From Veillonella intestinalis (GTDB lineage: Bacteria; Bacillota; Negativicutes; Veillonellales; Veillonellaceae): 64,000 bases of DNA. This document shows, piece after piece, positions 1-64,000 of this stretch. The notes beneath the pieces are model-generated. The model made no database searches and was not told the DNA's origin. It saw only the letters and a program-made list of their open reading frames with translations. A program made the translations under genes and the position numbers. Within the stretch, counting starts at the first letter, position 1. The number at the start of each line of letters is the position of its first letter. The DNA lies in NCBI RefSeq assembly GCF_943193155.1, contig NZ_CALPDB010000001.1, positions 186,001 to 250,000 on the forward strand, given 5' to 3'.

Positions 1-1
1 G

Positions 2-874
2 GAAGAAGGTAGTTTGCGTTGCGATGCTAATATTTCAGTTCGTTTAATGGGCGAAGAAAAATTAGGCACAAAAACAGAAATTAAAAATATGAACTCCTTA
101 ACTGCTTTGCAAAAAGGGATTGAATATGAAGCCGTTCGTCAGGCTGAAACATTAGAAGATGGTGGCGAAATTGTACAAGAAACACGCACTTGGGATGATG
201 GTAAAGGTATGACTTTATCTATGCGTAAAAAAGAAGCAGAAAATGATTACCGTTACTTCCCAGAGCCAGATTTGGTACCAATCGTAATCAGCGATGAACA
301 AATTGAAGAAGCTCGTCAATCTTTACCAGAATTGCCAGATGCTAAGATTGCTCGTTTCAAAGCAGAATATGGCTTATCTGAAGAAGATAGCAATATTTTG
401 ACTACTATGCGTGAAACTGCTGATTATTTAGATGCAGCGGTAAAAGCAGGGGCGGATGCTAAAACAGCGGCTAACTGGATGCTTGGTGATTTATCTAAAA
501 TGGTCAATGAAGCGGGCATTACCTTCGCTGAAGCTAAAGTAAAACCAGAACAATTAGCAGCTATGATTGCTTTAATTGAAAAAGGTACTATTTCTGGTAA
601 AATTGCTAAGAAAGTTATCGTTTCTATGTGGGAAACGGGTAAGGATCCTCAGAAAATCGTAGAAGAAGAGGGCCTTGTTCAGATTACTGATACAGGCGCT
701 ATTGAAGAAATCGTAAAACAAGTTATTGCGGATAATCCAAAATCAGTTGAAGATTTCCAAAGCGGTAAAGGTAAAGCGATTGGTTTCTTAGTGGGCCAAG
801 TTATGAAACTTAGCAAGGGCCGTGCTAACCCTGGTGTAGTTAATGAATTATTACAGAAACATTTGAAAGCATAA
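2..874 (+). CDS. gatB: Aspartyl/glutamyl-tRNA(Asn/Gln) amidotransferase subunit B, 3' part
   Basis: C-terminal 290 residues of GatB; the gene starts before the window and the frame is open to base 2. GatB activates Glu-tRNA(Gln) or Asp-tRNA(Asn) so that GatA-derived ammonia can amidate it. The segment opens with the family motif EEGSLRCDANIS, carries a YFPEPDL motif, and ends in the GatB/YqeY tRNA-binding domain (ISGKIAKKV, then a C-terminal region around KAIGFLVGQVMK). Identity is secure. gatC and gatA would be expected upstream, outside the window. Only the true start is missing; no lesion is seen. Confidence 0.96.
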   Translation, partial: EEGSLRCDANISVRLMGEEKLGTKTEIKNMNSLTALQKGIEYEAVRQAETLEDGGEIVQETRTWDDGKGMTLSMRKKEAENDYRYFPEPDLVPIVISDEQIEEARQSLPELPDAKIARFKAEYGLSEEDSNILTTMRETADYLDAAVKAGADAKTAANWMLGDLSKMVNEAGITFAEAKVKPEQLAAMIALIEKGTISGKIAKKVIVSMWETGKDPQKIVEEEGLVQITDTGAIEEIVKQVIADNPKSVEDFQSGKGKAIGFLVGQVMKLSKGRANPGVVNELLQKHLKA

Positions 875-878
875 ATAA

Positions 879-906
879 TTACTGATATATTTAGCTGTAT
901 CAGTAA
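879..906 (+). terminator. Short stem-loop after gatB
   Basis: TTACTGATA pairs with TATCAGTAA across a 10-base loop just after the gatB stop. It is followed by A-rich rather than T-rich sequence, so it is a weak terminator candidate at best. Confidence 0.3.
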
Positions 907-946
907 AAATCTGCTCGTCTTATAGTAAGGACACAGGAGATTGCCT

Positions 947-1324
947 ATGGAAAATAAACAATCTTATGAAACAAAAAACACGAATGTCTTATCTGATGAA
1001 GAACGTCGTGCTTTCGATGGTATGACCATTGATGAAGAAGGCCGTGAACAATCAGAAGAAGATATTCGTCGTGCTAAGCAAAAGGAAACTAAAGAGGCCT
1101 ATGCCTATGGATCGAATGAAGGGCCTTATGGCACCCATGAAGGCTTTCCTAAGATGAAGGTATATACATTTAGTTCTTTAGGTTGGAAGGGAAAGCTTGT
1201 GTTGGCTACCTTGGCGGCCGTTGCTTTAGGTGTGTTGTTCTTTTTTGGTAGTTTATTTTTGATTGGGTTTAGTGTAGTCGCAATTGGTGTTGCTTTATTG
1301 GCGCTTTTGCGAAAACTGTTTTAG
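947..1324 (+). CDS. Small membrane protein of unknown function
   Basis: 125-residue protein I do not recognise. The first ~75 residues are hydrophilic and rich in Glu, Lys and Arg. Residues ~80-125 form a hydrophobic block that could make two closely spaced membrane helices (KLVLATLAAVALGVLFF, then FLIGFSVVAIGVALLALL), ending in a basic RKLF. The start was set at the ATG at 947 because AGGAGA lies 6 bases upstream; an in-frame TTG at 941 is too close to that site. Topology would place the charged N-terminus in the cytoplasm. It stands alone between gatB and a strong hairpin. Confidence 0.75.
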   Translation: MENKQSYETKNTNVLSDEERRAFDGMTIDEEGREQSEEDIRRAKQKETKEAYAYGSNEGPYGTHEGFPKMKVYTFSSLGWKGKLVLATLAAVALGVLFFFGSLFLIGFSVVAIGVALLALLRKLF

Positions 1325-1330
1325 GAGATA

Positions 1331-1404
1331 AACGCTCAGTATGAAAAGCGTTGGCTCGCCGTGTAAACACGGATGCCAACTTATTTTCATACTGAGCGTT
1401 TTTT
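1331..1404 (+). terminator. Long perfect hairpin, probable terminator
   Basis: Arms AACGCTCAGTATGAAAA (1331-1347) and TTTTCATACTGAGCGTT (1384-1400) pair perfectly over 17 bp and are followed by TTTT. The loop pairs further: GTTGGC with GCCAAC, and CCGTGT with ACACGG. The result is an almost continuous long stem. It begins 6 bases after the stop codon of the small membrane protein, so it can serve as its terminator. Its right half belongs to the 94-bp repeat that follows. Confidence 0.75.
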
Positions 1405-1596
1405 GAAACAATTTTCTGATGAAGTGCCAATAAGGCAGACACAATTGCTAAGAGTCTGTAGTGCCGGTGTCAGCTTATTTTCATACCGAGCGTTTTTTGA
1501 AATGATTTTGTGATGAAGTGCCAATAAGGCAGACACAATTGCTATGAGACTGTAGTGCGGATGTCAACTTATTTTTATATCGAGAGTTTTTTGATT
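1371..1596 (+). repeat. 94-bp direct tandem repeat, about 2.4 copies
   Basis: The landmarks TTATTTTCAT (1381, 1475 and, degenerate, 1569) and TGATGAAGTGCCAATAAGG (1417, 1511) recur with an exact 94-base period. Each unit contains a copy of the right arm of the preceding hairpin (CATACTGAGCG, CATACCGAGCG, TATATCGAGAG) with progressive divergence. The copies also share a GCAGACACAATTGCT block. No open reading frame uses the period (94 is not a multiple of 3). From 1597 to the HAD gene I see nothing further. Confidence 0.85.
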
Positions 1597-1755
1597 GGTT
1601 AACAGCTTGCGTTTCCTCAATATTTTCGCTATTGTATATGTATATAAAGTATTAGAAAAGCAATTCAAAAGTAATTTAAATGTAATTCAACAGTAGCTTA
1701 CGAACTAAGCTAATCGCAGGCTACGTAAATCAATAGTGGATAGATGAGGAAAACT

Positions 1756-2595
1756 ATGGAGCAAATAAAGAAGCCTATTGTGGCGTTAATGTATGATTTT
1801 GACAAAACACTTTGTACTAAAGATATGCAAGAATATGGTTTTATTCCTGAGCTTGGAATGACGCCTGCCGAATTTTGGCAAGAAGCTAATGGTTTAACTG
1901 ATAGTGAAGGGATGGACGGTATTTTAGCATACATGTTCATGATGGTTAAAATGAGTCAACGACATGAAGTACGTATTACCCGAGAAACACTTAATAGTCT
2001 TGGTAAAGGCATTGAGTTTTTCCCTGGTATAGCTACTTGGTTTGACCGCATTAATGCTTATGGTGCTTCACAGGGGGTAGAAGTAGAACATTATATCGTA
2101 TCATCAGGGGTAAAAGAAATTATTGATGGCACTAGTGTTGCTAAGTATTTTAAGAAAATTTATGCCTGTGAATTTAAATATGATTATAATGAACTCATTG
2201 AATGGCCTAAGGTAGCTGTTAATTATACAGCTAAAACTCAGTTTTTATTCCGCATCAATAAGGGTGTGTTAGATATTACCACGCATAGTGATAGAGAATT
2301 AAATCAATATACGCCTGAAGCTAAGCGACGGGTACCTTTTAGTAATATGATATATATTGGTGACGGGTTAACTGACGTGCCGTGTATGAAACTGGTTAAA
2401 GTGAATGGCGGGCAGTCTATTGCGGTATATAATCGTGATAATGAATCTGGTTTAGCATCGGCCACTAAGTTGATAAAGGATAATCGAGTGAATTTTATTA
2501 CTCCTGCTGATTATGAAGAAAATAGCCGTTTAGAAAGCATTGTTAAAACTATTATTAATAAGGTAAAAGCAGTAGAAGAGTTGCAGTGTATGTAA
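1756..2595 (+). CDS. HAD-superfamily phosphatase
   Basis: 279-residue cytoplasmic HAD hydrolase of unknown substrate. Motif I is DFDKTLC near residue 15 (nucleophile Asp and acid/base Asp), motif II is YIVSSG, and motif IV is YIGDGLTDVPCM, which carries the metal-binding acids. The lid between motifs I and II is helical, resembling phosphoserine-phosphatase-like enzymes. The ATG at 1756 was chosen because AGGA lies 5 bases upstream; an in-frame ATG at 1744 has a poorer site. It is monocistronic, with a terminator after it shared with convergent nadE. Confidence 0.85.
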   Translation: MEQIKKPIVALMYDFDKTLCTKDMQEYGFIPELGMTPAEFWQEANGLTDSEGMDGILAYMFMMVKMSQRHEVRITRETLNSLGKGIEFFPGIATWFDRINAYGASQGVEVEHYIVSSGVKEIIDGTSVAKYFKKIYACEFKYDYNELIEWPKVAVNYTAKTQFLFRINKGVLDITTHSDRELNQYTPEAKRRVPFSNMIYIGDGLTDVPCMKLVKVNGGQSIAVYNRDNESGLASATKLIKDNRVNFITPADYEENSRLESIVKTIINKVKAVEELQCM

Positions 2596-2678
2596 ATTAT
2601 AGCTAGTTATACACGTGTTTTACTTATAATTGTGTAGGTTTATAGGATAGAACTTACATAACAATTAAAGAATAATAA

Positions 2679-2721
2679 AAATCCCCTAATAAAGCTGTAA
2701 AAAGCTAGTATTAGGGGATTT
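2679..2721. terminator. Bidirectional terminator between HAD gene and nadE
   Basis: AAATCCCCTAATA (2679-2691) pairs with TATTAGGGGATTT (2709-2721) across a 17-base loop. A-rich and T-rich flanks on both sides suit termination of both convergent genes. Confidence 0.85.
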
Positions 2722-2722
2722 A

Positions 2723-4675
2723 TTATAGTTCATTTTCTAATAGTTCATTCTTTAAGGTATAATACAAATCTGTATAATATGGTTTCATCTGTGCCTCTAA
2801 TAAATCACCACCATAGGCACGACGACTGACTACAACAATAGGGGGACTTTGGATGCGTTTAGCTACCGCCATACCGCTAAATAAGTTCCACCAACGCTCG
2901 AGGTCATTAATAAACTCTTGAGTTGTTTTAAAATAATGGTGGATTGATTGTGGTATAGTTAGTAGTTCTTCTAAATAATCTTCTTTATAGGCCAAGAGGA
3001 AATCTTCTGGGCTTAATCGATTCCATGGTTCAATCATGGCACGAAATAGACGGTCATGATATTCATATTGTAAAGGATCCCCTTGTCCTTTTGTAATATC
3101 TTGATTTTCAGAGAGTTCAGCACTAGGAATTATATCAATCGTACCTTGGGGGATGACCTCTCGCTTGTAGATTTCTTTATTTAAATATTGAGCTAATCCG
3201 TATACCTGGTATTTCCATAAGTCCCCAGTAGCGGCTAGGAAACCAGCTAAATCACCATACAGGGTTGCATACCCAATCGTAAATTCAGTTTTATTGCCAT
3301 TACAAGTAAAGGCTCCACCAATAGCAGCTGCTATACCAGCTAAAATACGACTAGAGCGATCGCGAGCTTGGATATTTTCTTTAACAAATGAGCTGATAGT
3401 CAGTGTTTCTGTTTCACCAGAAGGCCGACTAAAGGTCAATTCACTTAATTGGTTAGTTGTTAAATGGAGACTATCTTCTACAGGACACACGGCATAGTGG
3501 CAACCTAAATTGTGTGCTAGTTGAGCCGCTAAATCTTTTGTAGCACTAGAATTGAAGCGCGACGGCATATTTACTAAATATATTTGACTTGGATCTAGTA
3601 TAGTAGCAAATAGGGCCGCATTAAGAGCTGAATCGATGCCCCCAGAAGCACCAATCACTATTTTTTTTATACCTGTTTGACTTAAAAAGCTACGAATTCC
3701 ATATTGTAAGGTTCTAAAAATTTGTTCAATTTCATTAGGCGGCTCTATATTAAGAGTCTCTTTTTTTATGGCCTTACCTTCTAATAAATTGACAGGCTCA
3801 AAGTGGCGACCATCTAACTGTTCCAACAAAACGGGATATACCGTTGCTTCGTAGGCAGGTAACTGAACACTAATAGTTCCTGTTGCTGTATACACGGTAG
3901 ATTGGCCATCAAAGGTGCAGAGAGATTTGCCATTATTTTGTAAACCTACTGAATTTATGTAAAAAATAGGGCCGTCTAATTCATTAGCACGTTCTTGAAA
4001 TAAGCGATGGCGGCGTTCATTTTTACCAAGGGTAAAAGGGGATGCTGAAATATTGATATAAGCATCAATAGCAGTATTACTGTTTTTTCCTTTTTCATAA
4101 AGGGCTGCCGTAGGGGAGAATATGTAATTTTCATCCCAACTATCTTCACATAGTAAAGGTGCTACTGTAAATGGTTGCCCTTTAAAAGAAAACGGTAATA
4201 GGCCCACAAATTCTTCAATTGGACGCTGTAATTCATAGGCTACTGTTGTAAGATTTGTAAAATATCGAGCTTCATTAAAAAAGCGATAGTTTGGGTCTAA
4301 TGTTTTTATTACAAAGGGATAGGGGGATTCTTGAGGTGCAATTTTTTTCCCATTTTGAGCGGCGAAGATAGCATTATACTTGCGAATGCGACCATCGGCG
4401 TTGCGTTTAGTTGCATCTATACCAACATTACCAAAGATAAGAGCTATATTCTGCGTAGCGGCTATAATATCTTCGCCCATTTTTACACATTCATTTACAA
4501 AAGATGGTTGATCCCAAGCATCGCCAACTAAATAGCCACTAATGGCTAGTTCAGGTAAAATAAGTAAATCTAAGCGTAGTGCTTTAGCGTAGGCTATGGC
4601 TTGGAGAATGGTTTCTTTATTTTTACGGGGGTTGCCAGAGACAACTTCAATTTGTCCTATTCCAACTCGAATCAT
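2723..4675 (-). CDS. nadE: Glutamine-dependent NAD+ synthetase
   Basis: 650 residues, fusing an N-terminal nitrilase-type glutaminase to a C-terminal NAD synthase. It makes NAD+ from deamido-NAD+, ATP and glutamine. The glutaminase triad is visible: Glu42 (LPELAISGY), a Lys at about 110, and Cys176 (LLCEDSW). The synthase ATP pyrophosphatase loop SGGIDS lies at about residues 344-349, and TKGQGDPLQYEYHDRLF is typical of the family. The start at 4675 follows AGGAG on the minus strand; an in-frame start 33 bases further upstream is less likely. The upstream MFS gene is on the same strand 43 bases away, so co-transcription is plausible. Confidence 0.95.
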   Translation of the reverse strand: MIRVGIGQIEVVSGNPRKNKETILQAIAYAKALRLDLLILPELAISGYLVGDAWDQPSFVNECVKMGEDIIAATQNIALIFGNVGIDATKRNADGRIRKYNAIFAAQNGKKIAPQESPYPFVIKTLDPNYRFFNEARYFTNLTTVAYELQRPIEEFVGLLPFSFKGQPFTVAPLLCEDSWDENYIFSPTAALYEKGKNSNTAIDAYINISASPFTLGKNERRHRLFQERANELDGPIFYINSVGLQNNGKSLCTFDGQSTVYTATGTISVQLPAYEATVYPVLLEQLDGRHFEPVNLLEGKAIKKETLNIEPPNEIEQIFRTLQYGIRSFLSQTGIKKIVIGASGGIDSALNAALFATILDPSQIYLVNMPSRFNSSATKDLAAQLAHNLGCHYAVCPVEDSLHLTTNQLSELTFSRPSGETETLTISSFVKENIQARDRSSRILAGIAAAIGGAFTCNGNKTEFTIGYATLYGDLAGFLAATGDLWKYQVYGLAQYLNKEIYKREVIPQGTIDIIPSAELSENQDITKGQGDPLQYEYHDRLFRAMIEPWNRLSPEDFLLAYKEDYLEELLTIPQSIHHYFKTTQEFINDLERWWNLFSGMAVAKRIQSPPIVVVSRRAYGGDLLEAQMKPYYTDLYYTLKNELLENEL

Positions 4676-4718
4676 AGAGATCTCCTTATATAGTTTTAGT
4701 AGTTCCATAAAAATAGTT

Positions 4719-5930
4719 TTATTCCTTATTTTTACGTTTAAAACGCGGTATATCAGTAATTAAAAAGGTTGCTAATAGAGCTAGCCAGCATATTGGATTA
4801 AGGGTTAGCCAAGCGGTTTGCAAATCATAGATATCTGCTAATTTACCAATTAAAGGCGTTACAATGCCGCCTAAGGTGATACCAAGACCTAGCGTAATTC
4901 CCGAGGCAAAACCGATATTTTTGGCTAAATATTGTTGGCCTAGAATAACGATAGGGCTATATTGTGAGAAGACACCCAAACTTAGAGGTAATAGAAGTAA
5001 CATAGATAGCCAATATTCATTACTGAGGGTAAAAGCTAACATGATTGGTACAAGTAGTATGTAACAATAACGAATGACTTTAACAAAACCGATGCGATCG
5101 GCTAAGGTGCCGCCAATAAGGGTAACTATAACACCGCAGATAAAAAAGGCTGATAAGGCAAAGTTGCCTGACGCTGTATTTTGTCCTAATTGGGTGATCC
5201 AATAAATAGGAATAAAAGTATTTAACACAGAAAATATAATGGAGCGAGCGGCAATAACAATAAATAGTATATTGAAACTATGCCAATCGTTTTGGGCAAC
5301 TACAGTTTGGGTTTGTTTGGCTTGTTGTTGGCGAGCCGCTACTAATTTATAAGGTTTGGCTAATAAATAAAAGGTAACTAAAAGGGCCCCCATGATCGAA
5401 AAGAGAATCAAGCTTTGTGGGCCCCAGATATAAGCAGTACTCGCTAAAATAGGACCAACTGCAAAGCCCGCTTGGCCACCTACAGAGAAATAGCCCATAA
5501 TCTTTCCTTTCTTTTGTCCTGAAAGGGCATTTACCCATCGAGCAGCTTCTGGATGGAAGAGGGCTGAGCCAAAACCGGCAATTAGGGAGCATAAGATAAT
5601 GCTTTCATAGGAGCTGACAAAACCAATGGCTGATATGCTAAGGCAACAGATCATAATACCTATAGGTACGCTGGGCCAGAATGTTCGTTTGTCTGCTAAA
5701 TAGCCAAAAAACGGCTGAGCTATAGTAGCTAGGGCTGTGTTGAAAAAGATAATGATAGCGACTTCTTCATAGGTTAAGCCATAATTGGTAATAAATAAAG
5801 GTAGGAGCGCTGGTAGCGAACCTTGGGCTGTATCATTGACCATGTGGCACACGGCCGGTAGATATTCACGGCCTTTTTGGAATATATTTGGTTCTATTGG
5901 TTCTGGGGTAAGACTGGCTTCGTTTAGCAT
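4719..5930 (-). CDS. MFS transporter, fosmidomycin resistance (Fsr) type
   Basis: 403-residue inner-membrane transporter with about 12 hydrophobic segments. The N-terminal signature HMVNDTAQGSLPALLPLF and the segment GFGSALFHPEAARWV match the Fsr branch of the major facilitator superfamily, exporters linked to fosmidomycin and other drugs. The hydrophilic central loop (around QQQAKQTQTVVAQ) separates two six-helix halves. The start at 5930 is preceded on the minus strand by a GAGGTACCT site. The actual substrate is not known. Fosmidomycin's target Dxr is encoded at 60.1 kb, but nothing links the two genes here. Confidence 0.85.
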   Translation of the reverse strand: MLNEASLTPEPIEPNIFQKGREYLPAVCHMVNDTAQGSLPALLPLFITNYGLTYEEVAIIIFFNTALATIAQPFFGYLADKRTFWPSVPIGIMICCLSISAIGFVSSYESIILCSLIAGFGSALFHPEAARWVNALSGQKKGKIMGYFSVGGQAGFAVGPILASTAYIWGPQSLILFSIMGALLVTFYLLAKPYKLVAARQQQAKQTQTVVAQNDWHSFNILFIVIAARSIIFSVLNTFIPIYWITQLGQNTASGNFALSAFFICGVIVTLIGGTLADRIGFVKVIRYCYILLVPIMLAFTLSNEYWLSMLLLLPLSLGVFSQYSPIVILGQQYLAKNIGFASGITLGLGITLGGIVTPLIGKLADIYDLQTAWLTLNPICWLALLATFLITDIPRFKRKNKE

Positions 5931-6152
5931 AGGTACCTCACTGGATAATTATAGTATGTAAAATAAATGTATTTTTATATTCTTTATGTTCCCATATTGC
6001 TTGTGCTGTCAATACGCAACATTTACTTTGATACATTAGTTAAGATTTAGCACTCAATTTTGTTTAATCTAGTAAAAAAATTGTTTAATTTGTCAACTGT
6101 ATTTTTATTGTAACACTAATAGCTTTATTTACCTACATTAATTATCGTTAAT

Positions 6153-6181
6153 TTGACCTAGTAGAAGAGAGTTTATATAAT
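6153..6181 (+). promoter_or_regulatory. Sigma-A-like promoter before the degraded gene
   Basis: TTGACC (6153-6158), a 17-base spacer and TATAAT (6176-6181) form a near-consensus promoter. The expected start site (about 6188) falls on the AAGGAGA ribosome site at 6184-6190, so the geometry for translation is poor unless another promoter is used. The ~220 bases between the MFS gene start and this box are AT-rich with nothing else recognised. Confidence 0.5.
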
Positions 6182-6199
6182 AAAAGGAGATATACGCTA

Positions 6200-6465
6200 A
6201 TAGACCGTTTATTTTCGATTAAAAAAGGAAAAAGTTTATATATTTGATATATTTTAAGAGAAAATATTGATATATGGAAAGGATTTATATGGCAACTCTT
6301 TAGTGGTACTGATACGGTAGTTGCTCTTTTTACCCATGCTTTGTTTATGAAGGCTTTTTTCAGGTATTAGAACAGCCTACAGCGCCGACTAGTAAGCTGA
6401 TGGCAGAATTTTTTGATTGTCCAGTCATTCGTAACTGTGAAATTTTAACCTACAAATTAGGGTAA
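6200..6465 (+). pseudogene. Degraded small gene, unknown family
   Basis: A good ribosome site (AAGGAGA, 6184-6190) is followed 9 bases later by ATA where a start ATG would sit. The frame then reads DRLFSIKKGKSLYI, a TGA stop at 6245-6247, and YILRENIDIWKGF, WQLFSGTDTVVALF, THALFMKAFF. At the T6 run 6355-6360 the frame must shift by one base to continue as QVLEQPTAPTSKLM, AEFFDCPVIRNCEILTYKLG, to the stop at 6463. This coding-like text over two joined frames, with a lost start, a nonsense codon and a frameshift, is best read as a decayed gene. I cannot name the family. Confidence 0.55.
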
Positions 6466-6550
6466 CAAATTCATTTTCCGTAAAGCTTATGTAAAACCTT
6501 GGGCAAAACAGTATTGTCTTTCCTCTATAACTATCATAGTTGCCTTAGTT

Positions 6551-6561
6551 TGTGGTATAAT
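6551..6561 (+). promoter_or_regulatory. Extended -10 promoter for the radical SAM pair
   Basis: TGTGGTATAAT contains the extended -10 TGN and a perfect TATAAT (6556-6561). No good -35 is seen at 16-18 bases. It lies 61 bases before the chosen start of the radical SAM gene. Confidence 0.55.
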
Positions 6562-6622
6562 AAAGCGAAATAACTATGTTAGTGGCAGTGTAGTTTACTG
6601 CGATCATATGATGAGGATATCG

Positions 6623-8464
6623 ATGAAAGTTGTATTAAGTACTTTAAATTCAAAATTTATACATTCGTCCTTGGCATTGCGTTATTTGCGCGCTTATGGG
6701 CGTACCCGTGGACAGGCATATGATATAGTGGAATACACTATTAATATGCCTGTTTTGGATATTATTAGTGATTTGACAGAGCATGAAGCGGATGTAGTTG
6801 GCTTTGCTTGTTATATTTGGAATATTGACATGACGCTTCATGTGGCAAACTTATTAAAAGCCGTCAAACCAGAGGTAAAGATCGTATTAGGTGGTCCAGA
6901 AGTTTCCTATACGGCTCGACGCATATTAGAGGCGCACTCGTATATTGATTATATTGTACAAGGTGAAGGGGAGGAAGTATTCGCTGAATTAGTAGCACGA
7001 CTTGAAGCCAATCAATCTCCGTTTGAACCTGAAATTACGGGTCTACTAGGCCGTGAGACTAGTGACAACCTTCATATCTTAGCTTCTAATAATGCAGCAG
7101 TGACTATGGCTGCTGATAGGGGCATAACAAAAATTAAGGGATCTGAAACGATAGCTGAAGTAGCTGATTTAGGGAGTATTCCTTTTCCTTATGATGAATC
7201 TGATATGGTGGATTTGGAGCATAAGATAATTTATTATGAATCGTCACGAGGCTGTCCATTTTCTTGTCAATATTGTTTATCTGGTAATGCTAATACGGTA
7301 CGGTTTTTCCCTAAAGAACGAACCTTTCAAGAATTACAGTGGTTTGTAGACCATAAGGTAAAACAAGTTAAATTTGTAGACCGTACCTTTAACTGTGCGA
7401 AACATCATCATTTACCACTGATGCAGTGGATGCATGATGTTGATACGAATACAAATTTCCATTTGGAAATGGAACCTGTTCTTATGGGAACCGAAGAAGT
7501 GGCCCTGTTAAGTACGGCCCCTAAAGGACGCATGCAGATAGAAGTGGGCGTACAAAGTACAAATGCTGATACATTAAAAGCGATTCGTCGGTATAATAAT
7601 TGGGCGCATATTTGTGAAGTCATTGCACCAGTTATAAAAGCGGGACGCACTCACGTACATATGGATTTGATTGTAGGATTACCTCATGAGCCATATGAAC
7701 GCTTTGCGCAGTCCTTTAATGATGTGTTTAGTTTAACGCCTCATGCTCTGCAAATTGGCTTTTTAAAGTTATTGCAAGGTTCTGGTTTAGAACGTAGTGA
7801 TGATTTTGAGTATGTGTATGATCCGAAAGCACCGTACGAAGTATTGGCGAGTCATGTAATGCCTTATGAGGACATACGCTTTTTAAAACATTTTGAAGAT
7901 GTATTTGAACGTTTTTATAATAGTGAGCGTTTGCGTACTGTATTTGGATATTTAGGCCAGCGCCTTATTAAGGAAAAAGCAAGCGCTTTTCATTATTTTG
8001 AAGAATTGACTAAGGCCTGGTTACAACAGGGCTTGCATCAGCGTAAATTGAATGATCGCGACCAAATGGCATTTTTGCATGCCTATTTTGAATCTCAAGA
8101 TGATGTGATTAGTCAAGAATTATTAGAATATGATTGTTTGGTTAGCTTTGGTGGTAAGGTACGTGGTGATGAGTTAGGTTTACCTAAGCAGACGAAAGAA
8201 TTATTGCAAGCTGGCGAGGCTTTTTGGCGAGACGAAGAATTGGTACAGCAATTTATTCCTACATATCGTTTTGTAGAATGGCGCCGAATTCGCCAAGATT
8301 ATTGTGAACATACAGTAACCTTAGGAACAGCTCACATTTTAGGAGCTATTACAGAGGAGTCAATGTGTGCTTATGAAAAAGCGGGGCTCTCCAAAGTGAC
8401 CTTAATTATAGATGTAAAACAACGGCAAACGCCGTTTGTAAGACCGGAGGTAGTAGCTAGTTAA
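6623..8464 (+). CDS. B12-binding-type radical SAM protein, DUF4080-like
   Basis: 613 residues. The N-terminal ~150 residues form a cobalamin-binding-type Rossmann region (DVVGFACYIWNIDM, KIVLGGPEVSY). It is followed by a radical SAM core with the cluster motif RGCPFSCQYC at Cys211, Cys215 and Cys218, and a C-terminal domain matching what I recall of DUF4080 proteins. The reaction is unknown. The start at 6623 has AGGA 5 bases upstream; in-frame ATGs at 6608 and 6611 lack a comparable site. The stop overlaps the next start by one base (TAATG), so the two radical SAM genes are translationally coupled. Confidence 0.85.
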   Translation: MKVVLSTLNSKFIHSSLALRYLRAYGRTRGQAYDIVEYTINMPVLDIISDLTEHEADVVGFACYIWNIDMTLHVANLLKAVKPEVKIVLGGPEVSYTARRILEAHSYIDYIVQGEGEEVFAELVARLEANQSPFEPEITGLLGRETSDNLHILASNNAAVTMAADRGITKIKGSETIAEVADLGSIPFPYDESDMVDLEHKIIYYESSRGCPFSCQYCLSGNANTVRFFPKERTFQELQWFVDHKVKQVKFVDRTFNCAKHHHLPLMQWMHDVDTNTNFHLEMEPVLMGTEEVALLSTAPKGRMQIEVGVQSTNADTLKAIRRYNNWAHICEVIAPVIKAGRTHVHMDLIVGLPHEPYERFAQSFNDVFSLTPHALQIGFLKLLQGSGLERSDDFEYVYDPKAPYEVLASHVMPYEDIRFLKHFEDVFERFYNSERLRTVFGYLGQRLIKEKASAFHYFEELTKAWLQQGLHQRKLNDRDQMAFLHAYFESQDDVISQELLEYDCLVSFGGKVRGDELGLPKQTKELLQAGEAFWRDEELVQQFIPTYRFVEWRRIRQDYCEHTVTLGTAHILGAITEESMCAYEKAGLSKVTLIIDVKQRQTPFVRPEVVAS

Positions 8465-9426
8465 TGAGTGATACAACGAAACCAAAACGGTATCGACCAA
8501 TATCTACATTTTTAAAAGAAAAATATGGTGAAAAAGTATATAAATTACCAGTAGCTTTGCCTTTAACTTGTCCGAATCGTGATGGTTCAGCGGGCGTGGG
8601 TGGTTGTGTATTCTGTGGTGAAATTGGAGCTGGTTATGAGAATTTGCCAGCTTCTATGACAGTTCAGGAGCAACTCGTTAAAAATATTGCCCACATTGCG
8701 CCCAAATATAAGGCGTATAAATATATTCCCTATTATCAAAACTTTAGCAATACCTATCTAGATCCAGAGCGTTTCAGGGCTTATATGGAAGCAGGTTGTA
8801 TTGATAGCACCGTTGGCTTGGCTATAGCTACACGACCAGATTGTATTAATGATACCTATTTAGAGATTCTACAAGATATTAAAGAAACCTATGGTGTCGA
8901 TATATATTTAGAATACGGTTTACAATCGGTCAATTATCATACTTTAGAAAAAATAAATCGTGGTCATGGCATGGCTGAATTTATTGATGCGGTGTTGCGC
9001 ACTAAACGATATGGTTTTAGCGTGTGCGTCCATATGATTGTTAATTTGCCGTGGGATACGATGACTGATACGGTAGAAGGAGCCCGTATGTTGACTGCTT
9101 TAGGCGTTGATCAGGTGAAACTTCATGCACTGTATATTGTTAAAAACACACTTATGGCGAAGTGGTATGAAGAAGGGCAGTTTACTTTGATTAGTGCTGA
9201 TGAATATATTGAGCGGGTAATTGCCTTTTTGCGCAATCTAGATGAACAGATTGTATTGCAGCGCTTAGTTGGCCGAGCTCCAGAAGAAAATACCTTGTTT
9301 ACTAATTGGTCCATGGGCTGGTGGCGTATTCAAGAAGAAATAGAACGGCGCATGGAAGAACGAGATGTGCGTCAAGGTGATTTATGTAATTACTTAAATG
9401 GCTCAGCTGTACGTAAATTTTTATAG
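8464..9426 (+). CDS. Radical SAM protein, TIGR01212/YtqA family
   Basis: 320 residues. The cysteines are in the spacing CX11CX2C at Cys36, Cys48 and Cys51 (TCPNRDGSAGVGGCVFC), rather than the usual CX3CX2C. This matches the YtqA/TIGR01212 and Elp3-like branch. Later motifs (EYGLQSVNYHTLEKINRGH, VCVHMIVNLPWDT) fit the radical SAM barrel. The substrate is uncertain; the family is suspected to act on RNA. It is coupled to the preceding radical SAM gene by a one-base overlap and followed after 14 bases by phoH. Confidence 0.85.
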   Translation: MSDTTKPKRYRPISTFLKEKYGEKVYKLPVALPLTCPNRDGSAGVGGCVFCGEIGAGYENLPASMTVQEQLVKNIAHIAPKYKAYKYIPYYQNFSNTYLDPERFRAYMEAGCIDSTVGLAIATRPDCINDTYLEILQDIKETYGVDIYLEYGLQSVNYHTLEKINRGHGMAEFIDAVLRTKRYGFSVCVHMIVNLPWDTMTDTVEGARMLTALGVDQVKLHALYIVKNTLMAKWYEEGQFTLISADEYIERVIAFLRNLDEQIVLQRLVGRAPEENTLFTNWSMGWWRIQEEIERRMEERDVRQGDLCNYLNGSAVRKFL

Positions 9427-9440
9427 CAAAGGAGAAGTGT

Positions 9441-10454
9441 ATGACGGAACGAACATTTACGTTTCCTCGATATGAAATGGCAGGCCCTATTTTAGGTTTG
9501 CAAGAGCGTCATTTAAAAATTATGGTAGAAGAGTTACCTTGCCAAGTAGTGAGTCGTGGCGATACGTTACAACTGAAAGGTGAGGACGAGATTGTCAATC
9601 AATTTTGGCGAGTATTAGAGGAATTAGTATTCCTTTATAATGAAAGTAGTGCCATCACGGAGCAGCAAATTCGTATGGCTGTAAAAATGGTAAAAAGTGG
9701 TAAAGCTGATTTATTGCATACCATGTTTGAAGATACAATTAATGTGACTATTAAAGGGCGCATGATTACTCCTAAAACTGAAGGGCAAAAGGTATATGTC
9801 GATAGTATTCGTCGCAATACGATTACTTTTGGCATAGGGCCAGCTGGTACGGGCAAAACCTTTTTAGCCGTGGCATTAGCTGCTTTTTACTTGAAGAATC
9901 GTGATGTAGAGCGCATTATTTTAACACGGCCTGCGGTAGAAGCGGGTGAAAAACTTGGCTATTTACCAGGGGATTTGAAAGAGAAAGTAGATCCTTATTT
10001 ACGTCCTTTATATGATGCGCTTAATGATATGTTTGGTTTAGAGCAAGTGGATCGTTTCATGATGAAAGGTATCATTGAAGTAGCTCCTCTTGCGTATATG
10101 CGTGGGCGTACCTTAGAAAATGCTTTTATTATCCTTGATGAGGCCCAGAATACAACACCGGAACAGATGAAAATGTTTTTAACTCGTTTAGGGAATAATT
10201 CTAAAATGGTTATTAATGGTGACCGTACTCAAATTGACTTACCAGGTCGGATGATTTCTGGTTTAGTAGAAGCTGAAAAGGTATTAAAAGGTTTGGCTGG
10301 TATTTCTATGGTACATTTCACCGATGAAGATGTAGTGCGTCATGATTTGGTAAGTAAAATTATTCGTGCCTACGAGCGCTATGAAGGCATAAAAACAAGT
10401 CGTGAGATTGCTAAAGAGGCAGCTAAAGCAATGAATAAAGAGACAAACGAGTAA
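9441..10454 (+). CDS. phoH: PhoH-like ATPase
   Basis: 337-residue cytoplasmic P-loop ATPase. Walker A is GPAGTGKTFLAVALA and Walker B is FIILDEAQNTT, followed by a typical helicase-like sensor region (KMVINGDRTQIDLP). The N-terminal ~100 residues are the KH-like domain seen in Firmicutes PhoH. The biochemical role is unsettled; linkage with ybeY and era points to RNA metabolism. The ATG is preceded by AAAGGAG at good spacing. It sits first in the phoH-ybeY-era cluster conserved across Firmicutes. Confidence 0.93.
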   Translation: MTERTFTFPRYEMAGPILGLQERHLKIMVEELPCQVVSRGDTLQLKGEDEIVNQFWRVLEELVFLYNESSAITEQQIRMAVKMVKSGKADLLHTMFEDTINVTIKGRMITPKTEGQKVYVDSIRRNTITFGIGPAGTGKTFLAVALAAFYLKNRDVERIILTRPAVEAGEKLGYLPGDLKEKVDPYLRPLYDALNDMFGLEQVDRFMMKGIIEVAPLAYMRGRTLENAFIILDEAQNTTPEQMKMFLTRLGNNSKMVINGDRTQIDLPGRMISGLVEAEKVLKGLAGISMVHFTDEDVVRHDLVSKIIRAYERYEGIKTSREIAKEAAKAMNKETNE

Positions 10455-10530
10455 TGATTGTGAATATGGGGACCTTGATGATTTAATTACTCAATATAGT
10501 GAGGCAAGACAGTATAAAGGAGTATGTATT

Positions 10531-11007
10531 GTGGACGTAACAATCAGTTATGCAGAAGGCATACAGATGGAAACAGCATATGAAGATATTATTTATAAAG
10601 TATGTGCTGAAGTGAGCAAAGTATATGGACTCAGTGATGAAGAAGAATTAAGTGTTTTATTATGTGATAATGAATATATTCATGGCTTGAATAAAACTTA
10701 TCGAGGGATTGATAGACCTACTGATGTGCTTTCCTTTGCCCTTAATGAAGGGGAAGAAGAGGATGGCGAAGAAGAATCCCATTTGCTAGGGGATTTAATT
10801 ATTTCCTTAGAGCGAACAGCTGAACAGGCAAAGGAATATGGACATCCATTTGAACGGGAATTAGCTTATTTAACGGTCCATGGTTGTTTACATATTTTAG
10901 GTTATGATCACATGACTGACGAGGATAAAAAAGAAATGCGTCAGGAAGAAGAGTTTGTATTAGGTAATTTAGGTTATGTGCGGGAGGATGCACCATATAA
11001 TGAATAA
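10531..11007 (+). CDS. ybeY: Endoribonuclease YbeY
   Basis: 158 residues. The zinc site is complete in HGCLHILGYDH near the C-terminus (three histidines). YbeY is a single-strand RNase involved in 16S rRNA maturation and ribosome quality control. The start is a GTG at 10531, with AAAGGAG 8 bases upstream; there is no in-frame ATG nearby. An acidic stretch (GEEEDGEEESHLL) precedes the core. The gene overlaps era by 8 bases, fitting a shared role in 30S assembly. Confidence 0.95.
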   Translation: MDVTISYAEGIQMETAYEDIIYKVCAEVSKVYGLSDEEELSVLLCDNEYIHGLNKTYRGIDRPTDVLSFALNEGEEEDGEEESHLLGDLIISLERTAEQAKEYGHPFERELAYLTVHGCLHILGYDHMTDEDKKEMRQEEEFVLGNLGYVREDAPYNE

Positions 11008-11896
11008 AGATAAACATTTTAAATCGGGTTTTGTGGCCGTAGTGGGACGTCCTAATGTGGGAAAGTCAACTTTAATTAATGCATTAATTGGCGATAAGAT
11101 TGTCATTGTTTCTGATAAAGCACAAACCACGCGCAATCGAATTGTTTGCGTATATATGGATGAGAAAAAACAAATTGTGTTTATGGATACGCCAGGTATT
11201 CACAAGCCAAAGCATAAATTAGGGGAATTTATGGTAAAAGCGGCTGTTGATTCTTTAAAAGAAGTGGAAGCCGTGTTATTCCTAGTAGCGGGTAATGAAA
11301 AGCGTGGCCCAGGGGATAACTTTATTATTGAACAACTTAAAAATGTAAATGTACCTGTATTTTTAGTCATTAATAAGATTGATACCCTATCTAAAGAACA
11401 AATTTTAGAAGTCATTGTGGAATATCAAAATTTATATCCTTTTGAAGGTATTATTCCTATTTCAGCCTTAGAAAAAGATAATATTCAAGAGGTACTACAA
11501 GTATTAGAGACTGTATTACCCGAAGGTCCACAGTACTTTCCAGAAGATATGATTACGGATCAGCCAGAGCGTTTGATTATTGCGGATATTGTCCGTGAAA
11601 AGATTCTTCTTAAAACAAGAGAGGAAATTCCTCATGCCATTGCTGTAGATGTCGATGAAATGAAGCAACGTCCTGATGGAACGACGTATATTCGTGCAAC
11701 TATCTATTGCGAACGAGACTCTCAAAAGGGTATAATAATCGGTAAAAAAGGAAGTATGCTCCGCGAATTAGGGGCTGAAGCTCGTACTGATGTGGAACGC
11801 TTATTAGCGACAAAAGTATATCTTGATTTATGGGTTAAAGTGAAAAAAGATTGGCGTAATAAATCGGGAATGCTCTCCGAATTTGGTTATGAATAA
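11000..11896 (+). CDS. era: GTPase Era
   Basis: 298-residue ribosome-assembly GTPase that binds the 3' end of 16S rRNA. G1 is GRPNVGKST (residues 16-24), G3 is DTPGIH, G4 is NKID. The C-terminal KH domain carries GIIIGKKGSMLRELG. The start at 11000 gives the family's normal N-terminus; two upstream in-frame ATGs (10976, 10988) add nonconserved residues. GGGAGG lies 12 bases upstream, slightly far, but translation can couple to ybeY, whose stop it overlaps. Confidence 0.96.
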   Translation: MNKDKHFKSGFVAVVGRPNVGKSTLINALIGDKIVIVSDKAQTTRNRIVCVYMDEKKQIVFMDTPGIHKPKHKLGEFMVKAAVDSLKEVEAVLFLVAGNEKRGPGDNFIIEQLKNVNVPVFLVINKIDTLSKEQILEVIVEYQNLYPFEGIIPISALEKDNIQEVLQVLETVLPEGPQYFPEDMITDQPERLIIADIVREKILLKTREEIPHAIAVDVDEMKQRPDGTTYIRATIYCERDSQKGIIIGKKGSMLRELGAEARTDVERLLATKVYLDLWVKVKKDWRNKSGMLSEFGYE

Positions 11897-11938
11897 TAGA
11901 AAGGACTGATTTGTATCGATACCCCCCTTGAGGCTAGC

Positions 11939-13255
11939 TTGTTAATAGTTGGGCTAGCCGTAATCTGCCTGTTAATGATTAATATTTTAGTATTAGCTAA
12001 ATTCTCATTTGCTCGTCTTAGTGAAGAGCATTTAGATGATATGGAAGATTTAAGTGAAGAAGCTAAAACTTTTTTGCGCAAATTATATCAACGACCAGAG
12101 CGCTTTATTAATACGACGCAATTTTTAATTTTATTTTTTATTGTTTTATTAGCCAGTGTAGGTAGTTCCTTAATTGCGCCTTACATTGATTTGTGGGAAC
12201 AGCAATTAGGCTTAGATAATGAATGGCTTACGAGCCTCTTTGATATTATTATATTGGCTCTTTTTGCTTTAATTATTTTAACTTTTGGCGAGATTATTCC
12301 TAAAGCCTTAGGTTTATCGTTTCCCATCCGCTATGTGCGTTGGACCTCAAAATTTGTAGTGGCACTTGGTGCGATTACTACGCCTTTTGTTTTAGTGGCT
12401 CAATATGTAAGTGCTATTTTATTAAAAAGTTTTGGTACTTTATATAAGAATGAGTTGGACTTAGTTCATACAGAAGAAGAAATACGTATGATGGTTAACC
12501 GCAGTCACTTGGAAGGGCAGTTAGACCAAGTGGAAGGGGAACTCATTGGCAATGTATTTGATTTTGTAGAGCGTATGGCGCGTGAAGTTATGATTCCACG
12601 TCAAGATGTGGATTGCATTTTTGTGGAAGATGATTTTGAAGAAACATTAAAGATTATTTCTGCCACAAGTCATACTCGGTACCCTCTGTGCATGGAAGAT
12701 AAAGACCATGTAATTGGGTTGGTACATATCAAAGATTTAATGGAACAAAAGGAGAAGGCTCGTAAGGATTTACGTTTGGTGCGTCGGGATATTTTGACAA
12801 TTCCAGAAGTTATGAAGCTCTCTGTTTTATTGCAGTATATGCGTACACGACGTATTTATCAGGCCGTTGTAGTTGATGAGTATGGTGGCATGGTAGGCCT
12901 TGTTTGTTTGGAAGATATTATCGAAGAATTAGTCGGTGACATTAAAGACGAACATGAAAATGATTTACCAGCAGTTATGATTAATGACGATGGTACATTT
13001 GATTTTGATGGTAAAGTATTAGTGGATGAAGTTGAATATGCAATGCATGTTGACTTTAATGATCCAGAAGAAGATACTATTGGTGGCTATATTTTCGGGA
13101 TTTTAGAGCGTACGCCTGTAGTAGGTGATACCGTAGAAGTGGAAGGCTATATTTTTAAAGTTACTGAAATGCAAGGGTATCGTATTGCCCGTTTAAAAGC
13201 CACACCAGCGCCACCAAAGGATGATGCGGTGCTATCTGAGGAAGAATCTTCATGA
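11939..13255 (+). CDS. CNNM/CorC-type transporter with CBS pair (HlyC/CorC family)
   Basis: About 438 residues. The N-terminal CNNM membrane domain has about four hydrophobic segments. Two CBS domains follow (residues ~220-340, with MIPRQDVDCIFV and VVVDEYGGMVGLVCLEDIIEELVGDI), and then a CorC_HlyC C-terminal domain (DTIGGYIFGILERTPVVGD). Relatives are implicated in Mg2+/Co2+ handling. The start is uncertain: TTG at 11939 lacks a ribosome site, while AAAGGA at 11900 sits before an upstream in-frame segment reading IDTPLEAS. The stop overlaps recO (ATGA). Confidence 0.88.
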   Translation: MLIVGLAVICLLMINILVLAKFSFARLSEEHLDDMEDLSEEAKTFLRKLYQRPERFINTTQFLILFFIVLLASVGSSLIAPYIDLWEQQLGLDNEWLTSLFDIIILALFALIILTFGEIIPKALGLSFPIRYVRWTSKFVVALGAITTPFVLVAQYVSAILLKSFGTLYKNELDLVHTEEEIRMMVNRSHLEGQLDQVEGELIGNVFDFVERMAREVMIPRQDVDCIFVEDDFEETLKIISATSHTRYPLCMEDKDHVIGLVHIKDLMEQKEKARKDLRLVRRDILTIPEVMKLSVLLQYMRTRRIYQAVVVDEYGGMVGLVCLEDIIEELVGDIKDEHENDLPAVMINDDGTFDFDGKVLVDEVEYAMHVDFNDPEEDTIGGYIFGILERTPVVGDTVEVEGYIFKVTEMQGYRIARLKATPAPPKDDAVLSEEESS

Positions 13256-13968
13256 GTACGGCTAAGCTGACGCTTAATTGTGATGCTATTGTATTGTATC
13301 GGCGTAAGCGTAAAACGTATTCCATAGTGACGTTCTTGACAAAACAACGAGGTATTGTTAGTTGTTCCATACCTCAGCGACGGTGGCAAACCTTAAAAAA
13401 TGTTGGGTACTTACAGCCTTTTAGTAAGGTATATATAACCTTGAGTCCTAACGGTGAATACTATGAGTTGCAGCAAATAGATGGCATCTATTTAATTCGC
13501 TCGATTGAAAGTGATTTAGATAGTATTTGTTATGCTGCTTTTGGTGGTGAATTAATTAGTTCTGCCTTTGCACAAGGCGAAGTCGATTTAGCCTTATATG
13601 ATTTGGTGGTTCGTTTTTCAAAATTAATTCAATCGAAGCCTGTGCCTTTAGCGGTCATTTTATTAGGTTGGCAGTTATTGAGTATAGCTGGCTTTATTCC
13701 ATCGGCTAAGGCTTATGCGCAAACGGATGGAGTGACACGCTTTATGGCTGAGTTTAAAGGTAGTACAGGGTTTAATTTATCTACAAAAGCTCAAGCAGCA
13801 TTAGGTGAGATTTTGAATTATAATTGGCAACCCGATTTAGTGGTACAGTTACCACGTTCCTTGTGGCAAGAATTAGAGCGAGGTTTGTTTGCCTATGCTA
13901 CGATGCAATTAGGTGAGGAGTTAAGTTCGTTACGATTTTTATATGACATGAAGGCAAAAGCATTTTAA
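13252..13968 (+). CDS. recO: DNA repair protein RecO
   Basis: 238 residues, with an N-terminal OB fold (LNCDAIVLYRRKRKTYSIVTFLT) and a helical C-terminal domain. RecO loads RecA onto SSB-coated DNA and anneals strands in the RecFOR pathway. The start overlaps the preceding stop by 4 bases (ATGA). No CxxC zinc motif is present in the C-terminal half, where some RecO proteins carry one. The position after era is the usual Firmicutes arrangement. Similarity is modest, so the call rests partly on context. Confidence 0.88.
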   Translation: MSTAKLTLNCDAIVLYRRKRKTYSIVTFLTKQRGIVSCSIPQRRWQTLKNVGYLQPFSKVYITLSPNGEYYELQQIDGIYLIRSIESDLDSICYAAFGGELISSAFAQGEVDLALYDLVVRFSKLIQSKPVPLAVILLGWQLLSIAGFIPSAKAYAQTDGVTRFMAEFKGSTGFNLSTKAQAALGEILNYNWQPDLVVQLPRSLWQELERGLFAYATMQLGEELSSLRFLYDMKAKAF

Positions 13969-14010
13969 AATATTAGAATACGTTACTTCTCAATACACAA
14001 CGTTTTTTAG

Positions 14011-14039
14011 TTGACAATATAAACGGGACTTGGTATTGT
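14011..14039 (+). promoter_or_regulatory. Promoter of glyQS
   Basis: TTGACA (14011-14016), a 17-base spacer, and TATTGT (14034-14039). The leader to the glyQ start is only about 40 bases, too short for a T-box, although many Firmicutes glyQS operons carry one. Confidence 0.65.
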
Positions 14040-14086
14040 AACAGAAGTTATAGTCCGCAACGGATAATAGTTTAGGAGGAATGGAC

Positions 14087-14962
14087 ATGACATTTCAAGA
14101 GATAATTTGGAATCTCCAAAAATTTTGGGCAGAGCAAGGCTGTATTTCACAGCAACCATATGATATTGAAAAAGGGGCTGGTACGATGAACCCAGCGACC
14201 TTTTTACATGCAATTGGGCCAGAACCTTGGGCCGTTTGTTATGTAGAACCGTCCCGTCGTCCTGCTGATGGCCGTTATGGGGATAACCCAAACCGTTTAT
14301 TTCAACATCATCAATTTCAGGTGATTATTAAACCATCGCCTGATAATATTCAGGAATTATATTTAAAAAGCCTAGAGACTTTGGGTATTCATCCAGAAGA
14401 TCATGACATTCGTTTTGTAGAAGATAACTGGGAATCGCCAACGTTAGGCGCTTGGGGCCTTGGCTGGGAAGTATGGCTCGATGGTATGGAAGTTACTCAG
14501 TTTACCTACTTCCAACAAGTAGGGAGTATTGATGTAAAACCTGTATCGGTTGAAATTACGTATGGTTTAGAACGCTTAGCTATGTATATTCAAGGCGTAG
14601 AAAATGTATACGATTTAAGATGGAATGATACCATTACTTATGGTGACATTTGGCATTTGAATGAAGTTGAGCAATCTGCATATAACTTTGAGTTAGCGGA
14701 TACAGAGATGTTATTTACTTTATTTGAAATGTATGAAAAAGAAGCAAAGCGCATTTGTGGTGAAGGATACATTTTGCCAGCCTATGACTATGTATTAAAA
14801 TGCTCACATACCTTTAATTTATTAGACTCTCGTGGCGCTATTAGTATTAGTGAACGTACTGCTTTTATTGGCCGTGTACGTAATTTAGCTCGTATTTGTG
14901 CACAAGCTTATTTAGCTAAACGCGAAGAATTAGGATTCCCTCTGTTGAAAGGAGATAAGTAA
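14087..14962 (+). CDS. glyQ: Glycyl-tRNA synthetase alpha subunit
   Basis: 291 residues. The alpha chain carries the class II catalytic core of the bacterial alpha2beta2 enzyme. Family text is unmistakable: [15 protein letters not shown] at the N-terminus, [17 protein letters not shown], and [18 protein letters not shown]. The start at 14087 has AGGAGG 6 bases upstream; the ATG at 14081 directly abuts the ribosome site. It ends 1 base before glyS, with GGAGATAAG serving glyS. Confidence 0.97.
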
Positions 14963-14963
14963 T

Positions 14964-17015
14964 ATGGCAAAAGATGTATTATTTGAAATTGGCGCTGAAG
15001 AAATTCCTGCCGGCGCTATGCCAGGCATTTTAGCCCAGCTTAAAACTTTAGCAGAGAATAAATTAGCTGAACATCATTTAAACTATGGTAGCATTCGTAC
15101 TATGGGAACACCACGTCGCATTACATTGTTAGTAGATGGTGTGGCTGATATGTCCGAAGAATTGAGTGAACGTCATAAGGGGCCTTCTGCTAGTATCGCC
15201 TTTGATGGTGATGGCAATCCGACTAAAGCCGCTATTGGCTTTGCTCGTGGTAAAGGCCTTGATGTAGCTGATTTAGTAGTAGAAGATGGCTATATTTATG
15301 CGGAAACTAAAACTGCTGGCGTAGCAGCGATGGATATTTTTACAGAAGTATTGCCTCAACTAATTCATGACTTGAGTTTTCCTAAATCCATGCACTGGGG
15401 CAATTTAGATGATAAATTTATTCGTCCTGTACGTTGGATTTTAGCCTTATTAGATACGGAAGTAATTCCAGTGGAATTTGCTGGTGTTCGTTCTTCTAAT
15501 TTTAGCCGTGGTCATCGTTTCTTAGGGGAACGTGGTGTTTTAGTGCAACATCCTGCGGACTACATTCAAAACTTGGAGGCTAATTTTGTCATTGTCGACC
15601 AAGAATTACGTCGTGATATGATTACTAAACAGCTAAAAGAGTTAGCGGCTAGCAAAGAAGCTGCTATTGTGTGGGATGAAGATTTGCTAGAAGAAGTACT
15701 ATATTTAGTAGAATATCCAACAGCTCTTTGTGGCACTTTTGATGAAAGTTATTTGAATTTACCTGATGCAGCAGTTATTACACCAATGAAAGATCATCAG
15801 CGATATTTCCCATTAGTATCTAAAGAGGGTAAATTATTACCTATGTTCTTGACGGTTCGTAATGGGGATAGTAAAAGTCTTGATGTAGTGGCGGCTGGTA
15901 ATGAGCGGGTATTACGGGCGCGTCTTGATGATGCTAAATTCTTCTTTAATGAAGATCGTAAAAAAGCATTAGCAGATCGTTCCGAAGGCTTAACAAAGAT
16001 TGTATTCCAAGAAGGTCTTGGTAATTTAGCCGATAAAACAGAACGCTTATTAGCTCTTGGCGAAGAGTTTGGTGAAGCTTGTGGTCTTGGTGAAGATGCT
16101 ATGGTAGAACTCGAACGAGCTACCATTTTAGCTAAAACTGATTTAACGACTGGTATGGTAACTGAATTTACTGAGTTACAAGGGGTAATTGGTAAAGAAT
16201 ATGCGCTATTAGATAGGGAGTCTCCAGAAGTAGCAGAAGCTATTTTTGAACAATATTTACCTCGGTTTGCTGGCGATATATTACCGCAAACTCCAGCTGG
16301 TAAAGTATTGAGCATTATTGATAAAGTAGATAATATTGCTGCTACATTTAGCCGTGGTTTAATTCCAACGGGCTCTCAAGATCCATTTGCTCTTCGCCGC
16401 CAAACTATTGGGGTATTAAATATTCTAAGTGAAAGTGCTTTAGATGTTTCTTTAGAACCAGTATGGCGTAAAGATTTAACTTTGCTTGGCGTTGATGAAG
16501 CAAAACATGATGAAATTGTGGCTCAGTTGGCTCATTTCTTTATTCTTCGTTTGAAAAATATTTATTTAGATCGCCAAATTCCTCATGACGTGATTGAACT
16601 AGTGTTATCTAATGCGGATGTTACTGTAGCCAAGGCTGATGGGTTAGCTAAAGCCATTATGAACCATCGCATTGATGAAAATGTTGAATTAGTACAAGCC
16701 TTTACTCGTATGTATAACTTAGTTAAAGAGGTAGATTATACAGCGGTTGATGAGACTTTATTTGAAGATAAAGCTGAAAATGAGTTATTCCAAGCAGCTA
16801 TTAATGCTTATGAAATGTCTCAAACTGCGTTAGAAGCTAAGGATTATGCTAAAGTGGTGTCCTTACCTGAAACTTTAGTGCCAGCTATTAATAATTTCTT
16901 TGAAGCAGTTATGGTTATGGCTGAAAATCCGGCGATTAAAGCTAATCGTTTACAATTAGTTCGTTTAGCTTACGAAGTGATGGCTGTGATTGGTAATATT
17001 AGCGCTTTAAAATAA
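14964..17015 (+). CDS. glyS: Glycyl-tRNA synthetase beta subunit
   Basis: 683 residues, full length for the family. It begins DVLFEIGAEEIPAG and includes LSFPKSMHWG, FIRPVRWILALL, and a C-terminal tRNA-binding/HD-like region (GLIPTGSQDPFALRRQTIGVLNIL). It forms the heterotetrameric enzyme with GlyQ. The ATG at 14964 follows GGAGA at suitable spacing. glyQS together make a two-gene operon. Confidence 0.97.
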   Translation: MAKDVLFEIGAEEIPAGAMPGILAQLKTLAENKLAEHHLNYGSIRTMGTPRRITLLVDGVADMSEELSERHKGPSASIAFDGDGNPTKAAIGFARGKGLDVADLVVEDGYIYAETKTAGVAAMDIFTEVLPQLIHDLSFPKSMHWGNLDDKFIRPVRWILALLDTEVIPVEFAGVRSSNFSRGHRFLGERGVLVQHPADYIQNLEANFVIVDQELRRDMITKQLKELAASKEAAIVWDEDLLEEVLYLVEYPTALCGTFDESYLNLPDAAVITPMKDHQRYFPLVSKEGKLLPMFLTVRNGDSKSLDVVAAGNERVLRARLDDAKFFFNEDRKKALADRSEGLTKIVFQEGLGNLADKTERLLALGEEFGEACGLGEDAMVELERATILAKTDLTTGMVTEFTELQGVIGKEYALLDRESPEVAEAIFEQYLPRFAGDILPQTPAGKVLSIIDKVDNIAATFSRGLIPTGSQDPFALRRQTIGVLNILSESALDVSLEPVWRKDLTLLGVDEAKHDEIVAQLAHFFILRLKNIYLDRQIPHDVIELVLSNADVTVAKADGLAKAIMNHRIDENVELVQAFTRMYNLVKEVDYTAVDETLFEDKAENELFQAAINAYEMSQTALEAKDYAKVVSLPETLVPAINNFFEAVMVMAENPAIKANRLQLVRLAYEVMAVIGNISALK

Positions 17016-17030
17016 AAGTGAAAATAAAGC

Positions 17031-17060
17031 TTGCTATTTTAGCATAGTATGTGATAAAAT
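17031..17060 (+). promoter_or_regulatory. Promoter of rplS
   Basis: TTGCTA (17031-17036), an 18-base spacer, and TAAAAT (17055-17060) with an upstream TG (extended -10). It is placed between glyS and rplS, giving a leader of about 68 bases. Confidence 0.55.
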
Positions 17061-17134
17061 AGTAACGTTAATTTGAGATAGTCCGCTGCCTATGAGGTAT
17101 GGGTAAGAATGTCTACAATAAGGAGGAAATAAAA

Positions 17135-17476
17135 GTGAACATTATTAACGTACTTGAGCAAGAACAACTTCGTGCAGACATTCCTGCATTCCGCGCTGGT
17201 GACACCGTTCGTGTACACGTAAAGGTTGTCGAAGGTAGCCGTGAACGTATCCAGGTTTTTGAAGGCTTGGTTATCAACCGTCAAGGTGGTAGCGTTCGAG
17301 AAACTTTCACTGTTCGTCGTATTGCTTCTGGTGTGGGTGTAGAACGTACATTCCCACTTCACAGCCCACGTTTGGCTAAAATCGAAGTTATGCGTCGTGG
17401 TGTTGTTCGTCGTGCTAAATTGTACTACTTACGTAATCTCACTGGTAAAGCTGCGCGTATTCGCGAAAAACGCTAA
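17135..17476 (+). CDS. rplS: Ribosomal protein L19 (bL19)
   Basis: 113 residues. It matches L19 throughout ([52 protein letters not shown]). L19 lies at the 30S-50S interface. The start is a GTG at 17135, with AGGAGG 8 bases upstream; the longer in-frame ATG at 17099 adds residues foreign to L19. It is closed by a strong terminator. In many bacteria rplS follows trmD; here it follows glyS. Confidence 0.97.
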
Positions 17477-17488
17477 TTACAAAGATAG

Positions 17489-17518
17489 AGGGCTGCCTAT
17501 GGCAGCCCTTTATTTTTT
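17489..17518 (+). terminator. Rho-independent terminator of rplS
   Basis: AGGGCTGCC (17489-17497), loop TAT, GGCAGCCCT (17501-17509), then a T-rich run ATTTTTT. Confidence 0.92.
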
Positions 17519-17885
17519 GCTATAATGAAGATATAAGTATTGAATGAAATGGTTAATAAAATTATTGCCTGAATTATTGTCTGAAATTATTGCTTAAATT
17601 CATTGAGTGAATTTATTTTGTATGAGTAAATAAAAAAGTGCTGTATGAGTGAATAAAATTATTAGTCTAAAATACATTCATATATTTTTTATATAAATTT
17701 ACTTAAAATTAACGAATTGCATAATTTTAGATTTTGTTGAAAAATAGAGATAATTTTGACGACATTTTACTGAAGGACAGGTAAAATATATAAATTATTA
17801 TTAAAGAGTAAGTGAATCATTAGTAGTATAATTACAGACTGTATGTATATATTTAAGGTAAAGATAAACGATTGGAGGCGTAGTA
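17519..17885. other. AT-rich intergenic region upstream of rbgA
   Basis: About 370 bases without a gene. Near 17559-17597 a short motif close to AATTATTGYCTGAA recurs about three times. A TATAAT at about 17827 could be the rbgA -10 but lacks a well-spaced -35. No RNA gene or open frame of note is visible. Confidence 0.5.
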
Positions 17886-18806
17886 ATGGCAGATACGAAA
17901 CAAGATATATTTCCCGTAGTGCATTGGTTTCCAGGGCATATGGCGAAAGCCACGCGCATGATAAAGGAATATGTAAAAAAGGTTGACGTAGTCATTGAGT
18001 TATTGGACGCTCGTATTCCACGGAGTAGTGCGAATCCAGTAATCAGTGAGGTTGTTGGTGAAAAGCCTCATATTATTGTATTAAATAAAGCAGATTTAGC
18101 AGATCCTAAAGAAACGAAGGCTTGGACTGAATATTTTACTGAACAAGGTATGACAGTATTGGCTATTGACTCTAAGTCTGGTAAAGGCAATAAACAGCTT
18201 GTGAAGGCTGTAGAGCGCCTTTCTCAGCCTATTATTGATAAGTGGTTAAAAAAAGGCATTCGCAGTCGCTCCGTTCGTACGATTATTTTAGGGATTCCTA
18301 ATGTAGGTAAATCCACTTTGATAAATAAATTAGCTGGCGCAGCTGCAACTCGAACGGCGGATAAGCCTGGGCATACACGAGGACAGCAATGGGTAAAAAT
18401 TGGTAAAAACTTAGAGTTACTAGATACACCTGGTGTTTTGTGGCCTAAATTAGAGGATCAGCGGGCTGCAGCTCGTCTAGCTATGACTGGTGCCATTTCA
18501 GATGATGTATATGATTTAGAATCAGTCATGAAGCAGTTATTGCGTCAAGTAAAAGAAAATAATCCGGCACTACTAGCTGAACGATATAAACTTAAACCAG
18601 AAGAATTGGAAGATACTGAGCAGTTATTAGAATCTATTGGACGTCGCCGTGGTTGTTTGGTTAGTGGTGGCATTGTTGATTTAGATAAGGCCCGTCGAAT
18701 TGTATTGGCGGATTACCGTAATCAAAAATTAGGTAATTTAACCTTGGATGGGGTCTTGGAAGAACCCGTTGTAATTGAGGATACTGTAGAGAATGACGAA
18801 AAATGA
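17886..18806 (+). CDS. rbgA: Ribosome biogenesis GTPase RbgA (YlqF)
   Basis: 306 residues, a circularly permuted GTPase: G4 (NKADLADP) precedes G1 (GIPNVGKSTL) and G3 (LLDTPGVLWP). The N-terminal HWFPGHMAKATR motif is diagnostic. RbgA drives a late step of 50S subunit assembly. The ATG follows TTGGAGG. It overlaps rnhB by 14 bases, reproducing the common rbgA-rnhB pair. Confidence 0.96.
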   Translation: MADTKQDIFPVVHWFPGHMAKATRMIKEYVKKVDVVIELLDARIPRSSANPVISEVVGEKPHIIVLNKADLADPKETKAWTEYFTEQGMTVLAIDSKSGKGNKQLVKAVERLSQPIIDKWLKKGIRSRSVRTIILGIPNVGKSTLINKLAGAAATRTADKPGHTRGQQWVKIGKNLELLDTPGVLWPKLEDQRAAARLAMTGAISDDVYDLESVMKQLLRQVKENNPALLAERYKLKPEELEDTEQLLESIGRRRGCLVSGGIVDLDKARRIVLADYRNQKLGNLTLDGVLEEPVVIEDTVENDEK

Positions 18807-19602
18807 GTTTGAACAGTTAAAAGTAAAAGATATTAAGGCCTTATTAGAATCAAATCGATTCGAATTTGATGTATTATTATGGGCGCAAGAAGATAGTCGT
18901 TCATCAGTTCGTAAATTAGCTAGTGCTTATGTGATGCGTCAAAAGAAAAAACTGTTAGAGGTACAGCGCTTAGAAGCTTTATATACCTATGAAGCCAGTT
19001 TTTATGAAGAAGGTATTTATGAAGTAGCTGGTGTTGATGAAGTAGGCCGTGGTCCTATTGCAGGGCCAGTCACTGTGGCGGCGGTTATTTTGCCACCCCA
19101 TACACATATTGCTGGACTTAATGATTCGAAAAAGATTGCGCCTCATAAACGAGAGTTAATTTATGATGAAATTATGGCTCAAGCCGTAGCTGTTAGTTGT
19201 ATTTCGTATAGTCCTGAAAAAATTGATGAACTTAATATTTATCGTGCTACTCGAGAAGCTATGTATGAAGCGATTAGGACATTGAAAGTACCCGCTAAAG
19301 CAGTACTAGTAGATGCTATGCCATTGCCTGATTTAACGATTCCTGTAGAATCTTTAGTAAAAGGTGATATGAAAAGTGCGTCCATAGCGGCGGCCTCTAT
19401 TATTGCTAAAGTAACACGAGATCGGTATATGGAGTCGTTAGAAGCAGAGTATCCTGGTTATGGTTTTGCCATACATAAAGGATATTATACCCCGCTTCAT
19501 CGAGAGGCTTTAGAACAGCAGGGTGTGACACCACTGCACCGTAAGAGTTTTGAACCGATTAAAAGTATGGTAGGTTTTACCTATCCTAGTGATAATAAAT
19601 AG
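18793..19602 (+). CDS. rnhB: Ribonuclease HII
   Basis: 269 residues. The catalytic core opens with VAGVDEVGRGPIAGPVTVAAVIL (first acids of the DEDD set), then LNDSKKI and VDAMPLP. The ~70-residue N-terminal extension before the core matches Firmicutes RNase HII. It removes ribonucleotides and RNA primers from DNA-RNA hybrids. The start lies inside the end of rbgA, indicating translational coupling. Confidence 0.95.
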   Translation: MTKNEFEQLKVKDIKALLESNRFEFDVLLWAQEDSRSSVRKLASAYVMRQKKKLLEVQRLEALYTYEASFYEEGIYEVAGVDEVGRGPIAGPVTVAAVILPPHTHIAGLNDSKKIAPHKRELIYDEIMAQAVAVSCISYSPEKIDELNIYRATREAMYEAIRTLKVPAKAVLVDAMPLPDLTIPVESLVKGDMKSASIAAASIIAKVTRDRYMESLEAEYPGYGFAIHKGYYTPLHREALEQQGVTPLHRKSFEPIKSMVGFTYPSDNK

Positions 19603-19604
19603 TG

Positions 19605-19705
19605 AATAGTAGATAGCAAGAGTACATAACAAATACTAAATAACAAGTAGTACATAATAAATACTAAGTAACAAGTAGTAAATAATAAATAATAAGTAGA
19701 ATGAT
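19605..19705 (+). repeat. Short AT-rich tandem repeats after rnhB
   Basis: Degenerate tandem copies of a unit close to TAAATACTAAGTAACAAGTAG (three partial copies), running into AATAATAAATAATAAG. Low-complexity, non-coding and typical of replication slippage. Confidence 0.6.
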
Positions 19706-19713
19706 GCTTATAG

Positions 19714-19740
19714 AACCAGTCCAGTAGGGCTGGTTTTTAT
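19714..19740 (+). terminator. Terminator of the rbgA-rnhB unit
   Basis: AACCAGTCC (19714-19722) pairs with GGGCTGGTT (19727-19735) over a 4-base loop, followed by TTTAT. Confidence 0.8.
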
Positions 19741-20015
19741 ATTGTCTATTTTGCTAGAGGGTAAATAGGGCAAAGATAAAATAAATAGTATTTATTATGT
19801 ATAAATATTCTTAGATATAAAGAACGAATAAAAAAATTTTGTCAAGTTTTAATAAGGAGGTTAGTTAGAAAATATAAGGAATATTAGCAGTTTCCTATCT
19901 TTACAGAATAAAAACAAACTGATATTGTAAATACTTAATAGAGTATATTTAAACAATAAGAGTCAAGTGTAAAAAGGGAATTCTTAAATAGAACCAAATA
20001 AACTCTTAGATAGGG
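19741..20015. other. AT-rich intergenic region before yraN
   Basis: No gene seen. An isolated AAGGAGG at about 19855 is followed by no usable start codon. A weak ribosome site for the next gene is at 20012-20018. Confidence 0.45.
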
Positions 20016-20024
20016 GTGTATACG

Positions 20025-20378
20025 TTGACAACATTAGAGTTGGGGCAGTTTGGGGAACAGGTTGCTGTAGAATATTTATTACATCACAATTATACTTTGG
20101 TAGGTCGCAATATTCGTACACATTGTGGTGAAATCGATATTATTGTAAACGATGAAGACACTTTAGTCGCTGTAGAAGTAAAAACGCGCCGCACGCAACA
20201 ATATGGTTTACCTTGTGAAGCCGTTAACATAGGTAAACAGCGTCATATACGGCAAAGTATGCTTTTATATATGGCTATGCATAATATGGCGAATAGGAAA
20301 GTTCGTTTTGATGTGGTGGAAGTATATGTGGTAGCTGATACAGTGCGGCATTTACGTCATTTAAAAGGGTGCTTTTAG
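20025..20378 (+). CDS. YraN/UPF0102 family nuclease-like protein
   Basis: 117 residues. Family motifs are visible: GQFGEQVAVEYLLHHNYTLVGRNIRTHCGEIDII and VAVEVKTRR, the latter giving a restriction-endonuclease-like E-x-K core. The physiological role is unknown. The start is taken as TTG at 20025 with AGGGGTG about 6 bases upstream; an in-frame GTG at 20016 overlaps that site. It is followed by comM, a common neighbour in Firmicutes, which supports the assignment. Confidence 0.87.
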   Translation: MTTLELGQFGEQVAVEYLLHHNYTLVGRNIRTHCGEIDIIVNDEDTLVAVEVKTRRTQQYGLPCEAVNIGKQRHIRQSMLLYMAMHNMANRKVRFDVVEVYVVADTVRHLRHLKGCF

Positions 20379-20444
20379 TTTGCTTTAATTAATATAAGCG
20401 TATTCAATTGCCATAAAAATGTACAGTAAAAGGAGTGTAGTAGG

Positions 20445-21980
20445 ATGTATGCGAAAACAAAGGGGATAGTTCTATGGGGATTGCAAAGTGAAATTGTAAC
20501 AGTAGAAGTAGATATTGCGGCGGGCTTGCCCTGTTTTGAAATTGTAGGATTACCAAATGCAGCTGTAAGAGAGGCGAAGGAGCGTGTAAGAGCAGCGATA
20601 CGGAATGCAGGCTTTGATTTTCCTATGCGACGTATCGTTATTAATTTAGCGCCAGCGGATATTCGCAAAGATGGATCTGGTTTAGATTTAGCTATGGCTA
20701 TGGGCATATTAATTGCTTCTCGTACCGTAAAAATAAAGAAGGCCGAATTAGAAACTTTGACCGAGACATCGCTTTTTATTGGTGAAGTTTCTTTAGAAGG
20801 AAAGATTAAAGGTGTTACAGGCGGTTTAGCTATGGCTATGGGGGCTCGTGCTAAGGGTATAACTACTCTATATACAGCGCCTAGTATTGGTAGTGAAGTG
20901 AAAAGCGGGTTTGGTGGCGATGTTATTGTTGCCAATACCCTGACTGAATTAGTAAATATGGTAACAGGAAAAACGCCCCTTTGTTTAGCCAATAAACACA
21001 TGTATAGAGGGCAGGAAAAAGAATGTTTATCAGATTTTAAAGACGTGCAAGGGCAAGTAATAGCTAAAAAGGCATTAGAAATTGCGGCAGCTGGTGGACA
21101 TCATGTATTATTATTAGGTTCGCCAGGTGCTGGTAAAACAATGTTAGCGCGAGCTATGCCTTCGATTTTGCCGCCATTATCAGAAGAAGAGCAGTTAGTG
21201 GTGAGTCAGATTTATAGCGTGGCAGGTTTATTACCAGTTGAAGGACTCATACAAGCACGGCCTTTTCGCAGTCCTCACCATACGATTACGCTAGCTGGCA
21301 TGGCTGGCGGTGGCTCAATTCCAAAACCAGGAGAGTTAACACTTAGTCATAGTGGGGTCTTGTTTTTAGATGAAGCACCTGAATTTTCACGCACAGTCCT
21401 TGAAGTATTACGTCAGCCTTTAGAGGAAGGAGTTATTCACATTGCTAGAGCGAGAGGTAATTATACATTTCCCTGTCGATTTATTTTGTTAATGGCTATG
21501 AATCCCTGCCCTTGTGGGTGGTATCACAGCGGAGATGGTCATGTTTGTACTTGTACGCCTTGGCAACGTGAAAATTATATACGTCGTTTGTCTGGTCCCT
21601 TATTAGACCGAATCGACATGGTTATTGAAGTATCACGACCAAGATACGAAGAGTTTTGTGGTCATGTAGACAATGAATCGTCGGCTGTTATTAGAGACCG
21701 AGTCATACAGGCCAGACAATTTCATGAGTGGTGTTTGAAACAAAAGAATCTTTCAGGGGCTTTGTTAAATAGTGAGTTGTCACATAGTCAATTACTCAAT
21801 GTTTGTGAATTAACTAGTGTAGGGGAAACGATGTTAGCTCAAGTTTTTCAACGATTACAAGTGAGTATCCGTAGTTATGATAAAATTTTGCGGGTGGCGA
21901 GAACTATTGCGGACTTACATGAATCGGTTAAAGTTGAAGCTGATTATATAGCAGAGGCTTTGAGTTACCGTATGAGCTAA
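20445..21980 (+). CDS. comM: ComM/YifB family Mg-chelatase-like AAA+ ATPase
   Basis: 511 residues. An N-terminal ChlI-like domain (IVGLPNAAVREAKERVRAAIRN, INLAPADIRKDGSGLDLAMAMGIL) precedes the AAA+ core with Walker A LLGSPGAGKTMLARA and Walker B GVLFLDEAPEF. A C-terminal helical domain follows, with the cysteine-containing NPCPCGW motif. ComM relatives are branch-migration helicases in natural transformation in Proteobacteria; its neighbours dprA and, further on, comEA-comEC fit. The start has AAAAGGAG 9 bases upstream. Confidence 0.93.
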   Translation: MYAKTKGIVLWGLQSEIVTVEVDIAAGLPCFEIVGLPNAAVREAKERVRAAIRNAGFDFPMRRIVINLAPADIRKDGSGLDLAMAMGILIASRTVKIKKAELETLTETSLFIGEVSLEGKIKGVTGGLAMAMGARAKGITTLYTAPSIGSEVKSGFGGDVIVANTLTELVNMVTGKTPLCLANKHMYRGQEKECLSDFKDVQGQVIAKKALEIAAAGGHHVLLLGSPGAGKTMLARAMPSILPPLSEEEQLVVSQIYSVAGLLPVEGLIQARPFRSPHHTITLAGMAGGGSIPKPGELTLSHSGVLFLDEAPEFSRTVLEVLRQPLEEGVIHIARARGNYTFPCRFILLMAMNPCPCGWYHSGDGHVCTCTPWQRENYIRRLSGPLLDRIDMVIEVSRPRYEEFCGHVDNESSAVIRDRVIQARQFHEWCLKQKNLSGALLNSELSHSQLLNVCELTSVGETMLAQVFQRLQVSIRSYDKILRVARTIADLHESVKVEADYIAEALSYRMS

Positions 21981-22139
21981 TTTAACTAGGTGCTTACATG
22001 AACTAATTCTGTTTACATGATTGCATAAGCTAATTCTGCTGAGGTGATTGTTATTTTAGCAGATATAAAGTTATTAATATAAGAAATAGATTATTATAGG
22101 GAATAAATTCGTATATATAGCTGTTTGAGGGAGTAAAAA

Positions 22140-23288
22140 ATGGAAGATGAACGATTGATGTTGGCCGCCCTAGGTTCATTACCGAATGTAGGGAGTGTTA
22201 CTTTAAAAGAAGTGTTAGGCTATTATAAAGATGCTCAGACTGTATGGGCGGTCATTCACCGAGATAAGGCAATTGATCCTAAGATTGCAGTGGCAACACG
22301 TTATAAGAATGCTTTAATAAAAGGTGTACTGGCAATTGATTTAGAGAGGTTAGCCCACCAAATGGAGCGCTATCATATGTCAGTGTTAGGAATTACAGAT
22401 GAAACCTATCCAGACCAATTAAAAGAAATTTTTAACCCACCGCAAGTACTGTTTTACCGTGGTGATATTACGGCCCTACAAAACCCTAGACAAGTGGCTA
22501 TGGTAGGAGCTCGTAACTGTACACCTTATGGTCGTAATGTGGCAACCGTCTTTGCTTCGCAATTGGTTCGCTATGGCATTACTATTGTTAGTGGCGGGGC
22601 TCGAGGTATCGATTCGTATGCCCATGAAGGGGCTTTAAAGGGAAAAGGAAGTACTATTGCCGTCATGGGCTGTGGTCTTGATCATTGTTATCCTCGTTGT
22701 AATGCTAAACTCTTTCATCAAATTGAAGAAAAGGGTGGTCTTTTATTATCCGAGTTTGGCCCAGGGGTAGCACCGCAGTCAGGACATTTTCCTATGCGTA
22801 ATCGCATTATTAGTGGTATTGCCAAGGCCGTCGTAGTAGTGGAAGCTAAAGCTAGTAGCGGTTCATTGATCACGGCAGATATAGCTAACAATGAAGGCCG
22901 TGATGTATATACTGTGCCAGGTAATGTGTTGACAGATGACTTCGTGGGGAATCATTGGTTATTATCACAAGGGGCGACTTTACTAACAAAGGCGGAACAA
23001 TTGCCTGATTTATACAACTGGAATACGAAAGATTTAGATATATCGCAAAAAATGGGTAGCCATAACGGCATGGGTGTGTTAAGCTTTACTTTGGAGGAGC
23101 GAAAGATTTTAGAATCATTATCAAATGCTCATGAAACATCATTAGAGACATTAGCTATGAAGACAAATCTTTCTGAAGGAGCACTTCATTTAAGTTTGTT
23201 AAACTTAGAACTTAAACAGTGTATTGAGCGTACTGCTTCAAAGGGATATATAATCTTGGAATACGGGAGGAATCAGTTTGTCCATTAA
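22140..23288 (+). CDS. dprA: DNA processing protein DprA (Smf)
   Basis: 382 residues. A SAM-like N-terminal domain is followed by a Rossmann fold (MVGARNCTPYGRNVATVFA, TIVSGGARGIDSYAHEGAL, GSTIAVMGCGLDHCYPR) and a C-terminal winged-helix domain from ~residue 310. DprA protects incoming single-stranded DNA and loads RecA during transformation. The ATG at 22140 follows GAGGGAG. It overlaps topA by 11 bases. Confidence 0.95.
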   Translation: MEDERLMLAALGSLPNVGSVTLKEVLGYYKDAQTVWAVIHRDKAIDPKIAVATRYKNALIKGVLAIDLERLAHQMERYHMSVLGITDETYPDQLKEIFNPPQVLFYRGDITALQNPRQVAMVGARNCTPYGRNVATVFASQLVRYGITIVSGGARGIDSYAHEGALKGKGSTIAVMGCGLDHCYPRCNAKLFHQIEEKGGLLLSEFGPGVAPQSGHFPMRNRIISGIAKAVVVVEAKASSGSLITADIANNEGRDVYTVPGNVLTDDFVGNHWLLSQGATLLTKAEQLPDLYNWNTKDLDISQKMGSHNGMGVLSFTLEERKILESLSNAHETSLETLAMKTNLSEGALHLSLLNLELKQCIERTASKGYIILEYGRNQFVH

Positions 23289-25749
23289 ACGTTCCATTGT
23301 AATAGGAGAAAAAGAAGGGGCTAAAGCTACCACTAAAAAAGAAGAACGTCGCTTGGAAGGTAAAGTAGCTGTTTCAGCTAAGGGCAAAGCTAAGCCTGTT
23401 ATGCAGGCTGTAGGCGATCTTGCTAAAACTATGCCACCACGGACGTATAATCCTGATGGTAAGACATTAGTTATCGTAGAATCACCAGCAAAATCAAAGA
23501 CAATTGAAAAGTTTTTAGGTCCTGACTACATAGTTAAAGCAAGTATGGGGCATTTGCGAGATTTACCTAAAAGTCAATTAGGTATTGATATTGAAAATGG
23601 TTTCGTGCCACGATATTCTAATTTGGCTACTCGTAAGAAATTAATAGAAGAATTACAAGCTGAAGCCGACGAGTCAAAAGCTATTTTATTAGCTACTGAC
23701 CCTGATAGAGAAGGGGAAGCTATTTCTTGGCATTTAGCGTATATTTTAAACGTAGATGAAGCGTCAAAATGTCGTATTACTTTTAATGAAATTACAAAGC
23801 ATGCTGTTGCTGAAGCAATTTCAACGCCGCGTACGATTGATAAGAAAATGGTTGATGCACAGCAAGCACGACGTATGCTTGACCGCATTGTTGGCTATAA
23901 ATTAAGTCCTTTATTGTGGAAGAAAATCTGTAAAGGTCTTAGTGCTGGTCGTGTGCAATCAGTGGCAGTACGACTAATTTGTGAGCGGGAACGAGAAATT
24001 CAAGCCTTCATTCCTGAGGAGTATTGGTCTATTGAGGGGCAATATGAGACAGCCAATAAAGAAAGTTTCATGGCTGAATTGACTCATAAAGGACAGGAAA
24101 AGATTACTATTCCTGATGAAACTACTGCATTAGCTATTCAGGCTGAGTTAGCCAAACAAACGGCGGAGGTTCTCATCGTTGATCGCCGCAAACGGTCACG
24201 GAAAGCGCCAGCTCCTTTTACAACATCTACATTACAGCAAGAAGGGGTACGCAAGCTTAATTTTGGGGCTAAGCGTACAATGATGATTGCGCAACATTTA
24301 TACGAAGGTCTTGAAATTGGTGGGTATGGCCATGTAGGTTTAATTACTTATATGCGTACTGATTCGACTCGAATCGCGCAAGAAATGCAAAGTGCTGCGA
24401 AAGAGTATATTATTAGCCATTTTGGTAAAGAGTATTACCCAGCAAAACCTAATGTTTTTGGCACGAAAGAAAGTAGCCAAGATGCGCATGAAGCAATTCG
24501 ACCTACGACTTTAGAATTACCGCCAAAAATGGTAGAGCCATTTTTGAGTAAAGATGAATTAAAATTATATACTTTAATTTGGAATCGTTTTATGGCGAGC
24601 CAAATGGCGCCACAACAATCGGAGATTGTAACGGCTCAATTAGCATGCGGAGACTATACTTTGCGAGCTTCTGGCAGTAAAGTTATCTTCAAAGGTTTTA
24701 CTGAAGTTTATGAAGATACTAAAAAGGATGGGGAGGAGCCAAAATTAATCCCTAGTATGGAAGCGGGGCAAGTTGTGACAAATACAGCTGTTGATCCGCA
24801 GCAACATTTTACGCAACCACCAGCTCGTTATTCAGAAGCAAGCTTAATTAAAACGCTAGAAGAGCGTGGTATCGGACGTCCAAGTACATATGCGCCTATT
24901 ATTGATACGATTATGACGCGTAATTATGTAGAGAAACAAGATAAACAGTTTATTCCAACTGAACTTGGTTTTGTAGTAGTGGATTTCTTAATTGAACATT
25001 TTGAAAAGTTCATTAATGTAGATTTTACTGTCCATTTAGAAAAAGATCTTGATGAAATTGCCAGTGGTGATGAAACCTATCAAGATGTTTTAAATGAGTT
25101 TTATTCTGTATTTGCTAAAGAGCTAGATGAAGCGAATGAAGTAGAACGGGTAAAAATTGCTGATGAACAAAGTGATGAAGTGTGCGATCTTTGTGGCAGT
25201 CCAATGGTGTATAAATTTGGCCGTTTTGGACGCTTCTTAGCATGCTCTAATTTCCCAGATTGTAAAAATACTAAACCGATTACTGTAAGTACTGGCGTGA
25301 CCTGTCCAAAATGTAAAGAAGGGACCATTGTAGAACGTAAGTCTAAGCGTGGTCGTATTTTCTATGGTTGTGATCGTTATCCGGCTTGTGATTTTACGCT
25401 CTGGAATAAGCCAATTAATGAAACTTGTGAAACCTGTGGTAGCATTATGACAGAAAAAACATATAAAAATGGAACAACTAAGAAATTCTGTTCTAATGAA
25501 ACCTGTCCAACACAGCCTAAAAAGCGAACTCGCAAGAAAAAAGCTGAAGAAGCTACTGTAGTTGATGAGTCAGTAACAACTCAAGCTACAACTCAAGCTG
25601 CAACAACTCAAGAAGCTACAACAACTCAAGAAGCTACAACAAGTAAAGAAAGTAAATCATTAAAAACAACTAAAACTAAAACATCTAAATCAAAAACATC
25701 TAAATCAAAAACATCTAAAACAAGAAAGACTTCTGATACAGAAGCATAA
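23278..25749 (+). CDS. topA: DNA topoisomerase I
   Basis: 823 residues. A ~55-residue basic N-terminal extension precedes the Toprim domain ([33 protein letters not shown]). The catalytic tyrosine is Tyr358 in YMRTDSTR. Three C-terminal zinc ribbons start at Cys636. The enzyme relaxes negative supercoils. The tail (~residues 746-823) is low-complexity: TTQ/EAT repeats, then TSKSK repeats, strongly basic. The start is a TTG at 23278, with GGGAGG 7 bases upstream, inside the dprA end. Confidence 0.96.
25571..25735 (+). repeat. Tandem repeats encoding the TopA tail
   Basis: Two in-frame repeat blocks: copies of ACAACTCAAGAAGCTACA and, further on, copies of ACATCTAAATCAAAA. They encode TTQEAT and TSKSK units and are candidates for length variation by slippage. 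Confidence 0.75.
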
Positions 25750-25765
25750 TATAAAGGAGGCTATT

Positions 25766-27076
25766 GTGACTACATCGAAAGTTACGATTATTGGTGCAGG
25801 TTTGGCAGGCTCTGAAGCAGCGTGGCAATTAGCAAAACGCAATATTCCTGTTACCTTATATGAAATGCGGCCACAACGAACTTCGCCAGCTCATCATACG
25901 GAACAGTTTGCTGAATTGGTATGCAGTAACTCACTACGGGCTGGTAATATTGAAAATGCAGTGGGTCTTTTAAAAGAAGAAATGCGTCAACTTGATTCTA
26001 TTATTATGGCTTGTGCTGATGCTACAGCGGTTCCAGCTGGTGGCGCACTGGCGGTTGATAGACATTTATTTAGTCAAATGGTAACTGAGCGTTTAACAAA
26101 TCATCCTATGATTACGGTTGTACGTGAAGAAGTGACTGAATTACCTACTGATGGAATCGTTATCGTAGCGGCTGGGCCTTTAATGTCCGAAGCATTGGCT
26201 GAACAAGTAAAAGCAAAGACTGGCACTGGCGATTTCTATTTCTATGATGCGGCGGCTCCGATTGTGACCGCAGAGTCATTAAATTATGATAAAGTATTTG
26301 CTGCTTCGCGATATGATAAAGGGGATGCAGATTATTTAAATTGCCCTATGTCTGAAGAAGAATACAAGGTCTTTTGGGAGGCTTTAACAACGGCTGAAGT
26401 GGCAGAGTTAAAAGAATTTGAAAAAGAACAATATTTTGAAGGTTGTATGCCTGTAGAAATTATGGCTTCCCGTGGTATTGATACATTGCGCTATGGTCCC
26501 TTGAAGCCCGTTGGCTTAGTAGATAAACGGACTGGTGAAGAATCTTATGCAGTAGTACAACTTCGCAAAGAAAATAAAGAAGCTACTATGTTTAATTTAG
26601 TAGGCTTTCAAACCCATTTGAAATGGGGCGAACAAAAACGAGTATTTTCTATGATTCCAGGTTTAGAAAATGCTGAATTTGTTCGTTATGGTGTTATGCA
26701 TCGTAATACATACATTAATTCACCTACACTATTGAATGAATTTTTCCAATTAAAAGTAGATCCATGTTTGTTCTTTGCTGGTCAGATGACAGGGGTAGAA
26801 GGCTATTTAGAGTCTGCCGCTTCAGGCTTAATGGCAGGTATTCAGGTAAGTCGTGTATTAGCTGGCAAAGAAGGAATTAGTTTCCCTAGAACAACAGCAC
26901 TAGGTGGATTAAGTCACTATATTAGCGAATATGAAGGTTCTGACTTCCAACCAATGAATATTAATTTTGGTATAATGGAACCATGGCCTACTAAGGTCCG
27001 CAAGAAAAAAGAAAAAAATGGTCTTATTGCTCAACGGGCGTTAGAGACCTTAGCAACCCTTAAGGAGGACATTTAG
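25766..27076 (+). CDS. trmFO: Methylenetetrahydrofolate-tRNA-(uracil-5-)-methyltransferase TrmFO
   Basis: 436-residue flavoprotein that forms m5U54 in tRNA from methylene-THF and reduced FAD. The FAD dinucleotide motif is [15 protein letters not shown], followed by the family text [21 protein letters not shown] and GGLSHYIS near the end. The start is a GTG at 25766, with AAAGGAGG just upstream. It sits between topA and hslV as in many Firmicutes, but without the xerC-like recombinase gene that often intervenes. Confidence 0.96.
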
Positions 27077-27077
27077 A

Positions 27078-27620
27078 ATGAGTGTAGAATTTCATGCCAC
27101 TACCATATGCGCTGTAAAACGTAATGATGCAATTGCTATTGCTGGTGATGGACAAGTTACAATGGGGCAAAGTGTAGTTATGAAAAACACGGCCCAAAAA
27201 GTTCGTCGCCTATATAATGGTAAAGTGATTTCTGGTTTTGCTGGTTCTGTAGCTGATGCGTTTACTTTATTTGATAAATTTGAAGCTAAATTAAATCAGT
27301 ATAATGGTCAGTTAGTGCGCAGTGCTGTTGAATTAGCTAAAGAATGGCGTAGTGATAAAATGTTGCGCAATTTAGAAGCCCTATTGTTAGTATCGGATGG
27401 CAAGACAATTTTATTGGTATCGGGTAATGGTGAAGTTATTGAGCCTGATGATGGAATTTGTGCTATTGGGTCTGGTGGTAATTATGCATTAGCGGCAGCG
27501 CGGGCATTAGCTAGTAATACGGATTTAAATGCTCGTGAAATTGCTGAAAAGGCATTGCATATTGCTGCTGATATTTGTGTATACACTAACCACAATGTTA
27601 TCGTTGAAGAACTTAAATAA
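27078..27620 (+). CDS. hslV: ATP-dependent protease peptidase subunit HslV (ClpQ)
   Basis: 180 residues. The proteasome-like core begins FHATTICAV, with the catalytic threonine in ATTI at about residue 8, after a short N-terminal stretch as in Bacillus ClpQ. GDGQVTMG and [15 protein letters not shown] are family signatures. It forms a dodecamer capped by HslU. The ATG is 1 base after the trmFO stop, and 18 bases separate it from hslU. Confidence 0.95.
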
Positions 27621-27638
27621 GATATAGGAGAGGATTGA

Positions 27639-29042
27639 ATGGATAGTAACAATTTTACACCTCGCCAGATTGTGGCCGAGTTAGATAAATATGTTATTGG
27701 CCAAAAAGAAGCCAAAAAAATGGTAGCCATTGCTTTGCGTAATCGTTGGCGTGCTAAACAGTTACCAGAAGATGTACGTGAAGAATATACGCCAAAAAAT
27801 ATTCTCTTAATTGGCCCTACTGGGGTTGGTAAAACAGAATTGGCTCGTCGTATGGCTAAGTTGGTAAAAGCACCTTTTGTTAAGGTGGAAGCTACTAAAT
27901 TCACAGAAGTTGGCTATGTAGGTCGTGATGTGGATCAAATGATTCGTGATTTAGTAGAAAATGCTGTTCGTATGGTCAAAGAAGAAATGATGGAAGGCCA
28001 GCAAGAAAAAGCAGAAGAATTAGCTAATAAGCGTTTATTACAAATTCTTTGGCCTAAAAAGGAAAATGAATCTTCTAAAAAGATGACAAATCCTTTAGAA
28101 ATGCTATTTGCTAATCCTGATGAAACAAAAGAAGAAGAAAAGAAAGAGCCAGAAACGCCAGAAATGTCTGAGAAGCGGACTCAGTTCTACGAACAATTAA
28201 AAAACGGTCTTATGGATAGCCGTGAGATTGAAATTGAAGTAGAAGAGCAAGCGAAAGCTTTTGCTATGCCCTTAAACGGAGCTCCTGATAGTATGGGGAC
28301 AGATATTTCAGAAATGTTTGGTAATTTATTGCCTAAGAAAAAGAAAAAACGTCATACTACGGTAGGACAAGCCCGTAAAATCTTCATCCAAGAAGAAGCA
28401 CAAAAATTATTAGATATGGATGCTGTAAATGACCGTGCGGTTCAATTAACGGAACAAGAAGGTATAGTCTTCATTGACGAATTTGATAAAATAGCAGCTC
28501 GTAATGGACAATCAGGCCCTGATGTATCGCGTGAAGGGGTGCAACGAGATATTTTACCTATCGTAGAAGGGGCTACCGTTAATACTAAATATGGACCTAT
28601 TAAAACGGAACATATTTTGTTTATTGCAGCAGGTGCTTTCCATGTGTCTAAACCATCTGATTTAATTCCTGAACTACAAGGTCGTTTCCCAATTCGGGTA
28701 GAATTAAACAGTCTTACACAAGAAGATTTTAAAGAAATCTTAACAACACCACAACAAGCCTTGTTAAAACAGTATCATATGTTGTTGAAAGCGGATAAAG
28801 TAACCATTCACTTTAAAGAAGAAGCTATTGATAAAATTGCTGAATTGGCATATCGCGTCAATAATGAAACAGAAGATATTGGGGCTCGTCGTTTGCATAC
28901 AATTTTAGAAAAATTATTACAAGATATCTCCTTTAATGCGCCACCAGCAGAGGAAGTAGATGTAACTATTACAGCTGAAATGGTAGAAGAACGATTAGGA
29001 ACTATTGTACAGGATGTAGATTTATCTAATTACATTTTATAA
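27639..29042 (+). CDS. hslU: HslU (ClpY) unfoldase ATPase
   Basis: 467 residues. N-terminal TPRQIVAELDKYVIGQ and Walker A LIGPTGVGKTELAR are followed by the family-specific I-domain (about residues 110-240, charged), Walker B GIVFIDEFDKIA, and a sensor 2 region around DIGARRLHTILEKLL. It unfolds substrates for HslV. AGGAGAGG precedes the start. A terminator lies downstream; no codY follows, unlike the Bacillus order. Confidence 0.96.
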   Translation: MDSNNFTPRQIVAELDKYVIGQKEAKKMVAIALRNRWRAKQLPEDVREEYTPKNILLIGPTGVGKTELARRMAKLVKAPFVKVEATKFTEVGYVGRDVDQMIRDLVENAVRMVKEEMMEGQQEKAEELANKRLLQILWPKKENESSKKMTNPLEMLFANPDETKEEEKKEPETPEMSEKRTQFYEQLKNGLMDSREIEIEVEEQAKAFAMPLNGAPDSMGTDISEMFGNLLPKKKKKRHTTVGQARKIFIQEEAQKLLDMDAVNDRAVQLTEQEGIVFIDEFDKIAARNGQSGPDVSREGVQRDILPIVEGATVNTKYGPIKTEHILFIAAGAFHVSKPSDLIPELQGRFPIRVELNSLTQEDFKEILTTPQQALLKQYHMLLKADKVTIHFKEEAIDKIAELAYRVNNETEDIGARRLHTILEKLLQDISFNAPPAEEVDVTITAEMVEERLGTIVQDVDLSNYIL

Positions 29043-29126
29043 TTGGGTAGGAATAAGAGTTTTATTTATAGTACAGTAGTAACTAGTCATTAATTGTCGG
29101 TTATTACCAGTTTTAAAAATCAAAAT

Positions 29127-29188
29127 AAAAAGCAATCAGTATACCTAAAGTCTTTGGAAGGCTAAAGGATAATATTGATTGCTTTTTT
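29127..29188 (+). terminator. Terminator after hslU
   Basis: AAAAGCAATCA (29127-29137) pairs with TGATTGCTTTT (29176-29186) and ends in a T run. The loop contains a duplicated CTAAAG. Confidence 0.75.
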
Positions 29189-29214
29189 ATTATTAATATT
29201 GATTGAAAATAGGC

Positions 29215-29245
29215 TTGACTTTGAGTTAACTTCAAGCGGTAAGCT
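29215..29245 (+). promoter_or_regulatory. MerR-family-type promoter/operator
   Basis: A -35 box TTGACT (29215-29220) and -10 TAAGCT (29240-29245) are 19 bases apart. The spacer is filled by a near-palindrome, TTGAGTTAACTTCAA, centred on GTTAAC. A 19-base spacer with a central dyad is the hallmark of MerR-family activated promoters. It lies ~100 bases before the 29346 membrane-protein gene. No MerR gene is in the window. Confidence 0.7.
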
Positions 29246-29345
29246 AATAGTAGTTCCTACAAAGGTTCAGTATGTATTGCGTTAACGTTGGAGGGCCTAT
29301 TGTTGTTTTATTATGAAGAAAAAGAAGAAGTAGGGGGAGTTACAA

Positions 29346-29903
29346 ATGAATTTAGCTCGTTATGGACAAACTTTAGTGGTAGCTATTTTACTTACTGTTG
29401 GGTTTGCCTTACCATTAATGCTATTTTTAAGTCAAGGCTTGGTGGAAACGACGTATAATTTACTCAGTTATGATATAGCGATTCTAGCCTATGTAGCCTG
29501 GTTAATAGCGCTTGTATTAATGAGCGGACTTAGCTATATAAATCAAATGACCTCGAAAGTTTGGCCAGGTTTTAGTTTGCATTTACATCGCCTATTGGGG
29601 CCATTGAGTGTATTGCTTGGTTTGATACACTATTATATGAGCTTCTCTATGCATGAGGAGATTGTATATACAGGCATAAGTGGCGGTATCATTGTAGTAG
29701 GTGCGATGGTAAGTATGATGACGTTACGTCCTTCCAAATTATGTCGATGGCTACATAGGGCCATTGTTCTTGGTATTTTACTTATTTGCTTACATGTTCA
29801 TTTAATTATGCGCGTAGCTAATGTGACGCCTTTTATTCTGTCCTTCGATGCTTATACACTAATTGCTTTAACCGTTTATATAGGGAAATACTATAAGAAA
29901 TAA
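29346..29903 (+). CDS. Ferric-reductase-like heme-binding membrane protein
   Basis: 185 residues with five or six predicted membrane helices. Paired histidines sit at matching spacing on two helices (LHLHRLLGPLSVLLGLIHYY and WLHRAIVLGILLICLHVHLIM). This pattern resembles the bis-heme site of ferric-reductase-like transmembrane domains (PF01794 type). No FAD/NADPH domain is attached. It probably moves electrons across the inner membrane, but its partner is unknown. The ATG follows AGGGGGAG. The MerR-type promoter upstream suggests stress or metal control. Confidence 0.65.
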   Translation: MNLARYGQTLVVAILLTVGFALPLMLFLSQGLVETTYNLLSYDIAILAYVAWLIALVLMSGLSYINQMTSKVWPGFSLHLHRLLGPLSVLLGLIHYYMSFSMHEEIVYTGISGGIIVVGAMVSMMTLRPSKLCRWLHRAIVLGILLICLHVHLIMRVANVTPFILSFDAYTLIALTVYIGKYYKK

Positions 29904-29987
29904 ATATAAAATAATATATAAGAGTCCATAGTAACTTAAGATTAGTAATCAGATGAATACTTTCATTTTAGGTAGTACCTTACAAAA

Positions 29988-30015
29988 TTGTGCGTTCTTG
30001 TAAAAAAGATATACT
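29988..30015 (+). promoter_or_regulatory. Putative promoter of a very short transcription unit
   Basis: TTGTGC (29988-29993), 16-base spacer, TATACT (30010-30015), just ahead of a 23-codon open frame and a strong hairpin. Confidence 0.4.
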
Positions 30016-30034
30016 TACTGAAAGGATAGTATTG

Positions 30035-30106
30035 ATGAGTGATAAATACAAGCAATTTGTCGTATACATATATTTTGAGTCTATATTCTCACATTTTAAA
30101 AAGTAG
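30035..30106 (+). CDS. Candidate 23-residue peptide
   Basis: ATG at 30035 with GAAAGGA about 8 bases upstream encodes MSDKYKQFVVYIYFESIFSHFKK, then TAG, 9 bases before a strong stem-loop. The peptide is amphipathic with a hydrophobic middle. The promoter-ORF-terminator arrangement is compact, but the predicted transcription start nearly touches the ribosome site. The transcript could instead be a small RNA. No family recognised. Confidence 0.25.
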   Translation: MSDKYKQFVVYIYFESIFSHFKK

Positions 30107-30115
30107 TATGAATTA

Positions 30116-30158
30116 GCCCCTACTATTAGCTAAATAAATCTAATAGTAGGGGCATTTT
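30116..30158 (+). terminator. Strong stem-loop
   Basis: GCCCCTACTATTAG (30116-30129) pairs perfectly over 14 bp with CTAATAGTAGGGGC (30140-30153), followed by ATTTTA. It ends plus-strand transcription before convergent lgt. Confidence 0.8.
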
Positions 30159-30220
30159 ATAAAGAAATCTTTATATGCTTTTAAGGTAATTACTATAGTA
30201 TGCAATTTGGGAAGCCGTAG

Positions 30221-31147
30221 TTATTTTCGTTTAGTATGTTTCTTAGCTGTTGTAGTATCATTTTTATGATTATTAGTCGTTGTAGCATTATTTTTATGAT
30301 TATTGGTAGTTTGTTTGGCTCTATTACTAGAAGTAGCTGCTTGGTCAGCGGCTTCATGGGCTAATAATACATGCTCATCATATTTACCTTTAATTTGTAA
30401 AATAATAAAGACGATAATGCCTACAATTATTACAGCTAAGCTTGTCATTTGTGCTGATTTTAGGCCCATAGTGAGATTAACATAGTCACCGCGCAAGAAT
30501 TCTAGGAAGAAGCGAGCAGCTGAGTAAAGTACAGCATATAATACAAAAGTTTGGCCTTTTTTATGTTTAGTTGTATTGAATAGTAAAAGTATAACAAAAA
30601 TTAAGATATCAATTTGGCCTTCCCAGATTTCGGCAGGCCAAAGGGGCTGAGCGCCATACGTTTTAAAGGCTAAGGTTGTTTCAGGATAGAGAATCCCAAA
30701 ATTTCCGCCTGTAGGGTGGCCAAAGGCATCGCCATTCATAAGATTGGCCATGCGCCCTACGGATTGACCTAGAATGAGGGCTGGTGCAAAGATATCAGCA
30801 AATGCCCAAGGATCGATACCTTGTCGTTTTACATACCAAATGCCGACTAAGGTACCTAAAATAACACCACCTTGAATAGCCATGCCACCTTGCCAAACGA
30901 AGGGAATTTCTAGTAGATGATGTTGATAATAGTGCCAGTCAAAGAAAAAGACATCCCATAAACGGGCCCCTATAATGCCGGCAATGCCTGTATAAATGGC
31001 AAAATCCACCATGTGGACATGCCAGCCACGGCCATCCTTTTTTAACAAGAAATAACCAACGGCAGCGGCACAAAAAATGCCTAGCGATAAAAGTAGTCCG
31101 TAAGCTCGGACTGGAAAGTCACCGATATAGAATAAATACTGATGCAT
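30221..31147 (-). CDS. lgt: Prolipoprotein diacylglyceryl transferase
   Basis: 308-residue inner-membrane enzyme that adds diacylglycerol to the lipobox cysteine of prolipoproteins. The Lgt signature is present in GRMANLMNGDAFGHPTGG, and YAVLYSAARFFLEFLRGD is the late conserved block. Seven or so hydrophobic segments are visible. The last ~40 residues are a low-complexity tail with repeated NNHKN and TTT units ending KKHTKRK, which is not part of the usual enzyme. The start at 31147 follows AGGAGG on the minus strand. Confidence 0.95.
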   Translation of the reverse strand: MHQYLFYIGDFPVRAYGLLLSLGIFCAAAVGYFLLKKDGRGWHVHMVDFAIYTGIAGIIGARLWDVFFFDWHYYQHHLLEIPFVWQGGMAIQGGVILGTLVGIWYVKRQGIDPWAFADIFAPALILGQSVGRMANLMNGDAFGHPTGGNFGILYPETTLAFKTYGAQPLWPAEIWEGQIDILIFVILLLFNTTKHKKGQTFVLYAVLYSAARFFLEFLRGDYVNLTMGLKSAQMTSLAVIIVGIIVFIILQIKGKYDEHVLLAHEAADQAATSSNRAKQTTNNHKNNATTTNNHKNDTTTAKKHTKRK

Positions 31148-31176
31148 AGGAACCTCCTGTAATTAATATCTCTTTC

Positions 31177-31205
31177 ATTATAACGGAGGTCTATTCTTAT
31201 GACAA
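31177..31205 (-). promoter_or_regulatory. Promoter of lgt
   Basis: On the minus strand, TTGTCA (31205-31200), 17-base spacer, TATAAT (31182-31177). Its -35 overlaps the divergent pheA -35. Confidence 0.65.
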
Positions 31206-31227
31206 TAAAAAGGGCATATGTTATAAT
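31199..31227 (+). promoter_or_regulatory. Promoter of pheA
   Basis: ATGACA (31199-31204), 17-base spacer, TATAAT (31222-31227) with TG one base upstream. It is back to back with the lgt promoter, the two -35 hexamers sharing five bases. Confidence 0.6.
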
Positions 31228-31283
31228 AAAAATTATTGTATGAGTGGGGCTATGGCATTAGCGAGGCAAATTGGGAGGAGACG

Positions 31284-32141
31284 ATGAATGTGAAAACGAT
31301 ATCTTTTTTAGGGCCTAGAGGGACCTTTACTGAAGAAGCACTACATCGTCTTTGTCAATGGCAAGGTTGGACTGTGTATACTGAGGCAGCTCATACTATC
31401 GAGGAAGCCATTGAAGAGGCTATGGGGAACAAGGTTGATTATGCTTTTGTTCCAGTAGAGAATTCATTAGGTGGTACGGTCTTGACGACGATGGATTACT
31501 TGGCAGACCATGAACATGTAGAAATTGTAGCAGAAATTAGTATGCCGATTCGTCATTATGTATGGGGGCTTCCTAAGGCGAATTTACAAAATTTAAAGGC
31601 TGTTTATTCGCATCCACAAGCATTACGACAGTGTAAGCACTTTTTAAAAGAAATACTGCCAGTGGCTCAGCATGTGACTACCTCTACGGCAGAGGGCGCA
31701 CATATAGTGGCGTCTACAGGAGATATTTCATTAGGAGCTATTGGCGGTGAAGCTATGGGCGCGCAATATAAGCTCCTTAAATTGACCGATGAAGTACAAG
31801 ATAATGCGTTTAATTTAACGCGTTTTATTTTAGTGAAGCCAAGTTATGAAATAGGCTTTGACAGTACTAAAGTTTCAGGTAAAGTATCGTTACAATGTGA
31901 ACTAGATGGTCTTCGCCCTGGTTCTCTTTGGGAATGCCTTGGTATTTTTGCTAAACGACAAATTAATTTAGTTAAAATAGAATCTCGTCCTACAAAAGGG
32001 CGCTTAGGAGATTATAAATTTTTCTTAGATTTACAAATTGCCCACAATGGGTCTCAAATTGAGGAAGCGCTAGAAGAACTAAGGTCTTTAGCAACTTCTT
32101 TACAATTATTGGGGACCTATGATACATATCATGTGGAGTAA
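31284..32141 (+). CDS. pheA: Prephenate dehydratase
   Basis: 285 residues. It has the periplasmic-binding-like dehydratase domain (SFLGPRGTFTEEAL, VPVENSLGGTV, NLTRFILV) followed by an ACT regulatory domain carrying KIESRPTKGRLGDYKFF, the phenylalanine-binding ESRP motif. It converts prephenate to phenylpyruvate and is probably feedback-inhibited by phenylalanine. GGGAGGAG lies 3 bases before ATG 31284 and 9 before GTG 31290, so either start is possible. There is no fused chorismate mutase. Confidence 0.93.
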   Translation: MNVKTISFLGPRGTFTEEALHRLCQWQGWTVYTEAAHTIEEAIEEAMGNKVDYAFVPVENSLGGTVLTTMDYLADHEHVEIVAEISMPIRHYVWGLPKANLQNLKAVYSHPQALRQCKHFLKEILPVAQHVTTSTAEGAHIVASTGDISLGAIGGEAMGAQYKLLKLTDEVQDNAFNLTRFILVKPSYEIGFDSTKVSGKVSLQCELDGLRPGSLWECLGIFAKRQINLVKIESRPTKGRLGDYKFFLDLQIAHNGSQIEEALEELRSLATSLQLLGTYDTYHVE

Positions 32142-32215
32142 ACTACCATTATTTTAAAGTTGTTTTTAACTATAAAGTAAGTTAGATAATGGTAGATAGA
32201 ATGAAAGGATGTACT

Positions 32216-33994
32216 ATGAAATATAAGATGTTACGTGCTTTAGTCATTGCTTCATTAGCTATTGGAGTTACTACGGTAGACGCCGCTGATGTGGTTGTAA
32301 CTAAAGAATGTTCTAATGTGGTCGCCACTAAAGAGGGCACTGATGTAGTTACTATTAAAGAAGATACTAATGTGGTTGTAACTAAAGAAAGCACTGATGT
32401 AGTTTCTACAAAAGAAGGTCGTAATGCAGTTGTTACAAAGGAAGCCACCCCTGCGGTTACATCAAAAGATAAAACAAAGGTAGTTGTGACGAAAGATAGC
32501 ACGACTGCTAATAGTGGTACTTTCAGTGCAGTAAATACGAAGCCTATTTTATTGCGCACATTATATGGGCAAGTATCACCAACAGAGGAATTGGCTATAC
32601 AGGATGGTAAGCATCTTTATGTGCCACTAGCGATTTATAAGCAAGTAAATCTAAATCCAATAAATTCTGAAAAAGGGCAACCATATGTACAACTACCTGT
32701 ACCACGGCGAGCTGGAGATATGTTATATGCTGGTGATACACGGCAAGGACAGCGCAAGATTCAGTTAGCAACCACTACGCTAGACGGGCAGTTATATGTT
32801 GATATGAATAGTATTTCACCGGCTATTGGTGTGATGGCGACTAAGACGAAACAGGGGATTGAACTATCGGCGCCATTAGGTTCTATGCCTTTAGGAGAGC
32901 GGAAAGAAATTCAGGGTCCTGTGGCTTGGGTCTTTGATCCTTTTGTTACTACTGCATATGAAGGGCCATTGGCTAAAAAGAGTACGTCCATAATATCTCC
33001 AACTTGGTTTGACATTAGTGAAAAAGGATTAACAGTAAAGCCTAATATTCAATTAGCGTATGTAAATCAATACAAGGATCAAAAATATCGTGTATGGCCT
33101 TTAGTGACAAATACATTCAATCCTGATTTTACAAGCCGAATACTGAATAATGAAAAATCTTGGTCGCTCATTGGTGATGATTTAGTTCTCTATGCATTAA
33201 CCTATGGCTATGATGGCTATAATTTAGATTTTGAAAATATTCATTATAAAGATAAAACTAATTTGACAAGTTTTGTGTCCTATTTAGTGAAACGTTTACA
33301 TGAGGCCAATCTTTTTGTTTCTATGGATGTAACAGGCTATTCAGATAGTGAGAATTGGTCGCTTGTATATGATCGTAAGCATTTAGGTGAATTACTAGAT
33401 TATGTCGTTCTTATGGCTTATGATGAGACTCCGGCAGGGAGTAAAATAGCAGGTCCAGTTGCGTCGTATCCTTGGGTTAAAGAAAATGCAACGGCTATAA
33501 CTCGTGAAATATCTCCTGAAAAATTGGTACTGGGGATTCCATATTATATGCGTATTTGGGAGAAAACAATCTCTGTAGATGCTAATGGTAAGGTTCATTA
33601 TGGGCCAGCAAAGAGTCGTACGCTGCCGATGGCTGAAGCAGAAGCTCTTAAAACAAAATATAATGATCGTGTTACTTGGGACGATGAGTTAAAGGTAAAT
33701 TATCTTCGTTTTGGCAATGATAATTTAGGTGAAATGTTAATTGCGTATGCCGAAACTGGTCGTGAGCCACGGATAGCTGGCGGTTTACGTAATAAAAAAT
33801 CAACAATTTCTGAAGTTTGGTTTGAAGATGAAATGTCTATGCAGTATAAATTAAATTTAATCCCTGAACTTAAACTAGCAGGCTTTGCCGCGTGGCGCAA
33901 AGGGTTTGAAACACCAGAGTTCCGTCAGTATATGGCAAAAGAGTTTACAGCAACGAAAACTAAAAAAATAGACAAACCTAAGGGAAAGAAATAG
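32216..33994 (+). CDS. Exported GH18-family glycosidase-like protein with N-terminal 9-residue repeats
   Basis: 592 residues. A signal peptide (MKYKMLRALVIASLAIGVTTVDA) is followed by eight 9-residue repeats near VVVTKEDTN (residues 26-97), then a copper-amine-oxidase-N-like stalk. A glycosyl hydrolase 18 domain follows, with DGYNLDFEN at residues 333-341; Glu340 is the expected acid. It resembles YaaH-type cell-wall GH18 proteins, so a peptidoglycan- or chitooligosaccharide-like substrate is likely. ATG 32216 follows AAAGGA. The 3' end shows a 24-bp duplication across the stop codon. Confidence 0.87.
   Translation: MKYKMLRALVIASLAIGVTTVDAADVVVTKECSNVVATKEGTDVVTIKEDTNVVVTKESTDVVSTKEGRNAVVTKEATPAVTSKDKTKVVVTKDSTTANSGTFSAVNTKPILLRTLYGQVSPTEELAIQDGKHLYVPLAIYKQVNLNPINSEKGQPYVQLPVPRRAGDMLYAGDTRQGQRKIQLATTTLDGQLYVDMNSISPAIGVMATKTKQGIELSAPLGSMPLGERKEIQGPVAWVFDPFVTTAYEGPLAKKSTSIISPTWFDISEKGLTVKPNIQLAYVNQYKDQKYRVWPLVTNTFNPDFTSRILNNEKSWSLIGDDLVLYALTYGYDGYNLDFENIHYKDKTNLTSFVSYLVKRLHEANLFVSMDVTGYSDSENWSLVYDRKHLGELLDYVVLMAYDETPAGSKIAGPVASYPWVKENATAITREISPEKLVLGIPYYMRIWEKTISVDANGKVHYGPAKSRTLPMAEAEALKTKYNDRVTWDDELKVNYLRFGNDNLGEMLIAYAETGREPRIAGGLRNKKSTISEVWFEDEMSMQYKLNLIPELKLAGFAAWRKGFETPEFRQYMAKEFTATKTKKIDKPKGKK
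32291..32506 (+). repeat. 27-bp tandem repeat, eight units, in frame
   Basis: Eight degenerate 27-bp units encode VVVTKECSN, VVATKEGTD, VVTIKEDTN, VVVTKESTD, VVSTKEGRN, AVVTKEATP, AVTSKDKTK and VVVTKDSTT. The core V-x-T-K-E/D is kept while flanking residues drift. Confidence 0.9.
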
Positions 33995-34045
33995 ATAAAC
34001 CTAAAGGAAAGAAATAGGATAAGGCAGAGTGACTATATTCTCATA

Positions 34046-34075
34046 TTGACGGTAGTTGACAATTAGTAATATAAT
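34046..34075 (+). promoter_or_regulatory. Promoter of leuS
   Basis: TTGACG (34046-34051), 18-base spacer, TATAAT (34070-34075). The ~65-base leader has no T-box features. Confidence 0.55.
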
Positions 34076-34145
34076 TAAATTTAAGACTTGTAGTTTAACG
34101 ATACGGAGCAGGTTTTAGAGGAATTTGAGTGTAGGAGGCTGTGGC

Positions 34146-36614
34146 ATGAACGAAAAATATGTAGCCCAGGATATTGAAAAAAAATGGCAAGCCTATTGGC
34201 TTGAACATAAGTCTTTTAAGACAGAGTATGATGAAAATAAGGAAAAATATTATGTATTAGAAATGTTCCCATACCCATCAGGGAACTTACATATGGGGCA
34301 TGTGCGTAACTACTCCATTGGTGATGTGGTGGCCCGTTTCAAAAAAATGAAGGGCTTTAATGTACTTCATCCAATGGGATGGGATGCTTTTGGTATGCCT
34401 GCTGAAAATGCAGCTATTAAACATGGCATTGCTCCAAGTAAATGGACGCTTGAAAATATTGAGAATATGAAGCGTCAGCAACAAGAACTAGGTCTTTCTT
34501 ATGATTGGGACCGTGAAGTTGCTACTTGTAAAGAAGATTACTACCGTTGGACACAATGGTTATTCCAACAGTTCTATAAAAAGGGCTTAGCATACAAAAA
34601 AGAAGCTAAAGTTAACTGGTGTGATCATTGTCATACAGTATTGGCTAACGAACAGGTTATCGATGGTCTTTGCTGGCGTTGTGACAATAAGGTTGAGAAG
34701 AAAGACCTTAAACAGTGGTTCTTGAAGATTACTGAATATGCTGATCGTTTATTAGCTGATTTAGATACCCTCGATCATTGGCCAGAACGAGTTAAAACAA
34801 TGCAGAAAAACTGGATTGGCCGCAGTGAAGGGGCTCAATTTGCCTTTGAAATTCCTGAAATCAATAAAAATATTGAAGTGTATACTACCCGTGTAGATAC
34901 TATTTATGGTGTATCCTATATTGTATTAGCACCGGAACATCCATATGTGGAAGAATTAATTGCTAATAAATCAAATAAGGCCGAATTAGATACGTTCATT
35001 CATAAAGTGCGCAATTTAAATGAAATTGATCGTACTTCTACTGAGGTGGAAAAAGAAGGCCTTTTCACAGGGGCGTATGCAAAACATCCAATGACAGGCA
35101 AAGATATTCCAATTTGGATTGCAAACTATGTATTAGTTGATTATGGTACTGGTGCTGTTATGGGTTCGCCAGCTCACGATGAACGAGATAATAAGTTTGC
35201 TCGTAAATATAATTTGCCAATTCTTCCTGTTGTTCAAAACAAAGAGCACAATTGGACTTTTGATGAATGGACGAGTGATGTTCATGAAGATGGCGTGCTC
35301 ATTAATTCTGGTGAATATGATGGCATGACATCTGCTGATGCTCGTGAAGCCATTATTAAGCATTTTGAAGAACGTGGTATTGGACGCAAAATGGTGAACT
35401 ATCGCTTGCGTGATTGGTTGATTTCACGTCAGCGTTATTGGGGTGTGCCAATTCCAGTAGTATACTGCGATAAGTGCGGCGAACAATTGGTACCTGAAGA
35501 AGAATTGCCAGTGCGTTTGCCAGAAGATGTAGTATTTGACGGTGGTGCTATCTCTCCATTGGCTACATCTGAAAACTTTGTAAAAGCTACTTGTCCTTGC
35601 TGTGGTGGCGAAGCACATCGTGAAATCGATACGATGGATACGTTTATTGATTCCTCTTGGTATTTCTTGCGTTATGCAGATGCTCGTAATGATAAAGAAG
35701 CGTTTAGTAAAAAATTAGCTGATTACTGGATGAATGTTGACCAGTATATTGGCGGTATTGAACATGCTATTTTGCATTTGTTATATTCTCGCTTCTTTGT
35801 AAAAGTAGTTCATGATTTAGGTCTTGTTAGCTATGATGAACCATTTAGAGGCTTATTGACTCAAGGCATGGTTCTTAAAGAAGGTAGCAAGATGTCTAAA
35901 TCAAAGGGCAATGTTGTTTCACCAGAAGAAATTGTAGCTAAATATGGCGCTGATACAGCTCGTTTATTCATTTTATTTGCTGCTCCAGTAGAACGTGATC
36001 TTGATTGGAGCGATGAAGGGGTAGAAGGCTCCTATCGTTTCTTAAATCGTGTATGGCGTATTGTTGATGCTTATCAGCAAATGGCTAAAAAAGGACACAG
36101 TGAAAAATTATCAAAAGAAGAATTTGCTTTACGTCGTGAATTACACCGTGTAATTAAAAAGGTTACTGAAGACTTAGATGGTAAATTCAACTTTAACACG
36201 GCTATTTCAAGTATTATGGAATTAGTTAATGCAATGTACCAGTTCAAAGACTTTCATGAAACAGTACAAGCTGAGTTAGCTAATGAATTAGTACAAAAAT
36301 TATTATTACTTTTAGCTCCATTTACGCCACATATTACAGAAGAGTTGTGGCATGAAGTTGGTTTTGAAGGTAGTATTCATCAACAAGATTGGCCTGTTTA
36401 TGAAGAGGCTGCTCTGGTAATTGATGAAATTGAAATTGCTATTCAAGTTAATGGTAAAGTTCGTGATAAGATTACAATTCCTGTAGACATGCCTAAAGCA
36501 GAACTAGAAGCATTAGCTTTAGATTTGGATCGAGTAAAAGAATTTACTACTGATAAAACAGTGGCTAAAGTAATTATTATTCCAAATAAAATTGTGAATA
36601 TTGTTGTAAAATAA
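34146..36614 (+). CDS. leuS: Leucyl-tRNA synthetase
   Basis: 822 residues, bacterial type. HIGH-equivalent HMGH lies in [15 protein letters not shown], a zinc-type CDHC/CWRC region follows, the CP1 editing domain carries [14 protein letters not shown], and KMSKS is at 582-586. The start at 34146 has AGGAGG 7 bases upstream; the TTG at 34125 overlaps the leader. The gene is monocistronic between its own promoter and terminator. Confidence 0.98.
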
Positions 36615-36618
36615 AACG

Positions 36619-36660
36619 AAAAGCTCACAAAGTTAATATATTGACTTTGTGAGCTTTTTT
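36619..36660 (+). terminator. Terminator of leuS
   Basis: AAAAGCTCACAAAGT (36619-36633) pairs with ACTTTGTGAGCTTTT, ending in T6 at 36660. Confidence 0.92.
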
Positions 36661-36699
36661 ATACAATAATAAATAAGTAGTCAGATAAGAATAGAATTA

Positions 36700-36765
36700 A
36701 TGAGTTAAATTTAAAAGTTAGAAGTTAGAAATAGTGAGTTAAATTCTAAAAGTTAGAAGTTGTGA
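36700..36765 (+). repeat. Short direct repeat before comEB
   Basis: GAGTTAAATT(C)TAAAAGTTAGAAGTT occurs twice in succession with small differences; AT-rich and non-coding. Confidence 0.55.
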
Positions 36766-36785
36766 ATTAATATAGGAGGTGTCAC

Positions 36786-37265
36786 ATGCCAAAACGCAGT
36801 GATTATATAACATGGGATGAATATTTTATGGGTGTGGCTATTTTGGCGGCGCAGCGTTCTAAAGATCCAAATACACAAGTAGGGGCTTGCATAGTTAGCG
36901 AGGATAATAAAATTTTGTCCATTGGGTATAATGGTATGCCTTGCGGTTGTAGTGATGATGAATTTGCTTGGGGCCGTGATGCTGACAAAGATAATAAGTA
37001 TTTTTATATCGTTCATAGTGAATTGAATGCCATATTAAATTACCGTGGCGGTTCTTTGGAAGGCAGTAAAATCTATGTTACCTTATTCCCTTGTAATGAA
37101 TGTGCTAAGGCTATTATACAAAGCGGTATTCGCGAAGTGATTTATTGGCAAGATAAATATAAAGATACACCAGAAGTAATCGCCTCAAAACGTATGTTAC
37201 GAACTGCAGGTGTACAGATTAGTGAATATATACCTACAGGGCGCACCTTGAATATTAACCTATAG
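36786..37265 (+). CDS. comEB: Deoxycytidylate deaminase (ComEB type)
   Basis: 159 residues. The zinc site reads HSELNAIL plus PCNEC, and the N-terminal SKDPNTQVGACIV and YNGMPCG are typical of dCMP deaminases. It makes dUMP for dTMP synthesis. In Bacillus this gene sits inside the comE operon; here it is 2 kb upstream of comEA and separated by a repeat array and a minus-strand gene, so it is not co-transcribed. AGGAGG precedes the ATG. Confidence 0.92.
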   Translation: MPKRSDYITWDEYFMGVAILAAQRSKDPNTQVGACIVSEDNKILSIGYNGMPCGCSDDEFAWGRDADKDNKYFYIVHSELNAILNYRGGSLEGSKIYVTLFPCNECAKAIIQSGIREVIYWQDKYKDTPEVIASKRMLRTAGVQISEYIPTGRTLNINL

Positions 37266-37303
37266 CTTGAGGCTGTACGTGTATTCTAAATAGGATGATA
37301 AAG

Positions 37304-37378
37304 GAAGCCGAACAGCAAATCCTTACTTCGAGTTCTCACGAACAAAGTCGTACGGATTTCACTGTTCGGCTTCTTTCT
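37304..37378. repeat. Stem-loop repeat A (terminator-like)
   Basis: GAAGCCGAACAG (37304-37315) pairs with CTGTTCGGCTTC (37362-37373), extended by ATCC/GGAT inside, followed by TTTCT. The loop contains CGAGTTCTCACGAAC, the reverse complement of the loop of element D. Placed after comEB, it may act as its terminator. Confidence 0.75.
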
Positions 37379-37415
37379 ACTTACTTTAGAGAAAATAACT
37401 GTAGCAAAGTAAGTA
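37378..37415. repeat. Inverted repeat between elements A and B
   Basis: TACTTACTTT (37378-37387) and AAAGTAAGTA (37406-37415) form a perfect 10-bp stem with an 18-base loop. Confidence 0.6.
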
Positions 37416-37448
37416 TAGCGTTAAAGACAGCGGTGTGTGTAGATAAAG

Positions 37449-37512
37449 AAGAAACAGGACAGCAAAAGCTAAGTGACTTTGTTCTAAATCAGAGTCCTTT
37501 TTTTCTCTCTTA
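37449..37512. repeat. Stem-loop repeat B
   Basis: AAGAAACAGGAC pairs with GTCCTTTTTTTCT. The loop reads AGCAAAAGCTAAGTGACTTTG then TTCTAAATCAGA, shared with elements C and D over much of its length. Confidence 0.65.
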
Positions 37513-37591
37513 TATAGAAAGGGATTACAACTACTGGAAAAGTTAGTAGAAATTAGAAGAAGGGTAAGTTGTTTAGCTAAATAAGGAATAA

Positions 37592-37652
37592 AAAAGAAGT
37601 GACAGCAAAATCTAAGCGACTTTTTCTAAATCAGAGTCCTTTCTTCTTCTTA
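37592..37652. repeat. Stem-loop repeat C
   Basis: Second copy of the B type: GACAGCAAAATCTAAGCGAC, then TTTTTCTAAATCAGAGTCC, flanked by AAAGAAG and CTTTCTTC. The similarity continues downstream into TTATATAGA and CTACTGG, found after both copies. Confidence 0.65.
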
Positions 37653-37688
37653 TATAGACAGGAATTATAGCTACTGGTTTAGATATAT

Positions 37689-37835
37689 AATTATGAAAAA
37701 GGTCAGACTAATGTATATAAGACAATAAATGCAGTAAGCAAAAGCTAAGTGACTTGTTCGTGAGAACTCGGAACGAAGCTTTGCTTACTGCATTTATTTA
37801 ACTATTATATGAGAAGCTGACCTTTTTTCATAATT
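37689..37835. repeat. Inverted repeat bracketing element D
   Basis: AATTATGAAAAAGGTCAG (37689-37706) is the reverse complement, apart from one base in the A/T run, of CTGACCTTTTTTCATAATT (37817-37835), which is the last coding part of the convergent aminopeptidase gene. Element D lies between the arms. Confidence 0.8.
37727..37799. repeat. Stem-loop repeat D (terminator-like)
   Basis: AAATGCAGTAAGCAAAAGC (37727-37745) pairs with GCTTTGCTTACTGCATTT (37778-37795), followed by ATTTA. The loop carries GTTCGTGAGAAC, a small stem closed by a GNRA-type GUGA loop in plus-strand RNA. Element A has the same loop in the opposite orientation. Confidence 0.8.
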
Positions 37836-39034
37836 GTTACGGCTTCACCAGTAGCCGTAATTCCTTCTATATCCATATCCTCATGTCCAATCATAAAGTC
37901 TACATGGGTCAAGGAGTAGTTAAGGCCTTCTTTTTTTAATTCTTCTTTGCTAAGACCATCACTATTGGCTAAGCAAGTAGGATAAGCCGCGCCAATGGCT
38001 AAGTGGCAGGAAGCGTTTTCATCAAAGAGCGTTTCATAATAGATGCGATTAGATTGGCTAATTGGTGAATAGTGATCAACTAAGGCGATTTCACCTAAAT
38101 AAGCAGAACCTTCATCGGTTTCAATGAGATGTTTAAGATGTTCTCGACCAACTTTGGCATCATAATCGACGATTTTACCATTTTCAAAAGTAAAGTGGAA
38201 TTCATTGATTTCATTGCCTTGATAGATGAGTGGTTTAGTACTATAGACAATACCATTTACACCATCGTATTGAGGGGCTGTAAAGACTTCTTCAGTAGGG
38301 ATGTTAGCATCAAATATGATACCGCTCTTAGAGGCTTCCGCACCACCTTGCCACAGATGATTTTTAGGTAAGGTAATTGTTAAGTCCGTCCCGTTAGAGC
38401 AAGTGTAGTGTAGTGATTGAAAATGATGCTGATTCATGGCTTTGGTGCGTGATTCCAAGCGTTTTAAATGAGGGGCTAATTCTTCTTCCTTACTTACATT
38501 TTCAATCCGGCATAAAGTGAAAATTTCACTCCAAAGAGCATCAATTTTTTCTTCATTAGTACCAGTGAAGCCAAGAAGTTCAGCCCAGAGCAAGGTGGCT
38601 ACAGAAGCTACACACCAAGTAAGCGTAGAATCCATGATAGCTTCGTGATAAAAATGGAGCACCTTATTAAGATTGCGTGACTGACTGGCAATGCGCTCAG
38701 ATGGTACGCCTGCAAGGGCTTTCGGATTGGCGCTGATTAAAGATAAAAAGGCAGCACCTGCTTCTACATAGGTTTTGTAGTATTCTGGAATCCAAGGGGC
38801 TGGGTTAGCTAATACTTCATCGGCTGCATGAAGTAGACGCTCTTTGCCAATAGTTGTAGAACGCCAATTGAGGACTACTTCTTTGGCTCCTAAGGCATAT
38901 GCTTCTTGGGTCACGATGAGTGCAAAATCTTGATTTTCTACATCTACATTGATTACTAAGGTTTGATTTTTTTGTAAATTTACACCTGTTGTTAAGAGGG
39001 CTTGGGCATATTTTTGTAAACGAATTGTTTCCAT
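37805..39034 (-). CDS. M29-family aminopeptidase
   Basis: 409-residue cytosolic metallo-aminopeptidase of the thermophilic aminopeptidase (AmpS/PepS) family. Late conserved blocks include FHFTFENGKIVDYDAKVG, DEGSAYLGEIALVDHYSPIS, YYETLFDENASCHLAIG and THVDFMIGHEDMDIEGIT, which supply the two-metal site (Glu, His, Asp). The start at 39034 follows AAAGGAAA on the minus strand. It is divergent from comEA. Its 3' end is duplicated in inverted form 110 bases downstream. Confidence 0.92.
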   Translation of the reverse strand: METIRLQKYAQALLTTGVNLQKNQTLVINVDVENQDFALIVTQEAYALGAKEVVLNWRSTTIGKERLLHAADEVLANPAPWIPEYYKTYVEAGAAFLSLISANPKALAGVPSERIASQSRNLNKVLHFYHEAIMDSTLTWCVASVATLLWAELLGFTGTNEEKIDALWSEIFTLCRIENVSKEEELAPHLKRLESRTKAMNQHHFQSLHYTCSNGTDLTITLPKNHLWQGGAEASKSGIIFDANIPTEEVFTAPQYDGVNGIVYSTKPLIYQGNEINEFHFTFENGKIVDYDAKVGREHLKHLIETDEGSAYLGEIALVDHYSPISQSNRIYYETLFDENASCHLAIGAAYPTCLANSDGLSKEELKKEGLNYSLTHVDFMIGHEDMDIEGITATGEAVTIMKKGQLLI

Positions 39035-39142
39035 GATAGTTTCCTTTCATATATATAAATGAGTATAAAGTAAATTTATAAACTGGCTTCTATATTACTC
39101 ACATTCCTAGAGTGAATTCATACCAATGGTGTGAATTAGCAG

Positions 39143-39168
39143 GAGTTTCTTTAATAAAAAAGAAACTC
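39143..39168. promoter_or_regulatory. Hairpin upstream of comEA
   Basis: GAGTTTCTT (39143-39151) pairs with AAGAAACTC (39160-39168) in the divergent region between the aminopeptidase gene and comEA. It could be an operator or attenuator; no T run follows. Confidence 0.4.
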
Positions 39169-39203
39169 TTAGTAGTCATCACCATAGGTAGGAGGAATGT
39201 AAT

Positions 39204-39791
39204 ATGGAATTAATAAAAGCACATAAAAAATTTTGCCTTTGTCTTGGGCTGGTTTGCTTAGTGTACCTTTTGGTACTACGGCCTATTATAACAGATTCAG
39301 AGACGCAAATGAATAGCACTGAAGCCACTGCTGTAGCAACACAAACACAAAATAGATCGCAACAGGTTGAAACATCAAGTGGTGATAATGAATATGTGTA
39401 TATTACTGGTGCGGTGGAAACACCAGGTTTATATAAATTGCAGGAAGGCCAAACTGTAGGCGATATGATTCAAGCTTGTGGCGGTTTATTACCTTATGCA
39501 TCTGTGGATACTATTAATTTAGCTGAAAAGGCAAGTAGTGGTAGTCATATTCATGTAGCCTTTAACTTCATGGGCAATCCTGAGGAATTATTACGGAAGC
39601 AGAAAATTAATATCAATACAGCTAATGAACAAGAGTTAGTTAAACTATCGGGCGTTGGACCTGGAACGGCAAAGAAAATTATTGCCTATCGAGAACAAAG
39701 TGGTTTATTTAAGTCTATAGAAGACATAAAGAAGGTTAAAGGAATTGGTGAAGCTACCTTTAAAAAATTAGCACCTCATATAACGGTTTAA
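39204..39791 (+). CDS. comEA: Competence protein ComEA (DNA receptor)
   Basis: 195 residues. A single N-terminal membrane anchor (FCLCLGLVCLVYLLVL) precedes a Ser/Thr/Gln linker, an SLBB domain (YVYITGAVETPGLYKLQEGQTV) and a helix-hairpin-helix pair (INTANEQELVKLSGVGPGTAKKI, KKVKGIGEATFKKL) that binds double-stranded DNA. It holds incoming DNA at the cytoplasmic membrane for ComEC. TAGGAGG precedes the ATG. A 128-base gap separates it from comEC. Confidence 0.95.
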   Translation: MELIKAHKKFCLCLGLVCLVYLLVLRPIITDSETQMNSTEATAVATQTQNRSQQVETSSGDNEYVYITGAVETPGLYKLQEGQTVGDMIQACGGLLPYASVDTINLAEKASSGSHIHVAFNFMGNPEELLRKQKININTANEQELVKLSGVGPGTAKKIIAYREQSGLFKSIEDIKKVKGIGEATFKKLAPHITV

Positions 39792-39919
39792 AACAGGTAA
39801 GGTAGTAACTGGATTTATTTAACTAATTTAGAGTTACGTATTATTTTAATAGCTTAGTATTTTAATGATTGGTTGTAAATTTTAAACTACATTGGACAGT
39901 ATAGAGGAGGCAGTATGAC

Positions 39920-42310
39920 GTGCAGGCTAAAGTTAACATACTATATAACTATTTAAAACAAGCCATTCAGGCCGGACTCTATTTTTTTACTATTACAGAA
40001 TGGGGTGCTTTGTTGTGGTTAGCACCAGCCTGGGGGATTGTAATAGCTTATGGAATGTCTTATGAGTTTACTAATCCTATGATCGTTCTATTAAACAGTT
40101 CTTGGTATTTTATTTGGCTACTATTACAGCGATATAAAAAGAATGGCAAGAGTAAGTATATTTATGTTAATTTGTTCCAATTTAGTAATTCTTATCAGTT
40201 AGTTAGGACAGGCGCTACATCATGGCATAGTTTAGTAGTTGTCATTTTAATAATAATTAGTTTATTAGGCTTTGGCATGTATCGAACTCAACAAACAATA
40301 GATAATTATAGGGGGATTAACCCTTATTATGTGGGGGCTACAGGAATTTATACCTTGCGAGTAACAAACTTACCAGAAATAGCTACTGTAAATGGAAATT
40401 CTTATTGGCATTTAACCGGTGAATTAGTTGCCATGGATCCGCAAAAAGAAACAATTGGAAACTGTCAATTACCAGCTGAAGGGACTATTGTTGCTTATAT
40501 TGTGCCGTCTAAAACAGTGCTGTTTAACAAAATTTTGCCAGGTCAATATATAGCGGTTAAAGGTAGTATTAGCAAAACAAAGTTTGCGCCCGAGGAAGGG
40601 CGTATTGATTTACGAGCTCGTTATATTACTGATCATAGAATGGGGACTTTGTATGAAGGTGATATGGTAGGCCTTGTCCCGATGAAAGAGTTACCTTGGG
40701 GTACGAAAATAAGTAATTCAATAATGGGCATGTTAGGGTTTCTTCGTTATGAATGTGGTGATGTATTGAAGGCTCATTTGCCAGGAGCGCTTGGAGAGAT
40801 GAGTCAAAGTTTATTACTCGGTGGTGGCTATAATTCATTGGATGAAACGATTATGGATTCATTTGCAAAAACAGGGTTAATTCATATTTTATCCGTATCT
40901 GGCTCCCATGTAGCACTTTTATTTGGCTTTTTATTCGTAGTAGCTTCATGGCTCGGTATTAGTAAAAGACGAGCGACTTATGGCGCTATTATATTCGTAA
41001 TTTTATATTGCTCAATAGTTGGGTATAATCCACCAGTGGTAAGGTCTGCTCTCATGGGAATTATTATGGGGCTTGGGATTATTGAAGGGCGATTATATCA
41101 AAGTCGACAAGCCTTACATATAAGTGCTGCAGTACTATTATGTATGGAGCCATTATTATTGATGGATGTTAGTTTTCAATTATCTTTTGGTGCTACTTAT
41201 GGAATTTTGTTATTTGGTCGTAGTATCTACCAGCGGTTACCAAAGGGGTGGCCCTATGTAATGGGGCCACTAAGTTTATGTATAAGTGCGCAATTATTGA
41301 TATATCCATTGCAATTATATTATTTTCACTTAATGGGCTTAGGCGCTTTTATAGCGGCTATTTTAGTAGGTCCTATTTTAGATTTAGCTATTTTAGGGGC
41401 AGCTATATTACTTTTAATGAATTTAATAGTGGATATATCATTAGGTTGGAATGTTCTAGCATGGCTTTTAAAAGGAGCCTTATTCTTAAATTTTTCTATT
41501 GCTAATATACCTGGCTTTGTTAATTATTGGGGCGCTTTAACTATTATGGCAGGTTCTCTTTATATATTAGGTTGTCGATTTTTATATTATTATTTTTCAG
41601 AATCAAGAATGCTCTATTGGTGGCGCGAAGCAATGATTGTCATGGGGCTTATGGCCTTATTGTTATTACCAATACATAGTATATTTCAAAGGTCTGTATA
41701 TGTTCATATAATTCCACTATCGCAAGGCGCCGCTTTTTTGGTGGTAAAGGAAGAACCTTTTAAAGGGCGAGTCGGTTGGCTTCATGTAGCGACGGAAGGA
41801 AAAACCTTATCTCGTGTATCACAGGGCGCCATTGTTAATGCTGTACATTATTATGGGATTACTAAACCGCAGCAAATTTCTTTAGGGGGAGTAAAGCAAA
41901 CTGAAGACACTAATTTAGAACCTTTAATGACTTCACTGCATTGGTCATTTCAGGATTTACATAAAAGTCAAATCAATGAAGACATTTATATTGGGCAATG
42001 GACTGGAGATTTTAATGGCATTTTTGAGGAGCAACCTAATGCCGTAATTGCAAGGGGCGCGCATGGAGGATTCCTATTCAGTAATGGACAAAACAGTAAA
42101 AAACATCTAAAATTAAAAGAGATGAAATCATATATTGTTGGAACTACAAATGCCGTTTTAGCCACGTCTCATAATCGAGATGAAGCGAATAGTTTCCCTG
42201 TCCTTGTGTATTGGTCGAATGGAAATAAACGGAGTGAAGTAGACGTAGATCCAGCCGATGAAAATCGATATATTACGGGCACAACTGTGATCCCGGATTT
42301 TTTATTGTAG
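39920..42310 (+). CDS. comEC: DNA uptake channel ComEC/Rec2
   Basis: 796 residues. An N-terminal membrane region with an OB-like extracellular domain (residues ~120-240) precedes the competence domain, with HILSVSGSHVALLFGFLF and VVRSALMGIIMGLG. It transports single-stranded DNA into the cytoplasm. From about residue 592 the metallo-beta-lactamase-like region begins (VYVHIIPLSQGAAFLVV), but no HxHxDH metal motif can be found. The start is a GTG at 39920, with GAGGAGG 9 bases upstream; the ATG at 39915 is out of frame. holA follows after 8 bases. Confidence 0.93.
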   Translation: MQAKVNILYNYLKQAIQAGLYFFTITEWGALLWLAPAWGIVIAYGMSYEFTNPMIVLLNSSWYFIWLLLQRYKKNGKSKYIYVNLFQFSNSYQLVRTGATSWHSLVVVILIIISLLGFGMYRTQQTIDNYRGINPYYVGATGIYTLRVTNLPEIATVNGNSYWHLTGELVAMDPQKETIGNCQLPAEGTIVAYIVPSKTVLFNKILPGQYIAVKGSISKTKFAPEEGRIDLRARYITDHRMGTLYEGDMVGLVPMKELPWGTKISNSIMGMLGFLRYECGDVLKAHLPGALGEMSQSLLLGGGYNSLDETIMDSFAKTGLIHILSVSGSHVALLFGFLFVVASWLGISKRRATYGAIIFVILYCSIVGYNPPVVRSALMGIIMGLGIIEGRLYQSRQALHISAAVLLCMEPLLLMDVSFQLSFGATYGILLFGRSIYQRLPKGWPYVMGPLSLCISAQLLIYPLQLYYFHLMGLGAFIAAILVGPILDLAILGAAILLLMNLIVDISLGWNVLAWLLKGALFLNFSIANIPGFVNYWGALTIMAGSLYILGCRFLYYYFSESRMLYWWREAMIVMGLMALLLLPIHSIFQRSVYVHIIPLSQGAAFLVVKEEPFKGRVGWLHVATEGKTLSRVSQGAIVNAVHYYGITKPQQISLGGVKQTEDTNLEPLMTSLHWSFQDLHKSQINEDIYIGQWTGDFNGIFEEQPNAVIARGAHGGFLFSNGQNSKKHLKLKEMKSYIVGTTNAVLATSHNRDEANSFPVLVYWSNGNKRSEVDVDPADENRYITGTTVIPDFLL

Positions 42311-42318
42311 GAGAAGCT

Positions 42319-43290
42319 ATGGCGATACAGTTACTATATGGTGATGAGTCACAGCTCATAGAAGAAAAAAAGCAAGCCTTTTTAAAGGTCCATTCGGATT
42401 TAACAGTTCAAATGTTAAATGATGAAGTGGGCGCAAGGCGTATATGTGAAAAACTAAGTGAAGACTCTTTATTCGGGGAACCAACCTTATATTGTCTGGT
42501 CAATATACCTATTTTTGCTAAAGCGAATAAAAAAGTGAGTGATGAGTGGCAGCAAGTTTATGATATGTTGTTAACTTACGATGGGAATCATCCCGTTTTA
42601 TTGTTATATCATGAGACAATAGATAAACGGTTAAAGGCGAATAAGGATTTCTTAAAAGCTGTTCCTAATGAGGCCTGTGAACGATTAAAAGGGCCTGAAA
42701 TTGTTACATGGTTACAAACATATTGTAAATCTCATGGCTTTACTATGAGTGCTGATGGGATGGAATATATTCATCATTTATTAGAACTTTGGCAAGATGT
42801 ACCAGTTAGCTTTTTACGGACTGAATTTGATCGTTATTTTTTATTATTACCACCAAAAGGTCAAATTACGCAGGACTTTTTAATTGCTAATGGTAGTGAC
42901 TATGGAGCGAAAAATATTTTTTTATTTAAAGAAGCTCTCTTTAGAAAAGATGTAAACACTTTATTAGCTCTATTTCCTTATATGCTACAAAATAAAGAAG
43001 TAGAACGGGCTATGTCATATATTGAAGGTCAATTACGTTTACAGCTTATGGTAAGTGAGTGTAGAAGTAGTGGCTTAAGTGAGCGGGCGGTACAAGAATT
43101 GTTTAAAGAAGCTGGGTCAAACGTAAAAGCATATCCCATTACACTTGCTTATCGTCAAAGTCAACAAATTTCAATTCGTGCCTTGGCGAAATTATTACGT
43201 GGTTTATACGAAGTAATGCGTGATAGTCGTCGTGGTGAAGGGTCAGTGTCGTATTTTAAAGATTTATGTTTAGCCTATTGTGCTGAATAG
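42319..43290 (+). CDS. holA: DNA polymerase III delta subunit
   Basis: 323 residues. It opens with IQLLYGDESQLIEEKKQAF and shows the AAA+-like fold of HolA without a P-loop, ending in the C-terminal helical domain around AYRQSQQISIRALAKLLRGLYEV. It is the clamp-loader subunit that opens the sliding clamp. The ATG follows GTAGGAGA. Downstream of comEC is its usual Firmicutes place. Confidence 0.92.
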   Translation: MAIQLLYGDESQLIEEKKQAFLKVHSDLTVQMLNDEVGARRICEKLSEDSLFGEPTLYCLVNIPIFAKANKKVSDEWQQVYDMLLTYDGNHPVLLLYHETIDKRLKANKDFLKAVPNEACERLKGPEIVTWLQTYCKSHGFTMSADGMEYIHHLLELWQDVPVSFLRTEFDRYFLLLPPKGQITQDFLIANGSDYGAKNIFLFKEALFRKDVNTLLALFPYMLQNKEVERAMSYIEGQLRLQLMVSECRSSGLSERAVQELFKEAGSNVKAYPITLAYRQSQQISIRALAKLLRGLYEVMRDSRRGEGSVSYFKDLCLAYCAE

Positions 43291-43305
43291 GCTGTGGGGG
43301 TTTAT

Positions 43306-44742
43306 ATGAAACGTAAAATTGGTATTATAGCAGGTGCTGTATTAGGTCTTGTATCGATTAGTGCAGGCGCTTTTTTATATCCAACAGGCAATGTGATTCA
43401 AGGTATGCAACTAGCTGGACAAGATGTATCTAGAGTGGATAAAGAAGAATTAGTAGCTATTATAGAGTCGGAAGCTTCTAAAGCACCAACTCATATGACT
43501 GTAAAATGGAAAAATGGTAAAGAAACGAAAGTGGCCTTAGCTGATATTGGGGTAAAACCAAATGTAAATAAAACCATTGAAAGCATTATGTCTTATGGCT
43601 ATGAACCTTCTATGGAAGAATATATTGTTAATCGTTGGCAAGCATTAGTGAAGCCTGTTTCTAAATCTATTGTGTATGATGTAAATGTTCCGGCCCTAGA
43701 AGCGTTGCTACAGACCTATAATAAAGAGATTGCTAAAAGTGGACATGATGCCTATTTGACAGTAGAAGATGGCAAAGTTGTACTGCATAAAGAAATTGCT
43801 GGACAGCGTTTAGACATTGCTAAAACGGTAGCCAATTTGCAAGAACAATTAGCTAAAGGCGAAGTAACAACCTTAGCTTTAGTAATTGATGAGCAAGCTA
43901 ATCCTAAAATAACGGCGGAAGATTTAAAGGGCATTAATACTGTTTTAGGAACGTATAGCACTACTTTTAACTCTGGGGATACAAGTCGTACACATAATAT
44001 TCAATTAGCTACTGATAAAATTAATAATGTAGTAATACAGCCACACCAAAAGTTTTCCTTTAATGTAATTGTTGGTGAGCGTACTGCTGAAGCGGGATAT
44101 GATGATGCTCCAGTATTTATGGACGGTAAATTAGTGCCTGGCATTGGCGGGGGAATTTGTCAAGTTAGCTCTACTTTATTTAATTCTGCTTTATTATCAG
44201 GGATGACGATTGAAGAAAGGGTGCCTCATTATGCACCAGTTGGTTATATTTCGGCTGGACGTGATGCAACAGTAGCTTATGGATACATTGACTTTGTATT
44301 TAGTAATCCGTATGAACATCCGATTTATGTATTAGCCCATACGATAGGTGACACTTTGACAATTAGTATTTTGGGCTTTGCGGCTGATGAACCAACAAAT
44401 GCTTCAGTTGTAGTAGGTGGTGAAACGGCTATTCCTCATGAGACTCAAGTAACTATTGATCCAGCCGTAACTAAAGAAGAAGTTAAACAGGCTGGACATG
44501 ATGGCTTAAGTGTAAATACAACGGTTCAATTGACGTATAAGGATGGGCGGACTACAACAGATAGCTTTAATTCTACCTATGACCCTGAAACAACGATTAT
44601 AGTTCGTCCTAATAAAGCGGTAGATGCTAAGAAAGAGGTAGAACCTAAGAAAGCAGACACTGATTCGGCTAAACAAGAGAGCACGGATACGAGTAGTGAT
44701 ACCAGAAAGTCTGAACCGGTGAAAAGCGAAACGGCAGAGTAA
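43306..44742 (+). CDS. VanW-family exported cell-wall protein
   Basis: 478 residues. An N-terminal signal anchor (KIGIIAGAVLGLVSISAGAFLY) is followed by two peptidoglycan-binding-4-like segments (residues ~35-210), then the VanW domain with FSFNVIVGERTAEAGY and PGIGGGICQVSSTLFNSAL. A charged, Ser/Lys/Glu-rich tail follows from ~445. The protein probably faces the periplasm and acts in wall modification; the biochemical activity is unknown and the VanW name does not imply vancomycin resistance. The start at 43306 is chosen to place the signal anchor at the N-terminus. Confidence 0.85.
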   Translation: MKRKIGIIAGAVLGLVSISAGAFLYPTGNVIQGMQLAGQDVSRVDKEELVAIIESEASKAPTHMTVKWKNGKETKVALADIGVKPNVNKTIESIMSYGYEPSMEEYIVNRWQALVKPVSKSIVYDVNVPALEALLQTYNKEIAKSGHDAYLTVEDGKVVLHKEIAGQRLDIAKTVANLQEQLAKGEVTTLALVIDEQANPKITAEDLKGINTVLGTYSTTFNSGDTSRTHNIQLATDKINNVVIQPHQKFSFNVIVGERTAEAGYDDAPVFMDGKLVPGIGGGICQVSSTLFNSALLSGMTIEERVPHYAPVGYISAGRDATVAYGYIDFVFSNPYEHPIYVLAHTIGDTLTISILGFAADEPTNASVVVGGETAIPHETQVTIDPAVTKEEVKQAGHDGLSVNTTVQLTYKDGRTTTDSFNSTYDPETTIIVRPNKAVDAKKEVEPKKADTDSAKQESTDTSSDTRKSEPVKSETAE

Positions 44743-44768
44743 TTACGTAGTAAGAAAGAAGGATAGTC

Positions 44769-47700
44769 ATGAAAGTACGCTATCATATAGTTCCCAAAGC
44801 TAAGCAAGAAACAGCGATGCTTATTGAGAGCGATGATAAGTCTATAAAAGTTAAAAATGTGCTGTCCTCAGAGGAAGCATTTAAATTATTACATAGTAAG
44901 TTAGATCATTGGTATAAGGAAAAACAAATTCAAGCTAAACAAGTTGAAGCCTATGAATCTACTGTCTTTGTGTATGACTGGGACAGTGAACCAATTCATG
45001 ATCATACGGCTGAGGAATATTGTTTTGCTGGAGGTTGTGATATTGCTGAGTTAATTGCTGAATTAGAAGAGCAACATAGAGAAGAGCTAGAACTCAAGCT
45101 TACTGATGCAGAAATTGCAGAGGAACAAGCGCTAGCAACTCAAATTTATTATGACAGTACTATGCCAGATGAAATGATAGCTATAGATAGGCTTGAGGCA
45201 ATGGATGCTAGTTTTGAGGATGAGTTTTTTCCCTTTGCTACAGCCGCTGATGAACCAATTCCTATGTATGAAGATCCCGTGTATTGTGATTATGTGCCGG
45301 CAAAATCGACAGTGCCCATTAGTGGTAGTAGCGGTGAAAGCGGTTTTGCCTATAAGGGCAAACGACGTCGCAGTTTTAAGCGGGATGTGACGGATCCTGG
45401 TATGTTATTAGGACCAACTATTGAAGGCGATTCCCTACCTATTGCTTCAGTGAATGAAGAAATGAATAATGCAATCTTTGAGGGGATTTTTGTTGGCTTA
45501 GTATTAATTAAGACAAAGACAGAAAAAGGCCTTATTAAAGGTAGTATTGTAGATGGCACGAATAGTATTCAGTTTGTAAAATTTGTAGATAATTATGAAG
45601 ATGCTGAAACACTCTTAAAAACAATGGAAAAAGTTAAGGGTGTGCGTGTGCAAGGGGATGTAAACTATGATGATAAATTTGAAAAAGATTACATCTTTAG
45701 TTTGCGCAGTATTCAAGAGTTAAAAAAGGAAAGAAAGCGCACAGAAAATAGAGCTGATTCTCGTGTAGAATTACACTTGCATACTAAAATGAGTGATCGT
45801 GATGCCTTAGTTAATGTCAAAGAGTTACTTCAAACAGTCAAAGATTGGGGTCATCCAGCAGTAGCTATTACTGACCATGGTGTTATTCAAGCTTTTCCAG
45901 AAGCGCAAGATATTGCTGGTAAATTAGGGGTTAAAGTTATCTATGGTGTGGAAGGCTATCTCATTGAAGATGAAGAAAATGATACTCGTTCACATATTAT
46001 CTTATTAGCGAAGAATACAGTAGGGCTTCGTAATTTGTATAAGATGATTACCATTTCCCACTTACAGTATTATAAACGCCGTCCACGCTTGCCAAGAGCG
46101 GTGATTGAAGATCATAGAGAAGGTATTATTATTGGCTCTGCCTGTGAAGCGGGTGAATTAATTCGCGCTATTGTAAAAGGGGAATCACAGGAGCGTTTAT
46201 TAGAAATTGCCTCTTTCTATGATTATTTAGAAATCCAGCCATTAGAAAATAACCGATTCTTACTATATGATAGACGAACTGGGGAGCAGATTCGCGAAGA
46301 ATCTTTTTTAGTTGATATAAATAAAAAAGTAGTAGAAATCGGTGAAATATTAAATAAGCCAGTTGTGGCTACATGTGACGTCCATCATTTGAATGATGAT
46401 GAGAAAATTTATCGGCAGATTATGCTTACTGTATCTGGGTTTAAAGATATTGAGCGTACACCATCTTTATATTTGCGCACAACGGATGAAATGTTAGAAG
46501 AATTCAAATATTTAGGTGAAGAAAAAGCCTATGAAGTTGTTGTTACGAATTCTCGTATGATTAATGATAGCATTGATACCTTACAGCCAGTTCCACAAGG
46601 TAAGACTTATTCACCTAAAATCGAAGGGGCCGATGATGAACTCACAGAGATGTGTTATAAAAAGGCAAAAGATATTTATGGAGATCCTTTACCAAAAGTT
46701 GTGGCTGATCGTTTGGATTATGAGTTGACTCGTATTATTGGTAATGGCTATGGCGTGTTATACTTCATTGCTCATAAATTAGTACGTAAATCCTTGGATG
46801 ATGGTTATTTGGTAGGGTCCCGTGGTTCGGTAGGGTCCTCTTTTGTAGCTACTATGGCAGATATTACAGAAGTAAATCCATTGCCACCGCATTATATTTG
46901 TCCAAATTGTAAGCATAGTGAGTTTTTTGAAAAAGGCGAATATGCAGGGGGCTTTGATTTGCCACGCAAGAATTGTCCGGAATGTGGTACGCCCCTTAAT
47001 ACGAATGGTCACGATATTCCATTTGCGATTTTTATGGGTTTTAATGGTGATAAAGTGCCTGATATTGACCTTAACTTCTCTGGTGATTATCAGCCTCGCG
47101 CTCATAAGTATACAGAAGAATTATTTGGTCGTGATAATGTATTCCGGGCAGGTACGATTGGTACGATTGCTGAAAAAACAGCTATTGGTTATGTAAAGAA
47201 ATATGCTGAAGCTCAGGATATTCAAGCGCGTCAAGGCTTCCTTGAAGCACTAGCTAAAGGTGTTACGGGCGTTAAAAATACAACAGGTCAGCATCCAGGC
47301 GGTATTATGGTCTGTCCACGTGATATGGATGTGCATCAGTTTACGCCAGTACAATATCCAGCGAATAAAAAAGATAGCGGCATTATAACGACTCATTTTG
47401 ATTATCACTCTTTTGAAGGTTGTATGACTAAACTTGATATTCTGGGCCATGATGATCCTACTATTATTCGTATGTTAGAAGATATTACAGGCGTAGATGT
47501 TCAGACAATACCATTTGATGATCCTGAAACCTTGAGTTTATTTTCCTCGACTAAAGCCATTGGTTTAACACCAGAGCAGTTAATGGGGGATAAAGTAGCT
47601 TCATTAGCAGTACCTGAGTGTGGTACGGGCTTTGTGCGGCGCATGCTGGAAGATTCAAAACCACAACATTTTTCTGATATAGTTCGAATTTCTGGTTTTT

Positions 47701-48512
47701 CACATGGAACGAATGTGTGGCTAGACAATGCACAAACGCTGATTAAAAATGGCACTTGCAAATTGAATGAAGCAATTTCTACTCGTGATGACATTATGAA
47801 CTTTTTAATGCATCGAGACATTGAGCCATTGACTTGCTTTAAAGTTATGGAAAATGTGCGTAAAGGTAAGGGCATAGATAAACTCAATAAGGTAGGGGAA
47901 AAGGAAACAGATTATGAGGACCAAATGCGGGCCGGTGGTATTCCTGATTGGTTTATTGATTCTTGTAAGAAAATCTCCTATCTATTCCCACGTGCTCACG
48001 CCGTAGCGTATGTTATGATGGCGTTCCGTATCGCTTGGTTCAAGATTAATTATCCATTAGCTTTTTATGCAGCCTATTATTCTATTCGAGCTAAGGCGTA
48101 TGATATGAAAATTATGGCTAGCTCCTTAGAAGTACAACGGGCTGAGTTTGAACGTTTAAAAGCTTTAGATAGAAAAGCGTCTAATAAAGATAAGGATATG
48201 ATGAGCGCTTTAGAAGTGTCTATGGAAATGAAACAGCGTGGTTTTAATTTCTTAGTAGCGGACTTAAATCATTCGGATGCACATCGTTTCAAAATTCATG
48301 ACGGGGCGTTGTTGCCACCATTTGTAGCCGTAGATAGTTTGGGTGAAAAAGTAGCTGATGCTATTGTGGCTGAACGTGAAAAGAGCCCATTTACATCGGT
48401 GAAAGATTTGCAGCGTCGTTGTAAGATTTCAGAAAGTATTTTGGCAACTATGCGTGATTTAGGCTGTTTTGGCGACTTGCCTGAAGATGAGCAAATGAGT
48501 TTATTTGGTTAA
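44769..48512 (+). CDS. polC: DNA polymerase III PolC-type alpha subunit lacking the exonuclease domain
   Basis: 1247 residues, about 190 shorter than Bacillus PolC. Order: N-terminal region with an acidic stretch (~90-120), an OB domain (~235-320), PHP domain from ELHLHT at 334-339, polymerase with GSRGSVGSSF at 683-692, a CX2C zinc motif pair, catalytic DIDLNF at 765-770, then helix-hairpin-helix. In PolC the DEDDh exonuclease is normally inserted in PHP; here GVEGYLIEDEENDTRSHIILLAKN (393-416) runs straight through with no FDxETTG motif. It is the Firmicutes main replicase; proofreading would need a separate protein. AGAAGGA precedes the ATG. Confidence 0.95.
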   Translation: MKVRYHIVPKAKQETAMLIESDDKSIKVKNVLSSEEAFKLLHSKLDHWYKEKQIQAKQVEAYESTVFVYDWDSEPIHDHTAEEYCFAGGCDIAELIAELEEQHREELELKLTDAEIAEEQALATQIYYDSTMPDEMIAIDRLEAMDASFEDEFFPFATAADEPIPMYEDPVYCDYVPAKSTVPISGSSGESGFAYKGKRRRSFKRDVTDPGMLLGPTIEGDSLPIASVNEEMNNAIFEGIFVGLVLIKTKTEKGLIKGSIVDGTNSIQFVKFVDNYEDAETLLKTMEKVKGVRVQGDVNYDDKFEKDYIFSLRSIQELKKERKRTENRADSRVELHLHTKMSDRDALVNVKELLQTVKDWGHPAVAITDHGVIQAFPEAQDIAGKLGVKVIYGVEGYLIEDEENDTRSHIILLAKNTVGLRNLYKMITISHLQYYKRRPRLPRAVIEDHREGIIIGSACEAGELIRAIVKGESQERLLEIASFYDYLEIQPLENNRFLLYDRRTGEQIREESFLVDINKKVVEIGEILNKPVVATCDVHHLNDDEKIYRQIMLTVSGFKDIERTPSLYLRTTDEMLEEFKYLGEEKAYEVVVTNSRMINDSIDTLQPVPQGKTYSPKIEGADDELTEMCYKKAKDIYGDPLPKVVADRLDYELTRIIGNGYGVLYFIAHKLVRKSLDDGYLVGSRGSVGSSFVATMADITEVNPLPPHYICPNCKHSEFFEKGEYAGGFDLPRKNCPECGTPLNTNGHDIPFAIFMGFNGDKVPDIDLNFSGDYQPRAHKYTEELFGRDNVFRAGTIGTIAEKTAIGYVKKYAEAQDIQARQGFLEALAKGVTGVKNTTGQHPGGIMVCPRDMDVHQFTPVQYPANKKDSGIITTHFDYHSFEGCMTKLDILGHDDPTIIRMLEDITGVDVQTIPFDDPETLSLFSSTKAIGLTPEQLMGDKVASLAVPECGTGFVRRMLEDSKPQHFSDIVRISGFSHGTNVWLDNAQTLIKNGTCKLNEAISTRDDIMNFLMHRDIEPLTCFKVMENVRKGKGIDKLNKVGEKETDYEDQMRAGGIPDWFIDSCKKISYLFPRAHAVAYVMMAFRIAWFKINYPLAFYAAYYSIRAKAYDMKIMASSLEVQRAEFERLKALDRKASNKDKDMMSALEVSMEMKQRGFNFLVADLNHSDAHRFKIHDGALLPPFVAVDSLGEKVADAIVAEREKSPFTSVKDLQRRCKISESILATMRDLGCFGDLPEDEQMSLFG

Positions 48513-48526
48513 GATTAAGAGCTGGC

Positions 48527-48585
48527 AGTGATAATCGTTGTAGTATAACAGTATAATCTTTATACTACAACAGTAAATAATCACT
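48527..48585. promoter_or_regulatory. Large dyad upstream of gntK
   Basis: Inner arms TTGTAGTATAA (48538-48548) and TTATACTACAA (48560-48570) are perfect over 11 bp. Outer arms are AGTGAT (48527-48532) and ATCACT (48580-48585). The 11-base loop contains TATAAT. No T run follows, so an operator or leader structure is likelier than a terminator. Confidence 0.55.
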
Positions 48586-48613
48586 AATAAGCAAATGAAA
48601 AGAGGCGGTTATA

Positions 48614-50170
48614 ATGACCTTAAAAGTAAAAGAACCCGTTTGGATAGGTGTAGACGTTGGTACTACTGGTGTGCGTGCTACTGCTTATACTTCAACTGGC
48701 AAAGCCGTAGCCACTACGGAGGCTTTTTATAGTTTAGAAACACCCCAGTATGACTGGGCAGAGCAAAATCCGCAACAAATTTATGATGCTGTAGAGGAAG
48801 TGGTAAAGGGGACAGTCGCTGAACTACAGTATAAATTAGTGACCATTTCGGGATTGGCTTTGAGTTCAGTTATGCATAGTTTTATTCCTCAAGATGAAAA
48901 TTTTCAATTTCTAGGAAATATGATGACTTGGGCAGATAGTCGTAGTGCTGCCATTGTACGCCGTTTAGAATTAGATCCTAAATGTAAAGAATTTTATTTT
49001 AATACAGGCTGTCCACTTCATGCATGTTATCCTTTGGCAAAAATTTTGTGGGTAAAGGAAAACCAACCTTCTATTTTTGATAGAATGGCACATATTGGTT
49101 CGATTAAAGATTTTATTTTCCGCAACTTGACAGGGGAATGGGTAACTGATAAGTCAGTAGCAAGTAGTAGTGGCTTATATAATGCGCATAAAGAATGTTG
49201 GGATGAAACAATTCTTGATTTCCTAGGAATTACTAAAGACCGTTTACCAGAGGTTGTATCTACAACTCATAGCAATGAATTAGTTCCAGACGTTGCAAAA
49301 CGCTTAGGTTTACCTGCTGGCTTGCCAGTAGTAATTGGCGCTACTGATGGTGTATTAGTTAATGTGGGAATTGGTGCAGTGTCAGCCGGGCAATTAAGTT
49401 GTACAATTGGCACTAGTGGCGCTATTCGTATGTTAACTGAAAAAGCTCGCATGGATAAGAACCAAAGAACTTGGTGTTACAATCTAACTGACAATATGTG
49501 GGTTGCTGGTGGTGCGATTAATAATGGTGGCATTATTATGCGTTGGATGCGTGACCGAATTCTTCACTTGCATGGGTCTCAAATGGAGCAACTGGATGTG
49601 GATCCTTATGATTTGATGACGATGAAAGCTCGTCATGTGCCTGCTGGTTCGGGCGGACTACTTTTGATGCCATTCTTTACTGGTGAACGGGCGCCGTACT
49701 GGAATTCTGATTTGCGAGGTGCTTTTATTGGTTTATCGTTAAATCATAGTCGTTCTTATATGATTCGAGCAACTATGGAAGGAATTTGCTATAGCTTGCT
49801 TTGCGTGTTACAAGCTTTGCGTGATTTTGAAGAAGTAAAAGACATTCGTGTTAGCGGTAGTTTTACAAAATCAGAATTATGGTTACAAATCATGGCTGAT
49901 GTATTTAATGAGTCTATTACATTACCAACTAATAGTGAAGGCGCTTCGTTTGGGGCTGCTGTTTTAGGCTTTATCTCTGATGGTACCTTAAAAGATATTA
50001 AAGATACGGCCACGTTAGTTACAGCTCAAGAAGTATATACACCAAAAACGGCTAATCGTGAAATTTATGATGAATTATTTAGAATTTATGAATCTTTATA
50101 TACTAATATGAAGGATGATTTAGCTCGTCTTGTTAACTTCCAGCAAGAACATCCATTTAATCGTTTATAG
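48614..50170 (+). CDS. gntK: Gluconokinase, FGGY family
   Basis: 518 residues. The N-terminal FGGY ATPase half starts WIGVDVGTTGVRATAY and the C-terminal half carries GSGGLLLMPFFTGERAPYW and VSGSFTKSELWLQIMADVF. It phosphorylates gluconate (or a similar sugar acid) to the 6-phosphate. The following GntP permease supports gluconate as substrate; the FGGY fold alone would not distinguish it. AGAGGCGG precedes the ATG. Confidence 0.9.
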   Translation: MTLKVKEPVWIGVDVGTTGVRATAYTSTGKAVATTEAFYSLETPQYDWAEQNPQQIYDAVEEVVKGTVAELQYKLVTISGLALSSVMHSFIPQDENFQFLGNMMTWADSRSAAIVRRLELDPKCKEFYFNTGCPLHACYPLAKILWVKENQPSIFDRMAHIGSIKDFIFRNLTGEWVTDKSVASSSGLYNAHKECWDETILDFLGITKDRLPEVVSTTHSNELVPDVAKRLGLPAGLPVVIGATDGVLVNVGIGAVSAGQLSCTIGTSGAIRMLTEKARMDKNQRTWCYNLTDNMWVAGGAINNGGIIMRWMRDRILHLHGSQMEQLDVDPYDLMTMKARHVPAGSGGLLLMPFFTGERAPYWNSDLRGAFIGLSLNHSRSYMIRATMEGICYSLLCVLQALRDFEEVKDIRVSGSFTKSELWLQIMADVFNESITLPTNSEGASFGAAVLGFISDGTLKDIKDTATLVTAQEVYTPKTANREIYDELFRIYESLYTNMKDDLARLVNFQQEHPFNRL

Positions 50171-50322
50171 TTTAGTACTTATTATTTGAGATTGAATAGC
50201 TTACAGGATTGTAATACTGAGTTTTTAGAGAGAGAGTATATTTGTTATCTCAGTTTTGTTAGGGTGTTTTACTATGGGGCCTCGTCGTTTGTGAAATGTG
50301 TAGTTTGAAAGGAGGCGCTCTT

Positions 50323-51642
50323 ATGCCACTGGTTATTTTGGCATTAGGCATCGTGCTATTATTCTTCCTGATTGTAAAAGTGAAGTTAAATAGCTTTTTA
50401 TCTCTTATTTTAGTGTGTATTTTATTGGCCTTTGGAGAAGGGTTACCAATCGATAAAATTTTCCCTACCATTCAAAAAGGCTTAGGGTCAACATTAGGTG
50501 GTTTAACTATCGTTGTTGGTTTTGGTGCCATTCTTGGTAAATTGATGGCTGATAGTGGTGGGGCTCAACGAATTGCTACTACCCTTATCAATATGTTTGG
50601 CCGTAAAAATGTAAAATGGGCAGTTTGTTTGACTGGATTTATTGTAGGTATTGCCTTATTTTATGAAATTGGTTTTGTGCTTTTAATTCCTTTGGTATTT
50701 ACGATTGCCGTAGCTGCAGATATTCCTTTGTTAGAAGTGGGTATTCCTATGGCAGCGGCATTGTCAGTAACTCATGGATTTTTGCCACCGCATCCAGGTC
50801 CTACGGCGATTTCCGTTATTTTTAATGCTGATATTGGTAAAACTTTAATTTATGGATTAATTATCGGCATTCCAACTGTTATTATTTCGGGACCTTTATT
50901 GTATAATACGGTTAAAGATATTAAAACTGAAATCCCAGAAGGGCTTCATAATGATAAAAACTTCACTGATGAAGAAATGCCTTCTTTTATGAGCAGTATT
51001 TTAACAGCGTTAACACCGGTTATTTTAATGGCTATTAGTGCTGTTGGTAAAATGATGGGTATTCCTAAAGATGCGCCAATTATGCATATCTTTAACTTTA
51101 TTGGCGATCCAAGTGTAGCATTAACAATTTCTATTATGGTAGCTTTTTATACTTTTGGTTATGCTCGTGGCAAAACAACTAAAGAAATCATGGAAACTTC
51201 TGAAAAAGCAATTTTAACAGTAGCTATGATTTTGTTTATTGTTGGTGCTGGTGGTGCTTTAAAACAAGTGCTTATTGATAGTGGTGTAGGTAATTATATT
51301 GGATCCCTTGTGATGGGGGCTAATTTATCGCCATTACTCTTAGCATGGATTATTGCTGCCGTTATTCGTATTGCTGTTGGCTCTGCTACAGTGGCTGCTT
51401 TAACAGCTGGTGGTATTGTGGCACCATTAATTCCTATGACTGGTGTAAGTCCTGAACTTATGGTATTGGCTGTAGGTGCCGGTAGTGTAATTTTCAGCCC
51501 ACCAAATGATCCAGGCTTCTGGCTGTTTAAAGAATTCTTTGGTTTAACAGTAAAACAAACAGTTCGCACTTGGTGTGCTGTAGAAACTGCCATTGCCGTA
51601 TGTGGTTTAATTGGTGTAGAAATCTTAAATTTATTTATGTAA
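50323..51642 (+). CDS. gntP: GntP-family gluconate permease
   Basis: 439-residue inner-membrane transporter with about 12 hydrophobic segments. The family pattern is clear in IVVGFGAILGKLMADSGGAQRIA, FLPPHPGPTAI and FSPPNDPGFWLFKEFF. It is likely a proton symporter importing gluconate for the adjacent kinase. ATG 50323 follows AAAGGAGG; the in-frame ATG at 50296 precedes that site. No GntR-type regulator gene is next to the pair. Confidence 0.92.
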   Translation: MPLVILALGIVLLFFLIVKVKLNSFLSLILVCILLAFGEGLPIDKIFPTIQKGLGSTLGGLTIVVGFGAILGKLMADSGGAQRIATTLINMFGRKNVKWAVCLTGFIVGIALFYEIGFVLLIPLVFTIAVAADIPLLEVGIPMAAALSVTHGFLPPHPGPTAISVIFNADIGKTLIYGLIIGIPTVIISGPLLYNTVKDIKTEIPEGLHNDKNFTDEEMPSFMSSILTALTPVILMAISAVGKMMGIPKDAPIMHIFNFIGDPSVALTISIMVAFYTFGYARGKTTKEIMETSEKAILTVAMILFIVGAGGALKQVLIDSGVGNYIGSLVMGANLSPLLLAWIIAAVIRIAVGSATVAALTAGGIVAPLIPMTGVSPELMVLAVGAGSVIFSPPNDPGFWLFKEFFGLTVKQTVRTWCAVETAIAVCGLIGVEILNLFM

Positions 51643-51739
51643 TATATAAGCTGACATTGTTTACTACATTGCATGATGAGTAAATTAGGCTTATAAGAAG
51701 TTTAACAATTTCTAGAATTTAATAGATTAATAATTTAAT

Positions 51740-51803
51740 AAGGTGATTTCCTTTAGATTAGCTTTTACAAAGCGCTTTCTTATTAGGAAATCACCTTTTT
51801 ATT
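51740..51803 (+). terminator. Terminator of gntKP
   Basis: AAGGTGATTTCCT (51740-51752) pairs with AGGAAATCACCTTT (51785-51798), ending in a T run. Confidence 0.9.
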
Positions 51804-52127
51804 TTTTTAGAAAAGATATTTGAGGCTGTAGTTTAAAGATTAAATACTGCTTGAGTAGCATGTATTAGTTCGATATAGGATATCTAGATCTTAATCGGGT
51901 TTATATGCATAAACAAAAATATTAAATACATATAAAAATAATGTATATTATAAAATATGAAGACTTAAGAGTTTATATCTTGTAGAGTATATTTAATTAT
52001 AGTTTGTTGATAAATTCCTATATGCTAACTGAATTTTATGGTGCTTAATAACTCCTGATAAATATAGGCTAGATTAATTTTGCATTTTAGGAATTTATGA
52101 ATTGTTATAAAAATAATGAATGATTAC
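51804..52127. other. AT-rich gap between gntP and the adhesin gene
   Basis: Over 300 bases of strongly AT-rich sequence with many short TATA stretches. No open frame, RNA gene or clear repeat is seen. AT-rich spacers of this kind commonly lie upstream of regulated surface-protein genes. Confidence 0.5.
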
Positions 52128-52156
52128 TTGAAAAACAAATTAGTATAAATTATAAT
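52128..52156 (+). promoter_or_regulatory. Promoter of the autotransporter gene
   Basis: TTGAAA (52128-52133), 17-base spacer, TATAAT (52151-52156), about 50 bases before the start codon. Confidence 0.7.
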
Positions 52157-52208
52157 ATGAAAATAAAATAATAAGTGATATTTTGTGTGTAGTAATTTAG
52201 GTGATAGA

Positions 52209-54821
52209 ATGAAACGAAAAAGTAAGCAAATACTTGCGCTATTGGTATTAAGTGCAGTTGGTTCTTTGTGGAATGGTTATGAAGTACAAGGGGCAACAGA
52301 TTATATTAGTGTTTATTCTACGGAAGCACTTCCAAAAGATACAGGCTATAATAGTGTAGCTATAGGACCTAATGCAGAATCTGCTGGTGAAAACTCTTTG
52401 GCTACTGGCAATGGAGCTATAGCTAAAGGGGCTAGCAGTATTGCCACAGGTTATGAAGCCAAAGGGCAAGCAATTCGCAGTATTGCTACAGGGACATCTG
52501 CACAGATTGATGAAATTGCAGCTAATGCTATTGCTATTGGCTATAATGCTAACGTAGTTAGAGATTCAGATTACAGAGATAACCTTTCAAATGGTGGTAA
52601 AGCTAAGACTAGTGGTCAAAATGCCATTGCTATTGGAACTAATGCCTATACATCAGGGAGCCAAGCGATTGCTGTAGGGACTACGGCTAAGGCAGAGGGC
52701 TATAATTCAGTAGCTATTGGCAATAATGTAAGTGCTACTGGGGATAGTTCTACTGTTATTGGCGATGGGGCTTGGGGCCATGGCGTAAAAAGTACTGTAT
52801 ATGGGCAAAATGCTAAGGTGTACAATGCGAGCATTGACGAGGATGCCAAGGAATTAAAAGCTAAAATTGATAATTTGCGAATTGACAATCAGCAGTATTT
52901 GACTGGCTTAGGTGAATTAGAAAATCAAGGTAATAATGCTGTAGCTATTGGGGGCGATACAAAAGCATCTGGCTGGGGTGCTTCGGCATTAGGCTATAAA
53001 GCTTATGCTTTGCACAGTCAAACTACAGCTTTGGGAGATGATGCTAAGGCAATGAACTATGCAGCTAGTGCTGTGGGTACCCATAGTTATGCCTCTGGTA
53101 TACAGGCTACTGCCTTAGGGAATGGTGCTGAAGCATTAGGTATGCAGTCTGCTGCCTTAGGCTCTGGGGCAGCTGCTACTGGTGCACAATCCTTAGCGGC
53201 TGGCTGGGGCGCTGGTGCGAGTGGTAAAAATGCTATTGCTCTTGGATCTTCCACTAAAAGTGTAAAAACCTGGAATACTAAAGGTGGTGAAACCAGTACA
53301 TATGCTACTGAATTGGGACAATGGAATGCATCAGGTGATTATTCTGTAGCTGTGGGCACTGACGCGCTAGCAAATAATACCGATACTATTGCAGTAGGTC
53401 GTAATGCTACAAGTACAGAAGCTGATAGTGTAGCTGTAGGTCATAATGCTAAGAGCTCTGTAGCTGGTGGGGTGGCGCTAGGTAGTGCGTCGGTATCTAC
53501 TCGTGGTGCTTTAAGTGATGTAACGGTGACGAACACCGCAAGCTCCGCTAATAATCAAGTTTATGGGGCAGCGAATAGTACTGACACTGCTAAAGCGGCT
53601 ATTGCAGCTACAGTAAAAGGGAAACTAGGTGCAGTATCTGTAGGTAATGACGGAGCTACTCGACAAATTACGAATGTAGCAGCTGGTTCTGATGATAGTG
53701 ATGCAGTGAATGTGGCGCAATTAAAATCGGTAGAAACTTCAGTTCGAGAATATGTAAATGCTAATGCAGTCGATGTAAAACAAGGCAATGGCATTATCGT
53801 AACAGAAACGCCAGCTGGTACAGATGCAGAGGGCAATGAGACTAAACATACCTTTACTGTTGCATTAGCTGATGACATTAAGAATTCCATTACCAATAAT
53901 ACGAATAATATTAGTAAGCTTGGCGATACTATTACAAATCTAAATAGTCAAGTACAAATTAATATAGGCGATATTACGAATTTAAAATCGCAGGTTGCTA
54001 ATAATACGCAAACTATCAATACTCATACAGAGCAAATTAGCGATCTAAATAATCGTGTAAATGGCGTAAATGGTCGTATTAATAGCTTAGATAACCGCAT
54101 GGACAAAGTGGGCGCTGGTGCAGCGGCCTTAGCAGGCTTACATCCACTTGATTTTAATCCTGATGATAAATGGAGTTTCTCTGTAGGTTACGGCAATTAT
54201 GGTAATGCTAATGCAATGGCAGTAGGTGCTTTTTATCGTCCTAATGAAGATGTGATGGTAAATGTAGCGTCTTCTACGGGCAATGGTGAAAATATGATTT
54301 CTGCTGGCCTTAACTTTAATATTGGTCAAAGTAGTGGTGTTTCACGTTCCCGTGTAGCTATGGCAAAAGAGATAGAAGTATTAAAAGCTCGTATTGATCA
54401 ATTAGAAGCGCAGCAACGAGGTAATAAGGCTAACATTTCATCTAATGCAGTTAATATGAATGTGAACTTCCCAGATGTGCCTGAAAATCATTGGGCCTAC
54501 GCATATGTAAAAGAGTTAGCGTCTAAAGGTCTGCTTGTTGGTTATCCAGATGGAGAATTTAAAGGTAATCAATCTATGACGCGCTACGAATTTGCGGCTG
54601 TTATTTACCGTGCTTTACAAAATGGAGCTATTGTTGATGGTAATATGGCTCGTGCTACTGAAGAATTCGGTCAAGAAATGGTGGCTGTTGAAAAAGCAGA
54701 TAGATTCCGTGTGGACTTAGTTCATGGTAAACCAAGTGATCGTTACAAAGTAGAACGTATTCGTGTAAATAGCGAAGATAAAGAGAGTCGCGATGTGTAT
54801 GGTGGTCATACAAAAATGTAG
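52209..54821 (+). CDS. Trimeric autotransporter adhesin with C-terminal SLH domain
   Basis: 870 residues. A signal peptide (cleavage near residue 29) is followed by a YadA-like head of ~14-residue SVAIGxxAxAxG repeats (to ~430). A neck (AAGSDDSDAVNVAQLKSVE) and a coiled-coil stalk (~560-635) follow, then a four-strand YadA anchor (~634-705; SFSVGYGNYGNANAMAVGAFYRP). Beyond the anchor are a second short coiled coil (~715-740) and one SLH domain from FPDVPENHWAYAYV at 754 to ~806, then a charged tail. It is expected in the outer membrane with the SLH part in the periplasm. ATG 52209 follows AGGTGAT. Confidence 0.93.
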   Translation: MKRKSKQILALLVLSAVGSLWNGYEVQGATDYISVYSTEALPKDTGYNSVAIGPNAESAGENSLATGNGAIAKGASSIATGYEAKGQAIRSIATGTSAQIDEIAANAIAIGYNANVVRDSDYRDNLSNGGKAKTSGQNAIAIGTNAYTSGSQAIAVGTTAKAEGYNSVAIGNNVSATGDSSTVIGDGAWGHGVKSTVYGQNAKVYNASIDEDAKELKAKIDNLRIDNQQYLTGLGELENQGNNAVAIGGDTKASGWGASALGYKAYALHSQTTALGDDAKAMNYAASAVGTHSYASGIQATALGNGAEALGMQSAALGSGAAATGAQSLAAGWGAGASGKNAIALGSSTKSVKTWNTKGGETSTYATELGQWNASGDYSVAVGTDALANNTDTIAVGRNATSTEADSVAVGHNAKSSVAGGVALGSASVSTRGALSDVTVTNTASSANNQVYGAANSTDTAKAAIAATVKGKLGAVSVGNDGATRQITNVAAGSDDSDAVNVAQLKSVETSVREYVNANAVDVKQGNGIIVTETPAGTDAEGNETKHTFTVALADDIKNSITNNTNNISKLGDTITNLNSQVQINIGDITNLKSQVANNTQTINTHTEQISDLNNRVNGVNGRINSLDNRMDKVGAGAAALAGLHPLDFNPDDKWSFSVGYGNYGNANAMAVGAFYRPNEDVMVNVASSTGNGENMISAGLNFNIGQSSGVSRSRVAMAKEIEVLKARIDQLEAQQRGNKANISSNAVNMNVNFPDVPENHWAYAYVKELASKGLLVGYPDGEFKGNQSMTRYEFAAVIYRALQNGAIVDGNMARATEEFGQEMVAVEKADRFRVDLVHGKPSDRYKVERIRVNSEDKESRDVYGGHTKM

Positions 54822-54860
54822 AAAAGCATATTCTAATTAAAATTTAGCCATACTAAAATC

Positions 54861-54894
54861 CTCCTACCTATTGTTAATGGGTGGGAGTTTTTTT
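54861..54894 (+). terminator. Terminator of the autotransporter gene
   Basis: CTCCTACC (54861-54868) pairs with GGGTGGGAG (54879-54887), followed by T7. Confidence 0.88.
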
Positions 54895-55014
54895 AGAAAT
54901 CGTGACACATTTCGAAGGGACCTTTGTTCCTTATTAATTCGTGTGTAAGAGAAGGGGCATATTTTTGTACCTTATATTGCACATTTCATGCATAATATTT
55001 TTAATGAAACCCTC

Positions 55015-55044
55015 TTGTCACACTAGTGCCTCATGTGCTATAAT
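55015..55044 (+). promoter_or_regulatory. Promoter of the rpsB operon
   Basis: TTGTCA (55015-55020), 18-base spacer, TATAAT (55039-55044). It gives a leader of about 105 bases. Confidence 0.7.
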
Positions 55045-55076
55045 TTTCAGGTATGAAAAATTACGCACGCAGTCTG

Positions 55077-55118
55077 ATTCAATGTCTGTGTCAGGAATTG
55101 TCCTGATTTATATTGAAT
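55077..55118 (+). promoter_or_regulatory. Structured leader of rpsB, possible S2 autoregulatory element
   Basis: ATTCAAT (55077-55083) and ATTGAAT (55112-55118) enclose a second stem, TCAGGA (55091-55096) with TCCTGA (55101-55106). The two-stem structure ends about 25 bases before the ribosome site. rpsB leaders bound by S2 are known in several bacteria; equivalence here is inferred from place and structure only. Confidence 0.45.
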
Positions 55119-55155
55119 ATGATGCTGCGGAGGTTTATTAACAGGAGGTGCCAAC

Positions 55156-55938
55156 ATGGCAGTAGTATCAATGAAACAATTATTGGAGGCCGGCGTACAT
55201 TTCGGTCACCAGACTAGAAGATGGAACCCTAAGATGGCTAAGTTCATCTTCACTGAACGTAATGGTATTTATATCATCGACCTTCAGAAAACAGTAAAAA
55301 AAGTAGAAGAAGCTTATGATTTCCTTCGTGAAGTAGCTCAAAACGGTGAAGTAATTCTTTTCGTGGGCACTAAAAAACAAGCTCAAGAATCCGTTAAAGA
55401 AGAAGCTATCCGCGCTAACATGTTCTACGTTAACGAACGTTGGTTAGGTGGTATGTTAACTAATTACAAAACTATCGAATTACGTGTTAAACGTTTAAAA
55501 CAGCTTGAAAAAATGGCTGAAGATGGCACATTCGAACTTCTTCCTAAAAAAGAAGTTATCGGCTTACGTCATGAAATGGAAAAATTAGAAAAATACCTTG
55601 GCGGTATCAAAGATATGCCTAAAATGCCAGGTGCATTATTCGTAATTGACCCTAAAAAAGAACGTATCGCTATTGCAGAAGCTAAAAAATTAGGTATCCC
55701 AGTAGTAGCAACTGTAGACACTAACTGTGATCCTGATGAAATCGACTTCCCAATCCCAGCTAATGATGACGCTATCCGTGCTGTTAAATTATTAACTGGT
55801 AAAATGGCTGACGCTGTATTAGAAGGTCGTCAAGGCGAATCTTTAGATGATCAAGGTGAACACCAAGAAGCAGCTGATCAAGCTATGAAACAAATGGAAG
55901 CTGATTCCGCTGAAATGGTACAAGACGGTCAGGGCTAA
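55156..55938 (+). CDS. rpsB: Ribosomal protein S2 (uS2)
   Basis: 260 residues. It matches S2 from [23 protein letters not shown] through [15 protein letters not shown] to [19 protein letters not shown] and [22 protein letters not shown]. The ~30-residue acidic tail is longer than in Bacillus. AGGAGG precedes the ATG. rpsB heads the rpsB-tsf-pyrH-frr order universal in Firmicutes. Confidence 0.98.
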
Positions 55939-56018
55939 TAGCTGACATTGCCTTAAAACTTAAAATTTATTTAATAATATGTTAAATATTATTTGATAAA
56001 ATATGTAGAACGATATAA

Positions 56019-56053
56019 AATTAAGGTAAGGCTAAATAGACCTTACCTTAATT
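56019..56053 (+). other. Perfect 13-bp hairpin between rpsB and tsf
   Basis: AATTAAGGTAAGG (56019-56031) and CCTTACCTTAATT (56041-56053) form a perfect stem with a 9-base loop. It has no T run. It may modulate read-through or mRNA stability between rpsB and tsf. Confidence 0.6.
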
Positions 56054-56076
56054 AATGTGTAGGAGGTATATATTAT

Positions 56077-56757
56077 ATGGCGATTACTGCTGCATTAGTA
56101 AAAGAATTGCGCGAAATTACAGGCGCAGGCATGATGGATTGCAAAAAAGTGTTAACAGAAGCTGAAGGCGATATCCAAAAAGCAATCGACTTACTTCGTG
56201 AAAAAGGGTTAGCTGCGGCAGCTAAAAAAGCTGGTCGTGTAGCGGCTGAAGGTGTGGTTGCTTCCTATATTCATGGTGGCGGTCGTATTGGTGTTCTTGT
56301 AGAAGTTAACTGTGAAACAGACTTCGTTGCTAAAACTGAAGACTTCCAAGACCTTGTAAAAGATATTGCTATGCAGATTGCAGCAGCAAATCCTACGTAC
56401 TTAAATCGTGAAGAAGTACCTGCTGAAGTTATTGAACATGAAAAAGCAGTTCTTTTAGAACAAGCTAAAGCAGAAGCAGAAGAAGATGTAAAAGCTGGTC
56501 GCAAACCAAAACCAGAAGCAGTTCTTGAAAAAATGGTTAATGGCCGCGTTGAAAAATTCTATAAAGAAAACTGCCTATTGGAACAGGTTTTCATTAAAGA
56601 TGGTGACAAAACTATTACTGATGTTATTACTGAAAAAATCGCTAAAATCGGTGAAAACATTAACGTACGTCGTTTCGTTCGCTACGCTTTAGGCGAAGGA
56701 ATTGAAAAGCGTCAGGACGACTTCGAAGCTGAAGTTCGTGCAGCCGCTGGTCAATAA
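56077..56757 (+). CDS. tsf: Elongation factor Ts
   Basis: 226 residues, shorter than the 283 of E. coli EF-Ts. The N-terminal UBA-like domain ([22 protein letters not shown]) and the EF-Tu-contacting [11 protein letters not shown] motif are intact; the second half of the core is reduced. It catalyses GDP release from EF-Tu. GTAGGAGG precedes the ATG. The hairpin after it separates the rpsB-tsf pair from pyrH at least partly. Confidence 0.97.
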
Positions 56758-56769
56758 GATTTAAGAGAT

Positions 56770-56800
56770 AAGAGAACACCGTCATGTGTTCTCTTATTTT
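56770..56800 (+). terminator. Terminator-like hairpin between tsf and pyrH
   Basis: AAGAGAACAC (56770-56779) pairs with GTGTTCTCTT (56786-56795), followed by ATTTT. It is probably a partial terminator within the operon. Confidence 0.75.
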
Positions 56801-56807
56801 GTAATAG

Positions 56808-57550
<743 letters not shown>

Positions 57551-57551
<1 letters not shown>

Positions 57552-58111
57552 TGGACATTCAAGAGTTATTAACCCGTGAAGAAAGCCGCATGGACAAAAC
57601 CATCGAAGCTTTAAAGCAAGAATTTGCTTCCATCCGCACCGGCCGTGCTAGCACTGCCCTATTAGACAAGGTTATGGTTGATTATTATGGTACACCATCT
57701 CCAATTAATCAGGTAGCTAATGTAACAGCACCTGAACCTCGCTTAATTTTAGTAAAACCTTGGGAAAAATCTATGATTGGCCTTATTGAAAAAGCAGTTT
57801 TACAATCGGATTTAGGTTTAAATCCAAGTAATGATGGCGATACAATTCGTTTAGCAATTCCTCAACTTACTGAAGAACGTCGTAAAGAACTTGTTAAAGT
57901 AGTAAGTAAAAAAGCAGAAGAAGCAAAAGTGGCAGTACGCAATATTCGTCGTGATGCTAATGATGCTATCAAAAAAGAAGAAAAAGCTAAAACAATTACA
58001 GAAGATGATGCTAAACAAGGTCAAGACCAAATTCAAAAATTAACGGATAAAAAGATTAAAGCCATTGATGATTTGAAAGATAAGAAAGAAAAGGACGTAT
58101 TGGAAGTATAA
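57551..58111 (+). CDS. frr: Ribosome recycling factor
   Basis: 186 residues. Typical RRF: SIRTGRASTALLDKVMVDYYG near the N-terminus and RKELVKVVSKKAEEAKVAVRNIRRDAND in the C-terminal half. With EF-G it splits post-termination ribosomes. It overlaps pyrH by one base at its start and the next gene by one base at its end, indicating coupled translation. Confidence 0.97.
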
Positions 58112-58371
58112 TGAATACGCCAAACTTAATGGTTGGATTACCTTGGCAGCTTGCGCAGCAGATGTTGCAAGCTGCCAATATCCCTTTTGCAGTAACTATC
58201 GGTGAAAATTATAATCGATTTTTCACTGTTGCAGACAATGATTTTTACGTAGGCCGAGTAGCGTACGTAGAGGAAATGGGGATATGGCAAATATTGTTAT
58301 ATCGTCCGATGGTAGCAAGTGGTTTTGAAAACTGCAATGAGGTACAATATGCTAAAGAAATTACTACGTAA
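58111..58371 (+). CDS. Uncharacterised 86-residue protein
   Basis: Not a family I recognise. The start overlaps the frr stop (TAATG), and the end overlaps the uppS start region by 23 bases, so it is wedged tightly in the operon. It has no membrane segment. The mix (LVVG-like hydrophobic strands such as FFTVADNDFYVGRVAYVEEMGIWQILLYRP) suggests a small beta-rich soluble domain. Tight coupling on both sides argues that it is translated. Confidence 0.7.
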   Translation: MNTPNLMVGLPWQLAQQMLQAANIPFAVTIGENYNRFFTVADNDFYVGRVAYVEEMGIWQILLYRPMVASGFENCNEVQYAKEITT

Positions 58372-59125
58372 GAATGAGGATACTAAAACATTAACTGATG
58401 TTATACTGGATCCTCACAATATACCTCACCATGTAGCTATTATTATGGATGGCAATGGTCGTTGGGCTAAACGCCGTGGTTTGCCTCGTACGATGGGACA
58501 TCGTGCTGGGGCTGATGTATTAAAAAAAATAGTTATTGCTGCTGATGAAATTGGCATAAAAGCATTAACAGTATACGGTTTTTCTACGGAAAACTGGAAG
58601 CGTCCAGAACAGGAAGTATCCTTACTTATGAGTTTGATTCGTGAATACCTGTTAGGCAATGTGCGTGATATGCATGAGAAAAATGTGCGTATTCGCTTTG
58701 TTGGCTATATAGGGGGACTTTCTGAAGAATTGCAAAAAATTATTGCTGACGCTGAATCCTTAACACAGAATAATACGGGTCTTACCTTACAGTTAGCCAT
58801 TAACTATGGGGGACGCGATGAAATAGTACGAGCTGTGCGTGCCACTGCTGAAGACGTGGCTGCTGGGACTTTGGCTATAGAAGATATTACAGAAGAGTCT
58901 TTTGGTAATCGTTTGTTTACGCAAGAATTTAGTAATGTAGATTTATTAATCCGACCAAGTAATGATTATCGCATTAGTAATTTCTTATTATGGCAAATCG
59001 CCTATGCGGAATTTTGGTTTACAGAAACGCATTGGCCTGATTTTACAGCACAAACATTATTAGATGCTGTATATGCTTACCAGCAGCGAGAACGTCGCTT
59101 TGGTGGTTTAAAGACGGAGGAATAA
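58349..59125 (+). CDS. uppS: Isoprenyl (undecaprenyl) diphosphate synthase
   Basis: 258 residues. The catalytic Asp34 lies in IIMDGNGRWAKRRG, followed by GHRAGADVLKKI and, late, LIRPSNDYRISNFLLWQ. It builds the C55 lipid carrier for cell-wall and O-antigen synthesis from isopentenyl units supplied by the MEP pathway, two genes of which (dxr, ispG) are downstream. The start at 58349 has GAGG 6 bases upstream; an in-frame ATG at 58319 lies deeper in the preceding gene. Confidence 0.96.
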   Translation: MLKKLLRKNEDTKTLTDVILDPHNIPHHVAIIMDGNGRWAKRRGLPRTMGHRAGADVLKKIVIAADEIGIKALTVYGFSTENWKRPEQEVSLLMSLIREYLLGNVRDMHEKNVRIRFVGYIGGLSEELQKIIADAESLTQNNTGLTLQLAINYGGRDEIVRAVRATAEDVAAGTLAIEDITEESFGNRLFTQEFSNVDLLIRPSNDYRISNFLLWQIAYAEFWFTETHWPDFTAQTLLDAVYAYQQRERRFGGLKTEE

Positions 59126-59126
59126 T

Positions 59127-59939
59127 ATGCTCAAGACTCGTGTCATTACAGCTTTAATTGGGTTTATTATTGCTGTGCTAGCAATCACTGTAGGTGGTTA
59201 TCTTTTTAATGCGATTATATTGCTGTTAGCTTTATTAGGTTGGCGGGAATATGCAAGTATGCTGCGTAAAATTGATATTGTAGTTCCTGAACGTTGGGGC
59301 TATGTATATTCCACACTATTAATGATAATGCTGACCTTTGGTTTTTATAAATGGGCGATTATGGTGGCCGCAGCTGCTGCTATGACCATGGGCTTGATTT
59401 ATATTTTTGGGTCAGCACGTTTAAATATATCTGTTGTAAGTTGTGCCACTTTTGGTTTTTTCTACATTAACGGTGGTTTTGCTGCTTTGTTGATGCTTCG
59501 TGAAACTTCCATTTATGAATTATTGTCTGTTCCTGTAGTGAGTGCCAACATGGGGGAATTAGTAATCTGGTTATTACTATTTACAACTTGGGCTAGTGAT
59601 ACTTTTGCTTATTTTGCAGGCCGTCAATGGGGAAAACGTAAGATTGTCCCTAATATTAGCCCTAATAAAACCTTAGAAGGCTATGTTGGTGGCTTTATAG
59701 GTTGTTTATTTACGGGCATAATTTATGCTGTGATTGTTGGCATGCCACTTATGCTTGGTTTAGGCGCTGGTCTATTAACTGGCATCGTAGCACCATTAGG
59801 TGATTTATTTGAATCTAAATTAAAGCGTTATTGTGGTGTAAAAGACTCGGGTGTATTATTACCTGGCCATGGTGGTGTTTTAGATCGCTTTGATAGCTTG
59901 CTTTTTTCAGCACCTATGGTATTAGTTTATTTATTATAA
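59127..59939 (+). CDS. cdsA: Phosphatidate cytidylyltransferase
   Basis: 270-residue integral membrane enzyme with about 7 helices. The CDP-alcohol signature is seen at the end: KRYCGVKDSGVLLPGHGGVLDRFDSL. SPNKTLEGYVGG is a second conserved block. It makes CDP-diacylglycerol, the precursor of most phospholipids. The ATG is 1 base after the uppS stop. Confidence 0.96.
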   Translation: MLKTRVITALIGFIIAVLAITVGGYLFNAIILLLALLGWREYASMLRKIDIVVPERWGYVYSTLLMIMLTFGFYKWAIMVAAAAAMTMGLIYIFGSARLNISVVSCATFGFFYINGGFAALLMLRETSIYELLSVPVVSANMGELVIWLLLFTTWASDTFAYFAGRQWGKRKIVPNISPNKTLEGYVGGFIGCLFTGIIYAVIVGMPLMLGLGAGLLTGIVAPLGDLFESKLKRYCGVKDSGVLLPGHGGVLDRFDSLLFSAPMVLVYLL

Positions 59940-60133
59940 TAAGTATCTCAATCTATTATAAGGGCTTTGATACATTATAAGCATAATTGTATAAAGAGAA
60001 TTGTATGAAGACCTTTGTATGAATTCGTTTGCATGAATGCGTTTGTATGTGTAACATTGCTATTAATATGATTGAGGTATAAGTTACGTAATATATAAAA
60101 GTACAGTGTAAACTGTATTGGATAGGAGTTTCT
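59940..60133. other. Gap between cdsA and dxr with a short degenerate repeat
   Basis: A TTTGTATGAA-like motif recurs about five times around 59985-60050. No gene is visible. The break may separate two transcription units within the envelope cluster. Confidence 0.5.
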
Positions 60134-61279
60134 ATGAAAACACTGAGTATTCTTGGGAGTACCGGTTCTATCGGCACACAAACATTAGATGTGGTGCGAC
60201 AGCATCCTGATTTATTTTCTGTAAAAGCACTGGTGGCTAATCATAATGTAGATGTCTTAGAAGCTCAAATTAAAGAATTTCAACCTGAAATGGCTGGCTT
60301 AGTTGATGAAACAGCGTTTTTAGAATTAAAGCAACGATATAATGGGCCAACTAAACTGCTAGGGGGCAAAGAGGCTTTATTAGCTGCCGCTACTTGGTCT
60401 ACGGCTGAACTTGTTGTTACTGCAGTAGTCGGCGCCGCTGGTATTGAGCCAACTGTAGAAGCTATTCGCGCTAAAAAAACAATTGGTTTAGCGAACAAAG
60501 AAACATTAGTAGCTGGTGGTTCTTTAATTACATCCCTTTGTAAAGAATATGATGTGCAATTATTGCCGATTGATAGTGAACATAGTGCTATTTTTCAATG
60601 TTTAGAAGGACAGCAACGAGAGAATGTTGATTCACTATTGATTACCGCGTCAGGTGGTCCTTTACGGACATGGCCATCAGAAAAAATTGCTACGGCGACG
60701 GCCGCAGATTGTTTACGGCATCCGACCTGGAATATGGGAAATAAGATTACCATAGATTCAGCGACCTTATTTAATAAAGGGTTGGAAGTTATAGAGGCAC
60801 ACTGGCTATTTGGTTTTGATTTTGACCATATTAAGGTGACAGTCCATCCTCAAAGTATAGTTCATTCTATGATTATGATGAAAGATGGGGCCATTCTTGC
60901 TCAATTAGGCAATCCCGATATGCGCGAGCCAATTCAATATGCTTTAACATATCCTGAACGTAAACCGTTAAAAATGGATACCTTAACCTTTGAAGAAGCC
61001 TTGCAATTAGAATTTTTTCCACCACGGTATGATGATTTTCCTGCTTTAAAATTAGCTTTTGAAGTGGGGCGTGCCGGTGGGTTTAAACCAGCAGTTTTTA
61101 ATGCAGCAAATGAAGAAGCTGTATATGCTTTTTTAGCTGGAAAAATTCAATTTGGTGATATATATAAAACTGTTGTCACTGTATTAGAGCGTATGGAATC
61201 AGAGCCAACCTTTACATTGGCTCATTTACGCGAGATTGATTTATGGGCTCGTGAAACAGCGAGAACCTTGATTAAATAG
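60134..61279 (+). CDS. dxr: 1-deoxy-D-xylulose 5-phosphate reductoisomerase
   Basis: 381 residues. NADPH-binding GSTGSIGTQTLDVV opens the protein, and the substrate/metal region includes PIDSEHSAIFQCL and the block AHWLFGFDFDHIKVTVHPQS. It commits DXP to the MEP pathway and is the known fosmidomycin target. The ATG follows TAGGAG. It sits 8 bases before rseP. Confidence 0.97.
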   Translation: MKTLSILGSTGSIGTQTLDVVRQHPDLFSVKALVANHNVDVLEAQIKEFQPEMAGLVDETAFLELKQRYNGPTKLLGGKEALLAAATWSTAELVVTAVVGAAGIEPTVEAIRAKKTIGLANKETLVAGGSLITSLCKEYDVQLLPIDSEHSAIFQCLEGQQRENVDSLLITASGGPLRTWPSEKIATATAADCLRHPTWNMGNKITIDSATLFNKGLEVIEAHWLFGFDFDHIKVTVHPQSIVHSMIMMKDGAILAQLGNPDMREPIQYALTYPERKPLKMDTLTFEEALQLEFFPPRYDDFPALKLAFEVGRAGGFKPAVFNAANEEAVYAFLAGKIQFGDIYKTVVTVLERMESEPTFTLAHLREIDLWARETARTLIK

Positions 61280-61287
61280 GAGAGATT

Positions 61288-62310
61288 ATGTTGTTAACTA
61301 TCGTTGCCACAATCTTTGTATTTGGCATCATTGTGTTTATTCATGAATTCGGGCATTTTATTACAGCTAAAGCAAGTGGTATGCGGGTTGACGAATTTGC
61401 TATAGGTTTTGGTCCAGCCCTTGTTAAGGTTCAAAAAGGAGAAACTTTATACTCCATTCGAGCTATTCCTTTAGGTGGCTATAATAAAATTGCTGGTATG
61501 GATCCAGAAGAACCATTAGATAATCGTTCGTTTTTAAATAAACCGGTGTGGAAACGTTTTATCGTTATTGCGGCGGGCGCGATTTTTAACTTTTTATTGG
61601 CTATTGTTATATTCTTTATAGTATATGCTACTTATGGTGTGCAAACGCCTTCAAAGGAGCCAATTATTGGGAATATGTTGAGTAATTCACCAGCCGCTAT
61701 GGCACATATGCAGGTGAATGACCGCATTATATCAATTAAAGGCAAACCGGTAGCAGAATGGACAGATATTTCTAAGCAGTTACAAGGAACTGCTAATACC
61801 GTTGTTCCTATCGTAATCAGTCGTGATGGACAAGAGCAAGAATTATCTGTTATTCCAACACAGACTGGTAATGAAGGGCGTGCAGTGATAGGCATTAACC
61901 CTGTATCTATTGTGCAAGAATATACAATTGGTCAATCAGCTGTTCAAGCAGTTAATACGACTGGTTATGTTTTAGTAAGTATGGTAGAGGGCTTGTGGTC
62001 TATGATTACAGGAACTACTAATGCTGAATTAGCAGGCCCTATTGGGGTCGCTCAAATGGCTGGTCAAATGGCTGAAAATGGTTTTATGTATTTATTACAA
62101 TTTACTGCTTTACTAAGCTTAAATTTAGGCGTAATTAATTTATTGCCTATTCCTGCTTTAGATGGTGGTCATTTAATTGTATTATTAATTGAAGGAATTA
62201 CGAGACGACGTTTGCCAGTGAAGGCATTGCAGTATATTCAGATGACAGGGGTCATTATTTTAATACTCTTATTTGTCTATGCTACGACTCATGATATTAG
62301 CCGTCTGTAA
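61288..62310 (+). CDS. rseP: Site-2 protease RseP (zinc metalloprotease)
   Basis: 340 residues. HEFGH at residues 19-23 is the zinc motif in the first membrane helix, a PDZ domain follows (~130-200; AHMQVNDRIISIKGKPV), and NLLPIPALDGGHL gives the third ligand. It cleaves transmembrane anti-sigma factors and signal peptide remnants. AGGAGAG precedes the ATG. It lies in the conserved dxr-rseP-ispG order. Confidence 0.96.
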   Translation: MLLTIVATIFVFGIIVFIHEFGHFITAKASGMRVDEFAIGFGPALVKVQKGETLYSIRAIPLGGYNKIAGMDPEEPLDNRSFLNKPVWKRFIVIAAGAIFNFLLAIVIFFIVYATYGVQTPSKEPIIGNMLSNSPAAMAHMQVNDRIISIKGKPVAEWTDISKQLQGTANTVVPIVISRDGQEQELSVIPTQTGNEGRAVIGINPVSIVQEYTIGQSAVQAVNTTGYVLVSMVEGLWSMITGTTNAELAGPIGVAQMAGQMAENGFMYLLQFTALLSLNLGVINLLPIPALDGGHLIVLLIEGITRRRLPVKALQYIQMTGVIILILLFVYATTHDISRL

Positions 62311-62324
62311 TATAGGAGTTACCT

Positions 62325-63401
62325 ATGATTAACAGAAAAGAAACAACGCGTATTAAAGTAGGGAATGTGCCAATTGGTCATTTTTCACCTATTAGCGTGC
62401 AATCTATGATTACTACTAACCCAGTGGAAACTGAAAAAGCGATTGCTGAAATCAATCGTTTAGCTGAGGCTGGCTGTGATTTAGTTCGCTTAGCAGTGCC
62501 AGATATGGCAGCGGCTAAGGCAATTAAAGCAGTAAAAGAGAAAGCTCAAATTCCTTTGATTGCAGATATTCATTTTGATTACACCTTAGCTTTGGCGGCT
62601 ATAGATAGTGGTGTCGATGGCTTGCGTATTAATCCTGGTAATATTGGTGGTATTGATAATGTAGTGGCTGTCATTGAAAAAGCAAAACCAAAGCATATAC
62701 CAATTCGTATTGGCGTAAATGCTGGTTCTTTACCAGCTCATATTTTGAAAGAATATGGTGGTCATCCTTGTGCTGATGGAATGGTAGAAGCTGCTTTAGA
62801 ACATGTTCGTATTTTAGAGTCCTTAGACTATAAAGAAATGAAATTATCAATTAAAGCAACTGATGTGCCACTTATGATTGAAGCGTATCAGAAATTATCA
62901 GATAAAGTACCGTATCCTCTTCATTTAGGGGTTACCGAAGCTGGTACTATTTCACAAGGCACTGTAAAATCTTCTATTGGGATTGGTGCTTTATTGGCGC
63001 AAGGGATTGGTGATACTTTGCGCGTATCTTTAACAGGTGATCCTATTCATGAAGTAGAAGTAGGGAAAACAATTTTAAGTTCTTTAGGACTTCGCAATTA
63101 CGGTGCTACCATGATTTCTTGTCCAACTTGTGGTCGCTGTCGTGTTAACCTCTTTAGTATGGCTGAAACGGTAGAGGCTCGTTTAAAGAGCATAAAAGCA
63201 CCTATTCGTGTGGCTGTAATGGGTTGTGTTGTGAATGGCCCCGGTGAGGCTAGAGAAGCCGATTTTGGTATTGCTGGTGGTGATAGTCGCGGCATTGTCT
63301 TCCGCAAAGGAGAAGTCATTAAGACTGTAGATGAAAGTGAATTAGTGGATGCTTTATTCCATGAGATAGAAACGTATTTAGAGACAGAAGCAAAGGAGTA
63401 A
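62325..63401 (+). CDS. ispG: 4-hydroxy-3-methylbut-2-enyl diphosphate synthase
   Basis: 358 residues. A TIM barrel N-terminus (VQSMITTNPVE, LIADIHFDYTLALAAI) is followed by a ferredoxin-like domain with the [4Fe-4S] ligands Cys266 and Cys269 (SCPTCGRC) and Cys301 (MGCVVNGPGEA). It forms HMBPP in the MEP pathway. AGGAG precedes the ATG, and proS starts 8 bases downstream of its stop. Confidence 0.97.
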   Translation: MINRKETTRIKVGNVPIGHFSPISVQSMITTNPVETEKAIAEINRLAEAGCDLVRLAVPDMAAAKAIKAVKEKAQIPLIADIHFDYTLALAAIDSGVDGLRINPGNIGGIDNVVAVIEKAKPKHIPIRIGVNAGSLPAHILKEYGGHPCADGMVEAALEHVRILESLDYKEMKLSIKATDVPLMIEAYQKLSDKVPYPLHLGVTEAGTISQGTVKSSIGIGALLAQGIGDTLRVSLTGDPIHEVEVGKTILSSLGLRNYGATMISCPTCGRCRVNLFSMAETVEARLKSIKAPIRVAVMGCVVNGPGEAREADFGIAGGDSRGIVFRKGEVIKTVDESELVDALFHEIETYLETEAKE

Positions 63402-63409
63402 TGAATTAA

Positions 63410-64000
63410 ATGTTAGCTAGTAAATTATATGCCCCAACGTTAAGGGAAACACCTGCTGATGCAGACGTAATTAGTCAACAGTATATGTTACGTGCTGGTA
63501 TGATTCGTAAAATGACTGGCGGTATTTACTCCTATTTGCCATTGGCTTGGAAAAGTATTCGTAAAATTGAAGCTATCGTTCATGAAGAAATGACAAATGC
63601 TGGGGCACAAGAAATTATGATGCCTATTATTCAGCCCGCTGAAATTTGGCAAGAGTCTGGTCGTTGGAAAGTATATGGCGCTGAAATGATTCGTCTAAAA
63701 GACCGTCATGATCGTGAATACTGTCTTGGACCAACTCATGAAGAAATGATTACTACATTGGTAAAAGGGGAAGTTAATTCGTATCGCCAATTGCCATTGA
63801 CTTTATATCAAATTCAAAATAAATATCGTGATGAACGACGTCCTCGTTATGGGTTGATGCGTAGTCGCGAATTTATCATGAAGGATGCTTATTCTTTTGA
63901 TATGGATGAAGCTGGTTTAGATGTATCATACTGGAATATGTATCATGCGTATGAACGTGTTTTCAGCCGTTGTGGTTTATATTTTAAACCAGTAGAAGCT
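63410..64000 (+). CDS. proS: Prolyl-tRNA synthetase, 5' part
   Basis: First 197 residues; the gene runs off the window. The class II motif 1 and 2 regions are present: [31 protein letters not shown] and [25 protein letters not shown], as in bacterial-type ProS, whose editing insertion would lie beyond the window end. The ATG at 63410 follows AAAGGAG at 11 bases; a nearer ATG at 63401 opens only two codons. Confidence 0.96.

Follow-up and report, generated by a model that had tools for sequence, protein, structure and literature searches.

The 64,000-nucleotide stretch of Veillonella intestinalis DNA analyzed here (the window) carries an intact polC open reading frame of 1247 aa (44769..48512, + strand, as for all features within it), recognized from its translation, from Pfam and NCBIfam-type models, and from structure alignments. 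Its product exceeds the curated cutoffs of TIGR01405 (1328.9 versus 1043.45 bits) and PRK00448 (1432.4 versus 873 bits) and has the domain order of PolC, OB-PHP-polymerase-HhH, with the OB domain N-terminal. The OB domain (residues about 228 to 322, approximate limits; 45450..45734) was delimited by its colinearity with the Geobacillus PolC structure 3f2b and by an AlphaFold model; the PHP domain (residues about 332 to 556, again approximate; 45762..46436) runs uninterrupted, as judged from the PF02811 match and from comparison of the model with the Mycobacterium tuberculosis DnaE1 structure 5lew. The polymerase motifs GSRGSVGSS (residues 683 to 691) and PDIDLNF (764 to 770) bound a segment at 46815..47078, with the zinc motif CPNC/CPECG (C711, C714, C736, and C739) between them. 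An earlier note had called these motifs intact, and their columns are indeed invariant in a six-row alignment (A1). The protein ends in EQMSLFG, within which QMSLF (48492..48506; Q1242 and F1246 invariant in A1) resembles QxxLF, given as a clamp motif in the available text of PMC12926913. Upstream of polC, 42319-43290 and 39920-42310 resemble by eye holA (clamp-loader delta) and comEC, respectively.

The same note had proposed that this PolC lacks the built-in DEDDh exonuclease, and Pfam, structure alignments, and ligand spacing all bear this out. Native Geobacillus/Bacillus-type PolCs have such an exonuclease in the PHP loop, according to the available text of PMC3919608. In the window PolC, Pfam finds a single PHP stretch at residues 334 to 490, confirming the reading of PHP as continuous from ELHLHT, which starts at residue 334, and no exonuclease domain at an E value of ≤0.001. 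The alignment with the Geobacillus protein 3f2b is unbroken from residue 227 to 1246; that with PolC 9qpc falls into two parts, separated between residues 402 and 408, where the 9qpc chain has 207 residues and the query 5. Over OB plus PHP, the two are 36 to 40% identical to the window protein, and their polymerase and zinc motifs are alike. Between the PHP ligands E395 (in GVEGY) and H409 (in HIILLAKN) lie only the 13 residues 396 to 408 (45954..45992), at the place occupied in other PolCs by the exonuclease, compared to 210 to 217 residues in exonuclease-bearing PolCs (26 rows). The deficit at the insertion point is thus about 200 residues, close to the 190 estimated earlier. In the PolCs without exonuclease (exo-less) that we scored, this loop has 12 to 33 residues and is longer only in L415 (39) and L110 (84). 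A search for an exonuclease motif elsewhere in the protein found none.

Distribution of exo-less PolC

The short loop is not peculiar to this assembly. It measures 13 to 29 residues in 28/28 family genomes (relatives 65 to 96% identical over the match), and it is also found in the class representatives that were opened. A search of 200 genomes of the class Negativicutes for PolC at an E value of ≤1e-100 matched 194, and the PolC matches listed for all 194 (149 genomes plus another 45) fall within open frames no longer than 1350 aa. Some of these frames are short (595 to 944 aa, for the matches of G021, G099, G103, G106, and G177), and the matches of seven genomes (G068, G099, G103, G106, G149, G156, and G177) do not span the junction; the PolC of G149, when opened, showed a 13-residue loop. 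Among the matches listed for the 200 genomes (to an E value of about 1e-22), no RNase_T domain fell in a class frame longer than 1012 aa. In the phylum set, by comparison, 37 of the 39 PolC frames that reach at least 1377 aa have a listed RNase_T match (E values of 7.7e-34 to 2.1e-48); the other two have no live exonuclease, G266 carrying an 84-residue linker and G334 a decayed exonuclease. Given the shared loop and the uniformly short frames, an assembly or sequencing error that deleted the exonuclease from the window gene, which the earlier note had named among the findings that would overturn its claim, is refuted by the relatives, and we give it practically no chance.

Outside the class, match spans indicate exo-less PolCs in Moorella, Desulfosporosinus, Thermanaeromonas, Cuneatibacter, and Epulopiscium and an insert in Clostridium, Defluviitalea, Intestinibacter, and the Bacilli Lederbergia and Evansella. 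On a PolC tree (82 of 99 rows, 17 near-copies having been dropped, and L110 counted as exo-less), the exonuclease state needs 8 changes, at least 4 of them forced by starred branches, so that a single change is rejected; the direction of change was not inferred from this tree. The linker of L110 (the G266 PolC) looks to be of low complexity and is possibly a remnant, with no exonuclease detectable at the site. In G011, a separate 421-aa frame (G011:C26:53456-54352) matches only PolC residues 316 to 613 and may be a PHP-containing fragment or a paralogue.

Exo-less PolC was described for Clostridia and Negativicutes as early as 2013 (PMC3919608), and it is the normal form in the class as sampled here. 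In the available text of that study, 6% of PolCs lacked the Exo insertion, all but one of them in Clostridia and Negativicutes, and the share was 16% within the PolC-plus-DnaE1 group. The trait looks commoner than these figures, since in our sample the frames are of the short size in all class genomes that have a PolC match. The window PolC, in having no Exo insertion, the same domain order, and a genome that also encodes a DnaE, is no different in kind from the exo-less proteins of that study. It fails the narrow PolC screen described in the accessible part of PMC11963600, which looks for RNaseT inserted in PHP; recognition based on that insert would miss the PolCs of the window's class. A 2026 survey (PMC12926913) reports three active proofreaders in most Clostridia, and the portion of it available to us holds no discussion of the exo-less class that we could find. 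Nor did we find, among open-licence papers, any test of which activity serves an exo-less PolC as proofreader.

The PHP site as candidate proofreader

The earlier note offered two consequences, that the replicase had lost proofreading or that it uses a separate exonuclease. The premise holds, in that the insert is absent, and stand-alone DnaQ-like proteins do exist in the genome, but the choice was incomplete because the likeliest option was left out: in other C-family replicases, the PHP domain has a zinc-dependent proofreading exonuclease activity of its own (PMC5636811, available text), and all nine of its metal ligands are intact here (H336, H338, D345, H370, E395, H409, C459, D537, and H539; 45774..46385). 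These residues give the pattern HHDHEH(C/H)DH of the M. tuberculosis DnaE1-type PHP exonuclease. We think that the window PolC probably proofreads through its own PHP domain, both the activity of the site and its use in replication being judged from sequence and by analogy. In this scheme, the trinuclear metal (zinc) site of PHP would take the frayed primer end and would then cut off the mismatched nucleotide, as in M. tuberculosis DnaE1; an additional contribution from a stand-alone DEDDh exonuclease is possible.

The predicted fold is consistent with such a role. In an AlphaFold model of residues 212 to 616 (mean pLDDT of 92.3 and pTM of 0.83, for the protein without metals), OB is followed by PHP in an uninterrupted fold. 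It matches PolC structures with a Z score of about 42 and DnaE PHP domains with Z scores of 28 to 33, among them 2hpi (32.7) and M. tuberculosis DnaE1 5lew (31.7; root mean square deviation of 2.1 over 262 aligned residues). The M. tuberculosis enzyme thus shares the nine ligands and a matching PHP fold with the window PolC. It differs in being of DnaE type, in having a demonstrated activity where that of the window PolC is presumed, and in a 29-residue loop by the site, compared to 13 residues here; because loop residues matter for activity in that enzyme (PMC5636811, in the text available), the difference counts against PHP proofreading in the window PolC.

PHP sites could be scored in 270 of 274 PolC rows (the search pattern did not catch the other 4; because of overlap between the sets, the rows are not independent). 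Outside genus g3, the motif HHDHEHCDH is found in 203/203 exo-less PolCs whose site is complete, one more row being gapped, and all nine ligands are invariant across 39 aligned exo-less PolCs. That the ligands are kept almost wherever Exo is missing favors the PHP as the putative proofreader. Retention alone is no proof of use, however, since the site is also intact in 54 of the 59 PolCs with an undecayed insert of exonuclease size; altogether 55 long-insert PolCs have it, one being G334, and in 5 others, 2 of which are named Bacilli, the second PHP Asp is Asn. Moreover, ligands may be retained for stability: as far as the available text of PMC5636811 goes, D23N or D226N each abolishes the proofreading activity of the M. 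tuberculosis PHP site, and both also reduce the stability of the protein.

Two further sets of genomes, which show how a PolC fares without the exonuclease, count in favor of PHP proofreading. In G334 (L414, genus g171), the 198-residue PolC insert can be aligned with the exonuclease of a family-mate, G219 (L134), but DIETTG has become ALATTG, HNAQFD has become PNPGSG, and neither the terminal H nor the terminal D is left, so that the DxE, HNAxFD, and HRAxxD motifs are all lost. The insert scores 8.8 bits against the DEDDh profile, compared to 170 to 203 bits for the three live exonucleases examined alongside it. The genus-mate G300 (L415) has only a 39-residue loop, and both PolCs retain all nine PHP ligands. 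At least in this lineage, the direction was loss, with decay coming before deletion.

The second set comprises genomes in which no DEDDh exonuclease is detected. PF00929 finds none in 18/200 class genomes and in 37/149 phylum genomes, some of these 37 being without PolC. We searched 21 PF00929-negative genomes again with a ten-row DEDDh profile, and the class genomes among them also with the stand-alone exonuclease described below as a query; the phylum ones were searched without it. The positive controls G000 and G070 gave three matches each, and 20 of the 21 gave none. The exception, G022, gave one match and was dropped from the list; its DEDDh exonuclease (G022:C33:203032-203770, L355) is detected by protein and profile queries and had been overlooked by PF00929, so that statements of absence depend on search sensitivity. 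We opened the PolC of 17 of the 20 empty genomes (all but G058, G177, and G186), and every one is exo-less with intact PHP ligands, including those of the one-contig, 98 to 100% complete genomes G049, G214, G220, and G297. Such genomes would be expected if PHP suffices, within the sensitivity of the searches.

The substituted PHP site of genus g3

The one genus of exo-less PolCs that departs from the pattern is g3, a member of the window's own family, whose persistence with a substituted PHP site speaks against PHP as the proofreader. All six g3 PolCs (L026 to L031, from G070, G128, G175, G151, G163, and G120) are exo-less and read HHNHEHCNH, with Asn at residues 345 and 537 in window numbering; by position in the nine-residue motif, these correspond to M. 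tuberculosis D23 and D226. Two more positions (495 and 497) are also changed in g3, out of 51 columns whose conservation reaches 97% or more across 166 exo-less rows. The nine PHP ligands of DnaE are kept in 28/28 family genomes, g3 included, and MutS-family genes are retained in g3. Substitution of both aspartates is apparently unreported; we found no mention of it in open-licence papers.

Rates of change were compared between the two regions of PolC. In favor of PHP proofreading, the PHP/Pol dN ratio is 5.85 in g3 (bootstrap range of 3.8 to 8.9, 60 resamples), compared to 2.0 (1.4 to 2.8) in sister genus g1 and 1.2 (0.8 to 1.6) in g2, the latter sampled at 8 of its 14 genomes. What raises the g3 ratio is mainly a very low polymerase dN (0.0097); for PHP, the g3 dN (0.057) does not exceed the values of g1 (0.095) or g2 (0.060), with the g3 genomes being closer to each other. 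In relative-rate tests, which are free of this difficulty, the g3 PHP was faster at P values of <0.05 in seven of eight comparisons (0.22 in the eighth), with no acceleration of the polymerase region in any of the eight (P ≥ 0.5); these comparisons share rows and are not independent, and the direct PHP-versus-Pol contrast reached a P value of <0.05 in only two of them. Four comparisons without g3 showed no PHP effect. Because many pairs had a saturated or undefined dS, we did not use dN/dS as a test. A long-term mutator signal in g3 is rejected, since the polymerase region is not accelerated.

It is conceivable, although we would not favor it, that the g3 PolC lacks both intrinsic proofreaders, having no DEDDh insert and a PHP with Asn substitutions and signs of relaxed constraint, and that fidelity is secured by a clamp-tethered stand-alone exonuclease or by the intact PHP of DnaE acting in trans; the family would then be a natural series from PHP to in-trans proofreading. 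Genus g3 is a natural test case for PHP proofreading. The question of the proofreader is directly testable, given the retention of PHP (g3 apart), the DEDDh-free genomes, the decayed exonuclease, and the doubly substituted g3.

Other possible proofreaders

The window genome encodes a DnaE (on C5; TIGR00594 score of 1312.2 bits, above the cutoff) with an intact PHP site. A search of the genome for stand-alone DnaQ-like proteins, as the earlier note had suggested, gave three RNase_T matches: a UvrD-type helicase, a KapD-like protein (KapD being the best model, below its cutoff), and a stand-alone DEDDh exonuclease of 223 aa with the tail EQMSFF (G000:C7, L002:1489-2106). This last protein is found in 28/28 family genomes, and a pattern search found the DEDDh motifs DFET, HNA(K/R)FD, and H(Y/N)ALDD in all 28; the tail is EQ(M/L)SFF in 22 family genomes and TQD(T/A)FF in the 6 g3 genomes. 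Its best NCBIfam match is PRK06195, a model of the DNA polymerase III epsilon subunit, although at 221.7 bits it falls below the cutoff of 373, as it does for TIGR00573 (68.7 versus 71.5 bits). It resembles Escherichia coli epsilon (DnaQ) in being a stand-alone DEDDh enzyme, and any binding of it to PolC would be conjectural.

Could this exonuclease, tethered to the sliding clamp through a tail much like the EQMSLFG of PolC, proofread in trans? Its presence throughout the family with conserved motifs and tail, and the epsilon model as its best match, are what one would expect, and such a helper might account for the way g3 manages with its altered PHP site. For the tail, clamp binding is a guess prompted by a resemblance to QxxLF. 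Exo-less PolC is class-wide, however, whereas only 134/200 class genomes have a match to the exonuclease at an E value of ≤1e-15, and outside the family, where 106 genomes matched, 19 of 22 inspected orthologues lack an LF or FF end, the other three ending in LF. We therefore consider proofreading in trans an unlikely main solution for the window PolC. Still less credible, and in our view quite improbable, is a main replicase without effective proofreading in a cell that depends on the selectivity of the polymerase and on mismatch repair. MutS-family genes are indeed present in 28/28 family genomes, with two matches each, and in g3 such a situation is a real possibility, but the PHP site of the window PolC is complete, and the site is kept in every exo-less PolC outside g3 with a complete site. 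Proofreading by the PHP domain of PolC itself thus remains the reading we prefer.

The helicase (L001:25-2595, on G000:C3) is of the UvrD/Rep type, with RNase_T at residues 493 to 650 inside UvrD_C (295 to 832). Its embedded exonuclease has PolC models as its best exonuclease match. We considered whether the PolC exonuclease had moved into it and rejected this: in a tree of 81 exonuclease domains (made by a quick method, with 32 of 78 inner branches open and 12 rows dropped by hand beforehand), the helicase domain forms a long branch by itself, without a supported link to the exonucleases of PolC, and the C7-type stand-alone exonuclease lies on another. Other families of the class also have RNase_T frames of a size similar to that of the helicase, some of which were opened.
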